From Rikenella microfusus DSM 15922 (GTDB lineage Bacteria; Bacteroidota; Bacteroidia; Bacteroidales; Rikenellaceae), in contig NZ_KE386488.1 of NCBI RefSeq assembly GCF_000427365.1, positions 1,523,882 to 1,587,881 on the forward strand: 64,000 bases of DNA, in the 5' to 3' direction. Under the pieces are notes generated by a model that did not search any database, was not told where the DNA came from, and saw only the letters and a list, made by a program, of their open reading frames with translations. Shown here piece by piece: positions 1 to 64,000 of the stretch. The position numbers and the translations under genes were made by a program. How positions within the stretch are numbered: the first letter of the stretch is position 1; each line of letters opens with the position of its first letter.

Positions 1-963
1 GCTCTGGCCGTTGAAGCGGGCGAAGCCGGTCACGATGTTCGGCGCGAAGGTGCGCTGCGATTCGAGGAACTCCCGGTTATCGACGATGGCGTGGATCACG
101 TCCAGCACGTCGTAGGGCTTGTTCGGGTTGTCGGGGATAATTTCGTTGAGGGCGTCTTCGATGCGGTCGATGTCGTCGGTGCAGACGGCCAGCGGCGCGT
201 CTTCGAGGTTGTTCTGGGGCAGGTAGCTGAGCAGCTTGCGGATCATGGCCATCCCCTCTTCTTCGGTTTCGCTGACGAAGTGGGCCACGCCCGATTTGGT
301 GGAGTGCATGGAGGCGCCGCCGAGCTGCTCCTGCGTCACCTCTTCGCCGGTCACGGTCTTGACGACTTTGGGGCCGGTGACGAACATGTAGCTGGTACCT
401 TTGTTCATCAAGATGAAGTCGGTCAGGGCCGGCGAGTAGACGGCTCCGCCGGCGCAGGGGCCGAAAATGGCGGATATCTGGGGGATCACCCCGGAGGCCA
501 TGATGTTGCGCTGGAAGATTTCGGTATATCCGCTCAGGGCGTTCACGGCTTCCTGGATACGTGCGCCGCCGGAGTCGTTGATGCCGATCACGGGGGCGCC
601 GTTCTTCATGGCCATGTCCATCACTTTGCAGATTTTGGCGGCGAAGGTTTCGGACAGGGAGCCGCCGAAGACGGTGAAGTCCTGGCTGAATACATAGACG
701 AGCCGTCCGTCGATGGTGCCGTAGCCGGTCACGACGCCGTCGCCGTAATAGGACTCTTTTTCGATGCCGAAGTTGGTGCAACGGTGGGTGACGAACATGT
801 CGAATTCTTCGAAGCTGCCTTCGTCGAGCAGCAGGTCGATGCGTTCGCGGGCGGTGAGTTTCCCTTTCGCATGTTGCGAGTCGATGCGCTTCTGACCGCC
901 GCCGAGCTTGGCTTTCTCGCGGAGCGCGACAAGCTCTTTGATTTTTTCCTGATTGACGCTCAT
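1..963 (-). CDS. mmdA: Acyl-CoA carboxylase carboxyltransferase subunit (methylmalonyl-CoA decarboxylase / propionyl-CoA carboxylase type), partial
   Basis: The first ~321 residues are in the window and the C-terminus runs off the left edge; family members are about 515 residues. The N-terminus has the usual helix followed by a [20 protein letters not shown] motif. The crotonase-like acyl-CoA site shows as [10 protein letters not shown] near residue 130 and [17 protein letters not shown] near 165-182. The family transfers CO2 between biotin and propionyl/methylmalonyl-CoA. The upstream co-oriented methylmalonyl-CoA epimerase gene supports a role in the succinate-propionate pathway. The biotin carrier and membrane subunits would lie outside the window. 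The ATG at 961-963 opens the conserved N-terminus. Confidence 0.93.
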
Positions 964-1000
964 AAAAAAGTTTGTGTGGTTCGGTTCTTATTCGTGATTA

Positions 1001-1326
1001 ATTCGTTTGTTTATTCGTGCGGTTGAGATTGGAGAGAACTGCCGCTTTTTGGAAAAAGCGGCACCAAAAACTTTTGTGAAGCTCCGCTGCGCCTTAGGCT
1101 CCGCAGTCCTTTTGCATTGCGAGCTTTTTATTTTGTCATTGCAGGGGGCTATTTGGGTATAAATGTGTTATATAGCCCCCTGCAATGACAAAATAGGAAC
1201 TGTCAAAGAAAAGAGGTATCCGGCAGGCCCAGGAGATGCGTCAGCATCTCAAAAAGTTTTTTCGGTTCCTTTTGTTCACAAAAGGAACAGTGCCCTCAAA
1301 CTCGATTGTACGAATAAACGAACGAT
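1001..1326. repeat. Intergenic element with degenerate terminal inverted repeats (family C copy 1)
   Basis: This gap between mmdA and mce holds no gene. Its ends are inverted: ATTCGTTTGTTTATTCGT at 1001-1018 faces ACGAATAAACGAACGAT at 1310-1326. The interior has an AGATGCG...GCATCT stem-loop followed by CTCAAAAAGTTT, also present in the ispF-pepD gap (9969-10352). The right end reaches the mce stop codon. A long perfect hairpin (1130-1194) is nested inside. Confidence 0.6.
1130..1194. repeat. Perfect 23-bp hairpin between mce and mmdA
   Basis: Positions 1130-1152 and 1172-1194 are exact reverse complements around a 19-nt A+T-rich loop. The stem is flanked by T-rich and A-rich runs, so it could end transcription in either direction or act as an mRNA stabiliser between mce and mmdA. 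No coding potential is seen. Confidence 0.8.
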
Positions 1327-1742
1327 TATTTCTTTGCCGGGTCTTCGCACAGTTCGGTCAGCACGCCCTGCGTCGATTTCGGGTGCAGGAATGCGATATT
1401 CAGCCCCTCCGCGCCCTTTCGCGGCGCTTTGTCGATCAATTGCACCCCTTTCCCCTCGCATTCCGCCAGCGCTTCGGCTACCCCGTCCGCCACCGCGAAT
1501 GCCAGGTGGTGGATACCCTCGCCCCGTTTTTCGATAAACTTGGCGATCGTGCTCTCCTCCGACGTCGGTTCGAGCAGTTCGATCTTAGTTTGGCCGACCT
1601 TGAAGAAAGCGGTGCGTACCTTCTGGTCCGCCACTTCCTCGATGCTGTAACATTTCAGGCCCAGCACCTTTTCGTAATAGGGGATGGCCTGTTCGAGACT
1701 TTTCACCGCGATGCCGAGGTGTTCGATGTGGGAGATGTTCAT
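1326..1742 (-). CDS. mce: Methylmalonyl-CoA epimerase
   Basis: This 138-residue VOC-fold protein matches the usual length of methylmalonyl-CoA epimerase. It begins [21 protein letters not shown], carries the second-half motif [11 protein letters not shown] and ends with [10 protein letters not shown]; the His and Glu residues in these motifs are the expected metal ligands. It interconverts (R)- and (S)-methylmalonyl-CoA in the cytoplasm. It lies upstream of mmdA on the same strand, the usual Bacteroidales pairing for propionate production from succinate, although a 362-bp gap with a repeat and hairpin separates them. Confidence 0.95.
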
Positions 1743-1838
1743 AACGTATGGATTTTTAGTCGTTTAGCCTGGGCAGTACGACCTCTGCGGCCGATGTTTA
1801 CAAAGTTAGGGTTTGTTTTTGAAATAACAACCCGGAAA

Positions 1839-2204
1839 TCAGTAAACTTTTCCGCGCAAAACGGCCTGCGGCGCGGGGTCCGAAGCGGGAACCGTCACGA
1901 AACGGATCGTTTTGTAGAACGCCCCCCGGTCCGTCGGCGTCAGCGTCACCGCGACCCGGACACTGTCGCCCGGCATGAGGGGCGACTTCGGCCACGAAGG
2001 TTTCGTGCACGTACAGTCCGTCCGGATGTCCCGGATGACCAGGGGCTTGTCCGACCGATTGACGCAGGTCAGCTCCACCCGGTTTTTGGATTTGAAAGCG
2101 ATTTCGCCCATCTGTATGACAGAAGGGGTTACGGACAGCGTCTGGGCCGGCAACAGGTCCCATGCCGATGCGAAAAGCGCCGCAAAGAAGAATTTTCGTA
2201 TCAT
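1839..2204 (-). CDS. Small exported DUF1573 protein
   Basis: A 121-residue protein with an N-terminal signal peptide (MIRKFFFAALFASAWDLLPA, then Q). The rest is one Ig-like DUF1573 domain: MGEIAFKSKNRVELTCVNRS, then a DIRTDCTCTKPSW segment typical of the family. DUF1573 proteins are common exported proteins of Bacteroidetes with no settled function. It is shorter than most, having one domain. It precedes mce on the same strand with a ~100-bp gap, so co-transcription is possible. Confidence 0.8.
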   Translation of the reverse strand: MIRKFFFAALFASAWDLLPAQTLSVTPSVIQMGEIAFKSKNRVELTCVNRSDKPLVIRDIRTDCTCTKPSWPKSPLMPGDSVRVAVTLTPTDRGAFYKTIRFVTVPASDPAPQAVLRGKVY

Positions 2205-2222
2205 AAATATTCACAAGGCAGC

Positions 2223-2365
2223 TATATGCGACTTTACCCTATTTTATTCGTATGCTTGATTTTCAAATGCTTCCGTCCTGCTCCTCTCCTTCGGAGCGGC
2301 TCTGCCGTTTTGCAACAGGGCCGGTTGGGCAGACCGTTATCCGATTTTGGGTAAAGTCGTATATA
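2223..2365. repeat. Intergenic palindromic element, family A copy 1
   Basis: The ends TATATGCGACTTTACCC (2223-2239) and GGGTAAAGTCGTATATA (2349-2365) are inverted repeats with one mismatch. The interior has short G+C-rich stems and no coding potential. It lies between the divergent DUF1573 and transglutaminase genes. The same ends recur at many gaps in this window. Confidence 0.85.
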
Positions 2366-2426
2366 CTTACCATTCACAAAATTAATATCTTTGCTCATCC
2401 GAGACTAATCCAAAAACACATAAAAC

Positions 2427-3641
2427 ATGAAGAAAATTTCACTCATCGCGTCTTTGGCTGCCGGAGCGTTGCTGTTTTCGTGCTCCGACCCGTACAAAGG
2501 GCTTGACCCGAAACTGGCCGCCGACCTGCAAGCCAACATCGCCGCTGCCGGCGAGAACGGTCAGGAACTGCTCGCCGCGCTGGAACAGGCGCCCGAGAAC
2601 CAGAAAGAAGGTATGGCTTACCTGATCGCGTATATGCCGGAGGGAGACCGCGACACGCTGAAAGCGGGTTTCCTGCTCGAAGAGGTGGGCTGGGCTTACA
2701 AGGCCCGCGAGACTTTCCCGTGGACCCGAACCCTGCCGGACTCCGTATTCTACAACGACGTGCTGCCATACGCCTCGATGAACGAACATCGCGAACCGTG
2801 GCGGGCTATGTTCTGGGAAAAACTCTATCCGCTGGTGGACAGCATCACCGACGTGCGGGCGGCGATCGACACGATCAACAAGCAACTGCAATACCTGGTT
2901 AAGGTGGAGTACAACACCAAACGTAAAAAACCGCACCAGTCGCCGGGCGAATCGATGGAGATCGGCATGGCGTCGTGCAGCGGTCTGTCGATTCTGCTGA
3001 CTGACGCTTTCCGGACGATGGGTATCCCGTCGCGCATCGCGGGTACGCCGTTGTGGGTGTCGAAAGAAGGCAACCACAACTGGACGGAGGTCTGGATCGA
3101 CGGCCAGTGGTATTTCACGGAATATTATCCGACGCCGGCGCTGAACCACAGTTGGTTCCTGGAACGCGCGGGCAAGGCCGACAAGAGCGATCCGATTTAT
3201 TGGATGTACGCAACGTCGTGGAAACCGACCGGGTTGCATTTCCCGATGGTCTGGGATAAGGATAACGAAAACGTTCCGGGCATCGACGTGACGGATTTCT
3301 ATATCGACCTGTACAACGCGCAAATGGCTGAGGCGAAGAACGGAGCGCCGGTGGTGATCCGGGTGTTCAAGGCCGAGGACGGCGGACGCAGCAGCGCCGA
3401 CCGCGTGGCGCAGGATGTGAAGGTGGTGGATGCGGACGGCAATATGGTGGCTGCGGGCAAAACGGCGGGGCCGACGGCCGACATGAACGATTACCTGACG
3501 CTCTACCTGCCGTTCGGCAAAGAGCTGAAAGCGGAGTTCACGGATGCGGCGGGCACGGTGCACAGCGCTCCGGTCTCTACGCCGAAGGCCCGAAAAGGCG
3601 AACAGCCGGCGCCGATCGAAATCGAACTCTATCTCGAATAA
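2427..3641 (+). CDS. Transglutaminase-like domain lipoprotein
   Basis: A 404-residue lipoprotein: the signal peptide ends in a lipobox (ALLFSC, Cys19). The central transglutaminase-like core has the nucleophile region MASCSGLSILLTDAFRTMGI and the His motif GNHNWTEVWIDGQWYFTEYY; the third catalytic position appears to be Glu rather than the usual Asp. The C-terminal ~100 residues look like a beta-sandwich. Such proteins are periplasmic or surface-exposed and may be proteases or peptide-modifying enzymes; the substrate is unknown. A larger paralogue lies at 40710-43349. Transcription appears to end at the hairpin at 3841-3867. Confidence 0.85.
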   Translation: MKKISLIASLAAGALLFSCSDPYKGLDPKLAADLQANIAAAGENGQELLAALEQAPENQKEGMAYLIAYMPEGDRDTLKAGFLLEEVGWAYKARETFPWTRTLPDSVFYNDVLPYASMNEHREPWRAMFWEKLYPLVDSITDVRAAIDTINKQLQYLVKVEYNTKRKKPHQSPGESMEIGMASCSGLSILLTDAFRTMGIPSRIAGTPLWVSKEGNHNWTEVWIDGQWYFTEYYPTPALNHSWFLERAGKADKSDPIYWMYATSWKPTGLHFPMVWDKDNENVPGIDVTDFYIDLYNAQMAEAKNGAPVVIRVFKAEDGGRSSADRVAQDVKVVDADGNMVAAGKTAGPTADMNDYLTLYLPFGKELKAEFTDAAGTVHSAPVSTPKARKGEQPAPIEIELYLE

Positions 3642-3664
3642 GAACCGGTAGCATATACGGCATC

Positions 3665-3814
3665 CCGATTATACGCCTTTGGTTTTCTCGGACGCTTCTT
3701 CGGTTCGTGCCTTTCGTCCGGGGTTGCCTGCCATACTCGATTCTGGCGGCGCCGCAGAGCCGGCAGCGGGAAATTACCGCCGGACAGGTCTGGTATACCA
3801 AACTATAAATCAGG
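3665..3814. repeat. Intergenic palindromic element, family A, subtype with CCGATTATA ends
   Basis: Left end CCGATTATACGCCTTTGG and right end TGGTATACCAAACTATAA are degenerate inverted repeats. The same subtype is seen at 22380, 44169 and 62525. It occupies the start of the gene-free stretch 3642-4238; the rest of that stretch holds a terminator (3841-3867), a hairpin (4134-4167) and otherwise nothing recognisable. Confidence 0.65.
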
Positions 3815-3840
3815 TACCGTATGTATCGACCTGAAAATCG

Positions 3841-3867
3841 AGGCTTCCCGGAAACGGGGAGCCTTTT
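3841..3867 (+). terminator. Rho-independent terminator after the transglutaminase gene
   Basis: A 10-bp stem (AGGCTTCCCG / CGGGGAGCCT, one G-T wobble) with a GAAA tetraloop is followed by TTTTT. Confidence 0.8.
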
Positions 3868-4133
3868 TGGTAAGCGACCGTACCCGGCCCGGGCATCCGG
3901 TTCGTGTGTCTGATCGTATGCGGACAGGGAATCGACGGAAAAGGAGCGGGCCGGAGAGCGGCAGAAGATCGGACAGGCGTTCGATCCGGAGTAACGCCGC
4001 GTTCCGTCCTCGCCGTTTCTGTCCCGTGTCCGTTCGGATACGGGCGGTATAGCAGGGTATGCGGCGGGATTTTCGCCGGATGCCGGGGGTCTGCCTGCCG
4101 CCGACCGGCAAAACGACGAAAAGAGTTATATAC

Positions 4134-4167
4134 GATGGGCGAACCGCCGGAAGGAGGTTCGCCCATC
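4134..4167. terminator. Hairpin downstream of mltG
   Basis: A perfect 12-bp stem (GATGGGCGAACC / GGTTCGCCCATC) with a 10-nt loop lies 72 bp beyond the mltG stop. It has no strong U tract, so its terminator role is tentative. Confidence 0.5.
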
Positions 4168-4238
4168 TCAGAAACCGTCTGTTTCGGGGACTGCCGAAAG
4201 AAAGCATATGCTGTCCGCCGGATCGAACGGCGGAGCAG

Positions 4239-5333
4239 TCAGCGTATGCCTCGCCGGTTCAGCTCTTTCGCATATGCCGCTGCGTTGCGGTTATGTTCCG
4301 GCAGCGTTCGGGCGAAAGCATGGCGTCCCGAGAAGTCCGCTTTCGCGCAGAAATAATAGTAATCATGTTTTCGGTCTTCCTCCGCATATGCCAGCGTCGC
4401 ATCCAGCGCCGAGACCGGCGGCACGCAGATCGGTCCCGGAGGCAGACCCGCATACCGATACGTGTTGTACGGCGAGTCGTATGCCAGGTGCCGGTTCAGC
4501 ACCCGCCGAATCGACGGGTCGCCCAGCGCGAACTTGACCGTCGGGTCCGCCTGGAGCGGTATTCCCGCACGCAGGCGGTTGATATAGACGCCCGCCACCT
4601 GCGTCATCTCGCCGCTGAACTTCGTCTCTTCGATCACGATCGAAGCGATCGTAGAGATCTGCTCCGGCGTCAGGTTCAGTTTTTCCGCTTTCGCCCGCCG
4701 TTCCTCGTTCCAGAACCGGTCGTGCTCCTTTTGCATCCTGGTCACGAATTCGCGCGGAGTCATCGTCCAGTAGACCTCGTAGGTATTCGGTATGAACAGC
4801 GACGGAAATGTCGCCTTCGTCAGTCCCGTTTCGCCGATGACCGATTCGTCGTTCAATGTCCGCAGGATCGCCGCAGAATCGGCCTCGATGTATCGCGATA
4901 CGACTCCCGCCAGTCTGTCCATTGTGCGTATGTTGTTGAACGTCAGTCGTACCGGGGTTTCTCGACCGTAAAAGAAACGGGTCAGCGCCGTGCGGTACGC
5001 CATGCCTTCCCGGAGCGTGTAATTTCCCGCCCGGACGCTGTCCAGTCCGTTCGAACGGGCGTAGGAATCCCATTTGCGGGGGGTTTTCAGGTATCCGCTG
5101 TCGGCCAGCATCCGGCTCAGTTCGTCGAAAGAGGTTCCCGTACGGACCTGTACGGTACCCTCCCGCACGATGGCCGTCCCGAAACGGTAGTCGTATTGTT
5201 TCCAGCCGATCGCAACCGCTATTGTGAGAAAAACCAGAGCCAGGGCCGCGATGATCGTTATGCCCCGCGCCGAAAGTTTTCGTCGTTTCCCTTTTGCGGA
5301 GGCCTTGCGGCGGGCGGTTTTTGTTTTTGCCAT
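4239..5333 (-). CDS. mltG: Endolytic murein transglycosylase MltG
   Basis: A 364-residue YceG-like protein. The basic N-terminus (MAKTKTARRKASAKGKRRK) precedes one transmembrane helix (about residues 27-46, TIIAALALVFLTIAVAIGW). The periplasmic part ends with the YceG core: the catalytic Glu falls in SIVIEETKFSGEM, followed by QADPTVKFALGD, YNTYRYAGLPPGPI and the C-terminal F.A.....GRHAFA segment. MltG cleaves nascent glycan strands to set their length. I chose the ATG at 5331-5333; longer in-frame starts would run into the SRP RNA promoter and gene. Confidence 0.94.
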   Translation of the reverse strand: MAKTKTARRKASAKGKRRKLSARGITIIAALALVFLTIAVAIGWKQYDYRFGTAIVREGTVQVRTGTSFDELSRMLADSGYLKTPRKWDSYARSNGLDSVRAGNYTLREGMAYRTALTRFFYGRETPVRLTFNNIRTMDRLAGVVSRYIEADSAAILRTLNDESVIGETGLTKATFPSLFIPNTYEVYWTMTPREFVTRMQKEHDRFWNEERRAKAEKLNLTPEQISTIASIVIEETKFSGEMTQVAGVYINRLRAGIPLQADPTVKFALGDPSIRRVLNRHLAYDSPYNTYRYAGLPPGPICVPPVSALDATLAYAEEDRKHDYYYFCAKADFSGRHAFARTLPEHNRNAAAYAKELNRRGIR

Positions 5334-5397
5334 AGGTGGGGATGCTCCTGTTTTGCAGAGCCAAAGGTACGCAAAAATCGAAAATCGCCGGCCGGGG

Positions 5398-5428
5398 TTG
5401 GGGAAATCCGAAAATTGCCTTATTTTTG
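5398..5428 (+). promoter_or_regulatory. Promoter of the SRP RNA gene
   Basis: A Bacteroidetes-type promoter: TTG at 5398-5400, a 20-bp spacer, and TATTTTTG (TAnnTTTG) at 5421-5428. It ends 4 nt before the first paired base of the RNA at 5433. Confidence 0.8.
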
Positions 5429-5432
5429 TGCC

Positions 5433-5532
5433 GTGGGTAAGTCTTGTACGACCAGCTCCTGCTGAATCCCCCAGGGCCGGAAGGCAGCAAGGGTAGGCGG
5501 TTGTAGCGGTGCGATGCAAGTAGCTTACCCAC
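5433..5532 (+). ncRNA. ffs: Signal recognition particle RNA (small bacterial 4.5S type)
   Basis: About 100 nt. The ends GTGGGTAAG and CTTACCCAC pair. The apical domain has the diagnostic SRP symmetric and asymmetric loops and GGAA tetraloop (CAGGGCCGGAAGGCAGCA). A T6 run at 5533-5538 follows directly, forming the terminator with the outer helix. The RNA binds Ffh for co-translational targeting to the membrane. Confidence 0.95.
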
Positions 5533-5585
5533 TTTTTTATTTGCGTCGGCAATAATCCGCGTTTTATGCGAATCTATTTATTCAT

Positions 5586-5593
5586 TACCTTTG
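5586..5593 (+). promoter_or_regulatory. Possible -7 box giving a nearly leaderless tsaC/yciO mRNA
   Basis: TACCTTTG fits TAnnTTTG and ends 4 nt before the ATG at 5598. If used, the transcript would start at or near the start codon. No good -33 element is visible at the expected distance. Confidence 0.35.
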
Positions 5594-5597
5594 GGTC

Positions 5598-6212
5598 ATG
5601 ATCATCAAGCTATATCCCGAAAATCCCAACGAACGGACCGTAAGACAGGTGGCCGACATCCTGCGCCGCGGAGGGGTGATCGTCTATCCCACCGATACGG
5701 TTTACGCCCTCGGCTGCGCGCTCGACCAGCCCAAGGCCATCGAACGGCTGCGGACGATCCGGGGGGGCAAGGATTCCGCCGAGATGTCCATCGTGTGCGC
5801 CGAAATCGGCGAAGCGGCCGAATACGCCAAAGTGGACAATCTGGTGTTCAAACTCCTGAAACACAACCTGCCGGGGCCGTTCACCTTCATCCTGCCCGCT
5901 TCGTCGCGGATTTCCGACAAAGTGATGATCGGCCGCAAGACGGTCGGGGTGCGCATTCCGGACAACTCCATCGCGCTGGCGATCGTGCGCGAGCTGGGGA
6001 TGCCGCTGGTGACCACTTCCGTGAGGACGGACGACGTGGGGGACGAAGTGGAGTATATCACCGATCCGGAACTGATCAGCGAACGCTATCCGGCGGTGGA
6101 CGCCGTGATCGACGGCGGCATCGGCGACAATTTCGCCTCCACGGTGGTGGACTGCACGGTCAGCGGCGAGGTCGATGTCGTGCGGCAGGGACGCAGGGAA
6201 CTCGAATTCTGA
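5598..6212 (+). CDS. YciO/TsaC/Sua5-family protein (L-threonylcarbamoyladenylate synthase type)
   Basis: A 204-residue YrdC-fold protein. The phosphate/nucleotide site is RRGGVIVYPTDTVYALGC, followed by the LPGPFTFILPAS motif and TVGVRIPDN. The family makes threonylcarbamoyl-AMP, the precursor of t6A37 in ANN-decoding tRNAs. Length and N-terminus (IKLYPENPNERTVRQVADIL) resemble E. coli YciO more than TsaC, so t6A synthesis is likely but not certain. It opens a tight three-gene operon: the next start is 6 bp after its stop. Confidence 0.9.
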   Translation: MIIKLYPENPNERTVRQVADILRRGGVIVYPTDTVYALGCALDQPKAIERLRTIRGGKDSAEMSIVCAEIGEAAEYAKVDNLVFKLLKHNLPGPFTFILPASSRISDKVMIGRKTVGVRIPDNSIALAIVRELGMPLVTTSVRTDDVGDEVEYITDPELISERYPAVDAVIDGGIGDNFASTVVDCTVSGEVDVVRQGRRELEF

Positions 6213-6218
6213 AAATTT

Positions 6219-6782
6219 ATGGACGAACAAACACGCAAACAGAAATACAGGGGAGAATTGCTCACGGCCGGCATGGTCTTGGGACTGGTCATGTTCGCGG
6301 TCGTGGTATTGCAATACCTGTTCCGCGACGCGGGCGGTTTTGTGGTCGGCTTGCTCTCGTTCGCCAATTTCGCGGCGATCGTGGCGGTGCTGATCGTTTA
6401 CGGAAGGCGCGCTGCGGCCTTGTGCCCGCCCGATCCCGTGCTGCGGCCGAACGGATTTACTTACGGCCGGGCTTTCGGATTTTCGATACTCGTTTCGTTG
6501 CTGAGCGGGATCGTGTACGGGGTCGGTTATTTCCTGCTGACCGAGGTGATCGATCCGCGCTATTTCGGCCGGGCCATGGAACGCGTGGCCGAGCTGTACA
6601 TTTCGTCGGGGCTGATGACCGCCGAGCAGGTGCAGGCGGGAATGGCGTTGATGCACAACCTTTTCGTCGTGATTTTCGCCAATATGGTCGCCATGTTGTT
6701 CCAGGGCGGTTTCCTGTCCCTGTTCACTGCGGCGATCGTGCGTTACCGCAGGCCGCACAGTTCGTTTCCGCCGTTGCAATAA
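6219..6782 (+). CDS. DUF4199-type integral membrane protein
   Basis: A 187-residue protein with about four hydrophobic helices (roughly residues 13-32, 36-55, 84-107 and 149-171). The arrangement and FTYGRAFGFSILVSLLSGIV motif resemble the Bacteroidetes DUF4199 family, whose function is unknown. It sits between the YciO-like gene and a glycosyltransferase with gaps of 6 bp and 1 bp, the order often seen in this phylum. Confidence 0.75.
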   Translation: MDEQTRKQKYRGELLTAGMVLGLVMFAVVVLQYLFRDAGGFVVGLLSFANFAAIVAVLIVYGRRAAALCPPDPVLRPNGFTYGRAFGFSILVSLLSGIVYGVGYFLLTEVIDPRYFGRAMERVAELYISSGLMTAEQVQAGMALMHNLFVVIFANMVAMLFQGGFLSLFTAAIVRYRRPHSSFPPLQ

Positions 6783-6783
6783 A

Positions 6784-7740
6784 ATGATCGACATGGATAT
6801 TTCGCTGGTCATTCCGGTATATAACGAAGAGGAGTCGCTCGCGCCCCTGATGGAGTGGATCGCCCGTGTGATGGGAGATCACGGGTTCTCGTACGAGGTG
6901 ATCTTCGTGGACGACGGATCGACGGATGCGTCGTGGGAGGTCATCACGCGTTTGAAAGGGCAGTATCCGGCGATTCGGGGTATCCGTTTCCGCCGGAATT
7001 ACGGCAAGTCGCCCGCCCTTTACTGCGGTTTCGATGCGGCGCAAGGGGAGGTGGTCGTTACGATGGACGCCGATTTGCAGGATTCGCCGGACGAGATCCC
7101 GGAGCTTTACCGGATGGTGACCGAAGAGGGGTACGACCTGGTGTCGGGCTGGAAACAGAAACGTTACGACCCGCTGGGGAAAACCCTTCCTTCCAAATTT
7201 TTCAACATGACGGCCCGCGTGACCAGCGGCATCCGGCTGCACGACTTCAACTGCGGGCTGAAAGCCTATAAGAAGAAGGTGGTCAAGTCGATCGAAGTCT
7301 ATGGCGAGATGCACCGGTTCATTCCCATTCTGGCCAAACAGGCCGGTTTCCGGCGGATCGGGGAGAAGGTAGTGCAGCACCGCGCCCGGCAGTTCGGGGT
7401 GTCCAAATTCGGCTGGGAACGGATGATAAAGGGGTATATCGACCTGCTGACGGTGCTTTTCATGACCCGTTTCGGACGGCGGCCGATGTATATCTTCGGC
7501 GGCATCGGCACGCTGATGTTCCTGGTCGGGGCGGTCATTACCGTTTACCTGATTTCCGAGAAGCTGTATTTGCAACATCACGGCCTTCCGCTGCGGCCGG
7601 TAACCGACCAGCCGCTGTTCTATATCGCCTTGCTGGCGGTGGGGCTGGGCGTACAGACCTTTTTGGCCGGCTTCCTGGGAGAGATGGTCAATCGTTCGGC
7701 GCCGGAACGCAACCGGTATCTGGTGGACGAACGGCTGTGA
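6784..7740 (+). CDS. Family 2 glycosyltransferase with C-terminal membrane helices (polyprenyl-phosphate glycosyltransferase type)
   Basis: A 318-residue GT-A enzyme. It starts with SLVIPVYNEEESL, has the nucleotide-sugar region VIFVDDGSTDASW, the metal-binding DxD in VTMDADLQDSPDEI, and an RHRFIP-like acceptor segment (EMHRFIPILAKQAGF). Two C-terminal helices (about 236-258 and 280-305) anchor it in the membrane. Relatives (DPM1/YkcC/GtrB-like) move a sugar onto undecaprenyl phosphate. The ATG at 6784 follows the upstream stop by 1 bp; ATG 6793 is an alternative. Confidence 0.92.
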   Translation: MIDMDISLVIPVYNEEESLAPLMEWIARVMGDHGFSYEVIFVDDGSTDASWEVITRLKGQYPAIRGIRFRRNYGKSPALYCGFDAAQGEVVVTMDADLQDSPDEIPELYRMVTEEGYDLVSGWKQKRYDPLGKTLPSKFFNMTARVTSGIRLHDFNCGLKAYKKKVVKSIEVYGEMHRFIPILAKQAGFRRIGEKVVQHRARQFGVSKFGWERMIKGYIDLLTVLFMTRFGRRPMYIFGGIGTLMFLVGAVITVYLISEKLYLQHHGLPLRPVTDQPLFYIALLAVGLGVQTFLAGFLGEMVNRSAPERNRYLVDERL

Positions 7741-7872
7741 CGATTGTTTGTAAGGCGGCATTTCGGACTGCCGTCGTTTTTTCGTTGAGGTAGTGAGGCC
7801 TTCCGGTCGGAGGGACGGGCGCCGGCGGTTCTGTGAATCGTATCCGTCCGGCGCATTTAACGAAGAGAAAAA

Positions 7873-7903
7873 TTGTACGGTTTTAAAAAATTTATTAAAA
7901 TTG
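7873..7903 (+). promoter_or_regulatory. Promoter of gap
   Basis: TTG at 7873-7875 and TAAAATTG at 7896-7903 (one mismatch to TAnnTTTG) are separated by 20 bp, as in the SRP RNA promoter. The predicted start is near 7909, leaving a ~60-nt leader. Confidence 0.6.
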
Positions 7904-7956
7904 CAGTCGGAACAGTGGGTTTCCTCTGATCCTCGGATTTACCAACAACACAATAA

Positions 7957-8973
<1,017 letters not shown>

Positions 8974-8997
8974 TCTTTACGGTTCGTCGTTTTACAG

Positions 8998-9040
8998 GCG
9001 CGGCCCACATCGTTTTCGATGCGGGCCGCGCTGATTTTTT
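8998..9040 (+). terminator. Terminator of gap
   Basis: A ~15-bp G+C-rich stem (GCGCGGCCCACATCG / CGATGCGGGCCGCGC) with a TTTT loop is followed by TGATTTTTT. Confidence 0.85.
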
Positions 9041-9328
9041 GCGTCGGATGGCATTCCGTTCGTTCCGGACCGTATTTTCGGTTCCGATCTTCAGGAGGTT
9101 TTCCCGCGGTTCCTGTTTCAGAACGGAAACAACGAAAGACGACCTGCATTGTCCGGGTGGCTGGCGGCGCAGGTCGGTGTTGGGTTAGGCGGCTATGTCC
9201 TTTGCTTTGGCTTTTCGGCCTGCACCGGCCTTTTCGGACTTGTGTCGTTTCGTCCGACGACGGTACGGCATGGGGGCGGTCTCGATCGTTATTGCGTAAA
9301 TCCTGCGTTGAGTTTTCCGTTAGGTAAA

Positions 9329-9472
9329 TATATACGACTTTACCCTATAATTATATGCATACTTGATTCTCAGCATATTTCGGCCCGCGCCCACCCCCCG
9401 AAGCCGCAAAGCGGCTTGGGCGCAGGGCCGTTTAGGGAGATTGTTGCCCGATTTTGGGTAATGTCGTATATA
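9329..9472. repeat. Intergenic palindromic element, family A copy
   Basis: Ends TATATACGACTTTACCC (9329-9345) and GGGTAATGTCGTATATA (9456-9472) are inverted with one mismatch. A nested CCGAAGCCGC...GCGGCTTGGG stem lies in the middle. It fills the convergent gap between gap and ispF; nothing else is seen in 9041-9328. Confidence 0.85.
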
Positions 9473-9483
9473 CTTACTTTCCG

Positions 9484-9966
9484 TTATTTATGGTAGAGCA
9501 GTACGGTGGCATAGACGGCTACGCCTTCTTCGCGCCCGGTAAAACCGAGCCGTTCGGTGGTGGTCGCTTTGATCGAAATATCTTCGACGGCGCTGCCGAG
9601 CAGCGGGGCAAGGGTTTTTCGCATCCTGTCGATATAAGGCCGCAACTTCGGAGCCTGGGCCAGTATCGTGCAGTCGGCGTTCCCCAGTCGGTATCCTTTT
9701 TCCTGTACCAGTGCGATGCATCGCCTGAGCAATATTTTGCTGTCTATATCTTTGAATTCCTGTGCGTTGTCTGGGAAATGAAGCCCTATATCCCCCAGGG
9801 CGAGCGCTCCGAGCAGGGCGTCGCACAGGGCGTGTATCAGAACGTCGCCGTCTGAATGGGCTACGAAGCCTTTATTATGTTCAATGCGAATGCCGCCTAA
9901 CCACATGGGCAGTCCCTCTGCTAAAGCGTGCACGTCATACCCGTTCCCGATACGTATCGTTTCCAT
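9484..9966 (-). CDS. ispF: 2-C-methyl-D-erythritol 2,4-cyclodiphosphate synthase
   Basis: 160 residues, full length. It has the zinc-binding GNGYDVHAL and the HSDGDVLIHALCDALLGALA motif, GDIGLHFPDN, and a C-terminal TTTERLGFTGREEGVAVYA. IspF closes the cyclodiphosphate ring in the non-mevalonate isoprenoid pathway. It is divergent from pepD; its ATG lies 2 bp from one arm of a 30-bp inverted repeat. Confidence 0.97.
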   Translation of the reverse strand: METIRIGNGYDVHALAEGLPMWLGGIRIEHNKGFVAHSDGDVLIHALCDALLGALALGDIGLHFPDNAQEFKDIDSKILLRRCIALVQEKGYRLGNADCTILAQAPKLRPYIDRMRKTLAPLLGSAVEDISIKATTTERLGFTGREEGVAVYATVLLYHK

Positions 9967-9968
9967 TT

Positions 9969-10352
9969 CTTTTTATTATTTTTATTCGTTCGTTTATTCG
10001 TATTGAGGCAACCGCTAGGCTCAGGAGATGCGAAGCATCTCAAAAAGTTTGGCTTCGCCTTCCTCCTGACGCCTCGGCCATTCGAACGAGTTCGACGGCA
10101 CTCGGCTGCTGCGTCGGTTTTCTGGTTCTCTTTGTTCACAACCGACGCTGCCAGCGAATCCAGAGACCGTTTACGGGCTATGGTAAGCGGCGAGGAGGAA
10201 CCGAGTAGCGTTCCGAGACCAAAGACCGTTCACGGTCTTTGGCAAGGTAGCACGAGGAAGCCGCAGGCAAAACGAGCGTAGCGAAGTTAAAGAGAACAGT
10301 ATCTTCAAACCAAAAAGTACCAAATAAACGAACGAATAAAAATAATAAAAAG
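9969..10352. repeat. 384-bp element with perfect 30-bp terminal inverted repeats (family C copy 2)
   Basis: Positions 9969-9998 and 10323-10352 are exact reverse complements, rich in ATTCGTTCGTTTATT. The arms end 2 bp from the ispF start and directly at the pepD start, so both divergent genes have the same 5' leader. The interior shows AGATGCGAAGCATCT and other stem-loops and no gene. Confidence 0.85.
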
Positions 10353-11813
10353 ATGAAGAAGATAGCAGAGCTTGAACCCCGGATTGTCTGGAAGATTTTC
10401 GAGGAGATTACGCGCGTGCCCCGTCCGTCCAAGAAAGAGGTTAAGATACAGGCCTTTATCGAATCCTTTGCCGATGCGCACGCATTGGAGCGCAAGCGGG
10501 ATGTCAAAGGGAATATCGTCATTGTCCGGCCCGCCTCGCCCGGACGCGAAGACGAACCCGCCTTGATTTTGCAAAGCCATATGGATATGGTGTGCGAAAA
10601 AGATTCCGACATACGGATCGATTTCGAGAACGACCCTATCGAAGCCTATGTGGACGGCGAATGGGTCAAGGCCAGGGGAACCACCCTCGGAGCCGACTGT
10701 GGTATCGGTATGGCCCTGCAAATGGCGGTTTTGATCGATCCCGAACTGCACGGCCCGAAAATAGAAGCCCTCTTCACTGTCGATGAAGAACAGGGTCTGA
10801 CCGGGGCGATGAACCTCGGCGAGGGGATGCTGACCGGAAACCGGATGATCAATCTCGATTCCGAAGACGAAGGCGAGATTTTCATCGGCTGCGCCGGGGG
10901 AATCGATACCGTCGCTACCCTGACATATGCGCCGGAACCGGCTCCATCTACGCCTGATTACGAGTATTATACCATCGAAGTTTCCGGACTGCACGGCGGA
11001 CATTCCGGAGACGACATCGAAAAAGGATTTGCTAACTCCAATAAAGTGCTGAACCGGATCCTGTGGAACCTGGCTCGGAAGCACGGTCTGCGTTTGAGTC
11101 GTTTCGACGGAGGCAATTTGCGCAATGCCATTCCGCGGGAAGCGCGGGCGCTCGCAGCCCTTCCTGCCGGGCAGGTTGCCGCGGCCGGAACCGCGTTCCG
11201 AACACTGGCCGATGAAATTATCCGGGAGTTCGCCTATACCGAAACTTCCATGCGCATAACGTTCGAACCTTCAGCGGAGAGACCCGTCCACGCGCTGCCT
11301 GCGGATGCACAGTCGCGTCTGCTGCAAGTGCTGTATGCCGTTCCCCACGGAGTTATGGCGATGAGTTTCGCGATGCCCGGACTGGTGGAAACTTCGACCA
11401 ACCTGGCCTCCGTGAAGATGCCGGAAGAGGGTAGGATCGTGATTACGACTTCGCAACGCAGTTCGGTGGAGAGCGCCAAGCGCGACATAGCCGACCGGGT
11501 GGCCGCCGTGTTCGCTTTGGCGGGGGCCGAAGTACGGCATACGGACGGATACCCCGGCTGGTCGCCGAATCCCGCTTCGCCGCTGGTGCGCAAATCGTCC
11601 GCCATATACAGGGAGATGTTCGGGCGCGACCCGAAAGTCAGGGCCATTCATGCGGGGCTGGAATGCGGCCTGTTTCTGACCCGGTATCCGGAACTCGACA
11701 TGATTTCCACCGGTCCCACCTTGCGAGGCGTGCATTCTCCGGCGGAAAGGGTCGATATCGCCAGTGTGGGCAAGGTCTGGGAGTACCTGAGGCGACTTGT
11801 GGAGGAGGTATGA
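10353..11813 (+). CDS. pepD: Aminoacyl-histidine dipeptidase (M20C family)
   Basis: 486 residues, the usual length of PepD. Metal and catalytic motifs of the M20 fold are present: ALILQSHMDMVCE (His, Asp), TTLGADCGIGMA (bridging Asp), TVDEEQGLTGAM (Glu pair), NLDSEDEGEI, and a late RAIHAGLECG with the C-terminal TGPTLRGVHSPAERVD. The dimerisation domain contains ISGLHGGHSG-like VSGLHGGHSGDDI. It is a cytoplasmic enzyme that hydrolyses Xaa-His and related dipeptides. Confidence 0.96.
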   Translation: MKKIAELEPRIVWKIFEEITRVPRPSKKEVKIQAFIESFADAHALERKRDVKGNIVIVRPASPGREDEPALILQSHMDMVCEKDSDIRIDFENDPIEAYVDGEWVKARGTTLGADCGIGMALQMAVLIDPELHGPKIEALFTVDEEQGLTGAMNLGEGMLTGNRMINLDSEDEGEIFIGCAGGIDTVATLTYAPEPAPSTPDYEYYTIEVSGLHGGHSGDDIEKGFANSNKVLNRILWNLARKHGLRLSRFDGGNLRNAIPREARALAALPAGQVAAAGTAFRTLADEIIREFAYTETSMRITFEPSAERPVHALPADAQSRLLQVLYAVPHGVMAMSFAMPGLVETSTNLASVKMPEEGRIVITTSQRSSVESAKRDIADRVAAVFALAGAEVRHTDGYPGWSPNPASPLVRKSSAIYREMFGRDPKVRAIHAGLECGLFLTRYPELDMISTGPTLRGVHSPAERVDIASVGKVWEYLRRLVEEV

Positions 11814-12004
11814 TCCATTTATTTTATAAATGGGTGAAACGTCCGGGCGGCACTTCGGGAAAGGCTTGTCCGTCGTCGTACACAGGATTGAAACCGAAAC
11901 GATTAGGTTAGTAAAATTATTTAATAAGACGGAAGACGTCCGTAGAAAGTCCGATAACCATAAGGAACACTGAGGAATAAAAAACGAAAATCGAGAGAAA
12001 AAGT

Positions 12005-12035
12005 TTTTTTATATCGGGAGAGTATTCTATATTTG
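12005..12035 (+). promoter_or_regulatory. Promoter of the expressed susC-susD pair
   Basis: TATATTTG at 12028-12035 is an exact TAnnTTTG box. TTT at 12005-12007, 20 bp upstream, is an imperfect -33. The leader would be ~70 nt. This promoter lies outside the invertible segment, so it would drive whichever SusC body is joined at 12410. The 297-bp gap 11814-12110 holds nothing else recognised. Confidence 0.6.
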
Positions 12036-12110
12036 TCCGTAGTTAGGGGTGGATCCTAATGGGAACTCAAGTCAAACAATATTAACCCTTTTCAACTTAA
12101 ATGCTTTTAT

Positions 12111-15100
12111 ATGAAGAAAATTAGACTGTTAACATTGTTGGTCCTCGGTCTGCTGATAGGCGGTACAGCCTATGCGCAGAGCCGGGTGAGCGGCGTGGTC
12201 AAGTCTTCTGAAGACGGGCAACCACTCGCAGGTGTAGTCGTACAGATCAAAGGTACGACCATTGGTGCTCTGACCGGTGCCGACGGTACCTACACCATCA
12301 ACAACGCATCGGTAGCTAATTCCACGCTGGTTTTCAGCTACGCCGGTATGCGTAAGCAAGAGATTCCTGTTGCAGGGAAATCTACCATTAACGTAACCAT
12401 GCAACCCGATGCTTTACAGGCAGAGGCGGTCACGGTAACTGCTTTGGGAGGCCGCAAACAGAACCGTGCTTTGGGTTATGCCACCTCCACGGTAAAGGGG
12501 GATGAATTGGCCCGCACGAATACGGTAAGCCCTGCCAACGCCCTTCAAGGTAAAGTAGCCGGGGTACGTATTTCGACCGGCGGTTCGGGTGGTATTACCA
12601 CCGCTCCGACCGTAACGATCCGTGGTAACAAGTCTCTGACCAAGAACAACTCCCCGATCTACGTGATCGACGGTATCGTGATGGAATACGAACAGCAGTC
12701 GGCCGGAAACCTGTTCCGGAATACCGATGCCACCATGTACGGCAACCAGCTGAAGAACCTGAACCCGGACGACTACGAATCGGTAACGGTGCTGAAAGGC
12801 GCCGCCGCCACTTCGCTGTACGGTTCCCGCGGAGCCAACGGCGCCATCGTGATCACCACCAAACAGGGTAAAGCCCGTAAAGGTATCGGCGTCGAAGTGA
12901 ACTACTCGCACGAATGGGGAACGATCTACAAGAACGCCTATCCGCTCCAGAACGAATACGGGATGGGTGCCTACAGCAACGGTTACGAAGGCGATCTGAT
13001 TCCGGGTACCAACTCCACCTCTACCGGTTACACGGCCAGCTCGTGGGGCCCCTCCTTCGCGTCGATGCAGGGACAGCAGATGTACCAGTACTACAAGTAT
13101 TACGAACCGGACGGCATCGACAACCCGTTGGACAGCTACGTAGCTTATCCGGACAACTGGAAAGCGTTCTATCAGAACAGCCAGTACGATAATATTACGG
13201 TAGCATTGACGGGCGGTTCCGAGAAAGCCACTTTCCGTCTCTCGTACGGTTACATGGACGGCGACGGTAATATGCCGGACAACAGCTTCTCCCGCCACTC
13301 GATCAACTTCACCGCTAACGGCAAGATCAACGACGTGTTCTCGACCAACCTGAACCTCCAGTACTCGAACTCGACGACCGAAAATCCGAACTCGACGATC
13401 GGCGGTTCGTGGGCGACCGTACCGTCGATGGTCATCGGTTATTCGGCCAACCGGAACACCGATATCGAATGGTATAAGAACCACTATATCAATCCCGAAA
13501 CCTACGCGACCTACGGGACGACCTCGTTGGGCAACGTCAATAGCCGCATCACGCAGATGTACGACGAAAATGTCAGCCGCAACGAACAGACGCTTATCGC
13601 CCAGTTGGGATTGAGCGCCCAGTTCACCGACTGGTTGGACGCCAACGTCAGCCTGACCTACAACAACTGGCAGATCTTCTCCGAAACCAAGACCTGGGGA
13701 CGCGTGACGACCGGTAAATACGCCATCAGCGGCAGCACGAGCAGCTCTTACGACGGTACGGCCCAACTGCATGCCAACAAGCGGTTCATCGACGACAACC
13801 TCGAACTCGACGTACGTCTCTTCGGGCAGATCTACGGTAACGGCGTAGGCGCTTCGTACAACAAGAGTACCCGCGGCGGTCTGATTACTCCCGGTTTGTG
13901 GACGTTCGCCAACTCCGTGGAACCGATTACGACTTCCGAAATGGGCGTCAGCAAATCGCGGCGCAACTCGATGACGATCGGCGCCGGCGGTGTCGTGAAC
14001 CTGTCGTGGAAAGACCAGATCTATCTGGAAGTAACGGCCCGTAACGACTGGTTAAGCTCGCTGCTCTATCCGACCTGGATTCCCTACGGTCAGGACAACT
14101 ACTCGGTATTCTATCCTTCGGTGAACGCGTCGTGGGTCTTCTCCGACACGTTCCATATCGACCCGAACATCCTCTCGTTCGGTAAACTGCGCGCATCGTG
14201 GGCGCAGGTAGGTAAAGGCACCGACGCGTACGGAACGGCATCGGGCGCCGGCGGATATTCGATCAGCTCTATTTACGGCCCGACCAATAGCAGCATTTAC
14301 GCGGCATCGGCCAACAACAGCACGCTGCCTAACTACGACCTGAAGCCCGAAATCCAGACCTCGATCGAGTTCGGTGCCGACCTGCGCTTCCTGAACGGGC
14401 GTATCGGCGTGGACGTGGCTTACTACAAAACCAATACGAAGAACCAGATTCTCTCACTGAGTTCCGTTACCGAATCGGGGGTAAGCTCCCAGCTTATCAA
14501 TGCCGGTAATATCCAGAACCAGGGTTGGGAACTTCAGATGGACTTCGTGCCGATCCGCACCCGCACGGTGAACTGGACCATCGGCGCCAACTGGAGCCGC
14601 AACCGCGGTAAAATCAAGGAACTGGCCAACGACATCAACTACTATACGATCAGCGGCTATTCGTGGGACGGTTCCGCGACGCCGGGCGTTTACGCTTTCG
14701 TGGACGGCGCTTTCGGGGTGATCGCTTCCGGTAACGGTTACGGTTACGGCAATGAAATCGCTAAATTCTACAACGCCGACGACCCGAACGATCCGCGTAA
14801 CGGCAAGCGTCTGATTTACTATGCCGGTCAATACGATACCAATGTGGTACCCGGCACCAGCGCTTATGCGAATATGGTGTACGATTACGTGAGCGCATCG
14901 AATGTGGCCGGCTATTACGGCGACGAGGCTTCGTACTGGGGCGGTCAGAAAAACACGACCACGGTTCTGGGTAGCGTCGAACCGGATTTCGAATACGGTA
15001 TCAACACGAACGTATCGGTGAACCTGCCGAACAACAGCGGTTCGATCGACTTCTACGCCCAAATCGACGGACGTTCCGGCGGCTACATGGTACAGGCCAC

Positions 15101-15641
15101 CAAATGGTATCTGGACCAAAGGGGTAATACGGAGGAAACCCTTTACGGCCGCGATGCCGCTCACGGCGGCGAAGCCCGTATCAACTACAAAGGCGAAACC
15201 GTCTACAACGGTATCGTTCCGGACGCCGTGTTCTATACGCAAAATTCGAAAGTGACCAGTTTGACGACGGGACAGAAAGTGGATCTGGCGGGCATGACGT
15301 TCCGCGAAGCGGTCGATGCCGGACATATCCAGCCTGCGCTTGCCTCGACCTGGTGGGGTTACACCCGCGGCTATGCGGACGACATGGTCTCGAAACAAAG
15401 CTACATGGCCCTGCGCGAACTGACTATCGGGTACAACTTCCCTGAAAAGTGGATCAAACACGTCGGTCTGCAATCGGCACGCCTGTCGTTCACCGCACGC
15501 AACCTGTGTTACATCTATAACGGAACCAACGGTAAATCGAACCCGGACGGCTACATCACCAACAACGCCCTGACCCCGTTCGATTACGGTACCACTCCGT
15601 TCGTGCGCAACTTCTCGTTCGCCCTGAACCTGAGATTCTAA
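12111..15641 (+). CDS. SusC/RagA-family TonB-linked outer-membrane protein, complete (expressed copy)
   Basis: 1176 residues. Signal peptide residues 1-22 (ending TAYA-Q); CarboxypepD_reg-like domain about 24-100 (SRVSGVVKSSEDGQPLAGVV); plug domain about 115-245 with IYVIDGIVMEY and TSLYGSRGANGAIVITTK; then the 22-strand barrel, ending FVRNFSFALNLRF with a terminal aromatic. It imports oligomeric nutrients together with its SusD partner, powered by TonB. Codons 100-132 (12410-12505) are an exact inverted copy of the start of the truncated SusC at 28305, making this the receiving site of a probable DNA inversion. SusD follows 27 bp later. The substrate is unknown. Confidence 0.96.
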   Translation: MKKIRLLTLLVLGLLIGGTAYAQSRVSGVVKSSEDGQPLAGVVVQIKGTTIGALTGADGTYTINNASVANSTLVFSYAGMRKQEIPVAGKSTINVTMQPDALQAEAVTVTALGGRKQNRALGYATSTVKGDELARTNTVSPANALQGKVAGVRISTGGSGGITTAPTVTIRGNKSLTKNNSPIYVIDGIVMEYEQQSAGNLFRNTDATMYGNQLKNLNPDDYESVTVLKGAAATSLYGSRGANGAIVITTKQGKARKGIGVEVNYSHEWGTIYKNAYPLQNEYGMGAYSNGYEGDLIPGTNSTSTGYTASSWGPSFASMQGQQMYQYYKYYEPDGIDNPLDSYVAYPDNWKAFYQNSQYDNITVALTGGSEKATFRLSYGYMDGDGNMPDNSFSRHSINFTANGKINDVFSTNLNLQYSNSTTENPNSTIGGSWATVPSMVIGYSANRNTDIEWYKNHYINPETYATYGTTSLGNVNSRITQMYDENVSRNEQTLIAQLGLSAQFTDWLDANVSLTYNNWQIFSETKTWGRVTTGKYAISGSTSSSYDGTAQLHANKRFIDDNLELDVRLFGQIYGNGVGASYNKSTRGGLITPGLWTFANSVEPITTSEMGVSKSRRNSMTIGAGGVVNLSWKDQIYLEVTARNDWLSSLLYPTWIPYGQDNYSVFYPSVNASWVFSDTFHIDPNILSFGKLRASWAQVGKGTDAYGTASGAGGYSISSIYGPTNSSIYAASANNSTLPNYDLKPEIQTSIEFGADLRFLNGRIGVDVAYYKTNTKNQILSLSSVTESGVSSQLINAGNIQNQGWELQMDFVPIRTRTVNWTIGANWSRNRGKIKELANDINYYTISGYSWDGSATPGVYAFVDGAFGVIASGNGYGYGNEIAKFYNADDPNDPRNGKRLIYYAGQYDTNVVPGTSAYANMVYDYVSASNVAGYYGDEASYWGGQKNTTTVLGSVEPDFEYGINTNVSVNLPNNSGSIDFYAQIDGRSGGYMVQATKWYLDQRGNTEETLYGRDAAHGGEARINYKGETVYNGIVPDAVFYTQNSKVTSLTTGQKVDLAGMTFREAVDAGHIQPALASTWWGYTRGYADDMVSKQSYMALRELTIGYNFPEKWIKHVGLQSARLSFTARNLCYIYNGTNGKSNPDGYITNNALTPFDYGTTPFVRNFSFALNLRF
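12410..12505 (+). repeat. 96-bp inverted repeat, left arm (inside susC)
   Basis: All 96 bases match the reverse complement of 28210-28305. Identity stops abruptly at both edges (A/C at 12409, A/G at 12506). The two SusC genes outside it differ at many codon positions, so identity here is probably maintained by recombination. Both arms are read in the same frame (ALQAEAVTVTALGG...). Confidence 0.95.
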
Positions 15642-15668
15642 CCTTAACCATTCTAACAGACCATTTTT

Positions 15669-17810
15669 ATGAAAATAACGAAATATTTGATCGGAGGTTT
15701 GGCGGCGCTCGCCCTTGTCGGCTGTAAGGACAAGATGCGCGAGTTGAACACCAATCCCGACACCATCGGGGAGACCGACCCGCGGTATCTGTTCCTGAAT
15801 TCCATGCAGGATTTCGACTGGCCCTCGCGAGGCTATCTGCAGGTCGTTCCCCAGAATGTCGGAGCGTTGATGCAGTACGTGGCCTACTATAACGGGGCTT
15901 CGGCCGGTAACTACTGCAACCAGCAGGCCATGAGCTATGCTTCGCCGAGCAACATCAGTTATAACTACGACTGGTGGGAAGGAGTCGGCAAAGGCATGGT
16001 CACCATCATGACCTACATCGACGACAACATGGACGAAATCGAAGCGCAGCGGTACCAGGATTTGCGTGCCATCTGCGGTATCGTGAAGGTTTACGAAGCG
16101 TTCCGCGTGTTCCAGAACTACGGCGCGAATGTCTACACGCAGGCTTTCAAGGCGATCACCGAAGGGATCACCCTGCCGGAATACGATATCTTCGACGTGG
16201 AGATGTATGAAAAACTGGACGACGAGCTGGCCGGCTATATCGCCGTGCTGGAACAGCCGGCCAACGAGAACACGGTTCAGCTCAACGAGTACGACCCGAT
16301 CTACGGTTACATCGCCAATCCGGCGATGGGCGCTCCGAGCGCACGCGGGGATTACGAAACCCAGCGCACGCTGTGGAAGAAATTCGCGAACTCCTACCGT
16401 CTGCACATGGCATGGGTTATGCGCGCTGCCGACGGAGCGCGGTTCAGTCAGGTACTGCCCCAGGTGCTCGCATCGGGCGTCTATGAAAGCGCGGACGACG
16501 GCGCGTTCTCGTTCCTGAACGGCGGCGAAAACAACGGCGGCCCGTACAACTGTGCGGAAGCCGCACAGATCAGCACCAACTATGCGGTTACGGACAACTT
16601 CGTATCTTACCTCAAAGAGCTGGACGACCCGCGTCTGCCGCTGCTGGCGCGTGCCAACAACCTCTACGAAGCCAACAAGGCCCTGCAATGGATGAAAGCC
16701 TACTTCCCGGACTCGCTGAAGTTCCACGACTATTACAACCGCGAAACCAAGCAATGGGAAGACAATGTTTCGTGGGGCGGCGTTCTCGACTTCGAAGCCG
16801 ACCCGATGATGGCTTATCAGGGCGTTTCGGCCAACCCCGGCGATGTGAATATCAGCGGTCCGGGCCAGTTCTGGGGAGTGCGGGACTTCACGTTCCGGTT
16901 CTACGCTCCGGGCTATGTGCCGAACGGTGACAACGACAACCTGGGTCCGTGGACCGTTACGAACCAAGGCACTCCGACTGAGGACTTCCCGGCGACCTGG
17001 ACGATTTACAATCCGGACACTTCGTTCACCATCGAAATGGGCAGCCGTCCGCAGGGCCGCTATTGGGTAGCCGCCGGCGGCGCTCAGTACGGCGTGGCTT
17101 CCGAAGGGAACGGGAACGGTTACGACGGTTCGATCGACGACCGTTGGAGCATCTTCTTCCGCCAGCCGGTCTATACTTACCCGGAATTCTGCTTCATGAT
17201 GGCCTACCTGACCCTCGACGGGGAAAATACGGGCAGCAAATCGGCCGCCGAATGGTATGAAGACGGGGTGAAGGCCGCCATGGAAGAGTTGCAGGCCGAA
17301 GCCATACGGTACGGCGTACAGGTGGCTACCAACACGGAACACACCTACTATACCGAAGCCACCGGCACCCGGTATGTCAATCCCGAAATCAAAGGCATCA
17401 ACGACAACGGCGTTTACGCCATCGACGGAAGCATGATCAGCAGCTACCTGTCGGCGAACGCACTGTCGAGCGCTGCCGACCAGAAAGAGGCCGTCGTAGG
17501 CCAGATGTGGATCTACAGTTACCGGCAGCCGCAGAAGATGTGGGACTGGTGGCGTCTGACGGGTTACCCGAAAGTGGTGGACGTGAATACGCCGGCCGAC
17601 CGGCCGACGGGCCTCTACTGGGTACAGCCTTCCACGGAAGCCGACGGTACGGTGCTGACGTGGCCGCGCCGCGGCGCTCTGCCCCAGCCGGAAGCCGCCA
17701 ATAACGCGAACTACAATGCGGCCCGCGACGAACTGCTGAAGATCAGCGGTTACGGCTCGACTTACAACGAAACCACCGGACGTATTTTCTGGGATAAACA
17801 GGGATTGTAA
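15669..17810 (+). CDS. SusD/RagB-family nutrient-binding outer-membrane lipoprotein (partner of the complete SusC)
   Basis: 713 residues, a lipoprotein with a LALVGC lipobox (Cys19). The mature N-terminus DKMRELNTNPDTIGETDPRY and the length match the SusD-like group annotated as nutrient-binding outer-membrane lipoproteins. TPR-like helices and a C-terminal AVVGQMWIYSYRQPQKMWDWW segment are seen. It forms the lid on the SusC barrel and binds the substrate at the surface. Bases 15689-15763 are 74/75 identical, inverted, to the start of the second susD. Confidence 0.95.
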   Translation: MKITKYLIGGLAALALVGCKDKMRELNTNPDTIGETDPRYLFLNSMQDFDWPSRGYLQVVPQNVGALMQYVAYYNGASAGNYCNQQAMSYASPSNISYNYDWWEGVGKGMVTIMTYIDDNMDEIEAQRYQDLRAICGIVKVYEAFRVFQNYGANVYTQAFKAITEGITLPEYDIFDVEMYEKLDDELAGYIAVLEQPANENTVQLNEYDPIYGYIANPAMGAPSARGDYETQRTLWKKFANSYRLHMAWVMRAADGARFSQVLPQVLASGVYESADDGAFSFLNGGENNGGPYNCAEAAQISTNYAVTDNFVSYLKELDDPRLPLLARANNLYEANKALQWMKAYFPDSLKFHDYYNRETKQWEDNVSWGGVLDFEADPMMAYQGVSANPGDVNISGPGQFWGVRDFTFRFYAPGYVPNGDNDNLGPWTVTNQGTPTEDFPATWTIYNPDTSFTIEMGSRPQGRYWVAAGGAQYGVASEGNGNGYDGSIDDRWSIFFRQPVYTYPEFCFMMAYLTLDGENTGSKSAAEWYEDGVKAAMEELQAEAIRYGVQVATNTEHTYYTEATGTRYVNPEIKGINDNGVYAIDGSMISSYLSANALSSAADQKEAVVGQMWIYSYRQPQKMWDWWRLTGYPKVVDVNTPADRPTGLYWVQPSTEADGTVLTWPRRGALPQPEAANNANYNAARDELLKISGYGSTYNETTGRIFWDKQGL

Positions 17811-17890
17811 AACCTGAGAACGGTTTCCGGCCCGCATTGTGAACGGGCCGGGAACTCCTTTCGGGCGGCTCCCGTCCGAGCGCCTCTCTA

Positions 17891-17940
17891 CCCGGTTCTC
17901 TCGTGGTGTTAGTAGTCTTGGGAGAAATCCGACCGGGAAG
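17891..17940 (+). repeat. Conserved 3' sequence after susD, inverted copy at 22743-22790
   Basis: The core GTGTTAGTAGTCTTGGGAGA and its flanks CCCGGTTCTCTCG and CCGGGAAG recur, inverted, downstream of the second susD. In each locus it directly precedes the terminator hairpin, so it is part of the 3' untranslated region. Confidence 0.8.
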
Positions 17941-17980
17941 TCCCCCGGGTACGGCATGAATATGCCGGCCCGGGGGACTT
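17938..17980 (+). terminator. Terminator of the complete susC-susD operon
   Basis: A 12-bp stem (AAGTCCCCCGGG / CCCGGGGGACTT) encloses a second stem CGGCAT-GAAT-ATGCCG. The T tract is short. Confidence 0.7.
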
Positions 17981-17993
17981 TCGTATCGGTAAG

Positions 17994-18152
17994 CATATAG
18001 CCTGATTTTACAGGTATACTTGATTATCAGCGTTTTTGGTCAGTGCCCTCACCCTTTCCGCGCGGAAAACTCCCGGTACTCCGTGCCGGGCGGCGCCGCA
18101 GGGCCGGATGGAGAGATCGGCACACGGCTGCGGGTAAAGTCGTATATCCTTT
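17994..18152. repeat. Intergenic palindromic element, family A copy with degenerate left end
   Basis: The right end GGGTAAAGTCGTATAT (18132-18147) is typical; the left TATAGCCTGATTTTACAG is decayed. The interior CTTGATTATCAGCG...TTTGGTC matches other copies. It lies between susD and fabI. Confidence 0.7.
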
Positions 18153-18238
18153 CCCCGAACGGAACGGTATTTGCATCGGAAACCTCCGGACCCTCCGGCA
18201 ATGACCGTCCCCGCGGAACGGGATTGGAGGAAAATCAC

Positions 18239-18246
18239 TAACTTTG
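18239..18246 (+). promoter_or_regulatory. -7 box of fabI
   Basis: TAACTTTG fits TAnnTTTG and lies 25 bp before the fabI ATG. No convincing -33 TTG is at the usual spacing. Confidence 0.5.
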
Positions 18247-18271
18247 CAAAAATTTTAAATAACTGAGCAGA

Positions 18272-19153
18272 ATGTCTTACAATCTTCTGAAAGGTAAAAA
18301 AGGCCTGATTTTCGGTGCGCTCAACGATAAATCCATCGCCTGGCAGGTGGCCGAACGGGCCGTCGAAGAGGGAGCCGAAGTCGTGCTGACCAATACCGCC
18401 ATGGCGGCCCGTATGGGCGGTACGGCGGAGCTGGCCGAAAAACTGAATACCATTTTCGTCCCGGCCGACGCTACCAGCGTCGAAGACTTGGAACGCCTGA
18501 TCGATAAAACGATGGAACATTTCGGCGGCAAGTTCGATTTCATCCTCCACTCGATCGGGATGTCGCCCAACGTCCGCAAGGGGCGCACCTACGACGACCT
18601 CGACTACGGCTTCCTGATGAAGACGTTGGACATTTCGGCCATTTCGTTCCACAAAGTGATGCAGGTGGCCCGCAAGAAAGACGCCCTGAACGAATGGGGG
18701 TCGATCGTCGCGCTGTCGTATATCGCGGCCCAGCGGACGCTGTACGGGTATAACGACATGGCGGATGCCAAAGCGCTGCTGGAATCGATCGCGCGTTCGT
18801 TCGGTTACATCTACGGGCGCGAGAAAAAGATCCGCGTCAATACCGTGTCGCAGTCGCCGACGCCGACCACGGCCGGCAGCGGCGTGATGGGACTCGACCA
18901 CCTGATGGATTTCGCGCAGCGCATGTCGCCGCTGGGGAACGCCACGGCGCTGGACTGCGCCAATTATGTGCTGACCCTTTTCAGCGACCTGACCCGGAAA
19001 GTGACCATGCAGAATCTGTTCCACGACGGCGGTTTCTCCAGCATGGGGATGAGCCGTCGGGCGATGAAACTGTACAGCCAGAGTCTGGAGAAAGAACTGA
19101 AGGAATACGAGGAAAAGAACATGGAATTCCTCGATGTGAAACACGGGAAATAG
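18272..19153 (+). CDS. fabI: Enoyl-[acyl-carrier-protein] reductase [NADH]
   Basis: 293 residues. Rossmann start KKGLIFGALNDKSIAWQVAE; SDR-type active-site segment ALSYIAAQRTLYGYNDMADAKALLE with the catalytic Tyr and Lys; later INTVSQSPTPT-like region and a long C-terminal tail typical of Bacteroidetes FabI. It carries out the final reduction of fatty-acid elongation. It is single-gene, with its own promoter and terminator. Its place between two oppositely facing sus pairs means it would be turned around whenever the segment inverts. Confidence 0.96.
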   Translation: MSYNLLKGKKGLIFGALNDKSIAWQVAERAVEEGAEVVLTNTAMAARMGGTAELAEKLNTIFVPADATSVEDLERLIDKTMEHFGGKFDFILHSIGMSPNVRKGRTYDDLDYGFLMKTLDISAISFHKVMQVARKKDALNEWGSIVALSYIAAQRTLYGYNDMADAKALLESIARSFGYIYGREKKIRVNTVSQSPTPTTAGSGVMGLDHLMDFAQRMSPLGNATALDCANYVLTLFSDLTRKVTMQNLFHDGGFSSMGMSRRAMKLYSQSLEKELKEYEEKNMEFLDVKHGK

Positions 19154-19173
19154 TCCGTGTACGAGAGAAGAAA

Positions 19174-19211
19174 GGACGGGTCCGGCGGTTATCGTCGGAC
19201 CCGTCCCTTTT
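19174..19211 (+). terminator. Terminator of fabI
   Basis: A 15-bp stem (GGACGGGTCCGGCGG / CGTCGGACCCGTCC) with a TTAT loop is followed by CTTTT. Confidence 0.8.
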
Positions 19212-19255
19212 CGTGGCCCCATGCAGTCCCCTGCCGCGACATATGAATCGTCCGG

Positions 19256-20713
19256 TTACATCGGTTTCAGGTAAATCGTCCGTTCCCCTTCGCCGGTCGT
19301 GACCGACGCTCGGGCCAGATGTTCCGTTTCGGACGACGGCCGGCACTGACCGTCCGGACACAGGCGCATGTTGAACGTGTATTTATACCCCCGTTTCAGG
19401 ATGTCCGGAGCGACTCCCTGGTAATACCGCCCTCCGGCCCGTACGGTCAGGATAAGCCGGCTTTTCTCATAGGCGAAAAAAAGATACCGGTTGGTTCCGT
19501 TCGGCGTTACGGCCGGGTTGAATGCCGTCGCCCGGGGAGGAGACTGCGTATCCGTGGCCGCCCCGAACAGATAGCCCCAACTGCTGAATCCGCCGATACT
19601 CAGTTTGTCGATCGAGGGGACATCCGTCCAATCGGAATCGAAAAAGACGTTGAACGTGACGAGTGCCGTCACATGGGCCAGATCGACCTCTACCTTGTTC
19701 GTGCCGGGACCGAGGTTACAGACGGCCGTCCCGCTCAGCGGCGGCCGGATGTTTTCCGCATCGAACAGTTTCGTGGCGGCCGTGTCTTTGCGGTTCAGGA
19801 AATCCTGCTCGTTTCCGGCAAAAGCGGCCAGTTCGTGCGAGCTGTTCGCCACTGCGTAAATCCGCACCGAGGGGTAAGAGTTCCGTATCGCTGTCTCCGG
19901 GGGCAGAACGCGGAAACGGAACGCATATCCTTCCGCGCGGGGAAGATCCTGTGTGAAAAGCAAGTCGCCCCGGTCGTCGAATCCCGCGACGAACAGACTT
20001 TCGGTCCAATCGGCCGCCGCTTCGGTGCCGGCTGTCCCCGTGGGTAACCGGACGTGCCGCAGCGCAAGCTCTATGTCCAGGGCTGCCGAAAGCTGAAGCA
20101 ACGTCAGCGACGACGTATAGCCACGCTGCGGCTCGTAGATCCGTATGGAAGCCGCACGGTCTTCGAACGAATGGTTGGCAGTCAGGAAAAACGCGAGGGT
20201 ATCGAACTTTTCCCCTGCGGAAAGCCGGGAGGCTACCCAATCCGCGCCCTGCCCGATGTCCACTCGATAATTTCCCCCTGCGTGCAGCCTGACGACAATC
20301 GTGTCCCGCGCGGCTCCCGTTTCGTATATGGATTGACCTTCCGGCAGGGTTCCGTCTCCCTTTTGCGTCACGCCGATGCTTTGCGTCGCGTCGCCCGACA
20401 GGATGCGGATATAGGCAGTCCGTTCCTGCGGCGTCCGGTTTTCCTCTGCGACGATGCTCAGCGTTACCGTTCCCGGCCCGCCGCTGCGCGGCGAAATCCG
20501 GATCCAGTCCGCAGCGGCTTTCGTATCGGAAGTCTCCGCACTCCATGGGGCGGTCGCGGTAAAAGTCACCGTCGCCGCCTGGTTGTCGTCCATGTACTCC
20601 GGCAATACGATCCGGGGTGCATCCACCGTAATCTCCGCGGGTATCGTCTCCACGTCTCTGTCGCAGGCAGCCAGCAGCAGGACGGCGCTCCACAGGTATA
20701 TCTTAAGTTTCAT
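19256..20713 (-). CDS. BACON-domain lipoprotein
   Basis: 485 residues with lipobox LLLAAC (Cys17). The first mature domain (about 33-115) is a BACON beta-sandwich: TVTFTATAPWSAETSDTKAA, WIRISPRSGGPGTVTLSIVA, then IGVTQKGDG. A second similar but weaker repeat follows (about 120-205, VDIGQGADWVASRLSAG). The C-terminal ~270 residues resemble a fimbrillin/Mfa-like beta-sandwich (YLFFAYEKSRLILTVRAGG, KRGYKYTFNMRLCPDG). BACON domains usually bind glycans or mucin, so a surface role is likely, perhaps alongside the neighbouring SusCD systems. Its function is not established. Confidence 0.8.
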   Translation of the reverse strand: MKLKIYLWSAVLLLAACDRDVETIPAEITVDAPRIVLPEYMDDNQAATVTFTATAPWSAETSDTKAAADWIRISPRSGGPGTVTLSIVAEENRTPQERTAYIRILSGDATQSIGVTQKGDGTLPEGQSIYETGAARDTIVVRLHAGGNYRVDIGQGADWVASRLSAGEKFDTLAFFLTANHSFEDRAASIRIYEPQRGYTSSLTLLQLSAALDIELALRHVRLPTGTAGTEAAADWTESLFVAGFDDRGDLLFTQDLPRAEGYAFRFRVLPPETAIRNSYPSVRIYAVANSSHELAAFAGNEQDFLNRKDTAATKLFDAENIRPPLSGTAVCNLGPGTNKVEVDLAHVTALVTFNVFFDSDWTDVPSIDKLSIGGFSSWGYLFGAATDTQSPPRATAFNPAVTPNGTNRYLFFAYEKSRLILTVRAGGRYYQGVAPDILKRGYKYTFNMRLCPDGQCRPSSETEHLARASVTTGEGERTIYLKPM

Positions 20714-20733
20714 GTCAAATATTTTATGGCAAC

Positions 20734-20871
20734 TATATACGACTTTACCCTATTTATAAGCACACCTGATTTTCTGTGTGTTTCGGTCCGCGCCCATCCC
20801 CGAAGCGGCATAACCGCTTGGTGCAGAACCGATCGGGAGATATTCCGACTTTGCGGGTAAAGTCGTATATA
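20734..20871. repeat. Intergenic palindromic element, family A copy
   Basis: Perfectly inverted 17-bp ends: TATATACGACTTTACCC (20734-20750) and GGGTAAAGTCGTATATA (20855-20871). It lies just upstream of the BACON gene, in the divergent gap with the PLP-enzyme gene. The remainder of the gap (20872-21146) holds only A+T-rich sequence and a possible -7 box TTACTTTG near 21094. Confidence 0.88.
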
Positions 20872-21146
20872 TTTACCTGTTTTATATTGTTATCGTGTAT
20901 GTTATGACTATTTTGAACTTGCATTTCGTTTATTTTTGTCATTAAATCAAAAAGCGTTCCACGGGCGGCATCAGGCCGTATCTTCGATCCGTCCGGATGT
21001 CAAGGAAAATTCAGAATCTAACAAATCGGGTATATTTTTAACAAAAGGGGCGATTCGTCCTTTCCGGCTATCGGACGATTGCCGGAAAAAGCGTTACTTT
21101 GCAAACAGCGAGACCGAAAATCGATATTCGCAGTAAAACATACAGC

Positions 21147-22253
21147 ATGGAGATTAAAAAAAGCGGAGCCGCCCTGTCGAAAATCGTACAGATCGGCGAA
21201 AAACTCAAAAAGCTGACTGCCGAAACGGGGCAGGAGTACCTGCCGCTGAACCGCGGCGTCAATGCAGTAGTCAATATCGACCTGCGCGAAGTGGTCGCAA
21301 ATATGGATTTCAATTCCAACGACATACAGGTGTATCCTCCGGGACCGGGCTTTCCGGCGCTCCGCCAGGCGATCAACGACGAGTATTTCGGCGGCAAATC
21401 TTCGCCGGACAATATCCTGATCTCGGCCGGGGGGATGAACGCCCTCGACCTCGTTGTCCAGACCGTGGGAATGGGGAAACTCTACCTGCCGGTCTATTAT
21501 TGGGGCTGCTATTTCCAGATGCTGACCGTGCGGGGAATCGGGAATGCCGAGTATATGGCGCAGAGCGATCTCGAAGGCATGATCCCGGAGCTGAAAGGCA
21601 ATGCGGTGCTGATCTGCGACCCGGGCAACCCGCTGGGCGAAAAATACGACGACGAACAGCAGTTCGCGCTGATTAAAAAGCTCAACGACGCGGGGATCGT
21701 GGTCTTTTTCGACAGCCCGTATCGCCGCATCTTCTACGACAAAACGGACAACTATTACCAGCGCCTGATGGCACTCGAAAACGTGATTATCACCGAAAGT
21801 TTCAGCAAATCCGTCGGGTTGAGCGGCCAGCGACTGGGCTTCATCCACACGACGAATAAGGAGCTGCACGACGAGCTGGAAATCCGCCTGATGTACTGTA
21901 CCAACGGGGTCAATGCGTTCGCACAGCAGTTGATCCTGCGGCTGCTGACCACGCCCGAAGGGATCCGGGCCGCGAGCGACTTCAAGGCCGCCACGGCACG
22001 CGATATCGCCCTGAACATCGAGTACCTGAAACAGCGCGGCCTGTTGGCCGAGGAGTACTACCACGCGAGCACGCCGACCGGCATCTTCGTGGTCGTGAAC
22101 CGTACGGAAGAGGAGTTGCTGGCTCACCGAATCGGCAGCGTATCGCTCTCGTTCTTCACCAAAAGCCAGAAAGAAAAAGCCTCGAAGTTCGCCCGTATCT
22201 GCGTTTCGGCGCCGCATCGGAAATTCGTCGAATATTTCGACGCTGTGCAATAA
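21147..22253 (+). CDS. PLP-dependent aminotransferase, class I/II fold
   Basis: 368 residues from the ATG at 21147; a longer start at 21099 overlaps the likely promoter. Fold-type I features are visible: LISAGGMNALDLVVQTVGMG, the NPxG-like CDPGNPLGEKYDDEQ, the FFDSPYRRIFYD Asp/Tyr pair, and the Schiff-base Lys in ITESFSKSVGLSGQRLGF. C-terminal GIFVVVNR-like strand is present. The overall shape is that of aspartate-type aminotransferases acting on amino acids, but the substrate cannot be told. It is a single gene within the probable invertible segment, ending at a strong hairpin. Confidence 0.88.
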   Translation: MEIKKSGAALSKIVQIGEKLKKLTAETGQEYLPLNRGVNAVVNIDLREVVANMDFNSNDIQVYPPGPGFPALRQAINDEYFGGKSSPDNILISAGGMNALDLVVQTVGMGKLYLPVYYWGCYFQMLTVRGIGNAEYMAQSDLEGMIPELKGNAVLICDPGNPLGEKYDDEQQFALIKKLNDAGIVVFFDSPYRRIFYDKTDNYYQRLMALENVIITESFSKSVGLSGQRLGFIHTTNKELHDELEIRLMYCTNGVNAFAQQLILRLLTTPEGIRAASDFKAATARDIALNIEYLKQRGLLAEEYYHASTPTGIFVVVNRTEEELLAHRIGSVSLSFFTKSQKEKASKFARICVSAPHRKFVEYFDAVQ

Positions 22254-22273
22254 TCCGCACCGGTCGAAAACGG

Positions 22274-22334
22274 ATCTACGCCCGTGGGCGGAGGATGAAA
22301 AATCATCTTTCATCCTCCGCCCACGGGCGTAGAT
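22274..22334. terminator. Perfect 27-bp hairpin after the aminotransferase gene
   Basis: Positions 22274-22300 and 22308-22334 are exact complements with a 7-nt loop, followed by TTTT. It begins 21 bp after the stop codon and should terminate efficiently. Its length and perfection resemble the hairpin at 1130-1194. Confidence 0.85.
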
Positions 22335-22379
22335 TTTCGTACTGCCGCGATCCGATCGGCGGACTGCATTTATCATAAC

Positions 22380-22532
22380 CCGATTATATACTTTGGTATA
22401 TCTTTCGAAATTTTCATCAGCGTTTTTTCGGCTCGCGCCGCCCCCCTCCTCCGACGGCCGAAAACCGTCCGGCCCGGAACCGACAGAGGGAAATTTACCA
22501 CCAAACAGGTGGTATGTCAAAGTGTATAATCG
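22380..22532. repeat. Intergenic palindromic element, family A, CCGATTATA subtype
   Basis: Left CGATTATATACTTTGGTATA and right GGTATGTCAAAGTGTATAAT are inverted with a few mismatches. The interior begins GTTTTTTCGGCTCGCGCC, shared with the copies at 34669, 44169 and 62525. Confidence 0.8.
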
Positions 22533-22564
22533 GTTATCGTTAATAATAACGGGAGGTGATTCTA

Positions 22565-22697
22565 CATGACTTTACACAAACTTTCCGATAACTCCGTTTA
22601 GGCTCCGCGCCGGACGGCATGAAACAGTGCAAACCCGGGCAAAAGCCCCGGAGAGTCCGGCGCGAACCGAAATACAGGTAACGTAAGATGGTATATA
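22565..22697. repeat. Intergenic palindromic element, family A, degenerate copy
   Basis: GACTTTACACAAACTTTCCG and following AACTCCGTTT match the copy at 49422. Internal CGCGCCGGAC...GTCCGGCGCG pairs. Right end decays to GGTATATA. It is adjacent to the copy at 22380, so two lie in tandem. Confidence 0.6.
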
Positions 22698-22705
22698 AGG
22701 CCATA

Positions 22706-22743
22706 AAAAGGCCCCCGGAACGGCTTCGAGCCGTTCCGGGGGC
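22706..22743 (-). terminator. Terminator of the second susC-susD pair
   Basis: A perfect 14-bp stem GCCCCCGGAACGGC / GCCGTTCCGGGGGC with a TTCGA loop; read on the minus strand it is followed by U5 (AAAAA at 22706-22710). Confidence 0.88.
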
Positions 22744-22790
22744 TTCCCGGCGGATTTCTCCCAAGACTACTAACACTCCGAGAGAACCGG
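22743..22790 (-). repeat. Conserved 3' sequence after the second susD, inverted copy of 17891-17940
   Basis: It matches the sequence after the first susD apart from about three differences, and again lies directly before the terminator. Confidence 0.8.
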
Positions 22791-22881
22791 GCGGAAACGA
22801 TCGATACTTACGACCGGCGGGTTGCGGATTTTCAGTCCGGCGAAAAAGGGAAAGCCGGACTGAAAATTTGCTTCATCGGGA

Positions 22882-25008
22882 CTATTGTTGGTTGACACCG
22901 ATCACATCCCAATAAATAGCACCCGTAGTCTGGTCGTAGGTCGAACCATAACCGGGGATTTCCAGCAGTTTGTTCCGCGTTTCGTTGTAATTCGCGTTGT
23001 TCAGTTCGTTATTAGGCCGCGGCAGCGAAGCACGGCGCGGGAACGAAAGCGTATTGGTCGAAGTACGCGGAGTAGGATCTACCCAATAGAGACCGCTGGG
23101 GCGTTCCGCCGGAGTTTTGACCGATACGATCTTCGGGTAGCCCGTTTTACGCCACCAGTCCCACATTTTGTTGGCCTGGTTGTAAGCGTAGATCCACATC
23201 TGACCCACGACAGCTTCTTTCTTATCCGTAACGTTGGCGCTGTTCAGGTCGACATTGCTCAAATAAGTGCCGATTTTGCTGGTCAGGTCGTACGGTTCGG
23301 TTTCGTTCACACTGACGATCTTCGTTGCGCTCAAGCTGGTCGCTACCTGTATTTCGTAACGGTTCGCGTCGCGCTGAAGTTCTTTCAGAGCGGCTTCCAC
23401 CCCATTTCTATACCAGATATCTGCCGATTGTTTCGTATCGACCCCTTCGAGGCTCAGGTACGCCATCATGAAACAGAATTCGGGATAGGTGTACACCGGA
23501 TGGGTATAGAACTTATTCGACGGATTGACATCGCCGTCATTACCGTTGACGCCGCTGTTCCCGTCGCCGTCGCCTTCCGTCTTACCCCCGTCGGCGATGA
23601 AATAACGGCCCTGCGGACGGCTCGCCATTTCCAGCGTGAACGAAGTGTCCGCATTCCAGATCGTACACGTCGCCGGGAATTCGTCGGTTACGGTCCCCGT
23701 GTTGGTCACGGTCCACGGTTTGAGTTTTTTGTTGTACTCCGAGTCGCCCGGTTTGTAATCCGGATGGTGGAACGTGAACGTGAAGTTCCGAAGTCCCCAC
23801 AACTGGCCCGGCCCGCTCATATCGTAGTTATACGGGTTGGCCGACTGCCCCTGGTAAGCCATCATCGGATCGGCATCGAAGTCCAGGACATCGCCCCACG
23901 GCACGTCCTTTGTCCAAGTTTTCGTCTCTTTGTTGTAATAAGCGTGTTTCACCAGCGAGTCCGGGAAATAGTGCTGCATCCACTGGATCGCTTTGTTCTC
24001 CTTGTTCAGGCTGTTGTTGCGGGCCAGCAGCGGCAGGCGCGGGTCCTTCAGCTGTTTCAGGTAGTGGATGAAGTTGTCCGTCACGGAATAAATCACGCTG
24101 ATCGAGTTCGTCCCGTCGGAGTTGTAGATCAAACCGCTGTTATCGTTGCTGCCGTTCATAAAGGCATACGCGCCCTCGTCGGCAGACTGGAAGACGTTGT
24201 CCAAACCGCCGTCCAGCACTTCGGTACGTACCTTTTCGAAACGGGTGCCGTCCACGTCTTTCATGATCCAGGCCATGTACAGGCGGTAAGAGTTGGCGAA
24301 TTTCTTCCACAGCGTGCGTTGCTGAGTATAATCGCCGCGCGTGGCCGGTGCCGTCGGCGTGCTGCTGACGATATAGCCGTAGATCGGGTCGAATTCGCCC
24401 AGCTCGGCTGCGGTCTCTTCGGCCGGAGCAGCCAAGACTTTAATGTAGCCGGCCAGCTCGTCGTCAAGCGATTCGTACACGCTGTTGTCGAAGATGTCGT
24501 ACGTCGGTACCAGGTTGCCCTCCAGCCCCTGGAACGCCTGCGAATAGATGGCGGCGCCGTAGTTCTGGAACACGCGGAACGCTTCGTAAACCTTCACGAT
24601 ACCGCAGATGGCGTGCAGATCTTTGTATTGGAGTTGTTCGTACTCGTCCAGGCCGTCGATGTACTTTTGCAGCTGGGTCATTTGATACCCTTTGGCATAC
24701 AGCCAATCATACATGTAGGACGTGGTCCTCAGCGTAACGTAGGTATTGGCCAGTTTGTCGCAGTAAGTGCCGTCCGTCGCCCCGTTATAGTGGACGAAGT
24801 ACTGCATTTTGACGGCAGTATTGAACATCAACGCTTCGCCGAAGCCGCGGCTGTCGTAATCGAAATCCTGCATCACATTCATGAATACATACCGCGGGTC
24901 GGTTTCCGAGATCGTGTCGGGATTGGTGTTCAACTCGCGCATCTTGTCCTGACAGCCGACAAGGGCGAGCGCCGCCAAACCTCCGATCGCATATTTAGTT
25001 ATTTTCAT
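22882..25008 (-). CDS. SusD/RagB-family nutrient-binding outer-membrane lipoprotein (partner of the truncated SusC)
   Basis: 708 residues, lipobox LALVGC (Cys19), mature start QDKMRELNTNPDTISETDPRY. It is a clear paralogue of the protein at 15669-17810 along its full length (for example KEAVVGQMWIYAYNQANKMW near the C-terminus) but diverges in the middle, where ligand contacts are expected. It follows the truncated susC by 26 bp on the same strand, so it would be expressed only when that SusC body is joined to a promoter. A glycine/asparagine/aspartate-rich insertion (GDGDGNSGVNGNDGDVNP) is a local peculiarity. Confidence 0.94.
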   Translation of the reverse strand: MKITKYAIGGLAALALVGCQDKMRELNTNPDTISETDPRYVFMNVMQDFDYDSRGFGEALMFNTAVKMQYFVHYNGATDGTYCDKLANTYVTLRTTSYMYDWLYAKGYQMTQLQKYIDGLDEYEQLQYKDLHAICGIVKVYEAFRVFQNYGAAIYSQAFQGLEGNLVPTYDIFDNSVYESLDDELAGYIKVLAAPAEETAAELGEFDPIYGYIVSSTPTAPATRGDYTQQRTLWKKFANSYRLYMAWIMKDVDGTRFEKVRTEVLDGGLDNVFQSADEGAYAFMNGSNDNSGLIYNSDGTNSISVIYSVTDNFIHYLKQLKDPRLPLLARNNSLNKENKAIQWMQHYFPDSLVKHAYYNKETKTWTKDVPWGDVLDFDADPMMAYQGQSANPYNYDMSGPGQLWGLRNFTFTFHHPDYKPGDSEYNKKLKPWTVTNTGTVTDEFPATCTIWNADTSFTLEMASRPQGRYFIADGGKTEGDGDGNSGVNGNDGDVNPSNKFYTHPVYTYPEFCFMMAYLSLEGVDTKQSADIWYRNGVEAALKELQRDANRYEIQVATSLSATKIVSVNETEPYDLTSKIGTYLSNVDLNSANVTDKKEAVVGQMWIYAYNQANKMWDWWRKTGYPKIVSVKTPAERPSGLYWVDPTPRTSTNTLSFPRRASLPRPNNELNNANYNETRNKLLEIPGYGSTYDQTTGAIYWDVIGVNQQ
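24914..24988 (-). repeat. 75-bp tract near the start of the second susD, inverted match to 15689-15763
   Basis: 74 of 75 bases match the start of the first susD (single difference at the first base after the lipobox Cys codon). It could serve as a secondary crossover tract exchanging SusD bodies. The left partner is at 15689-15763. Confidence 0.75.
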
Positions 25009-25034
25009 ATGAATTCTCTGTTAAGAAGGTTAAG

Positions 25035-28000
25035 TTAGAATCTCAGGTTCAGGTTGATCGAGAAGTTGCGCACGAACGGAGTGGTACCGAAGTCGAACGG
25101 CGAGAAGACGTTGTTGCTGATGAACGAGTCGGGGTTCGAGCCGCCTTTCGCTTTGTTGATGATGTAGCACAGGTTGCGTGCGGTGAACGAGAGGCGTGCC
25201 GATTGCAGACCGACGTGTTTGATCCATTTTTCCGGGAAGTTGTACCCGACCGTGATCTCGCGCAGGGCCATATAGGTCTGGCTCGACACGTACATGTCGG
25301 TTGCGCTGTAACCCCAGTTCTGACGGTAGTAGAGAGAAGCCAGCATCGGTTGGATATGTCCGGCATCGACCGCTTCGCGGAACGTCATCCCGTTCAGATC
25401 GACTTTCTGTCCGGTCGCCCAGGAGGTGACTTCCGTGGTACCGCCGGCAGCGTTGCTGAATACGGCGTCCGGAACGATACCGTTGTATTCCCATTCGCCT
25501 TTGTAGTTGATACGGGCTTCGCCGCCGTTATTGGCGCCACGGCCGTAGAGCGACTCTTTTGAGTTACCGGCCTGGGTCGCATACGGCTGGATGGTCTGTA
25601 CGGAGTGTCCGCCCGAACGTCCGTCGATCTGGGCGTAGAAGTCCAGCGAGCCGCTGTTGTTGGGCAGGTTCACCATCACCGAGGTGTTGAAACCGTAAGT
25701 GAAGTCGGGCATCACGCTGCCGAACGAAGTGTAACGGTTCGATTTGCCGCCCCAGTACGAGGCTTCGTCGCCGTAATAACCGGCGATGCTGTTCGCATTG
25801 ACGTAGGTGTAGGCCATACTCGTCGAAGCGTCGAGCGACCCGGCCTGCGGATTCGTGTTTTTATTCGAGTCGCCGTTACCTGCATACGCGATCAGAGCTT
25901 TCCCGTTGCGGTAATCGTTCGGATCGTCGGCATTGTAGAATTTGGCGATAACACGACCGCCGCCGTTGTAGCCGTTACCCCCGGTGAGCACACCGAATTC
26001 GCCGCCTTCGAAGGCATATACGGACGGCGAATAGCTGAACCCGCCATTGATCTGGTAAGCGGTCTGGCCCGGATAGAGTTCGACGATCTTACCGCGGTTG
26101 CGGCTCCAGTTGGCGCTGATGGTCCAGTTCACCGTACGGGTACGGATCGGAGCCACGTCGAGCTGGATTTCCCACCCCTGGTTCTGGATGTTACCGGCGT
26201 TGATCCAGCGTTTGCTTACCCCCGATTCGGTAACGGTGGCCAGCGAGAGGATCTGGTTTTTGGTGTTGGTCTTGTAGTAGGCGACGTCCACGCCGATACG
26301 CCCGTTCAGGAAACGCAGGTCGGCACCGAATTCGATCGAGGTCTGAAGTTCGGGTTTCAGGTCGTAGTTCGGAAGGGTCGTGTTGTTCGGAGAGGCCATC
26401 AGGATGCTGCTGTTCAGCGGGCCGATTTCACCTCCGACGGTATAACCGCCTGCACCGTCGGCCGTATTGTACGCGTCGGTACCTTTACCTACCTGTGCCC
26501 ACGAGGCACGCAGTTTACCGAACGAGAGGATGTTCGGGTCGATCTGGAACGTATCGGAGAAGACCCAAGATGCGTTCACCGAGGGGTAGAATACCGAATA
26601 GTTGTTCTGTCCGTTCGGAATCCAGCTCGGATACATCAGCGACGAGAGCCAGTCGTTACGGCCGGTCACTTCCAGATATACCTGGTCTTTCCACGACAGG
26701 TTCACGACACCGGCCACACCGACGGTCATCTGGTTCCGGGGAGTGTAACCCACCGACATCTGCTGCGTGGTAATAGCCTGCTGCGAGTTCGAGAACGACC
26801 ATATACCCGGGGTAATCATACCGCCGTTGGTGCTCTTGGAATACGAAGTAGAGCGGGTGTTCCCGTAAACTTCTGCCAGCAGCCGCACGTCGAGTTCGAG
26901 GTTATCGTCGATAAACCGATTGTTGCTGTGCAACTGGGCGATACCGTCGTAAGAACCGCTCGTGGAATTCTTGATGCTGTATTCACCGTTACCGGCCGGG
27001 CTGTTCAGACCGCCGTAAACTTTCTTTTCATAGAAGGTCTGCCAGTTGTTGTAACTGATGCTGACGTTGGCGTCCAACCAGTCGGTGAACTGGGCGGTCA
27101 GACCCAGCTGGGCGATAATCGTCTGTTCGTTGCGGTTATCGTCCTGGTTGGCGATACGGTTCAGCATGGTGTTCGGCACGGAAAGGTCGGAAGTCCCGTA
27201 CCGTTCCTGAGTCACGGGGTCGATATAGTGCTCGTTGTACCATTTCAGGTCCGTGTTACGGTTGATGTAGTAAGAGGTCATGTAACCCGGTACCGTACTG
27301 CCGTCCCAACCGTTGTTGTAATAGGCGTTGGCCGTGTTGGAGTTCGAGTACTGGAGGTTCAGGTTGGTGGACAGGATGTCGTTGATCTTGCCGTTGGCGG
27401 TAAAGTTCAGCGAGTGGCGGGTAAAGCCGTTGTTCGGCATATTGCCTTCGCTGTCCGAATAACCGTACGACAGACGGAAGGTGGCCTTTTCGGAACCGCC
27501 GGTCAGGGCGACGCTCACGTTGTCGGTCCGGCTGTTCTGGAAATAGGCTTTCCAGTTGTCTTTGTAGGCCACGTAGTCTTCCAGCGGGTTGTCGATGCCG
27601 TCCGGAGCATAGTATTTGTAGTATTGGTACATCTGCTGACCTTTCATCGATTCGAAGGAAGGCCCCCACGAGAAACTGTCGTAGCTGGTGTACGTAGAAT
27701 TGACGCCGGGCATCATACCGCCTTCGTAACCGTTGGTCGGGTCGCCCATACCGTACTCGTTCTGAAGGGCGATCGAGTTTTTGTAAACGACGCCCCAGTC
27801 GTGGGTATAGTTCACTTCGACACCGATACCTTTGCGGGCTTTACCGCTCTTGGTGGTGATCACGATGGCGCCGTTGGCTCCGCGGGCGCCGTACAGCGAG
27901 GTGGCTGCGGCGCCTTTCAGCACCGTTACCGATTCGTAGTCGTCCGGGTTCAGGTTCTTCAGCTGGTTACCGTATTTGGTACCGTCGCTGTTGTTTCCGT

Positions 28001-28394
28001 AGGTCATGGATGCGTCCTGCTGTTCGTATTCCATGATGATCCCGTCGATCACGTAGATCGGGGAGTTGTTCTTGGTCAGCGATTTGGCACCGCGGATGGT
28101 CACGGTCGGAGCCGCCGTCAGGCCGGATGCCCCGCCGCTGGAGATTTGCACCCCGGCGACCTTACCCTGCAAGGCATTGGCGGGACTGAGGGTGTTGGTG
28201 CGGGCCAACTCATCCCCCTTTACCGTGGAGGTGGCATAACCCAAAGCACGGTTCTGTTTGCGGCCTCCCAAAGCAGTTACCGTGACCGCCTCTGCCTGTA
28301 AAGCAGAGGAGTTAGGTCGTTGGATTCCGTATATGTATCTTGATTTTAACGGATATATGCAAACCGTATGAATTTCCGTACATACGATTTGCAT
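25035..28394 (-). CDS. Silent SusC/RagA cassette lacking signal peptide and CarboxypepD-like domain
   Basis: The frame is open to 28394, but homology starts at 28305, at the ALQAEAVTVTALGG sequence equal to residue 101 of the complete SusC. Upstream codons (MQIVCTEIHTV...) look non-native: no signal peptide, no CarboxypepD domain. From there the 1089-residue plug and barrel are intact (IYVIDGIIMEY, TSLYGARGANGAIVITTK, C-terminal FVRNFSINLNLRF). As it stands the protein could not be exported. After recombination between the 96-bp repeats it would be fused in frame to the promoter and N-terminus at 12111-12410. Its intact frame argues against an ordinary pseudogene. Confidence 0.9.
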   Translation of the reverse strand: MQIVCTEIHTVCIYPLKSRYIYGIQRPNSSALQAEAVTVTALGGRKQNRALGYATSTVKGDELARTNTLSPANALQGKVAGVQISSGGASGLTAAPTVTIRGAKSLTKNNSPIYVIDGIIMEYEQQDASMTYGNNSDGTKYGNQLKNLNPDDYESVTVLKGAAATSLYGARGANGAIVITTKSGKARKGIGVEVNYTHDWGVVYKNSIALQNEYGMGDPTNGYEGGMMPGVNSTYTSYDSFSWGPSFESMKGQQMYQYYKYYAPDGIDNPLEDYVAYKDNWKAYFQNSRTDNVSVALTGGSEKATFRLSYGYSDSEGNMPNNGFTRHSLNFTANGKINDILSTNLNLQYSNSNTANAYYNNGWDGSTVPGYMTSYYINRNTDLKWYNEHYIDPVTQERYGTSDLSVPNTMLNRIANQDDNRNEQTIIAQLGLTAQFTDWLDANVSISYNNWQTFYEKKVYGGLNSPAGNGEYSIKNSTSGSYDGIAQLHSNNRFIDDNLELDVRLLAEVYGNTRSTSYSKSTNGGMITPGIWSFSNSQQAITTQQMSVGYTPRNQMTVGVAGVVNLSWKDQVYLEVTGRNDWLSSLMYPSWIPNGQNNYSVFYPSVNASWVFSDTFQIDPNILSFGKLRASWAQVGKGTDAYNTADGAGGYTVGGEIGPLNSSILMASPNNTTLPNYDLKPELQTSIEFGADLRFLNGRIGVDVAYYKTNTKNQILSLATVTESGVSKRWINAGNIQNQGWEIQLDVAPIRTRTVNWTISANWSRNRGKIVELYPGQTAYQINGGFSYSPSVYAFEGGEFGVLTGGNGYNGGGRVIAKFYNADDPNDYRNGKALIAYAGNGDSNKNTNPQAGSLDASTSMAYTYVNANSIAGYYGDEASYWGGKSNRYTSFGSVMPDFTYGFNTSVMVNLPNNSGSLDFYAQIDGRSGGHSVQTIQPYATQAGNSKESLYGRGANNGGEARINYKGEWEYNGIVPDAVFSNAAGGTTEVTSWATGQKVDLNGMTFREAVDAGHIQPMLASLYYRQNWGYSATDMYVSSQTYMALREITVGYNFPEKWIKHVGLQSARLSFTARNLCYIINKAKGGSNPDSFISNNVFSPFDFGTTPFVRNFSINLNLRF
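28210..28305 (-). repeat. 96-bp inverted repeat, right arm (start of the silent SusC cassette)
   Basis: Exact reverse complement of 12410-12505. Homology to the complete susC begins precisely at 28305, marking the probable crossover boundary. Confidence 0.95.
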
Positions 28395-28397
28395 ATA
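28354..28397. promoter_or_regulatory. Palindrome between recombinase and silent cassette, possible recombinase-binding or terminator site
   Basis: TATATGCAAACCGTATG (28354-28370) and CATACGATTTGCATATA (28381-28397) pair with one mismatch around a 10-nt loop. A related motif, TACATACAATTTGCATAC, lies at 29712-29729 upstream of the recombinase gene. Three copies of CATACnnTTTGCATA thus flank the gene. Confidence 0.45.
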
Positions 28398-28439
28398 TTT
28401 TCGCGGATATTACGGGCGGATTTTTCCAATACGGCGAGT

Positions 28440-29669
28440 TTATTTTCCGAAGTCGGTCAGCAGATGCGCATTTTTTTCTCTTTCCTCTTTCTCGAATCCG
28501 GCCAGGTAGCAGGCTGTAGTTTTCAGATCGTTGTGGCCCAGCGATTCGGAGATATAGATAATATTGGCGCCGCGGCGTTTCAGAATCGTGGCGAACGAAT
28601 GCCGTGCCGTGTAGGTCGAAATTTTACCGATCCCCAGGGCTTTGCCGATGATGTGCATGTGCCAGTTGATCCGGCGGGTCAGGTTCTGCGTCTTGATCTT
28701 CATCTCCATCGCCGTCTCCCGGCCGTTCAGGAACGGGAACAGGTAATTGTCCGCCGAAGCGGGATTCCCCCATCGTTGGATGATTGCCTGCATCTGCTCG
28801 GTGATGACGGCGCGGATCTCCTTGCGCATTCGGGAGGTGTGTTCGGTCTTCTGGCGGACGAAGCAGATCTCGCCGTCTACGATGTTGGAATATTTCAGCT
28901 TGATCAGATCCGCGACGTTGATGCCGTTGCAGAGGTAAATGAAAAACCACAGATCCCGGTAATAAGCCGTCAGCGGACTGTCGCCCTGATAGTTGGCTAT
29001 CTGTTCGATTTGTCTGATATTCAACGCGATCTTCCGGCCTTCGCCTTCCTGTATTTCGAATTTTCCTTTGCCGAACGGATATTGCGTGTCTTTCAGGCAG
29101 CCGTTTTTCCGGGCCTCGTTCAGGATGGCGCGTATGGCCCGCAGATGCATGCTGATGGTGACCGGGCTTTTGTCTTCGGCTTTCAGGAACCGTTCGTACC
29201 GTTTCAGCCAGTGTACGGTGACGTTTTCCAGCGGGATACGGTTGGAGGCGAAACGTTCGACGGACTTGATGACATTGTTGTACCAGAGCATGTTGCCGAT
29301 CCGTTGTTCGGTTTTGAGTACTTTGATCCGGTGTCTGAAAAGCGCGTTCAGCGTGTTGCCGCTTCCTCGTCCCAGTCGTTGGCTGAGCGTTTCGAACGAA
29401 AATTCGCCCTTGTCGGTCAGTTCCTGCGTCTGTTTCTTGATCAGATCGAAACTGCTGCCGATGTCCTGCCTGATTTCCGAAAGCCTTTTGCTTTTCGCTT
29501 TGGACATTTTTTCCCAATCATGGGGCGACATCTCTTTCCCGGTGGCGTAGTATTTCTGGATACGTTTATAAGTTACTTGAATTTTGACCGGATAGAGACC
29601 GTTCTTCTTGGCCCGCCGGGTGTCGAGCACGGAAGAGACGGTGACTCCGTCTTTGGCATACTTATACAT
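28440..29669 (-). CDS. Tyrosine recombinase, Bacteroidales DNA-invertase type
   Basis: 409 residues from the ATG at 29667-29669 (MYKYAKDGVTVSSVLDTRRA). N-terminal arm-binding domain, SAM-like core-binding domain (about 105-200), and catalytic domain with the TARHSFATILKRRG motif (Arg, His), then ESLGHNDLKTTACYLAGFE, with His and the nucleophile Tyr. The first box reads YLCNGINVADLIKLKY, with Asn where many integrases have the catalytic Arg; the TYTARHS stretch also has Tyr at the first box-II His. Both features occur in Bacteroides invertase-like members as I recall them. It lies 135 bp from the silent SusC cassette, making it the likely enzyme acting on the 96-bp repeats. No attachment site or phage gene is near. 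Confidence 0.9.
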   Translation of the reverse strand: MYKYAKDGVTVSSVLDTRRAKKNGLYPVKIQVTYKRIQKYYATGKEMSPHDWEKMSKAKSKRLSEIRQDIGSSFDLIKKQTQELTDKGEFSFETLSQRLGRGSGNTLNALFRHRIKVLKTEQRIGNMLWYNNVIKSVERFASNRIPLENVTVHWLKRYERFLKAEDKSPVTISMHLRAIRAILNEARKNGCLKDTQYPFGKGKFEIQEGEGRKIALNIRQIEQIANYQGDSPLTAYYRDLWFFIYLCNGINVADLIKLKYSNIVDGEICFVRQKTEHTSRMRKEIRAVITEQMQAIIQRWGNPASADNYLFPFLNGRETAMEMKIKTQNLTRRINWHMHIIGKALGIGKISTYTARHSFATILKRRGANIIYISESLGHNDLKTTACYLAGFEKEEREKNAHLLTDFGK

Positions 29670-29711
29670 TATAAAATCCTCTTTAAACCATAGCAGCAAT
29701 GTAACGGAATT

Positions 29712-29729
29712 TACATACAATTTGCATAC
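29712..29729 (+). promoter_or_regulatory. CATAC-TTTGCATA motif upstream of the recombinase gene
   Basis: It matches 28379-28396 at 16 of 18 positions and lies 43 bp upstream of the recombinase start. It could be an operator or recombinase-binding site; this is inference. Confidence 0.4.
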
Positions 29730-29777
29730 AACCGTGGTAAAAGCAGGATTTTGCCGATGTAAAGCGATAAAATGGGC

Positions 29778-30470
29778 TTACCTTTCGCGCAGGCTCCGGG
29801 TGAACCTGTTATAGGCGGCCAGCGTACCGTAAACGACGATGATGTCACCGTCGGTAAGCGTGGTTTCGGGCAGTACCGGATCGACCGCCAGTTCCCGGTT
29901 ATGCGTGATGCCGATGGAGTTGCGCTCCGCGCTGTTCCGGATAACGGCGAGGAGTTTCAGGCCTCCGCGTTCGATCTCGCTGTCGGAGACGGTTTTCCCG
30001 TCGAGCGGGGAGGGCAGTGCGAAACGCATGACGTAATGGTCGCGGTCGATCTGGTAGGAGCTGAGAAAGCCGTTCAGCTCGAATGACTGGGCCATGACTT
30101 CGGCGGCTTCCTGTTCCGGGAAGATGATCCGTTTGACGCCGAGCGCCTGTAGTACGGTGCGGTGAAGTTCGTTCAGGGCGCGGGCTACGATATTGTCGAT
30201 TTTCATCTGTCGCAGCTGGGCGACGATCTGGATCGAGGCGGCGAAGTTTTCGCCGATGGCGACGATCACCAGATCGGCCTGATTCAGCGGGAGGGTTTTC
30301 AGGGCGTCGGTATCGCTGGCGTCCATGCAGATGGTACTGGAGAGGCTGTCGCGCAGTTCGTCCACGCGGTTGCGGTGTTCGTCCACGCCGATCACTTCGT
30401 GCCCCATCTGGGTCAGCCGCGCGGCCAGCACGGAACCGAAATTGCCGAGGCCGATAATAATGTATTTCAT
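29778..30470 (-). CDS. trkA: TrkA/KtrA-type potassium channel regulatory subunit
   Basis: 230 residues. RCK N-domain with a Rossmann nucleotide site (MKYIIIGLGNFGSVLAARL, acidic GVDEHRNRVDEL) followed by a C-terminal TrkA_C domain (about 135-225, DGKTVSDSEIERGGLKLLAV, TLTDGDIIVVYG). It binds nucleotides in the cytoplasm and gates the membrane subunit. It follows the trkH-like gene by 22 bp. One RCK unit indicates KtrA-like rather than double-domain E. coli TrkA. Confidence 0.93.
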   Translation of the reverse strand: MKYIIIGLGNFGSVLAARLTQMGHEVIGVDEHRNRVDELRDSLSSTICMDASDTDALKTLPLNQADLVIVAIGENFAASIQIVAQLRQMKIDNIVARALNELHRTVLQALGVKRIIFPEQEAAEVMAQSFELNGFLSSYQIDRDHYVMRFALPSPLDGKTVSDSEIERGGLKLLAVIRNSAERNSIGITHNRELAVDPVLPETTLTDGDIIVVYGTLAAYNRFTRSLRER

Positions 30471-30492
30471 AGTTGTCCAAACAGTTGATCGG

Positions 30493-32313
30493 TTAATTGA
30501 TCAGAATATCTTCCTGAGGATACGTGTACGGTCTGTCCGGCTGCGGTTTGATGACCGCCATCAGGATGCCGATGATCCCGATGCGCCCCACGAACATCAG
30601 CACGGCCAGCACCATTTTCGCCGCCGTGCCCAATTCCGGCGTGTGTCCCGACCCCAGCCCCACCGTGCTCAATGCCGATACCGCCTCGAAAGCGAGGTCC
30701 GCCGTCCGCTGTCCCGGTTCCAGAAAGGCGAGCAGGGCCACCGCCGCTACCAGGATTCCCGACGAGACCCCGATGACCGCGAAAGCCCTCCGCACCGAAC
30801 TCGCCGGAATCTCCCGTTTGCGGACATTGATCGCCGAATCGCCCCGGATCGTTCCGGCCACGTTCTTCATCATCAGATAAAACGTCGTTACCTTGATGCC
30901 CCCGGCCGTGGACTGCGGCGCGCCGCCGATCCACATCAGCACCGTCGTCAGTACCAGCGTCGCCGGCAGCATCCGCTGCATGTCCACCCCGTTGAATCCG
31001 GCAGTCCGGGGCGTCACCGCCGCCAGAAAGCCCTGCGACAGCTTGCCCATGAACGAAAACTCGGCCAGCGAATGGTTCCACTCCGCCACCAGCATGTATC
31101 CCCAGGCTCCCGCTATGAGAATCGCCGTGGTTTTCAGGACGATGTAGCTGTTCAGACTCCATTGGCGCGGACGGCGTACCAGAGGCCGGCGGCGGATGAA
31201 ACGGACGATATTTCCTGCCTTCCGCCCCGCGACGGACAGGAAATTGGAGAAAATCGGAAATCCGATTCCCCCGCAGATCACCAGCCACGAAACGATCGCC
31301 GGCACGCCCCAGAGATGCCGTACCGCCGGATCGTACAGATTGCCCGGTAAGGTCGAGAATCCCGCATTGCAGAAAGCCGACACGCTGTGGAACACCGAGA
31401 AAAAGAGCGTCCTGCCGCCCGACGCGAATTCCGGCCGACCGTCCACCACCCCGTACAGCAATACCGCCCCCAGCGCCTCGACCGAAAAGGTCACGACGAT
31501 GATCTTGACGAGCGTCTTTCCCAGTCCGCCCATCTTGTCGCTGCTGAACAGGTCGCCCAGCCGGAGCTGGCTCCGGAGCGAAGTCTGTCCCATGAAAAAC
31601 AGCCCGAAAAAACTCGTGATCGTCATGATTCCCAGTCCTCCGATCTGTATCAGGATCAGAATCACGACCTGCCCCGTTACGGTGAAAGTTTCCGCCATGT
31701 TCACCGTACTCAATCCCGTGACGCACACCGCGCTGGCCGCCGTGAAAAGCGAATCGGCATACGCGAGGCCGCGGTACGTGCAGTTGGGGAGCATCAGCAG
31801 TCCCGACCCGATGAAAATAATCAGCAGGAAACTGCCGGCCAGGATGCTGGACGGATTGACCCTTCGCGAAAGGATGCCCGACACGGCCCGTGCCAGTTCG
31901 AGGAACGAGACGATCAGCAGCGTCGCGATAATGAGCCAGGGGGCGCTGACCGTATCCAGGAAAGCGTCCGGAGCCAGCCAGCGGTGACGGAGCGCCAGGT
32001 TGAATATGGCGATCAGCGTCAGGGCGGCATACGCTCCGATCAGAATCGTCCGGTTCCGCCGGCCGAGGCGGACATTGCCGTCCGCGGACCTGTCGCCGAG
32101 CAGCACCCGCAGGGTCAGGGCCAGCCACATCAGAATCAGCAGTCCCTGGTAACCGGTTTCCAGATACCGCAATGTCAAAGGCGTCTGGGGAAAACCGAAC
32201 ATATAGACCACGCCCAGCGGGGCGGCGATGCTGATCAGCAGGATCAGCACGCCGACCAGTCTGAGCGCCCATTGGTGCAGATGCCGCAGGAAGCGGCCGG
32301 CAGGTTGTTTCAT
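30493..32313 (-). CDS. trkH: TrkH/KtrB-family potassium uptake membrane subunit
   Basis: 606 residues from the ATG at 32311-32313. There are about a dozen hydrophobic helices; K+-filter loops are visible as VCVTGLSTVNMAETF, FCNAGFSTLPGN, PRTAGFNGVDMQRM and LSTVGLGSGHTPELG, each with the conserved Gly. The ~200-residue N-terminal extension adds extra helices beyond the core, which is common in Bacteroidetes. It imports K+ under control of the adjacent RCK protein. A longer in-frame start at 32394 is less likely since it adds non-conserved sequence. Confidence 0.93.
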   Translation of the reverse strand: MKQPAGRFLRHLHQWALRLVGVLILLISIAAPLGVVYMFGFPQTPLTLRYLETGYQGLLILMWLALTLRVLLGDRSADGNVRLGRRNRTILIGAYAALTLIAIFNLALRHRWLAPDAFLDTVSAPWLIIATLLIVSFLELARAVSGILSRRVNPSSILAGSFLLIIFIGSGLLMLPNCTYRGLAYADSLFTAASAVCVTGLSTVNMAETFTVTGQVVILILIQIGGLGIMTITSFFGLFFMGQTSLRSQLRLGDLFSSDKMGGLGKTLVKIIVVTFSVEALGAVLLYGVVDGRPEFASGGRTLFFSVFHSVSAFCNAGFSTLPGNLYDPAVRHLWGVPAIVSWLVICGGIGFPIFSNFLSVAGRKAGNIVRFIRRRPLVRRPRQWSLNSYIVLKTTAILIAGAWGYMLVAEWNHSLAEFSFMGKLSQGFLAAVTPRTAGFNGVDMQRMLPATLVLTTVLMWIGGAPQSTAGGIKVTTFYLMMKNVAGTIRGDSAINVRKREIPASSVRRAFAVIGVSSGILVAAVALLAFLEPGQRTADLAFEAVSALSTVGLGSGHTPELGTAAKMVLAVLMFVGRIGIIGILMAVIKPQPDRPYTYPQEDILIN

Positions 32314-32615
32314 ATTCGAAGATCGGGTATTTTCCGGAACCGGTGCAGGATAAAACATGCGGCGGGGGCATAGCATATCCGAATTTGCCTGCAATCATGC
32401 GTGCGTTTCCCCGTAACTTCCGGTACGCACGCATACCTTCGGCGGGGAAGACGTCCGGCCGGACTTGCCGGTCGGCAACGCTTTATTCAGGCGGCATCGC
32501 AGGGGCCGGTAGGGAGACGGTTCCCCGGTTTATCCGCAGGTTGGATTCCCAGACATGCCGGTTCCGTACGTTACAGGCTTGTTTTGCGATCGATAATCGT
32601 ATGTAATTGAGCGGC

Positions 32616-32717
32616 TATATACGACCTGATCCTATTATGCACGACTGATTCTCGGTGTATCTCGGTCCATACCCCGGAAACGGCACAGCCGGCAGGGGAG
32701 GTGTAAAATCGTATAAA
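32616..32717. repeat. Intergenic palindromic element, family A, short decayed copy
   Basis: TATATACGACCTGATCC (32616-32632) faces GTGTAAAATCGTATAAA (32701-32717). It is 102 bp, shorter than others. The rest of the gap 32314-32805 shows no gene; it holds G+C-rich sequence and no strong promoter. Confidence 0.65.
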
Positions 32718-32805
32718 TGAATTTCACGCTGCAAATTCCATGCAGAATCGTCCGCAGAGGTACTGCGCCGGTTTCTGCCGACGGTCCCGGGCGTCCGGGC
32801 CGGGC

Positions 32806-33831
32806 CTAAAGCAGCGTTTCCAGCACCCGTACATCCTCCTCTTTCGTGGCCCAGCTGGTCGCCAGACGGATCACGACCCGGCCGTCGTCCCGCCTTTCCC
32901 ACAGGCTGAAAGTCACCCGACGGCGCAACTCTTCCGCTTTCCGTTCGTCCACCAGCACGAACAGTTGGTTCGTTTGGGGGCTGAAACGGAATTCGTATCC
33001 TTTTGCCGTTAAAATCCGGCTCAGGAGCATGGCCATATCGACGGCGTGCCGGGAAATTTTCCAGTACAGGTCGTCCGTGAACAGGGTATCGAATTGGATG
33101 CCCAGCAGGCGTCCTTTCGCCAGCAATGCCCCGTGTTGTTTGACGATGGAGAAGAACTGCCGCGCCGGTTCCGGACGCGGGATGACGACGGCTTCCCCGA
33201 ACAGGGCGCCGACTTTGGTGCCTCCGATGTAAAAGACATCGCACAGCGATGCGATGACCGGCAGCGTTACGTCCGTGCCGTATGCCGCCAATCCGTAGCC
33301 GAGCCGTGCTCCGTCCAGGTACAGGGGTATGCCGTATTCCCGGCACACGCCGGCTATCGCCTCCAGTTCCGCACGGGTGTACAGCGTCCCGTATTCGGTG
33401 GGGTGGGAAATATAGACCATGCCGGGACGGACCATATGCAGGTAGGTCTCGTCGGCATAGAAATCCCGCAAATAACTCTTCAGCGTATCGGCATACAGTT
33501 TGCCGTCGCGGTGCGGCAGCGCCAGCACTTTGTGGCCGCCGGCCTCGATCGCTCCCGCTTCGTGCTGGTTGATATGCGCGGATTCGACGGCCGCCACGCC
33601 TTCATGCGGGCGGAGCAGGGCGTCGATGACCGTAGCGTTGGTCTGGGTGCCGCCGACCAGGAAGTGCACCTCCGCGTCGGGACAGCCGCACGCCGTGCGG
33701 ATCTTGTGCCGCGCCTCTTCGCAATAGGCGTCCGTCGTATAACCCGGAGTCTTTTCCGAGTTGGTCGCCGTCAGGCGTTCCAGGATCGCCGGATGGGCGC
33801 CTTCCAGATAGTCGCAATCGAAATACTGCAT
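32806..33831 (-). CDS. ltaE: Low-specificity L-threonine aldolase
   Basis: 341 residues, full length. Fold-type I PLP enzyme of the beta-eliminating lyase family: LVGGTQTNATVIDALLRPHE, ESAHINQHEAGAIEAGGHKV, the LYLDGARLGYGLAA Asp/Arg segment, and the Schiff-base Lys in VFYIGGTKVGALFGEA. It cleaves threonine or allo-threonine to glycine and acetaldehyde. Its ATG lies 13 bp after the aroE stop, so the two are co-transcribed. Confidence 0.94.
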   Translation of the reverse strand: MQYFDCDYLEGAHPAILERLTATNSEKTPGYTTDAYCEEARHKIRTACGCPDAEVHFLVGGTQTNATVIDALLRPHEGVAAVESAHINQHEAGAIEAGGHKVLALPHRDGKLYADTLKSYLRDFYADETYLHMVRPGMVYISHPTEYGTLYTRAELEAIAGVCREYGIPLYLDGARLGYGLAAYGTDVTLPVIASLCDVFYIGGTKVGALFGEAVVIPRPEPARQFFSIVKQHGALLAKGRLLGIQFDTLFTDDLYWKISRHAVDMAMLLSRILTAKGYEFRFSPQTNQLFVLVDERKAEELRRRVTFSLWERRDDGRVVIRLATSWATKEEDVRVLETLL

Positions 33832-33844
33832 CGGCTTCCGTCAT

Positions 33845-34627
33845 TCAGATCCGGGAGACGGACGTGTTTCCGTTCTCCTGTTCGTTCCAGATTTCCCAGC
33901 TGCGTTCGGCCTGGAGCACCAGCATCTCCAGCCCGCTTTTCACCCACGCCCCCCGGATGCGTCCCTCGCGCAGGAACGCCGTTTCTGCCGGGTTGTAAAT
34001 CAGGTCGTACAGATAGTGGCCCGTACCGATCGAATCGTAAGGCAGCGGAGCTTTGGCCGCGGTGTCCGGATACATGCCGAGCGGCGTGGTATTGACGATC
34101 AGCCGGTGGACGGCCATCATCTCCGGCGTCAATTGCTCGTATCCGATACGCTGCGGGCCGCAGGCCGTGCGCGAGACTTCGACATACCCGATTCCCAGTT
34201 TGCGGAGCACGTGGTGTACGGCCTGGGCCGCGCCCCCGGTTCCCAGCACGAGGGCTTTCAGCGATGCGAACGGCTCCTGCCGGGCAGCCAGCATTTTGCG
34301 GAGCGACGCTTCGAATCCGTAAATGTCCGTATTGTAACCTTTGTACGAACCGTCCGGCAGCACTTTGACGCAGTTCACCGCCCCGACGGCCTGCGCCTCC
34401 GGGTCGATCTCCGACAGCAGGGGCAGTATGTTCCGTTTGTGCGGAATGGTGACGTTGAACCCGAGCAGATCGGCCGGGAGCGCCGTTCGCAGTTGTCCGA
34501 CGTGTTCCATCGGAAAGTTCTCGTAAACGTATTCGTCCTGCGCTCCCAGCGCGGCGAACTTATCGGCGAAATATCCCGCCGAGAACGAGTGCCCGAGCGG
34601 GAAGCCTATCAATCCATACCTTTTCAT
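33845..34627 (-). CDS. aroE: Shikimate dehydrogenase
   Basis: 260 residues. Substrate site IGFPLGHSFSAGYFADKF and NVTIPHKRNILPLL with the catalytic Lys; GAVNCVKV; NTDIYGF with Asp; NADP Rossmann LVLGTGGAAQAVHHVL; NTTPLGMYPD; and C-terminal LVLQAERSWEIWN. It reduces 3-dehydroshikimate in aromatic amino-acid synthesis. It heads a two-gene unit with threonine aldolase. Confidence 0.96.
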   Translation of the reverse strand: MKRYGLIGFPLGHSFSAGYFADKFAALGAQDEYVYENFPMEHVGQLRTALPADLLGFNVTIPHKRNILPLLSEIDPEAQAVGAVNCVKVLPDGSYKGYNTDIYGFEASLRKMLAARQEPFASLKALVLGTGGAAQAVHHVLRKLGIGYVEVSRTACGPQRIGYEQLTPEMMAVHRLIVNTTPLGMYPDTAAKAPLPYDSIGTGHYLYDLIYNPAETAFLREGRIRGAWVKSGLEMLVLQAERSWEIWNEQENGNTSVSRI

Positions 34628-34668
34628 TTTTTGTCATTCGATAAGGTATCTGTTATTCTTGTGGTAAT

Positions 34669-34795
34669 TATATACTATTTTACACTGCATGATTTTTCGG
34701 CTCGCGCCGGACCCTCCGGGTCTTTTGCCCGGGTTTGCACCGCCTCGTGCCGTCCGGCGCCGAGCCGAAACGGGGTTTGTGTAAAGTCGTATATA
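34669..34795. repeat. Intergenic palindromic element, family A copy
   Basis: TATATACTATTTTACAC (34669-34685) and GTGTAAAGTCGTATATA (34779-34795) are inverted ends with two mismatches; interior GGCTCGCGCCGGAC...GTCCGGCGCCGAGCC pairs. Confidence 0.82.
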
Positions 34796-34805
34796 GTCGC
34801 CATTT

Positions 34806-34930
34806 TTTACACGACGGGGGCGGTTCCGGGGCGCCCGGTTTCGGTCCCGCGCCTTGCGTTACGATGCGAGGCAAGTCCCGGCAAAAGACCCGGAGTCCGG
34901 GCGCGGACCGAGTATGCAAACCGTGTCAAA
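34806..34930. repeat. Intergenic palindromic element, family A, degenerate tandem copy
   Basis: TTTACACG (34806-34813) and CGTGTCAAA (34922-34930) are the decayed ends; interior arms CGGGGCGCCCGG and CCGGGCGCGG and GACCGAG ends match the family. It is 10 bp from the copy at 34669. Confidence 0.5.
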
Positions 34931-34981
34931 CAGGATATAACGGCTTTCGGTCACATGGCGGTATTGCTGAACGTTCGGCAT

Positions 34982-35941
34982 TTATTCCGTTACGGCGGCC
35001 TCGTTCCGTTTTCGGTTCAGCACGGCGGCCGCCTTTTCGATTCCCCAGATCAGCAGGAAACCGGCCGCGATGAAGAATATGGCCCATCCGAGCAGTGCCG
35101 GCTTGTCGTACAACTGTTCGTACGTGCCGGGCAGGATATTGCGTTCGACCAGCGGTTGAGCTACGCCGTGGCTGTCGGTGTAAGTTTCGAGGGTCTCTTT
35201 CCACGGCCATATCTTATTGAGCGATCCGACCATGAAACCGGTCAGCAGGGCTACCGTGGCTCCGTGATATTTGGCCAGTAGCCACGAGAGCAGGTGCGAG
35301 AAGCTGATGATGCCGGCTACGGCTCCCACGGCGAACAGCAGCAGCACCGGCAGGTTGAACGTCGATACCGCCCCGATGATATAGGCGTATTTGCCCATCA
35401 GCAACAGGATGAAAGCGCCGGAGATACCCGGCAGGATCATGGCGCAGATGGCGACCGCCCCGGACAGGATGATGAACCACCACGCATCGGGGGTCGATGC
35501 CGGGCTGAGTACCGTGATCATGTATGCGGCGGCGGCTCCGGCGATCAGGGCGATTACTGTCCCGGCTCCCCATTTTTTCACTTCGCGGGCCACGAGCCAT
35601 GAAGAGGCGATAATCAGTCCGAAAAAGAACGACCAGACGAAAATCGGATGGGTTTCGAGCAGGTATTTCATCACCTTGGCGAGCGAAAAGATCGAGATGC
35701 CGATTCCGGCCAGTACCGAGAAAAGGAAACCGCCGTTGATATGTTTCCAGAATCCTTTCAGGTCCAGCCGCAGCAGTTTCCGTATGGCGGCGAGGTCGAA
35801 CGAACGGATCGAGCGGAGCAACTCTTCGTAAATGCCCGTAATGAATGCGATCGTACCGCCCGATACGCCGGGGATGACGTCCGCTGCGCCCATGCCGATT
35901 CCTTTGAGCACCAGCATCGGGTAGTTTCTCTTTTCTTTCAT
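34982..35941 (-). CDS. popT: DUF368 membrane protein, probable polyprenyl-phosphate transporter
   Basis: 319 residues, about nine hydrophobic helices. The hallmark DUF368 start is GIGMGAADVIPGVSGGTIAFITGIYEELL (re-entrant motif, residues ~14-42), repeated as MILPGISGAFILLLMGKYAYI at ~170-190. Family members (PopT) recycle undecaprenyl phosphate across the cytoplasmic membrane for wall and glycan synthesis; this assignment rests on family knowledge. A periplasmic-looking segment near 255-285 is less conserved. It is a single gene. Confidence 0.88.
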   Translation of the reverse strand: MKEKRNYPMLVLKGIGMGAADVIPGVSGGTIAFITGIYEELLRSIRSFDLAAIRKLLRLDLKGFWKHINGGFLFSVLAGIGISIFSLAKVMKYLLETHPIFVWSFFFGLIIASSWLVAREVKKWGAGTVIALIAGAAAAYMITVLSPASTPDAWWFIILSGAVAICAMILPGISGAFILLLMGKYAYIIGAVSTFNLPVLLLFAVGAVAGIISFSHLLSWLLAKYHGATVALLTGFMVGSLNKIWPWKETLETYTDSHGVAQPLVERNILPGTYEQLYDKPALLGWAIFFIAAGFLLIWGIEKAAAVLNRKRNEAAVTE

Positions 35942-36072
35942 GGGAGTTTATCTGCTTGTGGGAAAGAAACAAAGATAATGTCTTTATACGAAAAATAACA
36001 TGGGCATGGGATTCGCATCCTTTCCGTCCGTGCCGCTTTTCACGACCCGATCCGGTCGGATTATCCATCGTC

Positions 36073-38457
36073 TTATTCGGACCTCAATGCCTTGATCGGA
36101 TTGGACGAAGCCGTGCGCCAACTATGGATCCCGATGGTCAGGGCGACAATCATCAAAGCGATCAGGCCGGCCAATGCGAAATACCACCAATGCAGTCCGA
36201 TCCGGTAAGGATAAGCCTGGAGCCAACGATTCATGAAAAAGTAGGCGATCGGGGTCGCAATGACGAAAGCGACCGCGACGTAGCCCAAATAGCTCCGGAT
36301 AAGCAGCACGACGATCTCCGGCACATCGGAACCGTACACTTTCCTAACGCCTATCTCTTTGCGGCGCTGCGTATTGGAATAAAGGATTAACCCGAACAGC
36401 CCGAAACAGGAGATGATGACGGTAAAGATGGAAAATAGTGAAAAAATGACCTGATACTTGGTCTCCGCAATGTATATCATACGCAGTACTTCATCCAGAA
36501 TCATGATATTCGAAGAACTGTCTGAAGAACCAAACTTTTTGTAGATCTTCTTCAGGTCGTTCATAAGTTGGATCATGTTGTCCATCGAATGTACCCGTAC
36601 CCTCAGGTTGAGTATCCCATTCGGATAATCGTTGACAACGATGATCTTCAGCGGATCAATGCCGACGAGCAGAGATGTGGAGTTGAAATTTTTGCAGACT
36701 CCGCTTACTCCCACTGTTGGAACCGAACCATCCGGATTGATCGAATGCACTTTAGAATTGACTCTTAGTTCCAACGGATCGTCCCCATTCAGTGCATCCA
36801 TCGCTGCCTCGTTAAACACGACATAACCGTATTCCTGCGGTAAAACGGGTACACGCCCCTTTATCATCTCGATACCGAATGTAGAGAAGAAGGCCGTGTC
36901 GGCATACATATATTTAATATATATCGGTTTCTCTTCCCCATAATAGTCTCCTATCATCTTCTCGACCCCATCTTCTTGGTAACCGACTATGTTCGAGGTG
37001 ATCGAAAAGCACTCCACGTTCGGCAAAGCCCTTATTTCCGACAGAAATGCCTGTTTCTGACGTGTAACGGAAGCATCCATACCCACGCATATCAACTGAT
37101 CCCGGTCGAAGCCCGTGTCGTGATTGCCCAGATAATTTTTCTGTCCCGTAATAACAAGCGTACAGGCGATCAGGGCAATGGCCGCGGTAAGCTGGAACAC
37201 GATCAGCACCTTTCGGAACATGACCACGCCGAAACCCGAACGTACCCGGCCGACATAAAGGGCTTTGACTGGATCCACGTTGCTCAGATAGAACGCCGGA
37301 TAACTGCCCGCCAGGCAACCCACCGCCACGCTGCCCCCGATCAACAGCAGCCATTCCCACCCGTGCGTCATCAGGATCCGAGGGTACGGGACGCCGACAA
37401 AAGCGCCGAAAAGCGGAATGACCAGATTATCCACGATAATCGCCAACAGCATGGCGATGAAAGCTATCAAGATGGATTCTGCCAGGAATTGGGCGACCAG
37501 CGATCTGCGCGTGGCCCCGTTGACCTTGCGCAATCCGATCTCCCGGGACCTCATCATTCCGCTGGCCGTGGACAAGTTGAAAAAATTGATAATCGCTATC
37601 AACAGAATTACACAACCTATCGCGAGCATTGTCATCACTTTCCCGTAGTCTCCTCCCTTAAATTGGCTCCACAGTTGCAACCGGTCGAAATAGACTTCTG
37701 TAAACGGATACAGGACAACTTTGTCGACCCCGAAGAACTCCAGGTTCCCGTTACGCCCGACCACATCCTGCATTTTTTGATTCAGGGCATCCACATCGCT
37801 GCCTTTGGGAAGTTTGGCGAATATTTCGCACAACCCTGCCTTCCAATACTGGCCAATGGTCGAATTTCCATAATGCTGCGACGGATTGATCCGAAACAGG
37901 GCCGAAAACTGGATCGACGAATTGATCGGAATATCAGCAAGTACGGCAGTCACAGCATAAGAAACATTACCGAGCGTTACCATCTGTCCGATTGGATCGG
38001 AATCTCCGAAGATGGCTTTGGCCATACTTTCCACCAATACGATCGATTTGAAATCCGGCAACGGATCCTCCGCATTCCCGGCTATAATCGGGAAGGTGAA
38101 TATCTTGAAGAATTCCGGGTCCACAGACAAATGACCGGATTCCATAACAACCTGCCGGTCCTCATAGGTGAGGACATATCGGGTTTTTACCCGTATTACA
38201 TTGGTGATCGTCTGTAATTCGGGTACTCCCGCTTTGATTGTCGTGGCGAGCGGATAGGGAGCAGACCAACCGCAGATTTTATATATCTGATTGATATCTT
38301 TATGGAATTTATTGGTCGAAAGCTCCCGATAAACATACAATCCGATCAGAACGACTACGGACAAAGCCACTGCAAAACCGAGAATGTTGATGATCGAATG
38401 GAATCGGTGTTTGACTATGGATTTCCATCCTGCATGAAGATTCGTAAAAAACATCAT
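36073..38457 (-). CDS. MacB/FtsX-like ABC transporter permease
   Basis: 794 residues with the duplicated architecture of large Bacteroidetes permeases: N-terminal helix (about 20-43, INILGFAVALSVVVLIGLYV), MacB-like periplasmic domain, an FtsX helix bundle (about 275-400), a further helix (IALIACTLVITG, about 425), second periplasmic domain, and a final FtsX bundle ending ASSNPIKALRSE. No ATPase gene is adjacent. Related permeases act in mechanotransmission or peptide and macrolide export. The gene is more A+T-rich than its neighbours, hinting at transfer. It is divergent from the NVEALA operon. Confidence 0.88.
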   Translation of the reverse strand: MMFFTNLHAGWKSIVKHRFHSIINILGFAVALSVVVLIGLYVYRELSTNKFHKDINQIYKICGWSAPYPLATTIKAGVPELQTITNVIRVKTRYVLTYEDRQVVMESGHLSVDPEFFKIFTFPIIAGNAEDPLPDFKSIVLVESMAKAIFGDSDPIGQMVTLGNVSYAVTAVLADIPINSSIQFSALFRINPSQHYGNSTIGQYWKAGLCEIFAKLPKGSDVDALNQKMQDVVGRNGNLEFFGVDKVVLYPFTEVYFDRLQLWSQFKGGDYGKVMTMLAIGCVILLIAIINFFNLSTASGMMRSREIGLRKVNGATRRSLVAQFLAESILIAFIAMLLAIIVDNLVIPLFGAFVGVPYPRILMTHGWEWLLLIGGSVAVGCLAGSYPAFYLSNVDPVKALYVGRVRSGFGVVMFRKVLIVFQLTAAIALIACTLVITGQKNYLGNHDTGFDRDQLICVGMDASVTRQKQAFLSEIRALPNVECFSITSNIVGYQEDGVEKMIGDYYGEEKPIYIKYMYADTAFFSTFGIEMIKGRVPVLPQEYGYVVFNEAAMDALNGDDPLELRVNSKVHSINPDGSVPTVGVSGVCKNFNSTSLLVGIDPLKIIVVNDYPNGILNLRVRVHSMDNMIQLMNDLKKIYKKFGSSDSSSNIMILDEVLRMIYIAETKYQVIFSLFSIFTVIISCFGLFGLILYSNTQRRKEIGVRKVYGSDVPEIVVLLIRSYLGYVAVAFVIATPIAYFFMNRWLQAYPYRIGLHWWYFALAGLIALMIVALTIGIHSWRTASSNPIKALRSE

Positions 38458-38667
38458 GTGATTTAATGTTTTGTTTTTTCAAAAATAATAAAATAACCGT
38501 ATTTTACATAATGTTAAGCGTAAAATGTTATTTTTTATTTGCAAGATTTCATGCTACATATTACGATTTTGTCGAAACCAGACAATGTCTTCGTCGGTAC
38601 TGGGGTGTCGCTCGGCATTGGAGGCCGGGATTTTCCGTTTAGAGGGGCATGTAAAAGAGTAAAGCCT

Positions 38668-38821
38668 ATGTACTTACTTAATAATGTTTTGGCATATTGG
38701 TAGTTTTTATCGTTGTTTCTCGGCTTGTGCCTCCTCTCCTGACGGTCGGAATCTGTCCGGTACCGAGTGATCGGGGAAATCGTTTCCGAACACATTCGGT
38801 ATAATTAGAATATATAATCAT
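38668..38821. repeat. Intergenic palindromic element, family A, decayed copy
   Basis: The core GTTTCTCGGCTTGTGCCTCC...GACGGTCGGAATCTGTCCGG...ACCGAGTGATCGGGGAAATC matches the copies at 22380 and 44169; the A+T-rich ends are poorly preserved. The rest of the gap 38458-38924 is very A+T-rich and has the promoter at 38884. Confidence 0.55.
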
Positions 38822-38883
38822 CATAAGGTTTTTTACAATGTTATTATATGATGATAAGCTATTTTATTGTTTAGGTTTTGTTG

Positions 38884-38891
38884 TATATTTG
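38884..38891 (+). promoter_or_regulatory. -7 box of the NVEALA operon
   Basis: TATATTTG is an exact match to TAnnTTTG, 33 bp before the proposed ATG at 38925. Confidence 0.5.
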
Positions 38892-38924
38892 AAGTAGGGT
38901 TATTTGTTTGGTGCGCTCCACGAT

Positions 38925-39238
38925 ATGTTTCAACTTAAAACTGTTTTTAAGTTGGGAAAATTGCTAAAATTTTACTGGCATCGGGCGCATCGCTGATACT
39001 GGCGGCAGGGAGCGTGATGACCTACCTGCAAACGCAACGTGCTCTCGAACCCGTTTCCGACCTTAACCTGGCCAATATCGAGGCGTTGGGCATTAGAACC
39101 GACGAGATACAGGAGGGGACCAGCGTGTCTTGCACATATACGGGGCATGAAGACGATTATTGCGTATATACGACTGTCACGACCGACGGATCGACTGCGG
39201 TCAAAATGATACAATATTGTGTCAATTACTGGTGTTAA
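38925..39238 (+). pseudogene. NVEALA-family exported peptide gene split by an apparent 1-bp frameshift in the signal peptide
   Basis: The mature part is clear: PVSDLNLANIEALGI is the NVEALA motif region, followed by SVSCTYTGHEDDYCVY and a C-terminal YCVNYWC, giving four cysteines. The hydrophobic signal segment (KIAKILLALASGASLILAAG) lies in the same frame upstream, but that frame hits TAA at 38948-38950 and has no ATG, GTG or TTG before 39014. An ATG at 38925 reads MFQLKTVFK in the neighbouring frame. Adding one A near 38949-38950 would join them into a normal NVEALA precursor. So this is either a frameshifted gene, a phase-variable one or a sequence error. A start at GTG 39014 or ATG 39017 would lose the signal peptide. 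Confidence 0.75.
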
Positions 39239-39254
39239 TCGTTCTGCTTTGCCC

Positions 39255-40352
39255 ATGAAAAATTTTCTTTATCCGGGTATGCTCGTCGTAACGGTTCTTT
39301 TCAGCCGATGCGGAAATATTCCGGAATCCGCCGGAACGGATTCCCTCTGGGACGACCGAACCGTAGAAGTGGCGACATCGACCGTGCCGTGCGACGATGA
39401 GGCGTTGCTGACCGGGGGTATGGAAATTTCCGGCGACCGGTTCGTCATGTATAACATTTCGCAACCCGATCTGTTCGGCTGTTTCCGATTGCGGAACGAC
39501 TCGCTGGTTTTTGTCGCGCCGCTTCAAAAACGGGGGAACGGGCCCTATGAGGCACTGATGAGCCAGGCGGTTTTCATGCCCGAATGCGACGGCTTGTTCC
39601 TCATCGACCGGCAGACCGGACGGAAAGCTTTTCGGATCGACTCGGCCGATCCGGAAAAATGGTCCGATGTCAAGTCCTGGCGAGCGTTCGAGTTACCCAA
39701 TAAACCGAATCTCATGTCGATCGTTCCGACCGACTGTTCCGGCGGATTTATTGCCCAGCTTCTCGACGATCGCCGTCACATGTTTTGCACTTTCCGCAGC
39801 GGAGACTCGACGGTCGCACCGCTCTCCATACCTTATCCCGAAGTGTCGGAGGGTTGTCCCGACATCAGTCTCGGCATCGCCTGCCGGGGGACTTTGCAAA
39901 AGAGGCCCGGAAGTCAGGAATATGTTTTTTCGGCTCAAAATTCACGTTACGTTGTCGTTTTTTCGCTGAAAGAGGGGCAGGCCGCCGATATCCGGCTACT
40001 GTACGATACTCCGCCGCAGTTCACTTTGGCTTCCGACGGCATCAATCCCCGGATTTCCGGCGAAACGCTGTCCGGTTTTTATGTTCAGGCCACCCGGAAA
40101 TACATCTACCTGACGCCCCGCAACCACCGTGATGCCGATACGAAGGCATTGGAACGCAGTCCGGCGTTCGGGACGGCTTACGAAACGTTCGTTTTCGACT
40201 GGGAGGGGAATCCCGTCCGGAAAATTTTGGCCGACAAGCCGCTCCAGACCGTTGCATTCACGGACGACGACCGTTTCCTTTACGCAAAGACCGCCGATCC
40301 CCAACAATCGGACGAATGTCTTGTCCGAGGACGAATCCTACCGACCGAATAA
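39255..40352 (+). CDS. BF3164/TolB-like six-bladed beta-propeller lipoprotein
   Basis: 365 residues from the ATG at 39255, lipobox TVLFSRC (Cys19). The mature protein is all-beta, with repeated strand patterns such as RFVMYNISQPDLFGCFRL, the APLQKRGNGPYEAL motif typical of BF3164-like propellers, and YLTPRN near the C-terminus. It is probably attached to the outer membrane. It lies 16 bp after one NVEALA gene and 13 bp before another, the recurrent arrangement of this family in Bacteroidales. Its function is unknown; peptide binding is a reasonable guess from context only. Confidence 0.8.
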   Translation: MKNFLYPGMLVVTVLFSRCGNIPESAGTDSLWDDRTVEVATSTVPCDDEALLTGGMEISGDRFVMYNISQPDLFGCFRLRNDSLVFVAPLQKRGNGPYEALMSQAVFMPECDGLFLIDRQTGRKAFRIDSADPEKWSDVKSWRAFELPNKPNLMSIVPTDCSGGFIAQLLDDRRHMFCTFRSGDSTVAPLSIPYPEVSEGCPDISLGIACRGTLQKRPGSQEYVFSAQNSRYVVVFSLKEGQAADIRLLYDTPPQFTLASDGINPRISGETLSGFYVQATRKYIYLTPRNHRDADTKALERSPAFGTAYETFVFDWEGNPVRKILADKPLQTVAFTDDDRFLYAKTADPQQSDECLVRGRILPTE

Positions 40353-40365
40353 AAATACAAGTCCC

Positions 40366-40656
40366 ATGAAAACGAAGTCTGTTTTTCTGCTGGCCGCTGC
40401 TACGGCGACAAGTAGCTTGGCGTATATCAATTATTCTTTCGCGCAAACGCAAGGATCGGTTTCCGACCTTACCCTGGCCAATATCGAGGCATTGAATTTC
40501 TCTATAGACCCGGAACTGATTCCCTCGGCGGGTATCCCCTGTAAACACACCGGAAACCAGGAAGATTGTTGTACATATTACATCCATACTTCTGACGGCA
40601 CGGTCATTCCCCAACACGATTTCTTTTGTATCAACGATCCCGACTACAGACCATAA
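40366..40656 (+). CDS. NVEALA-family exported small protein
   Basis: 96 residues. Signal peptide MKTKSVFLLAAATATSSLAY... with the mature part containing SDLTLANIEALNFSID (the NVEALA motif), then GIPCKHTGNQEDCCTYYIH and DFFCINDPDY, i.e. four cysteines. It is an intact paralogue of the split gene at 38925 (both have the DL-LANIEAL core and TG..ED.C spacing). It ends the three-gene operon at a strong bidirectional terminator. The family is small, exported and of unknown function. Confidence 0.85.
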   Translation: MKTKSVFLLAAATATSSLAYINYSFAQTQGSVSDLTLANIEALNFSIDPELIPSAGIPCKHTGNQEDCCTYYIHTSDGTVIPQHDFFCINDPDYRP

Positions 40657-40691
40657 AAAAGGTTCCGGTCATATTAGACCGGAACCTTTTT
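40656..40691. terminator. Bidirectional terminator between the NVEALA operon and the large transglutaminase gene
   Basis: A 15-bp stem AAAAAGGTTCCGGTC / GACCGGAACCTTTTT with ATATTA loop has A and T runs on both sides, serving both convergent genes. Confidence 0.92.
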
Positions 40692-40709
40692 CTTCTTCTC
40701 GTCGGTTCT

Positions 40710-43349
40710 TTACAGCGACCGGATGACCTTCATCATCTGCTCGCCCATACCGATGCGGTAGCCCTGCGACACGAAGACCACCCGCCCGAACGTATCGGCC
40801 ACGACGAATACCGGCAGGTCGTTCATGTTGTTCAGCTCCAGCGACTGGCCCAGCATCGCCGACACCTCGCCGCTTTTGTCCACCCCGTAGGTAATGGTTT
40901 TCGGCAGCTCGCCGAACTCCGATGCATTGAACGCCGCCAGCTGCTCTTCGCTCCCGAACAGGAAGACCAGACCGCGGTTCCACTGCTCCAATTCCGATTT
41001 CAGCGCTGCGATGTCGCGCAACGCATGGTTGGTCGGCTCCTTTTTCGCCTCCAGCAGTGCCAGCACGAAATAACCGCGACCCGTGGTCGCCAGGATAGAC
41101 TGCGGTTCGGACGCTCCCTGCGGCACGAACTTGGCTTCCGGATTCATCGTACCGATCACCTGCACCGCATCGTCGTCTTCACGCATGGTCATATCCAGCG
41201 TGGTCTGCTTGCCTGCTTCGACCGTGAAGAATTTGACCTCGCTCAGCACCGTGCCGTTGGCCATGCGCGTGCCGCTCACCAGCATGTAGTCTCCCTCCTC
41301 CAATTCGACCGGCCGGGCAAAAATCGCCGACAGCGAGCCTGCCGCGCCCATGTCCGCATCCGGATTGCTCAGCTCGATGGTCGAGTAACGGCCTCCCTTG
41401 AGCTTGGCTACCGTGAAATGGCTGTAATATTTCGGATCGTCGTTGTGCTTGCTCGGCGTGTAATTCACCGTCAGTGTGCCGCGCGGCACCCGGGCGGCGG
41501 CCAGGGCGGCCAGCTCTCCGTCGAAATCGACGTTTTTCCATGCCTCCGTCCCGCAGGTGGCCGACAGATCGTAGTATTGCAAGCGTCCCGTTACCGGTTC
41601 GTAGCGTGCCGGAATCCCCTTGCTGCGGGCCATCGCGATGAAATACCGGTCGCGGCCGGCCTTGTCGCCCATGTTCAGTTTCTGAACGCCCGTCGCCGAC
41701 ATCGGGATACGGCTCGGATTCAGGCTGTCGGCCAGCTGCACGGCTTTCGCTTTGGCAATGATCTCTTCGATGGTCGAAGGCTCCGAAGCCATCGCCGCGC
41801 GGTACGGCACCAGCAACTCCGTTCCTACGCGCGGGTTGAGGATATACTCCTTAAAATAGGGTGCTTCTTTATATGGCGCTGCTCCGTTCAGATGGTCGGC
41901 CAGCACTGCCGCCGGGGTGTCCTGCAAATCTTTGGTCGAAACCACATCCAGCAGGTCGAACGCCACATCCAGCTGCCCCTGCGCCGCCGCATCGGTCAGG
42001 AACTGCGCAATGGCCGCCCAGTTTCCGCGGCTGGTCGAAATGACGTTCCAGACTTTCGTCGTATCTGCCCCGATCTTTTGCGCCAGCGCGAAGGCGTCCG
42101 CTTTCGTCATCCACGATGCGACGTAAGCGTTGCGGATCGAGTCCTCCTGAGCCATCCGCATATTGTTCGCCGCCCGTTGTTCCGGGGTTACGCGGTTTTC
42201 CGTCTTGCCTTCGGCGGGGGGTACGATGTCCAGATCGACGGAATAGGTTTCGCCTGTCCCGCCGCGACGGTTCAGTACGATCGTCAGCGTGTCCTGTTTG
42301 CCGAACGAAAGTTTGCCGTAACCGAAATCGGTGCCGTTCGTCGCCCATACCAGCATGTCGCCCAGACCGGCGGTCATGGTCGTCGTCCCGTTCCGATCCG
42401 CTTTCTTACGCACGGCCGGATAAAATTCGGCATAGTTGTAAATGCCGAAATCGAGCTGCGCTTCCGGTACCGGAGCGCCCGCGGTATCTTTCACCGCGAT
42501 GGTGGCGGTCGCCACGGGGGCGTAGTTGTGCGTGACGTTGATTTCGGTATAGAGCGGTGTCTGGCTGATGACCTCCTCGTCTCCGACATAGTTGCCGAAC
42601 ACTTTGGTATGCATCAGCATCCCGCGTTTGCTGGGGCCGTCGAACCAGCCCATGTCGAGCACCGGCTCCGGTTCGCAGGCTCCGAAATAGTACCATTTGC
42701 CGTCGGCCCACGCTTCGACCCAGGCGTGGTTATCGTCCGTGTGCGCCCAGCGCGGGGTGTAGACCTGCCGGGCGGGGATGCCCACGGCCCGCAGCGCGGC
42801 CACCGTAAAGGTCGATTCTTCGCCGCACCGCCCCTGGGCGTTCCGCACGCAGGCCGAAGGGGACAGGGTGCGTCCGTCGGAGGGCGTGTAGATCACTTTT
42901 TCGTGGCACCAGTGGTTCACTTCGAGAATCGCGTCGGCCATGCTCAACCCTTTTACCCGCTCTTTCAGTTCGTCGTAGAAAGTCACGCGCGAGGTATCGA
43001 GATTCTCGTTGTTGATCCGTACCGGCAGCACGTAGTGCAGGAACAGGTCGTTCGGCACGGTTCCGCCCCACGGCATTTCGGCTTCGGCTTTCAGCGAAGC
43101 GCGGACATTGCTCAGGTACAGTTCCGTGGGATAGTCGGCCACGTCGCTGACCGGCATGTAGGCGTACAGGAATTGCAATCCCTCTTTTTCCTGCGGCGTG
43201 ATACCGGCCGGGAGTTCCGGCAGCCAGACCGAACGGGCCTCTACGCCGGCCTCGACGCTTTGGCGTGTCTGCGGGTCCTGTATGAGCTGCCCGCTGCCGC
43301 AGGCCGTCAGCAGGGCGGCGGCAAAAACAGTGTAAAGTGTTTTCTTCAT
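40710..43349 (-). CDS. Large transglutaminase-domain lipoprotein
   Basis: 879 residues, lipobox AALLTAC (Cys17). The transglutaminase core is near residues 140-235: nucleophile Cys in NAQGRCGEESTFTVAALRAV, His in DDNHAWVEAWADGKWYYFGA, with an acidic residue following. Beyond it are an Ig-like domain with VKDTAGAPVPEAQLDFGIYN, a long helical middle and a C-terminal thioredoxin-like region (about 780-879, ALLEAKKEPTNHAL, LPVFVVADTFGRVVFVSQGY). It resembles a larger relative of the lipoprotein at 2427. Likely periplasmic or surface; the substrate is unknown. Upstream (43350-43422) no strong promoter is seen. Confidence 0.83.
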   Translation of the reverse strand: MKKTLYTVFAAALLTACGSGQLIQDPQTRQSVEAGVEARSVWLPELPAGITPQEKEGLQFLYAYMPVSDVADYPTELYLSNVRASLKAEAEMPWGGTVPNDLFLHYVLPVRINNENLDTSRVTFYDELKERVKGLSMADAILEVNHWCHEKVIYTPSDGRTLSPSACVRNAQGRCGEESTFTVAALRAVGIPARQVYTPRWAHTDDNHAWVEAWADGKWYYFGACEPEPVLDMGWFDGPSKRGMLMHTKVFGNYVGDEEVISQTPLYTEINVTHNYAPVATATIAVKDTAGAPVPEAQLDFGIYNYAEFYPAVRKKADRNGTTTMTAGLGDMLVWATNGTDFGYGKLSFGKQDTLTIVLNRRGGTGETYSVDLDIVPPAEGKTENRVTPEQRAANNMRMAQEDSIRNAYVASWMTKADAFALAQKIGADTTKVWNVISTSRGNWAAIAQFLTDAAAQGQLDVAFDLLDVVSTKDLQDTPAAVLADHLNGAAPYKEAPYFKEYILNPRVGTELLVPYRAAMASEPSTIEEIIAKAKAVQLADSLNPSRIPMSATGVQKLNMGDKAGRDRYFIAMARSKGIPARYEPVTGRLQYYDLSATCGTEAWKNVDFDGELAALAAARVPRGTLTVNYTPSKHNDDPKYYSHFTVAKLKGGRYSTIELSNPDADMGAAGSLSAIFARPVELEEGDYMLVSGTRMANGTVLSEVKFFTVEAGKQTTLDMTMREDDDAVQVIGTMNPEAKFVPQGASEPQSILATTGRGYFVLALLEAKKEPTNHALRDIAALKSELEQWNRGLVFLFGSEEQLAAFNASEFGELPKTITYGVDKSGEVSAMLGQSLELNNMNDLPVFVVADTFGRVVFVSQGYRIGMGEQMMKVIRSL

Positions 43350-43422
43350 GTTATTTTTAAGTGTATTTTGAATGATCGGGGTCGGTAATGCGGATTTATC
43401 CTGATTTCGTATGTATGGTTAC

Positions 43423-44035
43423 AAATAAGTTTCCGCGGCAGGCGGGCAGACCGGACGCCTCCCCCACGGGAGTTCCGGTGCCGCTCGGCATTCGAGCCGG
43501 GCTGTAATTACCCGAGACCTCCCGGGTGTCCGACCCGAATGAAATATAACCGTAGGATTAAAATACTTTACCCACTCGGCTTTGCGCCCACCCCCGAAGC
43601 CGCAAAGCGGCTTGGGCGCAAAAGCCGGCGATTCTGTCGAATCGCATCAATAAAAACCGTACGGTAAAATATCTCTTTTCCCATTCGTTTAGTGGGTAAA
43701 GGCTGCCGGCCCGGGAATGTGCGATTTCCCGGGCCGACGGGAGTCGGAAGCGGGGAATCGCATTCCCGGCGACTTTTTTGTCTCCTTTTTTGGTCGCTCA
43801 AAAAAGGAGATGCCCCGCCGGCATGAGGCGTCCGAAGAAACCGGTGCCCCCGCGGCACGAGCGGACAAAGAAAAACAAACGCCCGTCGGCGACAGACAAT
43901 ACATTTAATCCTACGGTTATTGTGCATTCGGATCGGACGCCCGGGAGTGACCGCAACTTTCGGCGCGTAAAGCGGCGAATTGCGGGCCTCCCGAGGGGAG
44001 GCGTCCGGCCCGCCCGCTGACGCGGAAACTTGTTT
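43423..44035. repeat. 613-bp imperfect inverted repeat with a nested family A element
   Basis: The arms 43423-43560 and 43906-44035 are roughly complementary: AAATAAGTTTCCGCG faces CGCGGAAACTTGTTT, CCGGACGCCTCCCC faces GGGGAGGCGTCCGG, and ATAACCGTAGGATTA faces an exact TAATCCTACGGTTAT. Between them are a family A copy (43565-43701) and short stems. The frames here look like composition artefacts. It dominates the 1.3-kb gene-free stretch 43350-44686. Confidence 0.75.
43565..43701. repeat. Intergenic palindromic element, family A copy nested in the larger repeat
   Basis: CTTTACCCACT (43566-43576) faces AGTGGGTAAAG (43691-43701). The interior CGAAGCCGCAAAGCGGCTTG matches the copy at 9329. Confidence 0.7.
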
Positions 44036-44168
44036 TTAACCGTACGATTGATTTTCGCCTTCTTTCGGCCCGATCCCGCCTTTCAGCCCGTGTAAAGTCC
44101 TTCTCTTCCGTGCCGAACACCGCAGAACCGGGAGAAATCATGATTCGGTTCCGGATAAAATCGTATCC

Positions 44169-44312
44169 TAATTATATACTTCGATATACCATTCGTTGTT
44201 GTCGATATTTCTTCGGCTCGCGCCCCCCCGACGGCAGGAAGCCGCCCGGCGCTGAGCCGACCGGGGAAGCCTGTATCGTTGGTATATTCTTGGTATATCA
44301 GTGTATATAACC
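44169..44312. repeat. Intergenic palindromic element, family A, CCGATTATA-like subtype
   Basis: AATTATATACTTCGATATACC and GGTATATCAGTGTATATAAC are degenerate inverted ends; interior TTCTTCGGCTCGCGCCCCCC is shared with 22380. Between it and the next gene (44313-44686) only a promoter is seen. Confidence 0.75.
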
Positions 44313-44586
44313 GGGAATCGTATATGTTTTATCGAACCGGTTTTGTCCGTCGGACGGAATGTTTTTAGCAGCCGTGTGTGCCTTTCCTGTCCTGTGTGCC
44401 GTATCGCCGTCTTCCGCTTTTTCGCCAGATGTCCCGGCCTTGCGTTCGTATCCTGCCGCAGCGGGATCGCCCATACAAAGATAACGCTTTTTCCGAAGGA
44501 GCGGTCCGCCGTAGCGTTACGGCGGAAACGGCGGCGGATTCGTATAAAAAGTGACGGAAAGGTTTCCCGGATACAACTTTTTTATA

Positions 44587-44594
44587 TACATTTG
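44587..44594 (+). promoter_or_regulatory. -7 box of the DUF3276-mnmA pair
   Basis: TACATTTG fits TAnnTTTG; the ATG is 92 bp downstream. The -33 region (GTTTCC at 44562) is weak. Confidence 0.5.
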
Positions 44595-44686
44595 GAAAAC
44601 GATCGGATCATGCCGGCTGTTCGCCGGTCGGGCCGAAACTCTAACCGAACGGCACGCGGACGTGCCACAACTTAACTCAAACCTGT

Positions 44687-45076
44687 ATGAACAATTTTGA
44701 CTACAACGACCGGGGCGAAACGGATTCGATGGGCGACGAACTGTACTCCGTGCCGGTGAAGGCGGGAAAACGTATCTACTATTTCGATGTAAAAGCCACC
44801 CGCGGCGGCGATTATTACGTGACCATCACCGAAAGCCGCAAGAAACAGATGCGGGACGGCGGTTTCACCATCGACAAACATAAAATACACCTTTACAAGG
44901 AAGATTTCCAGAAATTCGGCGAAGGGTTCCGCGAAGTGGTCGATTATATCAAACGCGAACGGCCGGAATTTTTCAATGCGGACGGGTCGGCGATCAGTTC
45001 GATGGCCGCTTCGTCGGAAAATTCGTCTTACGGCAGCACGACCGTTTCGGAGGACGACTTTTTCAAAGGCTTGTAA
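44687..45076 (+). CDS. DUF3276 PUR-alpha-like nucleic-acid-binding protein
   Basis: 129 residues. The core is a PUR repeat: YSVPVKAGKRIYYFDVKATR, DYYVTITESRKKQ, GFTIDKHKIHLYKEDFQKF, followed by a Ser-rich acidic tail. DUF3276/PUR-like proteins in Bacteroidetes bind single-stranded DNA or RNA; their precise role is unsettled. mnmA begins 54 bp downstream, so the two may share a transcript. Confidence 0.9.
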   Translation: MNNFDYNDRGETDSMGDELYSVPVKAGKRIYYFDVKATRGGDYYVTITESRKKQMRDGGFTIDKHKIHLYKEDFQKFGEGFREVVDYIKRERPEFFNADGSAISSMAASSENSSYGSTTVSEDDFFKGL

Positions 45077-45130
45077 TAATTCTTTATCCGTAACACGCAT
45101 GTTTTACGGAAACTGGCCCTATTCCCCGTT

Positions 45131-46213
45131 ATGACGTCCGGCGGCGCGGACGTATTGGTGGCGTTGAGCGGCGGATTGGATTCCGCCGCAGCCGTTTTAT
45201 TTCTGCGCGAGGCGGGTTACCGTCCTCGCGCGCTTTTTCTGGATATGCTCGACTCGGAGCAGGGTCGCAGGCAGGCCGGTCGGACGGCCGAGACCCTCGG
45301 CGTGGAACTGATCGTGGAGCCTTGTGCCGACCGGTTCCGGAAAGAGGTCGTCGGACACGCGTTGGCCGAACATGCGGCGGGCCGTACGCCGTCGCCCTGC
45401 TCGCGGTGCAATCCCCGGATCAAATGGAGGTTGCTTGTCGAGGCGGCGGACCGGCTCGGTATCCGTTCCGTCGCCACGGGGCATTACGTGCGTACCGTCG
45501 AGCGGAACGGGCATGTCTATTTCCGGCGGGGACGGGATACGGTCAAAGACCAGTCCTATTATCTGTGGGACGTGCCGGAACCGCTGATCCGGCGGGCGGT
45601 ACTTCCGCTGGGTGACCTCACCAAGGCGGAAGTCCGGCGCATACTGGCGGAGAAATACGGACTGACGGAGCTGGTCCGGCGTCGGGAAAGCATGGGGGGC
45701 TGTTTCCTGGAGGGGAAGCGTTACGGTGATTTTTTGAAGGCGAATCTGCCTGCGGGGACGGTGCGGCCGGGGGAGGCGGTCGATCTGCGGGGCGTCGTTA
45801 TCGGCCGGCACGAGGGCTTCCCGCTCTATACGGCGGGCCAGAAGCGGGGTTTCTCTCTCTTTGAACCGGGTTCCGGAGGTATGGCTGTCGTCTCCGTGGA
45901 CGCGGCCGGGAATCGGATTGTGGCGGGGCCGGACGAAGCGCTGTATTATCGGCGGATCATTTTGAAAGAATGGCGGGCGACGTGCCCGCAGGAGTTGTTC
46001 GACCATGCCGCCGAATTGCAGGTTGCGGTGCGGGGCGTGGGACGGAATCCGGAAGGAGGCTGCCGTCTGACGGTGCTGGACGACGGCCGCCTGGAAGTCT
46101 CTTTGCTGCACGACAGGGCGTGGGCGCTGATGCCTGGCCAGCCGACGGTGTTTTATCTGGACGACAGGGTGGTCGGCGGCGGTGTGTCGGACGAGGTGAA
46201 GCGGGAGGCGTAG
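45131..46213 (+). CDS. mnmA: tRNA-specific 2-thiouridylase MnmA
   Basis: 360 residues. PP-loop ATP site VLVALSGGLDSAAAVLFL (SGGLDS at 14-19); catalytic Cys pair: one in PSPCSRCNPRIKW, the other in SMGGCFLEGKRYG; also ATGHYVR and KDQSYYLW, LYTAGQKRGF, and the C-terminal beta-barrel. It puts sulfur on U34 of tRNA-Lys, Glu and Gln. The N-terminus is slightly short compared with E. coli but starts just before the PP loop as usual. Confidence 0.95.
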   Translation: MTSGGADVLVALSGGLDSAAAVLFLREAGYRPRALFLDMLDSEQGRRQAGRTAETLGVELIVEPCADRFRKEVVGHALAEHAAGRTPSPCSRCNPRIKWRLLVEAADRLGIRSVATGHYVRTVERNGHVYFRRGRDTVKDQSYYLWDVPEPLIRRAVLPLGDLTKAEVRRILAEKYGLTELVRRRESMGGCFLEGKRYGDFLKANLPAGTVRPGEAVDLRGVVIGRHEGFPLYTAGQKRGFSLFEPGSGGMAVVSVDAAGNRIVAGPDEALYYRRIILKEWRATCPQELFDHAAELQVAVRGVGRNPEGGCRLTVLDDGRLEVSLLHDRAWALMPGQPTVFYLDDRVVGGGVSDEVKREA

Positions 46214-46216
46214 CGT

Positions 46217-46936
46217 TTATTCGTCTTCGTCGGCAGAGGTCCCGCCGCGTGTCTTTTTCGCGGCTTCGCGGGCGCCTTCGACGACCAGTACGATTTCGCC
46301 TTTCGGTTCTTTGTCGGCATACCGTGCGGCCAGTTCGGCGAGTGTCCCGCGTACGGTCTCTTCGAATTTCTTGGATATTTCGCGGCACAGGGCGGCTCTT
46401 CGCTCTCCGCCGAACAGTTCGGCGAACTGAGCCAGTGTCTTGCCGGCACGGTGGGGCGATTCGTAAAAGATCATGGTTCTCGGTTCGGCGGCGAGTTGCT
46501 GCAACCGGCTCTGGCGTCCTTTTTTTGGGGGTAGGAACCCTTCGAATACGAACCGGTCGCAGGGCAGCCCGCTATCGACCAGGGCGGGAACGAAAGCGGT
46601 CGGCCCGGGCAGGGTCTCGACGTCGATCCCGGCGGCGATGGCGTGGCTGACCAACAGGTAGCCGGGATCGGAAATGGCGGGGGTGCCGGCGTCGGATACC
46701 AGGGCGACGGTCTGTCCGCCGAGCATCCGCGCGACGATCTGTTCGACTACGCCGTGTTCGTTGAATTTGTGGTACGAGCTCATCGGCTTGCTGATCTCCA
46801 AATGCCGGAGCAGGTTGCCGCTGGTGCGGGTGTCTTCGGCGACGATATAGTCGCTCTCGCGGAGTACGCGCACGGCCCGCAGGGTCATGTCTTCCAAATT
46901 GCCTACCGGAGTAGGAACCACATATAATTTCGCCAC
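46217..46936 (-). CDS. rsmI: 16S rRNA (cytidine(1402)-2'-O)-methyltransferase
   Basis: 239 residues of the tetrapyrrole-methylase fold. N-terminal LYVVPTPVGNLEDMTLRAVR, EDTRTSGNLLRHL, SDAGTPAISDPGYLLV (SAM-binding loop), LPGPTAFVPALVDSGLPCDRFVFEGFLP, and FYESPHRAGKTL are all RsmI signatures. It methylates C1402 in the ribosomal P site. It is convergent with mnmA; their stops are 3 bp apart. The C-terminus ends in a charged tail. Confidence 0.96.
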   Translation of the reverse strand: MAKLYVVPTPVGNLEDMTLRAVRVLRESDYIVAEDTRTSGNLLRHLEISKPMSSYHKFNEHGVVEQIVARMLGGQTVALVSDAGTPAISDPGYLLVSHAIAAGIDVETLPGPTAFVPALVDSGLPCDRFVFEGFLPPKKGRQSRLQQLAAEPRTMIFYESPHRAGKTLAQFAELFGGERRAALCREISKKFEETVRGTLAELAARYADKEPKGEIVLVVEGAREAAKKTRGGTSADEDE

Positions 46937-46959
46937 TGCCAGTCTGAATAACGAACGAT

Positions 46960-47868
46960 TTAATTTTCGAATCGGGTTTCGAGCAGATCGATGAACTTGA
47001 TCGTCGCGGCATTTTCCGGGATCCAGCGATACGTTTCGCCGATATAGACCAACGCCTCCTCCAGCGATCCCATACTATTCAGCTTGGCCGTTTCCGTTTC
47101 GAAAAGCGCCGTATTGCCGTGGAACAGCGTGTCGATAATCTCGTGCCGTGCATAGGGACTCACCTCGATGCCGAATATACGCGGCTGTTCCGGCGCTTGT
47201 TCGGTCGCATGTCGCGCCTGAGGGAACTCCGTCGGCGGCGGGCACAAGTCGCGTGCCTCGTCGTCCTGTCTCAGATGCGTCTCTTCCGAAAGGCGGCTTT
47301 CCCCGCTTGTACCCTTCCCGTCCTCTGCTCCGCCGGTCGTCTCGGCCGTCGCCGGTTTCTCCCCGTCCTCGGCCGTCGCCTGCGCCTGAGAGAATTCCGT
47401 CGGCGGCGGACACAAGTCGCGTGCTTCGTCGTCCTGTCTCAGATGCGTCTCTTCCGAGAGGCGGCTCTCTTCCCGGACCGACAGGTCCGCAAAATTACCG
47501 TCATCGTCCGCCTTCGTTTCCCGTACCGTACCTCCCGTCGGCGTCTCCGGATCGCAGCATGGTTCGAACGACTCGTCGTCCGGCGCGATTGCACCGTGCG
47601 TGTCCGTTCCCCCGCGCGGCTTTCCGTCGGTCGCCGCCATTCCTCTCGCGATCACCTCATGGTCCGAATCGGCGTTCCATTCGACCGGGGAGATCGCCGT
47701 CTCGGTTTCCGGTTCGCTGCAAGGCAGATCGAGCAGGCCGGCGTATATTTTCTGCAAACGCCCCAACGCGATTCCCTGTTCGATAGTCGGCATATACCCC
47801 ATCTCCCGCCATCGGGCGATCTGAGCCAGCGTCTTCCGCAATTCGACCTCCAATTCGTTGTATCCCAT
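46960..47868 (-). CDS. Unrecognised protein with an internal 57-residue tandem repeat
   Basis: 302 residues, no signal peptide or membrane helix. The N-terminal ~50 residues (MGYNELEVELRKTLAQIARW, PTIEQGIALGRLQKIYAGLL) and the C-terminal ~80 (GIEVSPYARHEIIDTLFHGN, WIPENAATIKFIDLLETRFE) look helical and folded. Between them is a disordered acidic linker where ESRLSEETHLRQDDEARDLC and PPPTEF occur twice. The matching DNA blocks (47228-47294 and 47399-47466) are 171 bp apart, so repeat number could change without a frameshift. Its gene precedes rsmI on the same strand, 23 bp away. I do not recognise the family. Confidence 0.7.
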   Translation of the reverse strand: MGYNELEVELRKTLAQIARWREMGYMPTIEQGIALGRLQKIYAGLLDLPCSEPETETAISPVEWNADSDHEVIARGMAATDGKPRGGTDTHGAIAPDDESFEPCCDPETPTGGTVRETKADDDGNFADLSVREESRLSEETHLRQDDEARDLCPPPTEFSQAQATAEDGEKPATAETTGGAEDGKGTSGESRLSEETHLRQDDEARDLCPPPTEFPQARHATEQAPEQPRIFGIEVSPYARHEIIDTLFHGNTALFETETAKLNSMGSLEEALVYIGETYRWIPENAATIKFIDLLETRFEN

Positions 47869-48101
47869 AATCTGCTCGCGTTTTATCCGATTCCAAAAAT
47901 AGTTTTTATTCCCGTATTTTTCATAAACCGTGCCAAGTTTTTTCCATATATGCCCGGCTTTGCGGGCGAAACCGCCGACCGACCGTCTGTTCGCAGAGCG
48001 GCGTATAGCCCGAAATATTTTATTTATAATTCTTTACGATTCAGCCGTAAAGGTTCGAATTTCGCAACTTATCTATTACGCTAATTTTAACAAAAATATG
48101 C

Positions 48102-48109
48102 TAACTTTG
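48102..48109 (+). promoter_or_regulatory. -7 box of the NYN-cold-shock gene
   Basis: TAACTTTG fits TAnnTTTG. A start near 48115 leaves ~54 nt before ATG 48169 but only ~12 nt before the in-frame ATG at 48127, supporting the later start. The gap 47869-48101 has no other feature. Confidence 0.5.
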
Positions 48110-48168
48110 AGGCCGGCATCGGGCGGATGCCATTAACTTTCATAAGTACAGCTGTTTTCTATTTATCC

Positions 48169-49170
48169 ATGTATTCGAACCATAGCGCACCGAAGATAGG
48201 CGTATTCTATGACGGCAATTTTTTGCTGCACGCCTCGAACTATTACAATTATATCCATCCGCAAAGAAGACGGCTCAGTGTCAATGGCCTGCACGATTTT
48301 ATATGCCAGAGGGTCGCTGAAGAAGAAGGCATCGATCCCAAACGCTGCCGTGTCTGCGAAGCGCACTACTTCCGGGGGCGGCTCAATGCGGCGGACGCGG
48401 CCCAGCGGGGCAGCCAGCTTTACCACGACCGCGTGTTCGACGACATCCTGATGTCGGAAGGGGTGCACACCCACTACCTGCCGCTGCGGAACATATACGG
48501 CCGCAAGGAAGAACGCGGAACGGACGTGTGGCTCTCGCTCGAAGTGTTCGAAATGGCCCTGCTCGGCAAAATCGACGTCGCCGTGCTGGTAGTGGCCGAT
48601 ACCGATTACGTGCCGTTGGTGCGCAAGCTCATCGCCATGGGCGTGCGCGTGATGCTCATCAGCTGGGAATTCGAGTACACCAACGACGACGGGACGAGAA
48701 TCGTGACCAAAACCTCCCACGAACTGCTCAGCCTCGCCCACTATCCCGTACCGATGCAGGAGGTGATCGACTGCGGATTGAAACAAAACAACCAGTTGAT
48801 TCTGAATCTGTTCGTTCAGACTTCCGATTCGAGGCAGGGAATGGAAAACGAGGACCGGAGAGAGGACGAAGACTATACCCGCAGCCGCAGCGACGAGGCG
48901 GCCGCCGAACGCACGCCGGGCGCCCGGTACACGAGTCAGATACTGAGCCTGAAGAACGGATACGGTTTCATCAAATATCCGAACAACAACCTCTTTTTCC
49001 ACAGCCTCGACGTAATCGACGGGGAGTTCGGCGAACTTTCTCCGGGCGACGAGGTGGAATTCTCGATCGACAAGAACGACCAGGGGCAGGATGTCGCCAA
49101 GCAGGTAAAACGTCTGGAAGCGGACGATGCCGCACCGAAGAGCGACGACTCGTTCTGGAACAACCTCTGA
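48169..49170 (+). CDS. NYN (PIN-like) nuclease domain fused to a cold-shock-like OB domain
   Basis: 333 residues from ATG 48169. The NYN/LabA domain spans about 8-190: KIGVFYDGNFLL with the first Asp, GTDVWLSLEVFEMALLGK, and VAVLVVADTDYVPLVRKL, whose Asp residues would bind metal. After an acidic linker (about 222-262), residues 263-318 resemble a cold-shock domain: SLKNGYGFIKYPNNNLFFH, then LSPGDEVEFSIDKNDQGQDV. The domains suggest a soluble RNase or RNA-binding protein; activity is inferred. It is a single gene with its own promoter. Confidence 0.82.
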   Translation: MYSNHSAPKIGVFYDGNFLLHASNYYNYIHPQRRRLSVNGLHDFICQRVAEEEGIDPKRCRVCEAHYFRGRLNAADAAQRGSQLYHDRVFDDILMSEGVHTHYLPLRNIYGRKEERGTDVWLSLEVFEMALLGKIDVAVLVVADTDYVPLVRKLIAMGVRVMLISWEFEYTNDDGTRIVTKTSHELLSLAHYPVPMQEVIDCGLKQNNQLILNLFVQTSDSRQGMENEDRREDEDYTRSRSDEAAAERTPGARYTSQILSLKNGYGFIKYPNNNLFFHSLDVIDGEFGELSPGDEVEFSIDKNDQGQDVAKQVKRLEADDAAPKSDDSFWNNL

Positions 49171-49273
49171 CGCTGCTCCGCAAGGGGACCGGCGACGGAA
49201 TGCGCCCGCTTGCCGGATACCGTTCACAACGGCAATCCGGCCGGAGAATGAACGACGGGGCGCAGCATAACGA

Positions 49274-49309
49274 CCGGCAGTCTTTCCGATATTACGGGAA
49301 GGCTGCCGG
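49274..49309 (+). terminator. Hairpin downstream of the NYN gene
   Basis: A 15-bp stem CCGGCAGTCTTTCCG / CGGGAAGGCTGCCGG (two wobbles) with ATATTA loop, without a clear T run. Confidence 0.5.
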
Positions 49310-49421
49310 TTCCCGATTCCGGCGGACTCCGACGGCAGTTCTGAAAATTACCGGAAATCTGTTATAAATTTAACAAAAACTTGTTTGTATTCCCGAAACT
49401 GTTAATTTTGCAAGGACAAGC

Positions 49422-49536
49422 AGATACGACTTTACGCGAACTTCCATAAACTCCGTTTCGGTTCGGCCCGGGCGGGCTTCCGGCCGTCGGGAAAGGACGG
49501 CGCGGGCCGAAAATGATGCCGTGTAAAGCAGTATAT
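49422..49536. repeat. Intergenic palindromic element, family A copy
   Basis: AGATACGACTTTACGCG (49422-49438) faces CGTGTAAAGCAGTATAT (49520-49536). Interior CATAAACTCCGTTTCGGTTC matches the copy at 22565. It lies upstream of the peptide-transporter gene. Confidence 0.7.
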
Positions 49537-49618
49537 GATCGGTGCGGCCGCAAAGATATTGATGCACAGCGGCGAAGCGCCCCCTCGCGGAATTATTAAC
49601 CAAAACGAGAATAAGCAA

Positions 49619-51301
49619 ATGTTAAAAGGACAACCCAAAGGCCTGTTCGTACTGGCGCTGGCCAACATGGGGGAACGCTTCGGCTACTACACCATGCTGG
49701 CCATCTTCGTACTGTATATGCAGGCGAAATTCGGTTACACCTCGGACGCAACGGCCACGACGTTCGGGATATTCCTGAGCATGGTCTATTTCCTGCCGCT
49801 GTTCGGCGGTTTGCTGGCCGACAAGGTGCTCGGCTACGGCAAGACCATCATGCTCGGTATCGTGGTGATGTTCGCCGGCTATTTCTGCCTCGCTATCCCG
49901 AGCGGCGCCGGTCTCGGCGCCCAGATCGCCATGTTCGGTTCGCTGGCCCTGATCGCCATCGGTACCGGTTGTTTCAAAGGTAACCTCCAGGCGCTGGTCG
50001 GCAACCTCTACGACGATCCGAAATACAGCTCCAAACGGGACATCGCTTTCAGCATTTTCTACATGTGCATCAATATCGGTGCTTTCTTCGCGCCCTCCGC
50101 GGCCGAAGGGGTATCGAACTACTTCCTCGGCAAAGACGGTTTCACTTATAATGCCGACATCCCCTCCCTCGCACACCAGCTCCAGAACGGCAACATTTCG
50201 TCCGAAGCGATGGCCAAATTCACCGATATGGCCGCCCAGCAGGGGTATACCGGCACCGACTTGGCGCAATTCGGCCAAAATTATATCGACAGCCTCAGCC
50301 AGTCATACAACTACGGTTTCGGCGTGGCCTGCCTCTCGCTGATCGTCTCGATGCTCATCTTCATCGGGTTCCGCAAATACTATAAGGCTGCCGATAAGAC
50401 TGAAAAACAGAAACAGGCCGAACATAACCCGAACGTGGTGGAACTCACCCCGCAACAGGTCAAAGACCGGCTGGTGGCGCTTGGCCTCGTTTTCGCCGTG
50501 GTGATCTTCTTCTGGATGTCGTTCCACCAGAACGGTCTGACGATGACCTTCTTCGCCCGCGACTATACCCAGACCTCGGTCGGCGGCATCGACCGCTTCG
50601 GGTTCTCGCTGCTGACCATGATTCCGTTCATTGTGGCTTTCTACGGTCTGCTGAGCCTGTTTCAATCGAAAAACGGCAAAGGACGTTTCGGGGGATTCGT
50701 CGTCATGGCGGTCGGTGCCGTATGCGCCTGGTGGGCCTATACCGCCCTGCCTCAGCCGATGAACATCACGCCGCAGATTTTCCAACAGTTCAACCCCTTC
50801 TTTATCATTATCCTTACGCCGGTGACCGTCGGCCTCTTCTCGTGGCTTCAGAAACGGAACAGCGAACCGAGCGCGCCGCGCAAGATCGGTATCGGGATGA
50901 TTATCGCCGCTCTGGGTTTCATTCTGTTGGCTTTCGCTTCGACCGGTCTGCCCACCCCGAGCGCTCTCGAAAGCATGGGCGGTCTGGACGAAGCCTCGCG
51001 CGTGTCGCCCAACTGGTTGATCTCGACCTACTTCGTGCTGACCATCGCCGAACTGTTCCTCAGCCCGATGGGAATCTCGTTCGTATCGAAAGTGGCGCCC
51101 CCGAAATATAAGGGGCTGGCCCAGGGCGGATGGCTCGCGGCCACGGCCGTGGGCAACTACCTGGTGGCTATCATCGGTTACCTGTGGGGCGGTATGTCGC
51201 TTTGGATGCTGTGGGGCATTCTGGTGGTTTGCTGCGCCGTATCGGCCATCTTCCTGTTCAGCGTGATGAAAAAGCTGGAACGGACGACCAAAGACGCTTA
51301 A
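49619..51301 (+). CDS. POT-family proton-coupled di/tripeptide symporter
   Basis: 560 residues from ATG 49619, with ~14 hydrophobic helices. The POT signature is ANMGERFGYYTMLAIFVLYM (an ExxER-like motif) and GGLLADKVLGYGKTIMLG; later FSIFYMCINIGAFFAPSAAE, FWMSFHQNGLTMTFFARD and SPMGISFVSKVAPPKYKGLA are PTR2 hallmarks. It imports small peptides. A longer frame start at 49535 would begin inside the family A repeat, so it was rejected. Confidence 0.95.
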   Translation: MLKGQPKGLFVLALANMGERFGYYTMLAIFVLYMQAKFGYTSDATATTFGIFLSMVYFLPLFGGLLADKVLGYGKTIMLGIVVMFAGYFCLAIPSGAGLGAQIAMFGSLALIAIGTGCFKGNLQALVGNLYDDPKYSSKRDIAFSIFYMCINIGAFFAPSAAEGVSNYFLGKDGFTYNADIPSLAHQLQNGNISSEAMAKFTDMAAQQGYTGTDLAQFGQNYIDSLSQSYNYGFGVACLSLIVSMLIFIGFRKYYKAADKTEKQKQAEHNPNVVELTPQQVKDRLVALGLVFAVVIFFWMSFHQNGLTMTFFARDYTQTSVGGIDRFGFSLLTMIPFIVAFYGLLSLFQSKNGKGRFGGFVVMAVGAVCAWWAYTALPQPMNITPQIFQQFNPFFIIILTPVTVGLFSWLQKRNSEPSAPRKIGIGMIIAALGFILLAFASTGLPTPSALESMGGLDEASRVSPNWLISTYFVLTIAELFLSPMGISFVSKVAPPKYKGLAQGGWLAATAVGNYLVAIIGYLWGGMSLWMLWGILVVCCAVSAIFLFSVMKKLERTTKDA

Positions 51302-51365
51302 TCTCAATCCCATCGTGTTCCGTTTTACGGAAATGCAGTCCGGACGGAACGATTTTTGATTATCG

Positions 51366-51397
51366 GCCGGAGAAGACGAAAGCTTCTCCGGCTTTTT
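51366..51397 (+). terminator. Terminator of the peptide-symporter gene
   Basis: A 10-bp stem GCCGGAGAAG / CTTCTCCGGC is followed directly by TTTTT. Confidence 0.9.
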
Positions 51398-51400
51398 CTT

Positions 51401-51408
51401 TATATTTG
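51401..51408 (+). promoter_or_regulatory. -7 box of the beta-barrel gene
   Basis: TATATTTG, exact, 4 bp after the T run of the preceding terminator and 35 bp before the ATG. Confidence 0.6.
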
Positions 51409-51443
51409 CCGGACCCACACGATTTCACATTCCGGATCGGCTC

Positions 51444-52034
51444 ATGAAAAAGATATTCCTGTTTCTGGTATTCGCTTTCGCAGTCTCCGTAGCTGCGGCA
51501 CAGGTCAAAGGTTTCGGTTTCGGCCCCCGCGCGGGGGTCAATCTCGCCGATTATATGAACAGTCCGGGGAGTGCCCGCACGGGCGTCTATGCCGGCGCTT
51601 TCGCCGATTATAACATCACCCACCGCTGGGGCATCGAAACGGGGGTCTATTATTCGCAGCTCGGTTCGACGAATAATGTCGAGGTCGGTTATGCTTCCCA
51701 AACGATCCACCGCATGGAGTACCTTTCGGTACCGTTGGTCGGAAAGTTCAATTTTCTCGGCGGTTTCCGGGTCATAGCGGGGGTCGAGGGATTGTTCAAC
51801 CTTTCGGCGGAACGCAAGGAGAAAAACGGAGGTCCGACGACTCGGATGGAAAACGTTCGTTCGTCAAACATCGCTTTCACGATCGGCGCGGGCTACCTGC
51901 TCCGCTGCGGGCTGGATCTTACGGCTTCGTATTCGAAAGGGTTTCACAGTGCGATCATGCACAGCGGAGAAACTACCTGTCCGACCTATTTCCGCGTAGC
52001 GGTCGGCTGGCGTTTTATCGGTACTAATAAATAA
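51444..52034 (+). CDS. Small outer-membrane beta-barrel protein (PorT/OmpA-like fold)
   Basis: 196 residues. Signal peptide MKKIFLFLVFAFAVSVAAA-Q; then alternating amphipathic strands (FGFGPRAGVNLADY, GVYAGAFADYNITHRWGIET, GVYYSQLG, MEYLSVPLVGKFNF, FRVIAGVEGLFNLS) and a terminal FRVAVGWRFIG. This fits the eight-stranded PorT/outer-membrane-beta-barrel family of Bacteroidetes. Its role is not known. It is monocistronic between a terminator and a repeat-filled gap. Confidence 0.85.
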   Translation: MKKIFLFLVFAFAVSVAAAQVKGFGFGPRAGVNLADYMNSPGSARTGVYAGAFADYNITHRWGIETGVYYSQLGSTNNVEVGYASQTIHRMEYLSVPLVGKFNFLGGFRVIAGVEGLFNLSAERKEKNGGPTTRMENVRSSNIAFTIGAGYLLRCGLDLTASYSKGFHSAIMHSGETTCPTYFRVAVGWRFIGTNK

Positions 52035-52233
52035 ACCGATCTTTTATTCCATAATCTGTCCTTAGGCATTGCAGGAAAGTTGCGCTCTTCGGGGTATCCC
52101 GAAGAGTGTCGGCCCGCAGTCGCCCGGTGCGGAGGGCCGCTCTGCCCGCTTGCGCTCGCTCGCGTCCTCCGCCGGCTACGGACCGACAATATCCGGACTA
52201 CGCAAAAGGGATGATCCCGAATAATAGTGGAAG

Positions 52234-52391
52234 TATTACGACTTTACCCAAAGTCGGGTAATGATCTCCCCACACGGCTCTGTACCCAAGCGGTTTTACC
52301 GTTTCGGGGGCACGGGTTGGCACCGCCTCATACGTCCGGCGCCGAACCGAAACCGGGTTATTGAGAAGTTTGCGTAAAATATAACCGACTA
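52234..52391. repeat. Chimeric family A element
   Basis: The left half, from TATTACGACTTTACCC through CGATTTT-like AAAGTCGGG and CCAAGCGGTTTTACCG, resembles the inverse of the copy at 9329. The right half (GGCGCCGAACCGAAAC...GTAAAATATAACC) resembles the inverse of those at 22565 and 49422. The rest of the gap 52035-52593 has a CTCTTCGGGG...CCCGAAGAG stem near 52084 and no gene. Confidence 0.6.
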
Positions 52392-52593
52392 ATATGTTTA
52401 TATCTGAAGCCCTCTATCCCAATAGCACAAAAGAGTTCGCTATGCAAAAGAATCGCGGGATCTGAGGCATACACCGTTGCTTAAATGTTTGGTTTCGCCT
52501 CCCTCCTAACGTCTCGGCTCTTTGGTGCTGTCTTTGAAAAGAAAGAACGGCTGCCTCAAACCCTAAGAACAGATTACGGAATAAAAGATGGAT

Positions 52594-53559
52594 TTATTGG
52601 GCGACGAAGACGTAAGTGATAGTGCCTCGTTGCCGGTCGGGCGCGCCTGCGTCCGCATTGAACGTAGAAGCCCGGGCCGCCTGTACCGCCCGTTCCGCGA
52701 TACAATCCCCCGGCGAAGCCTTTTCGACCTCCGCTCCCGTCACCTCCCCGTTCCGGTTCACCGTGATCCCGACGATCACCGTTCCCCCCTCGCGGCACTG
52801 ATAGGCCGGCACATGCAGGTAAGTCGCCGTGCGTCCCGCCAGATCGTAAGAGACCGTAACATTGCCCTGTACTTTGACCGTCTGCCGTTGTGAAGAACTG
52901 CTTTTGGAGGCGGAAGAGGTCGATTTCGGCATTTTGCGACGTTTCGACATCTCCGCGATTTCGTCCATGCCCGAACGGAAAGCCTGTTGTCCCGCCGCCA
53001 GCTCCTGCTGTACCCGTTCAGCTTCCGCCAACAGTTTGTCCGCCTGTGTTCCCCGGTCGTCTTTCAGCGAAGCGTCCATTTTGGCGTTCAGGTCCGACGT
53101 CCGGTTCATGACCTGTTCGTAATGTCCCGGATCGATCTCCTCGATCGGTTTTTGCGGCGCCTCTTCCGGTTTCGGCGGTTCCGGCTCCTCCGGATTCACC
53201 AAGTCTACGTACATCGTCGTCGTGGGATTTTCGTACACTACGATTTTGTACGAAACGAAAAGAATAGCCGCGATCAGGTAAAGCACCACCGTCACCAGCA
53301 ATCCCACCCGGTGGCGGTACACCCAGTCGCCCGCATCGCCCCGTTGTTTGCGCCTGTCGAACGGCAGGACGATTCTGTCGGGACGTTCCGTTCCCGCCGC
53401 GCGGGGCGGCACGGAAAGCCCCGCGGACTCCCTAACCCTCCGGGGTCGGGCGGGAGCGGCCGTTTCCCGCCCTTGCGGAATGTGGCGTTTCCCGCCCATA
53501 TGGACCAGGCGGCGTCCCGAACCCGCTTCGGGCCTGCGTTTATTTCCGGGTGTTGTCAT
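52594..53559 (-). CDS. TonB-like energy transducer protein
   Basis: 321 residues. A ~80-residue basic cytoplasmic start precedes one transmembrane helix (about 85-105, GLLVTVVLYLIAAILFVSY). A Pro/Glu segment follows (NPEEPEPPKPEEAPQKP), then a predicted coiled coil (about 145-205), a Ser-rich linker and a C-terminal TonB-like domain (about 250-321, GGTVIVGITVNRNGEVTGAE, ERAVQAARASTFNAD, ITYVFVAQ). It probably spans the periplasm as a TonB- or TolA-like protein; no ExbB/ExbD genes are adjacent. The exact start is uncertain because several downstream Met codons exist. Confidence 0.75.
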   Translation of the reverse strand: MTTPGNKRRPEAGSGRRLVHMGGKRHIPQGRETAAPARPRRVRESAGLSVPPRAAGTERPDRIVLPFDRRKQRGDAGDWVYRHRVGLLVTVVLYLIAAILFVSYKIVVYENPTTTMYVDLVNPEEPEPPKPEEAPQKPIEEIDPGHYEQVMNRTSDLNAKMDASLKDDRGTQADKLLAEAERVQQELAAGQQAFRSGMDEIAEMSKRRKMPKSTSSASKSSSSQRQTVKVQGNVTVSYDLAGRTATYLHVPAYQCREGGTVIVGITVNRNGEVTGAEVEKASPGDCIAERAVQAARASTFNADAGAPDRQRGTITYVFVAQ

Positions 53560-53692
53560 CCGTGGGCAAAGTTAATAATTTTTCGGTTCCGTCCGGACGG
53601 GATAATGCCTGCCGGGGTTACGTTCCCGGAAGACCTGAAAACCGAAAGTCCCGTGTCGTTGTCCGTACAGTAGTATAATGTTATTTTTTTAA

Positions 53693-53700
53693 TAACTTTG
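53693..53700 (+). promoter_or_regulatory. -7 box of lpxC-fabZ
   Basis: TAACTTTG, matching TAnnTTTG, 19 bp before the ATG, giving a short leader. The -33 element is unclear. Confidence 0.5.
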
Positions 53701-53719
53701 CCCCCAAAACAGAACAGTT

Positions 53720-55117
53720 ATGACCGAAAAACAGCAAACGCTCGCAGCGGCCGTCGCCTATACCGGGAAAGGCCTGCATACGGGTGCGACTGTGAACCTT
53801 ACGATACAGCCGGCGGCCGAAGGGCACGGCATCAGATTCTGCCGGACCGACCTCGAAGGGCGGCCGGTGATCGATGCTGTGGCGGACAACGTGTCGCAGA
53901 CCTCGCGCAGCACCCTGCTGAAAAAGGGCGAAGCCGTCGTTTCGACGGTGGAGCATCTGATGGCGGCCCTGTGGGGGTGCGGGGTGGACAACGCGCTGGT
54001 CGAAGTGGACGGAGGAGAAGTCCCCATCGCCGACGGCTCGGCCCTGCCGTGGGTCGAACTGATCCGGCGGGCCGGAGTCGTCGAACAGAATGCCCCGCGC
54101 AAATATTACGAGATTTCGGAAAAAACTGTCCTGACGCTGGATAACGGGCGGGAGATCGTCGCTTATCCGGACGATGCTTTTTCGGTCGTGGTGAACGTGG
54201 ATTTCGACTCCAAAGTGGTGGGCAAGCAATATGCGGTCTTTTCGGCCGCCGAGGGGGGCGATGATTTCGCCGCTGCCGTAGCGCCGAGCCGAACGTTCGT
54301 TTTCCTGCACGAGATCGAGCCGCTGATCCGGAACAACATGATCAAAGGAGGCGATCTGGACAACGCCATCGTGATCGTCGAACAGCCGGTGGATGCGGTC
54401 AAGGCGACCGAAATCGGCAAACTGTTCGGGCGCGAAGGCGTAGCCGCCGACCGCAGGGGGTATCTGAACAACCTCGACCTGCATTTCGACAACGAAATCG
54501 CGCGGCACAAGCTCCTCGACCTGCTGGGCGACCTCGCATTGGTCGGTACGCGCATCAAAGGGCGCATCTTCGCCACCCGGCCCGGACACCAGGCCAATAC
54601 CGAATTCGCCAGGCTGCTGCGCAAACATATCAAGCGCGACGCCGACAAACCGACGTTCCGGTACGATCCGAACGCCGAACCGGTTTACGACATCAACCGC
54701 ATCAAGGCGACCCTGCCGCACCGCCCGCCGTTCCTTCTGGTGGACAAGATCATCCACATCACGGACGACGAGGTGGTGGGGATCAAGAACGTGACCATGA
54801 ACGAACCGTTCTTCGTGGGCCACTTTCCGGACGAACCGGTGATGCCGGGCGTGCTCCAGGTGGAAGCGATGGCCCAGTGCGGGGGAATCCTGGCGCTGAG
54901 CACGGTGCCCGATCCGGAAAACTATTCGACCTATTTCATGACCATCGACGGCGTGAAATACCGTCATAAAGTGGTGCCGGGCGATACGCTCCAGTTCGAG
55001 TTGCGGCTTTCGGAACCGATCCGCCGCGGGATCGTGAAGATGGACGCGCGCGCCTATATCGGCGACACGCTGGCCACCGAAGCGAAACTGATGGCGCTCA
55101 TCACCAAGAACAAATAA
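53720..55117 (+). CDS. lpxC: Bifunctional LpxC deacetylase / FabZ 3-hydroxyacyl-ACP dehydratase
   Basis: 465 residues, a natural fusion. LpxC part about 1-310: AVAYTGKGLHTGATVNLTI, zinc His in STVEHLMAALWG, ARHKLLDLLGDLALVG. FabZ part about 325-465: INRIKATLPHRPPFLLVDKI with the catalytic His, GHFPDEPVMPGVLQVEAMAQ with the catalytic Glu. LpxC performs the committed deacetylation in lipid A synthesis; FabZ dehydrates acyl-ACP, linking both pathways. The fusion is typical of Bacteroidetes. lpxA follows 41 bp later. Confidence 0.97.
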   Translation: MTEKQQTLAAAVAYTGKGLHTGATVNLTIQPAAEGHGIRFCRTDLEGRPVIDAVADNVSQTSRSTLLKKGEAVVSTVEHLMAALWGCGVDNALVEVDGGEVPIADGSALPWVELIRRAGVVEQNAPRKYYEISEKTVLTLDNGREIVAYPDDAFSVVVNVDFDSKVVGKQYAVFSAAEGGDDFAAAVAPSRTFVFLHEIEPLIRNNMIKGGDLDNAIVIVEQPVDAVKATEIGKLFGREGVAADRRGYLNNLDLHFDNEIARHKLLDLLGDLALVGTRIKGRIFATRPGHQANTEFARLLRKHIKRDADKPTFRYDPNAEPVYDINRIKATLPHRPPFLLVDKIIHITDDEVVGIKNVTMNEPFFVGHFPDEPVMPGVLQVEAMAQCGGILALSTVPDPENYSTYFMTIDGVKYRHKVVPGDTLQFELRLSEPIRRGIVKMDARAYIGDTLATEAKLMALITKNK

Positions 55118-55158
55118 AAGATCCGGAGTAAGCACACTTTTAGACTTTCAGCAAAGTT

Positions 55159-55962
55159 ATGATACATCCCTTGGCCTATGTCCATCCCGACGCCGAACTG
55201 GGCGAGAACGTCACGGTAGAACCTTTTGCATACATCGCCGGTAAGGTGACCGTCGGGGACGGCTGCTGGATCGGTCCCAATGCGGTCGTGAACGACGGGG
55301 CGATACTCGGGAAGGAGTGCAAGATATTCAGCGGGGCCGTGATCGCCGGTATTCCCCAGGACCTGAAGTTCCGCGGCGAGGAGACGACGGCCGTGATCGG
55401 CGACCGGACGATGATCCGCGAGTGCGCCACGGTGAACCGGGGAACGGCGGCCAAAGGAACCACAGTGGTGGGCAGCGACACGCTCATCATGGCTTACGCC
55501 CACGTGGGGCACGACTGCGTGGTCGGAAATCACTGCATCCTGGCCAACAACGTCTCTCTGGCCGGAGAGGTGGAACTGGACGATTGGGCGATTCTGGGGG
55601 GGCATACCGCCATCCACCAGTTCTGCCGCGTCGGCAAGCATGCCATGACCAGCGGCGGAACGATGGTCGGCAAGGATATTCCGCCGTTCATCAAAGTGGC
55701 CCACAATCCCGCTTCGTACGTGGGAGTCAATTCGATCGGCCTTCGCCGCCGCGGATTTACGGGCGAACAGATCAACGAGATTATGGATATCTGCCGTATC
55801 ATGTTCCAGAACGGTTATTCATACGGCAAGGCTTGCCGCATACTCGAAGAACAGATGCCCGATTCGGACGCCAGACGGGAGATGCTGACGTTCTTCGCGG
55901 GGTCGAAGCGGGGGGCCATCAAACCCTATCAGGCCCGGACCAAGGATCAGGACGAAGAATAA
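55159..55962 (+). CDS. lpxA: Acyl-ACP--UDP-N-acetylglucosamine O-acyltransferase
   Basis: 267 residues with left-handed beta-helix hexapeptide repeats (VTVEPFAYIAGKVTVGDGCW, VVGNHCILANNVSLAGEVEL). The LpxA signatures are GAVIAGIPQDLKF, MIRECATVNRGT and AYAHVGHDCVVGN, the last with the catalytic His; GGHTAIHQFCRVGKHAM and the GVNSIGLRRRGF helix also fit. It performs the first step of lipid A synthesis and shares an operon with lpxC-fabZ. Confidence 0.97.
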   Translation: MIHPLAYVHPDAELGENVTVEPFAYIAGKVTVGDGCWIGPNAVVNDGAILGKECKIFSGAVIAGIPQDLKFRGEETTAVIGDRTMIRECATVNRGTAAKGTTVVGSDTLIMAYAHVGHDCVVGNHCILANNVSLAGEVELDDWAILGGHTAIHQFCRVGKHAMTSGGTMVGKDIPPFIKVAHNPASYVGVNSIGLRRRGFTGEQINEIMDICRIMFQNGYSYGKACRILEEQMPDSDARREMLTFFAGSKRGAIKPYQARTKDQDEE

Positions 55963-56187
55963 ACGCTTTTACTCGTATTCCTGTTTTTGGGGGGAGACAA
56001 CCGTGCTTTCTTTTGAAAGAAAGAACCGAAAAGCCGTCGCAACCGCCGGGCGCCGTCGAGTGCGCTCGAACGGTCGAAGCTCAAGGAGCAAGTTTTCAGG
56101 CAACCCGATGGTAAAACGAGCGAACGGCTCAAGGCGACGGCGCTCTCGTACCGAATAAAAACAAGATATACAAATAAGCGGTCGGAT
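55963..56187. other. Gene-free stretch between lpxA and rimP
   Basis: It contains a TTTCTTTTGAAAGAAA palindrome (near 56007-56022) and a GTCGAGTGCGCTCGAACGG stem, resembling parts of other gaps (52534, 10080). No gene or clear terminal repeats are seen. Confidence 0.6.
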
Positions 56188-56218
56188 TTGTATAACTGTA
56201 TAATATTACATATATTTG
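56188..56218 (+). promoter_or_regulatory. Promoter of the rimP-nusA-infB operon
   Basis: TTG at 56188-56190, 20-bp spacer, TATATTTG at 56211-56218: a full match to the Bacteroidetes consensus. The transcript would start near 56224. Confidence 0.8.
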
Positions 56219-56222
56219 CAGC

Positions 56223-56289
56223 GTTACGGATGATATTCGTAACGGGGGATTTAGGAAACGGGGGTGACAGCCTCCGTTTCCTGTTTTAA
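56223..56289 (+). promoter_or_regulatory. rimP leader hairpins (possible attenuator)
   Basis: A short GTTACG...CGTAAC stem (56223-56243) is followed by a 12-bp stem AGGAAACGGGGG / CCTCCGTTTCCT (56253-56282, one mismatch) and GTTTT. This terminator-like hairpin 13 bp before rimP resembles the known rimP leader motif and could regulate the operon. Confidence 0.65.
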
Positions 56290-56301
56290 AGCCGCAGGGT
56301 T

Positions 56302-56898
56302 ATGACGGATTACAAAGCATCGGTTCGCGAGACGGTTTATTCGGTCGTCGAAGGGGAAGGTTCGCCGTGGGCGGACAGAGGTTTTTTCGTGGTCGATATC
56401 CTCTGCAAAGGGGCGGTGGGGGACGAAATCGAAGTGAGCGTGGACAGCGACGGCCAGACCGGCGTGGGGATCGATGACTGCGCGTCGCTGAGCCGCGAAA
56501 TTTCGGCCCGGCTGGTCGAAACGTTGCCCGGAACGGTGATCGACGGCGTGGCAGAAGAGGCCGATTTTTCGCTGACGGTCATGTCGGCGGGACTCGGACA
56601 ACCCCTCAGGCTGGGACGGCAGTACGAGAAACTGGTGCGTCGCGCTTCGGCCGGAGGCACCCTGCCCCGCGTGGACGTTTTGTTCAAAGACGGGCGGAAA
56701 CTCGCCGGAGCGGTCTTGTGCGGGATCGGTTACGACGGCGCGGCGGACGGTGGAGCCGACGTGCCCGCGGCCATCGAAGTGATGTACGAAACGAAAGAAC
56801 TCCTGCCCGGCAGGAAACGGAAAGAGACGGTCGAGAAACGCGAACGGGTCGCCCTGTCCGATACCAAGGCCGTGACCGAATATTTCGAGTTCAGATAA
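56302..56898 (+). CDS. rimP: Ribosome maturation factor RimP
   Basis: 198 residues. N-terminal alpha/beta domain GFFVVDILCKGAVGDEIEVS and DDCASLSREISARL, then SAGLGQPLRLGRQYEKLVRR, the conserved RimP linker, and a C-terminal SH3-like barrel ending TKAVTEYFEF. It aids 30S subunit assembly. It opens the conserved rimP-nusA-infB operon. A long C-terminal domain and insert near 135-155 (GYDGAADGGADVP) are local variations. Confidence 0.94.
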   Translation: MTDYKASVRETVYSVVEGEGSPWADRGFFVVDILCKGAVGDEIEVSVDSDGQTGVGIDDCASLSREISARLVETLPGTVIDGVAEEADFSLTVMSAGLGQPLRLGRQYEKLVRRASAGGTLPRVDVLFKDGRKLAGAVLCGIGYDGAADGGADVPAAIEVMYETKELLPGRKRKETVEKRERVALSDTKAVTEYFEFR

Positions 56899-56982
56899 AC
56901 CACGGGATTCAAAAAAACAAAACCATATACCTAATGCCCGCTGTCCCGGCACCGGGGCGATAAGGGAATGCAGAAAAGAGCG

Positions 56983-58221
56983 ATGGAAACAATAAACCTG
57001 ATCAACACTTTCGCCGAGTTCAAGGAACTGAAGAATATCGACCGCGCCACGATGGTAAGCGTGCTGGAGGACGTGTTCCGCAACATGCTGGTCAAGACCT
57101 ACGGTTCGGACGAGAACTTCGACATCATCATCAACACCGAAAGCGGCGACTTCGAGATCTGGCGCAACCGGCTGGTGATGGAAGACGGCGACGTGCTGGA
57201 CGAAAACACGCAGATCAGTCTGAGCGACGCGCGCAAGATCGATCCGACCTACGAAGTGGGCGAAGAGGTGGCCACCGAAGTGAAATTCTCCGACTTCGGA
57301 CGGCGCAGCGTGCTGGCGATCCGGCAGAACCTCGCCTCCCGCATCACGGACCTCGAAAAAGCCAATCTGTTCCAGAAATATACCGAGCGGGTCGGGGAGA
57401 TCATTACGGGCGAAGTTTACCAGGTCTGGAAACGCGAAATGCTGGTGCTGGACGACGAAGACAACGAACTGCTCCTGCCCAAGAGCGAGCAGATTCCCAG
57501 CGATTTCTTCCGCAAAGGCGATACCGTGCGGGCGATCGTCTCCAAAGTGGAGATGATCAACAACTCGCCGAAGATCATCCTGTCGCGTACCGCGCCGGAG
57601 TTCCTCGAACGGCTGTTCGAGCTGGAAGTGCCGGAGATCTTCGACGGGCTGATCACCATCAAGAAAATCGTCCGCATTCCCGGCGAACGCGCCAAAGTGG
57701 CCGTGGAATCCTACGACGAGCGCATCGACCCGGTGGGCGCCTGCGTGGGCGTCAAAGGCTCGCGCATCTACGGGATCGTGAAAGAGCTGCGTAACGAGAA
57801 CATCGACGTGGTGAACTATACCTCGAACCCGAGCCTGATGATCCAGCGGGCGCTGAATCCGGCCAAAGTGCTCTCGATCGACATCAACGAAGAGACCAAG
57901 ACGGCCGAAGTACACCTCAAACCGAGCGAAATATCGCTCGCCATCGGCAAAGGCGGCCTCAATATCCGCCTGGCCAGCATGCTGACCGGTTACGACATCG
58001 ACGTTTACCGCGAAACGGGCGAAGAGGACGAGGAAGACGTCGATTTGACCGAATTCACGGACGAAATCGAACCGTGGATCATCGACCAGTTCAGGAAGAT
58101 CGGCCTCGATACGGCCAAACGGGTACTGGCGCAGAACCCGGACGACCTGGCTCAGCGTACCGACCTGGAGACGGAGACCATACAGGAAGTGCTCCGTATC
58201 CTGCGCTCGGAATTCGAGTGA
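56983..58221 (+). CDS. nusA: Transcription termination/antitermination factor NusA
   Basis: 412 residues from ATG 56983 (METINLINTFAEFKELKNID); an in-frame ATG lies 15 bp upstream. N-terminal RNA-polymerase-binding domain (1-125), S1 domain (about 130-200, GEIITGEVYQVWKREMLVLD), and two KH domains (about 225-350, RIDPVGACVGVKGSRIYGIV, SLAIGKGGLNIRLASMLTGY). An acidic tail EEDEEDVDL and a short C-terminal segment replace the longer AR repeats of enterobacteria. Confidence 0.96.
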   Translation: METINLINTFAEFKELKNIDRATMVSVLEDVFRNMLVKTYGSDENFDIIINTESGDFEIWRNRLVMEDGDVLDENTQISLSDARKIDPTYEVGEEVATEVKFSDFGRRSVLAIRQNLASRITDLEKANLFQKYTERVGEIITGEVYQVWKREMLVLDDEDNELLLPKSEQIPSDFFRKGDTVRAIVSKVEMINNSPKIILSRTAPEFLERLFELEVPEIFDGLITIKKIVRIPGERAKVAVESYDERIDPVGACVGVKGSRIYGIVKELRNENIDVVNYTSNPSLMIQRALNPAKVLSIDINEETKTAEVHLKPSEISLAIGKGGLNIRLASMLTGYDIDVYRETGEEDEEDVDLTEFTDEIEPWIIDQFRKIGLDTAKRVLAQNPDDLAQRTDLETETIQEVLRILRSEFE

Positions 58222-58334
58222 TCCGCGATACGGCGGGAACACTTCCGGTTTCCCCGGTACGGGGGGCGGCATTGATCTAAGGCGGCCGGGCCGACAATCC
58301 GGCGGAGAACGTTAAAAAAGAGGAAAGCAGATAC

Positions 58335-61142
58335 ATGGCAGCAGAGAAACAGACAAAAGTCAGATTGAGCGGCGTTGCACGCGAGTACAACGTCGGCCAG
58401 GGAACCATCGTGGAGTTCCTGGAGAAGAAGGGTATCAAAGTGGAACACGGGCCGAGCACCATTCTCGATCCGAAAGCGGTGGAACTCGTGCGTAACGAGT
58501 TCGGAGGCAAGAGCGTGGAGAAGGTCAATATCCGGGAAAAGATCAAACCGGTCAAGGAAAGCGTTTCGCTGCATGATAACGGTTCCGAAACGAACAAACC
58601 GTCCGAAAAGGAAGACGAAGTGGTCAATATCAAGACCAATACGGTGTTCACCACCCCCGTCGAAGCGTTGAGCGGGCCGAAAGTCGTAGGTAAGCTGGAC
58701 CTGGACGGCGCGAAAAAGAAAACCGCTCCGGTTCCGGCGAAAGAGCCGAAACCGGCGGCAGCCTCGGCTGAAAAGCCGGCGGCCGCCGAACGGAAAGCCA
58801 TGCCTGCCGCGCCTGTTGCCGAAGAGAAGAAAGAGGCCGCTCCCGCCGTTTCGCCGGCTCCGTCGCAGCCGACGGCCGCAGAGCCGGCGGCCGCGCCTGC
58901 TCCCGCTCCGAAAGAACCGGAAGTGTTCCGTGCCAACGACGATGCCAACAAGCTGGCCGGGCCGAAAATCGTCGGCAAGATCGAACTGCCCGCCTCGTAC
59001 GAGCGCGGTCGGGGAGGGGAGCGCGGCAAACGCAACCGAATCAAGAAAGGCAAGGTCGATGTGGCCAATACACCCGGTACTTCGAGGCCGGCGGGCGCGG
59101 GCGGTGGAAACAACAATGCCGGCGGCGGGCGCGGCGGAAATAACGGCGGAGGCCGTTTCGGCTCAGGCGGCAATGCCGGCGGCCGCGGCGGTCGGGGAGG
59201 CGGTCGCGGTCCCAAACCGGTCGTAAGACAGGAGGTGAGCGACGAGGATGTGCAGAAGCAGATCAAGGAGACGCTGGCGCGCCTGACGACCAAAGGCAAA
59301 GGCAGCAAGAGCGCCAAATACCGCCGCGACAAACGCGAAGCGATCCACGGGCGTATGGCCGAAGAGATGGAGCAGCAGGAACGTGAAAAGTCGATCCTCA
59401 AAGTGACGGAATTCGTGACCGTCAGCGAGCTGGCGACCATGATGGACGTGCCGGTGACCGAAGTGATCACGGCCTGCATGAACCTGGGGCTGATGGTGTC
59501 GATCAACCAGCGGCTCGACGCCGAAGCGCTGGTGATCGTGGCCGAAGAATTCGGTTACAAAGTAGAATTCGTGACCGTCGATATTCAGGAAGCGATCGAA
59601 GAGGAGGCGGACAAACCCGAAGACCTGTTGCCGCGTCCGCCGATCGTGACCGTCATGGGACACGTCGATCACGGGAAGACCTCGCTGCTCGACCACATCC
59701 GCAAAACCAACGTGATCGAAGGCGAAGCCGGGGGGATCACCCAGCACATCGGAGCCTATAGTGTGAAGATGGAAGACGGCCGCCGGATCACCTTCCTCGA
59801 TACTCCGGGGCACGAAGCGTTTACCGCGATGCGTGCGCGGGGAGCGAAAGTGACCGACGTGGCGATCATCATCATCGCGGCGGACGACAGCGTCATGCCG
59901 CAGACCGTCGAGGCGATCAATCATGCGCAGGCGGCCGGCGTGCCGATCGTGTTCGCCATCAACAAGATAGATAAGCCGGGCGCGAATCCCGAAAAGATCA
60001 AGGAAGAACTGGCCAACATGAACTATCTGGTCGAAGAGTGGGGCGGCAAATACCAGTCGCAGGACATCGCGGCCAAGAAAGGGATCAACGTGGACAAACT
60101 GCTCGAAAAGGTATTGCTGGAGGCCGAGATACTCGACCTGAAGGCCAATCCGAACAAGCGGGCCGCAGGTACGGTGGTCGAATCGTCGCTGGACAAGGGG
60201 CGGGGCTACGTGGCGACCGTGCTGGTCAGCTCCGGTACGCTCCGCGTCGGCGACGTGATGCTGTCCGGCACCTATTCCGGCCGCGTCAAGGCCATGTTCA
60301 ACGAACGGGGCCAGAAAGTAACCGAAGCCGGGCCTTCCACGCCGGTGCTGGTGCTGGGGCTGAACGGTGCGCCGCAGGCGGGCGATAACTTCAACGTGAT
60401 GGAAGACGACAAGTCGGCCCGCGAAATCGCCAACAAACGCGAACAACTCCAGCGCATGCAGGGACTCCGGACCCAGAAGCATATCACGCTGGACGAGATC
60501 GGGCGACGTATCGCGGTGGGGAACTTCAAGGAACTCAACGTCATCATTAAGGGCGACGTGGACGGTTCGATCGAGGCCCTGACCGACTCGCTGGTGAAGC
60601 TCTCGACCGAAGAGGTGCAGGTCAATGTGATCCACAAGGCCGTGGGCCCCATTTCGGAGAGCGACATCCTGCTGGCGGCGGCTTCCAATGCGGTGATCGT
60701 GGGCTTCCAGGTGCGGCCTTCCGCGTCGGCCCGAAAACTGGCGGAAAAAGAGGAGATCGAAATCCGGCTCTACTCCATCATCTACGATGCGATCAACGAG
60801 ATCAAGGACGCCATCGAAGGGATGCTGGCGCCGGAAACCAAAGAGGAGATCACCTGTTCCGTGGAGGTCATGGAGGTCTTCAAGATCACCAAAGTGGGTA
60901 CCGTGGCCGGGTGTCTCGTGCGCGAAGGGAAGATTACCCGCAACACGCTGGTGCGCGTGATTCGCGACGGGATCGTGGTTTACACCGGCAAACTCGGTTC
61001 GCTCAAACGGTTCAAGGACGACGTCAAGGAGGTTGGCCCGAACATGGAGTGCGGTCTGAATATCGAGAACTACAACGATATCAAGATCGGCGACATCATC
61101 GAAGGGTACGAGCAGGTCGAAGTGGCCCGCAAGCTGTCGTAA
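58335..61142 (+). CDS. infB: Translation initiation factor IF-2
   Basis: 935 residues. IF2_N domain at the start ([20 protein letters not shown]); low-complexity Pro/Ala/Lys then Gly/Asn/Arg-rich stretch (about 100-295); second IF2_N-like domain near 355-415. G domain: G1 [10 protein letters not shown] at about 441-450, G3 DTPGHEAF near 490, G4 NKIDKPG near 542. Then domains II, III and IV ending VARKLS. It places initiator tRNA on the 30S subunit. It closes the rimP-nusA-infB operon. Confidence 0.97.
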
Positions 61143-61163
61143 CCGTCCGGAACGGACAGATCC

Positions 61164-61196
61164 GCAGGGGTCTCCGGCAATGCCGGAGACCCCTGC
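61164..61196. terminator. Terminator hairpin after infB
   Basis: A 16-bp perfect stem GCAGGGGTCTCCGGCA / TGCCGGAGACCCCTGC with a minimal loop lies 22 bp after the stop, between convergent infB and the redox gene. It lacks a T run on the plus strand. Confidence 0.7.
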
Positions 61197-61208
61197 GCGT
61201 TTACGGAG

Positions 61209-62429
61209 CTATCGGCAGCCGGGCGGATTTCTGCGAAGGACGCGTTTCGGATAGCGTACCGGACGGCGTAGGATCGAAAGCAGTTCGCCGGTGGGGCATA
61301 ACAGACGGCACCACGGTCGTTGGAAGAAGAACGACGCGGCGAGGCTCAGTCCGGCAAGCGTCAGCGAGGCGGCCGAAGCCGAACGGATCAGGAATGCCGT
61401 GAACGGTTCGATATCGGCCAGCTCGAAATGCGGCAGTATCAGCAGGAGAACGACGGCCGCCGCCAGGATACCCCGCCGCGCCCAGCGGGCCGGGCGCAGA
61501 AAGCGTTCCGGGATCGCCCATTTGCGCATTCCCAGCCGTCCGGCCAGTTCCTGCGCCGCACCGAACGGGCACAGGTAGGCGCAGTAGAACCTGCGGTTTG
61601 TCAGGAACGGCAGCAGCAGGCTCAGGACGACCGCGGCGAAAATCCCGAAACGTACCAGCGGCGATGCGCCGAATAGCAGCCATCGGTAGAGCAGGGCGAG
61701 CGACAGGAACGCCCCCTGCCAGATGCCCAGTACCGCAATCGACAGGAGCAGCAACGGAATCCGTATCCGTCGGGTGGATTGCGGCGAAACGAAACAGGCC
61801 AGCGACATGATCGTGACCAGCAGAACGGCGGACTCGCCCAGATAGTCGGCGGCGAAACGGCGCGGCGGCGGAAGCGGTTTGCGGTCCAGCAGGGCGGCTA
61901 AGGTATTGTTCACGTTCGAAATGACGGCCCGGGCCGTGTAGCTGGCTCCCGACGACGCATCGATCCGTTTCTGCGGGTCGTAGAGATGTCGTCCGTTCCA
62001 CCGCTCCAGGAACCGCTCCTCATCCATCCGGCGGAGGAAACGCGGGGTCTCGTTGTTCTCCAGCAGCCTGACCCCCCGGATAATCATTCCGTCGTCCAGA
62101 AAGACCGCGACCGGCACATTGCCGCCGAATCCCCGTGCGGAGTTGGTTTTGCGTTTGCCTGCGATCACATATCCGTCCGGGTCGTCGTTCCCGGCCTCGA
62201 ATCGCACTTCGTACAGGACGGAATCTTGTGTGGAGAGGACGACCGGTCGTTTGAAAAAAGCGTTTGCGCAGGTCGTGTCGAACGGGGTCGGAGTGTCGGC
62301 ACGGACAGGTTCGGTATCGTGTCCGAAAAGCATCCCTTTGTTCTGGCTCAGGGCGTAAAGGACTGCGAGCAGGAACAGGAGTTTCGGTATCTTATTCGTG
62401 AAATTGCGCAGAAACGGGTGTTTATCCAT
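61209..62429 (-). CDS. FMN-binding-domain membrane redox protein with NapH/NosR-like CxxxCP motifs
   Basis: 406 residues. One N-terminal helix (about 14-32), then an exported FMN_bind domain (about 65-175) with the flavinylation motif SSGASYTA at 159-166, whose Thr would carry FMN added by ApbE. A helix bundle (about 200-380) follows, with FYCAYLCPFG (Cys283, Cys287) and WCRLLCPTGE (Cys374, Cys378), the paired-Cys pattern of NapH/NosR-type membrane proteins. No ferredoxin-type 4Fe-4S domain is present. It probably moves electrons across the membrane to an unknown periplasmic acceptor. No ApbE gene is in view. Confidence 0.82.
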   Translation of the reverse strand: MDKHPFLRNFTNKIPKLLFLLAVLYALSQNKGMLFGHDTEPVRADTPTPFDTTCANAFFKRPVVLSTQDSVLYEVRFEAGNDDPDGYVIAGKRKTNSARGFGGNVPVAVFLDDGMIIRGVRLLENNETPRFLRRMDEERFLERWNGRHLYDPQKRIDASSGASYTARAVISNVNNTLAALLDRKPLPPPRRFAADYLGESAVLLVTIMSLACFVSPQSTRRIRIPLLLLSIAVLGIWQGAFLSLALLYRWLLFGASPLVRFGIFAAVVLSLLLPFLTNRRFYCAYLCPFGAAQELAGRLGMRKWAIPERFLRPARWARRGILAAAVVLLLILPHFELADIEPFTAFLIRSASAASLTLAGLSLAASFFFQRPWCRLLCPTGELLSILRRPVRYPKRVLRRNPPGCR

Positions 62430-62524
62430 AAGCAGAGTACCGGGTAAAGCAGCCGTTCGGGTTCCGGGGCCTTTGCCGCCGGGAACGACGATTCGGGAGA
62501 AATATTACTGACAAATATAGCGAA

Positions 62525-62697
62525 ACCCGCTTATATCCTTTGATATACCGACAATTTTCCGCGGCGTTTTTTCGACTGGCGCCGGACCCTTCGGGTCTTT
62601 TGTCTGGGTTTTCCCTGCTCGATTCGGGCGGCGCTGCTGAGCCGATCGCGGAAAATTACAGCCGAACAGGTTCGGTATACCCAGTATATAATCGGGT
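62525..62697. repeat. Intergenic palindromic element, family A, CCGATTATA subtype
   Basis: ACCCGCTTATATCCTTTG...ATACCGA (left) faces TTCGGTATACCCAGTATATA followed by ATCGGGT (right). It lies between the divergent redox gene and gltX; nothing else is recognised in 62430-62524 or 62698-62838. Confidence 0.8.
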
Positions 62698-62838
62698 CGC
62701 GAAAATCCCGACGGTTGTCCGGATTCCGCAACCGTGGTACGGGTTTGCCTGAAAAGTATGGAATAAAGTTTGTAATTTCGCGTATCGGAGCATGATCGGA
62801 GACACGGTCATGACGGAATTATCGAATTATCATTTACC

Positions 62839-64000
62839 ATGAATAACAGACCTGTCAGAGTCCGGTTCGCCCCCAGTCCCACGGGGCCGCTGCATATGGG
62901 CGGCGTACGCACCGCATTATACAACTATCTTTTCGCCCGCCAGCACGGGGGAGCCTTTCTGCTCCGTATCGAGGATACCGATTCGAACCGGTTCGTGCCG
63001 GGCGCCGAAGAGTATATCGTCGAGTCGCTGAAATGGTGCGGCATCGAGGTGGACGAGGGGGTCGGCGTCGGCGGGCCGCATGCTCCCTACCGGCAGAGCG
63101 AACGGCGCGAAATCTACCTGAAGTATGCCGAAAAACTGGTGGAAGACGGTTGGGCTTATTATGCTTTCGATACGCCGGAAGAGCTGGATGCGATCCGAAA
63201 AGAGTACGAGTCGCGGGGCGAGACTTTCGCCTATAACTATGCCGTGCGCGGGAAGCTCGCCACATCTCTGGTATTGTCTGCGGACGAGGTCGCGGCCCGC
63301 ATCGCCCGCGGCGACCAGTGGACGATCCGGTTCCGGATGCCGGAGAACGAGCAGATCGAAATGGACGATATGATCCGCGGCCATGTGACGGTGAACAGTT
63401 CGACGCTGGACGACAAGGTGCTCTACAAATCGGCCGACCGGTTGCCGACCTATCATCTGGCCAATATCGTGGACGACTACCTGATGGAGATTACCCATGT
63501 GATTCGGGGCGAGGAGTGGCTGCCGTCGTTGCCGTTGCACGTGATGCTGTACCGGGCGTTCGGCTGGACGGACCGGATGCCGCGGTTCGCTCACCTGCCG
63601 TTGTTGCTGAAGCCGACCGGAGGCGGGAAGCTGAGCAAACGGGACGGGGATAAATTGGGATTCCCTGTTTTCCCGCTGCAATGGAAACCGCAGGACGGCG
63701 GCGAAGGGGCGCGGGGTTATCGGGAGGACGGTTATTTCCCGGAGGCTTTCGTGAATCTGTTGGCCCTGTTGGGCTGGAATCCGGGTAACGACCATTCCGA
63801 GATACTGTCGATGCCGGAGCTGATCGAGCTGTTCTCGCTGGAAAAGGTGAGCAAATCGGGAGCGCGGTTCGACCCGGAAAAGGCCCGGTGGTTCAACGCG
63901 CAGTATCTGCACCGTAAGCCGGATGCCGAGCTGGCGGCTTTGTTCCTGCCGGTGCTGGCTGAAAAAGGCCACGGGGAGGTTCCGGTGGCGAAAGCGGAGC
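62839..64000 (+). CDS. gltX: Glutamyl-tRNA synthetase, partial (C-terminus beyond the window)
   Basis: The first 387 residues are visible out of roughly 500. Class I signatures: [20 protein letters not shown] (HIGH region, about 7-26), [18 protein letters not shown], and the KMSKS loop as [14 protein letters not shown] (about 261-274). [20 protein letters not shown] and [13 protein letters not shown] are also typical. It charges tRNA-Glu; whether it discriminates against tRNA-Gln cannot be seen. The ATG at 62839 begins the conserved core. Confidence 0.97.

Follow-up and report, generated by a model that had tools for sequence, protein, structure and literature searches.

Gene content of the susC locus

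The window, by which we mean the whole 64,000-nucleotide stretch of Rikenella microfusus DNA that was analyzed, contains two susC-susD pairs in opposite orientations. A dipeptidase gene is followed by the first pair (susC-susD, +; the head cassette) and by genes for a FabI-type reductase (+), a BACON lipoprotein (-) and an aminotransferase (+), after which come the second pair (susD-susC, -; the silent cassette), a tyrosine recombinase gene (-) and trkA (-). The features of interest are:

12028..12035 (+): TATATTTG, candidate Bacteroidota -7 box (TAnnTTTG) upstream of the head susC, its promoter role taken from the consensus only
12111..15641 (+): head ('expressed') susC, 1176 aa, with PF13715, PF07715 and a TIGR04056 match of 532 bits; signal peptide (read from sequence), carboxypeptidase-regulatory-like domain, plug and barrel
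12111..12409 (+): constant 5' part of the head susC, about 100 codons, missing in the silent copy
12410..12505 (+): head copy of the 96-bp tract, comprising the core and an apparent conversion zone
12410..12427 (+): putative head crossover core, TGC-TTTACAG-GCAGAGGC (left half-site, 7-bp spacer, right half-site)
15669..17810 (+): susD partner in the head cassette (PF12771/PF12741)
18272..19153 (+): FabI-type enoyl-ACP reductase within the putative invertible segment (domain matches)
19256..20713 (-): BACON-domain lipoprotein within the same segment (domain match)
21099..22253 (+): PLP-dependent aminotransferase within the same segment (domain match)
22882..25008 (-): susD of the silent cassette (domain match)
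25035..28304 (-): silent susC cassette, 5'-truncated, plug and barrel only (sequence and domain matches)
28210..28305 (-): second copy of the 96-bp tract
28289..28309 (-): silent-side core with perfect 7-bp arms, CCTCTGC-TTTACAG-GCAGAGG
28356..28370 (+): arm-type motif TATGCAAACCGTATG, forming with the next motif an inverted pair that lies between the recombinase gene and the core
28381..28395 (-): arm-type motif TATGCAAATCGTATG, second member of that pair
28440..29669 (-): tyrosine recombinase (Arm-DNA-bind_5, SAM-like and catalytic domains), proposed invertase
29714..29728 (-): arm-type motif TATGCAAATTGTATG, about 45 bp upstream of the recombinase start

The two susC copies had been described in the first-pass annotation as two SusC genes. 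This holds for the head copy, which is full-length, while its partner proved to be a truncated silent cassette: the silent susC has neither a signal peptide nor PF13715, which only the head copy carries, and is without the first ~100 codons, so that homology to the head starts exactly at the left end of the 96-bp tract. Judged by sequence, start signals are present on the head copy only, and silent copies are without them.

Between the end of the recombinase gene and the silent core are 135 bp. Translation probably begins at the ATG at 29669, since in two congeners stop codons occur further upstream; the listed TTG at 29720 probably lies too far upstream. The protein matches PF00589, and the alignment motifs TARHSF, GHND and TACYLAGFE hold the conserved R-H-Y residues of the family. 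It is under purifying selection, with dN about 0.1 against dS about 1 or more. The position of the first catalytic Arg appears to be Asn (CNGIN), also in near relatives, as a feature of the subfamily. The nearest solved structures are generic Xer-type recombinases and are uninformative on the site.

The identity tract and its 18-bp core

The two susC copies are exactly identical over 96 bp (12410-12505 on the + strand against 28305-28210 on the - strand), as first proposed from the sequence, and this is the longest exact run between both susCD copies, the next being 62, 59 and 38 bp. Among codons elsewhere that encode the same amino acid in both copies, 70.5% are identical. From these codon counts, we estimate the chance of a 32-codon identical run in ~740 codons at ~0.003, which makes such a run improbable yet not astronomically so when taken alone. 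The claim that synonymous differences flank the tract at both edges is correct for the right edge; at the left edge the second copy is non-coding, and identity ends there because this copy is 5'-truncated and intergenic DNA lies beyond. A whole-genome search, carried out as the first-pass annotation had suggested, placed the tract at only two positions, with no copy in any of this genome's other SusC homologues. An invariant tract in unrelated SusC genes had been named as the sign of protein constraint; because the tract is absent from these homologues, that is not the pattern found.

The real crossover was also expected to be a short sub-site, and the comparison of genomes narrows it to 18 bp at the extreme left end of the tract. 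This core, TGCYTTRCARRCAGAGGC (12410-12427), is the minimal identity within a genome where the cassettes are most diverged: in G005 the within-genome identity stops after 18 bp (TGCTTTACAAGCAGAGGC), while in other genomes it extends over about 20, 44 and 96 bp. In every genome it starts at TGC or just before. The core lies at codons 101-106 of the head susC, just before the plug, and is found exactly at only two places in this genome, inverted relative to each other and flanking the alternative coding segments. Arms of 7 bp around a 7-bp spacer are a usual layout for tyrosine recombinase sites. The arms of the silent core are perfect, whereas the head left half-site, CCGATGC, is degenerate and matches the arm poorly. 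Across species the core reads TGC-YTTRCAR-RCAGAGGC, with three of the four variable positions synonymous. It encodes Ala-Leu-Gln-Ala/Thr-Glu-Ala, so part of its conservation, and perhaps of the likeness to tRNA described below, is due to protein constraint.

Although the core varies between species, every copy within one genome agrees, and the concordance of head and silent cores in every genome makes it likely that the recombinase target is inside the tract, in line with the first-pass reading. We assessed this with one head-silent pair per genome in five genomes (120 possible pairings), since the four Millionella copies dominate a plain label shuffle. At the core, the true head-silent pairing is the best of the 120, with no other as concordant, and by ~108 bp the signal is gone. 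Because the signal fades in this way, the remaining part of the tract appears to be a conversion zone beside the crossover, with ~80 bp homogenised. Agreement of the core within genomes together with local decay is what fixed-site exchange with local homogenisation would predict.

Evidence for inversion and alternative explanations

The locus is whole in four congener assemblies (G003, G004, G005 and G006), where recombinase, silent cassette and head are syntenic, and partial in three (G001, G002 and G007). Millionella massiliensis (G003) has one full-length head and three truncated silent cassettes, with the same core in all four sites. In the tree, silent cassettes of different species group together, so these clades are older than the species, and for this reason recent duplication of the cassette could be ruled out. 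As a separate observation, Millionella silent cassettes 2 and 4 (G003:C1:2259230-2277371) are identical, to rounding, over their first ~1.1 kb and 95.8% identical overall, which suggests recent conversion between them.

Evidence for inversion was drawn from three congeners (G002, G003 and G006), the window strain being represented by a single assembly. In G002, contig C67 opens with exactly 55 bp of head joined at the core to a silent-type plug, and further along, at ~15.3 kb, it has a join of the head to the other plug type. The assembler should have had reads with the first join, and the 55-bp overlap at the contig start suggests an assembly k-mer; alternatively, the MAG could combine two strains and the junction stem from that mixture. 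Compared with G000, G004, G005 and G006, the G003 assembly has fabI in the opposite orientation and on the far side of the aminotransferase gene, with cassettes at the breakpoints. The head receptor of G006 groups with the silent cassettes of other species (support 0.994). Apart from G006, the head receptors of most congener assemblies belong to one and the same clade, and switching may therefore be infrequent or strongly biased.

Taken together, the locus is very probably a switch in which SusC/SusD cassettes are inverted site-specifically by the adjacent tyrosine recombinase. The recombinase would bind the arm motifs beside the silent core and synapse the head core (12410-12427) with the inverted silent core (28305-28288), and strand exchange inside the ~7-bp spacer would then invert the ~15.9 kb between the cores. 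Promoter, signal peptide and N-terminal domain would keep their position and acquire the other plug-barrel, in frame, together with its SusD. The predicted product is a chimera of the constant ~100-aa N-terminus with a new plug, barrel and SusD, by which the surface receptor pair would be exchanged. No arm motif was found within 1 kb of the head core at up to three mismatches, nor near the inner cassettes of G003. With the putative arm sites at the recombinase end alone and outside the segment, each inversion would leave the head core-only and the recombinase side armed; substrate and product would thus share one site arrangement, and the reverse reaction should be possible without an excisionase. 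Catalysis by the recombinase, reversibility, the switching of expression and the role of the arm motifs are all read here from the arrangement of sequences. The inverted arm pair (28356-28395) is complete in G000, G005 and G006 and single in G003, G004 and G007; it is a candidate binding site, operator or terminator.

Three other explanations of the tract were weighed against this recombinase-driven switch. Protein constraint at the TonB-box/plug boundary might produce the identity alone, as the amino acids of the region are conserved across the genus. Congeners with nearly the same amino acids, however, differ at many synonymous sites of the tract, and within each genome the head and silent copies covary at synonymous sites. 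This covariation led us to reject constraint as the sole cause, the lack of the tract in the genome's other SusC homologues also speaks against it, and we give the explanation next to no weight. RecA-dependent homologous recombination might instead keep the tract identical and make any inversion, with the recombinase incidental. A 96-bp identity is long enough for this, the copies share further identical runs of 59-62 bp, and homogenisation reaches ~100 bp beyond the core. RecA alone is nevertheless improbable, because the copies in G005 share only the 18-bp core, which is too short for efficient exchange and still covaries within the genome. The signal is moreover anchored at the core and not at other conserved blocks, and both the conserved synteny of recombinase and motifs and the purifying selection on the recombinase argue against an incidental presence.

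It is also conceivable that recombinase-driven switching belongs to the past, with the locus now largely locked in the window strain and the tract a relic. The receptor clade shared at the head by most congener assemblies would fit such a history, as would the one orientation known from the single assembly of the window strain. We consider it unlikely given that the recombinase is intact and constrained, the cores are perfectly matched, and a close relative (G002) has both joins on its contig.

Relation to tRNA-targeting integrases and known shufflons

A search of this genome with the core, allowing three mismatches, returned two further sites, 26 kb apart, which read TGCCTTACAAGCAGAGGG. Both serve an island as attachment sites: one lies within tRNA-Val(UAC) and the other beside a recombinase 57% identical to that of the susC locus. 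The core-like part of tRNA-Val(UAC) is the anticodon arm. When the susC core was compared with the 47 tRNAs of the genome, tRNA-Val(UAC) was the best match (15/18), closely followed by tRNA-Ala(UGC) (14/18), and the silent site of G005 matches the tRNA-Val anticodon arm at 18/20 positions. The 15-bp arm motif TRTGCAAAYYGTRTG has five copies genome-wide, three around the susC-locus recombinase and two at the ends of the tRNA-Val island, with no control matches. No tRNA gene was found in the 64-kb window, and no tRNA remnant near the recombinase.

The island itself (G000:C2:1131551-1157588) occupies 26 kb in tRNA-Val(UAC) and has direct-repeat attachment sites with an arm motif at each end. Its cargo includes a Schlafen/AlbA_2 protein, a RhuM family protein and a caspase-like peptidase, as well as a SNF2/PLD helicase, an Eco57I-type methylase and a protein kinase, and it looks like a defence island. 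A second paralogue of the recombinase (G000:C2:2255866-2257089), 60% identical, adjoins a tRNA-Asn 3' remnant.

A tRNA 3' remnant, from the anticodon arm on, lies ~185-250 bp upstream of the gene in eleven relatives with 52-60% identity, found in the same genome, in other Rikenellaceae-level relatives, in Parabacteroides and in Flavobacterium; most of these also carry the arm motif described above close to the gene start. Among the relatives searched, no remnant was found at L095, L096 and L097, and at L093 a tRNA-like stretch is present that was missed by the T-stem filter. The susC-locus recombinases form one clade (support 1.000) amid these relatives in a tree whose deep nodes are weakly supported. 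Like the tRNA-targeting island integrases of Bacteroidota, the susC-locus recombinase has the domain order, the upstream arm motif and an anticodon-arm-like core in addition to the 52-60% protein identity. Island integrases, in contrast, adjoin a tRNA 3' remnant and integrate or excise an island, whereas the sites of the susC locus are inverted and lie inside susC copies.

In our reading, a tRNA-targeting integrase is the probable ancestor of the recombinase, whose core would imitate the anticodon arm of a tRNA-Val-type tRNA. A fuller scenario, which in our judgment has an even chance of being right, is that a genomic-island integrase was domesticated as a receptor-switching invertase: the tRNA-arm attachment site would have moved into SusC codons at the TonB-box/plug boundary, and arm sites outside the segment would have made the reaction reversible without an excisionase.

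As described in previous studies, Bacteroides fragilis has a SusC/SusD shufflon driven by Tsr0667 (PMC4747536, PMC11852207, PMC5729914). Besides three SusC/SusD clusters, Tsr0667 is described as acting on nine further regions (PMC4747536), and the B. fragilis repeats are described as lying behind an invertible promoter, where they overlap the start codon of susC (PMC5729914). As far as these descriptions go, the two systems have in common a site-specific recombinase, inverted sites and susCD pairs placed in turn behind one expression site. By the same descriptions, the locus reported here differs in having its crossover within the coding part of the gene, behind ~100 constant residues, and its exact core at only two genomic places. 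Inverted repeats overlapping the susC start codon are absent here, the core being at codons 101-106. In the R64 plasmid shufflon (Rci/pilV), a constant N-terminal part is combined with alternative C-terminal segments through short intragenic sites. The susC locus likewise joins a constant N-terminus to alternatives by inversion within the gene, although the gene is unrelated and here the whole barrel and the partner lipoprotein gene would be exchanged, with housekeeping genes in the segment. SusC shufflons are known, and what is new here is the intragenic crossover and the apparent origin from a tRNA integrase. Our literature search, which covered little of the subscription literature, found no Rikenella example and no integrase-derived SusC invertase. 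The locus supplies a clean recombination core for Rikenella and Millionella, for which that search had returned no such system.

SusC/SusD pairs import nutrients and can be targets of phages and of immunity. Swapping the receptor body while promoter and export signals are kept would therefore be a compact form of bet-hedging. Since paralogues in the same genome still use tRNA genes, the locus also allows the route by which an integrase may turn into an invertase to be traced, and the common core and arm motifs make this transition testable.
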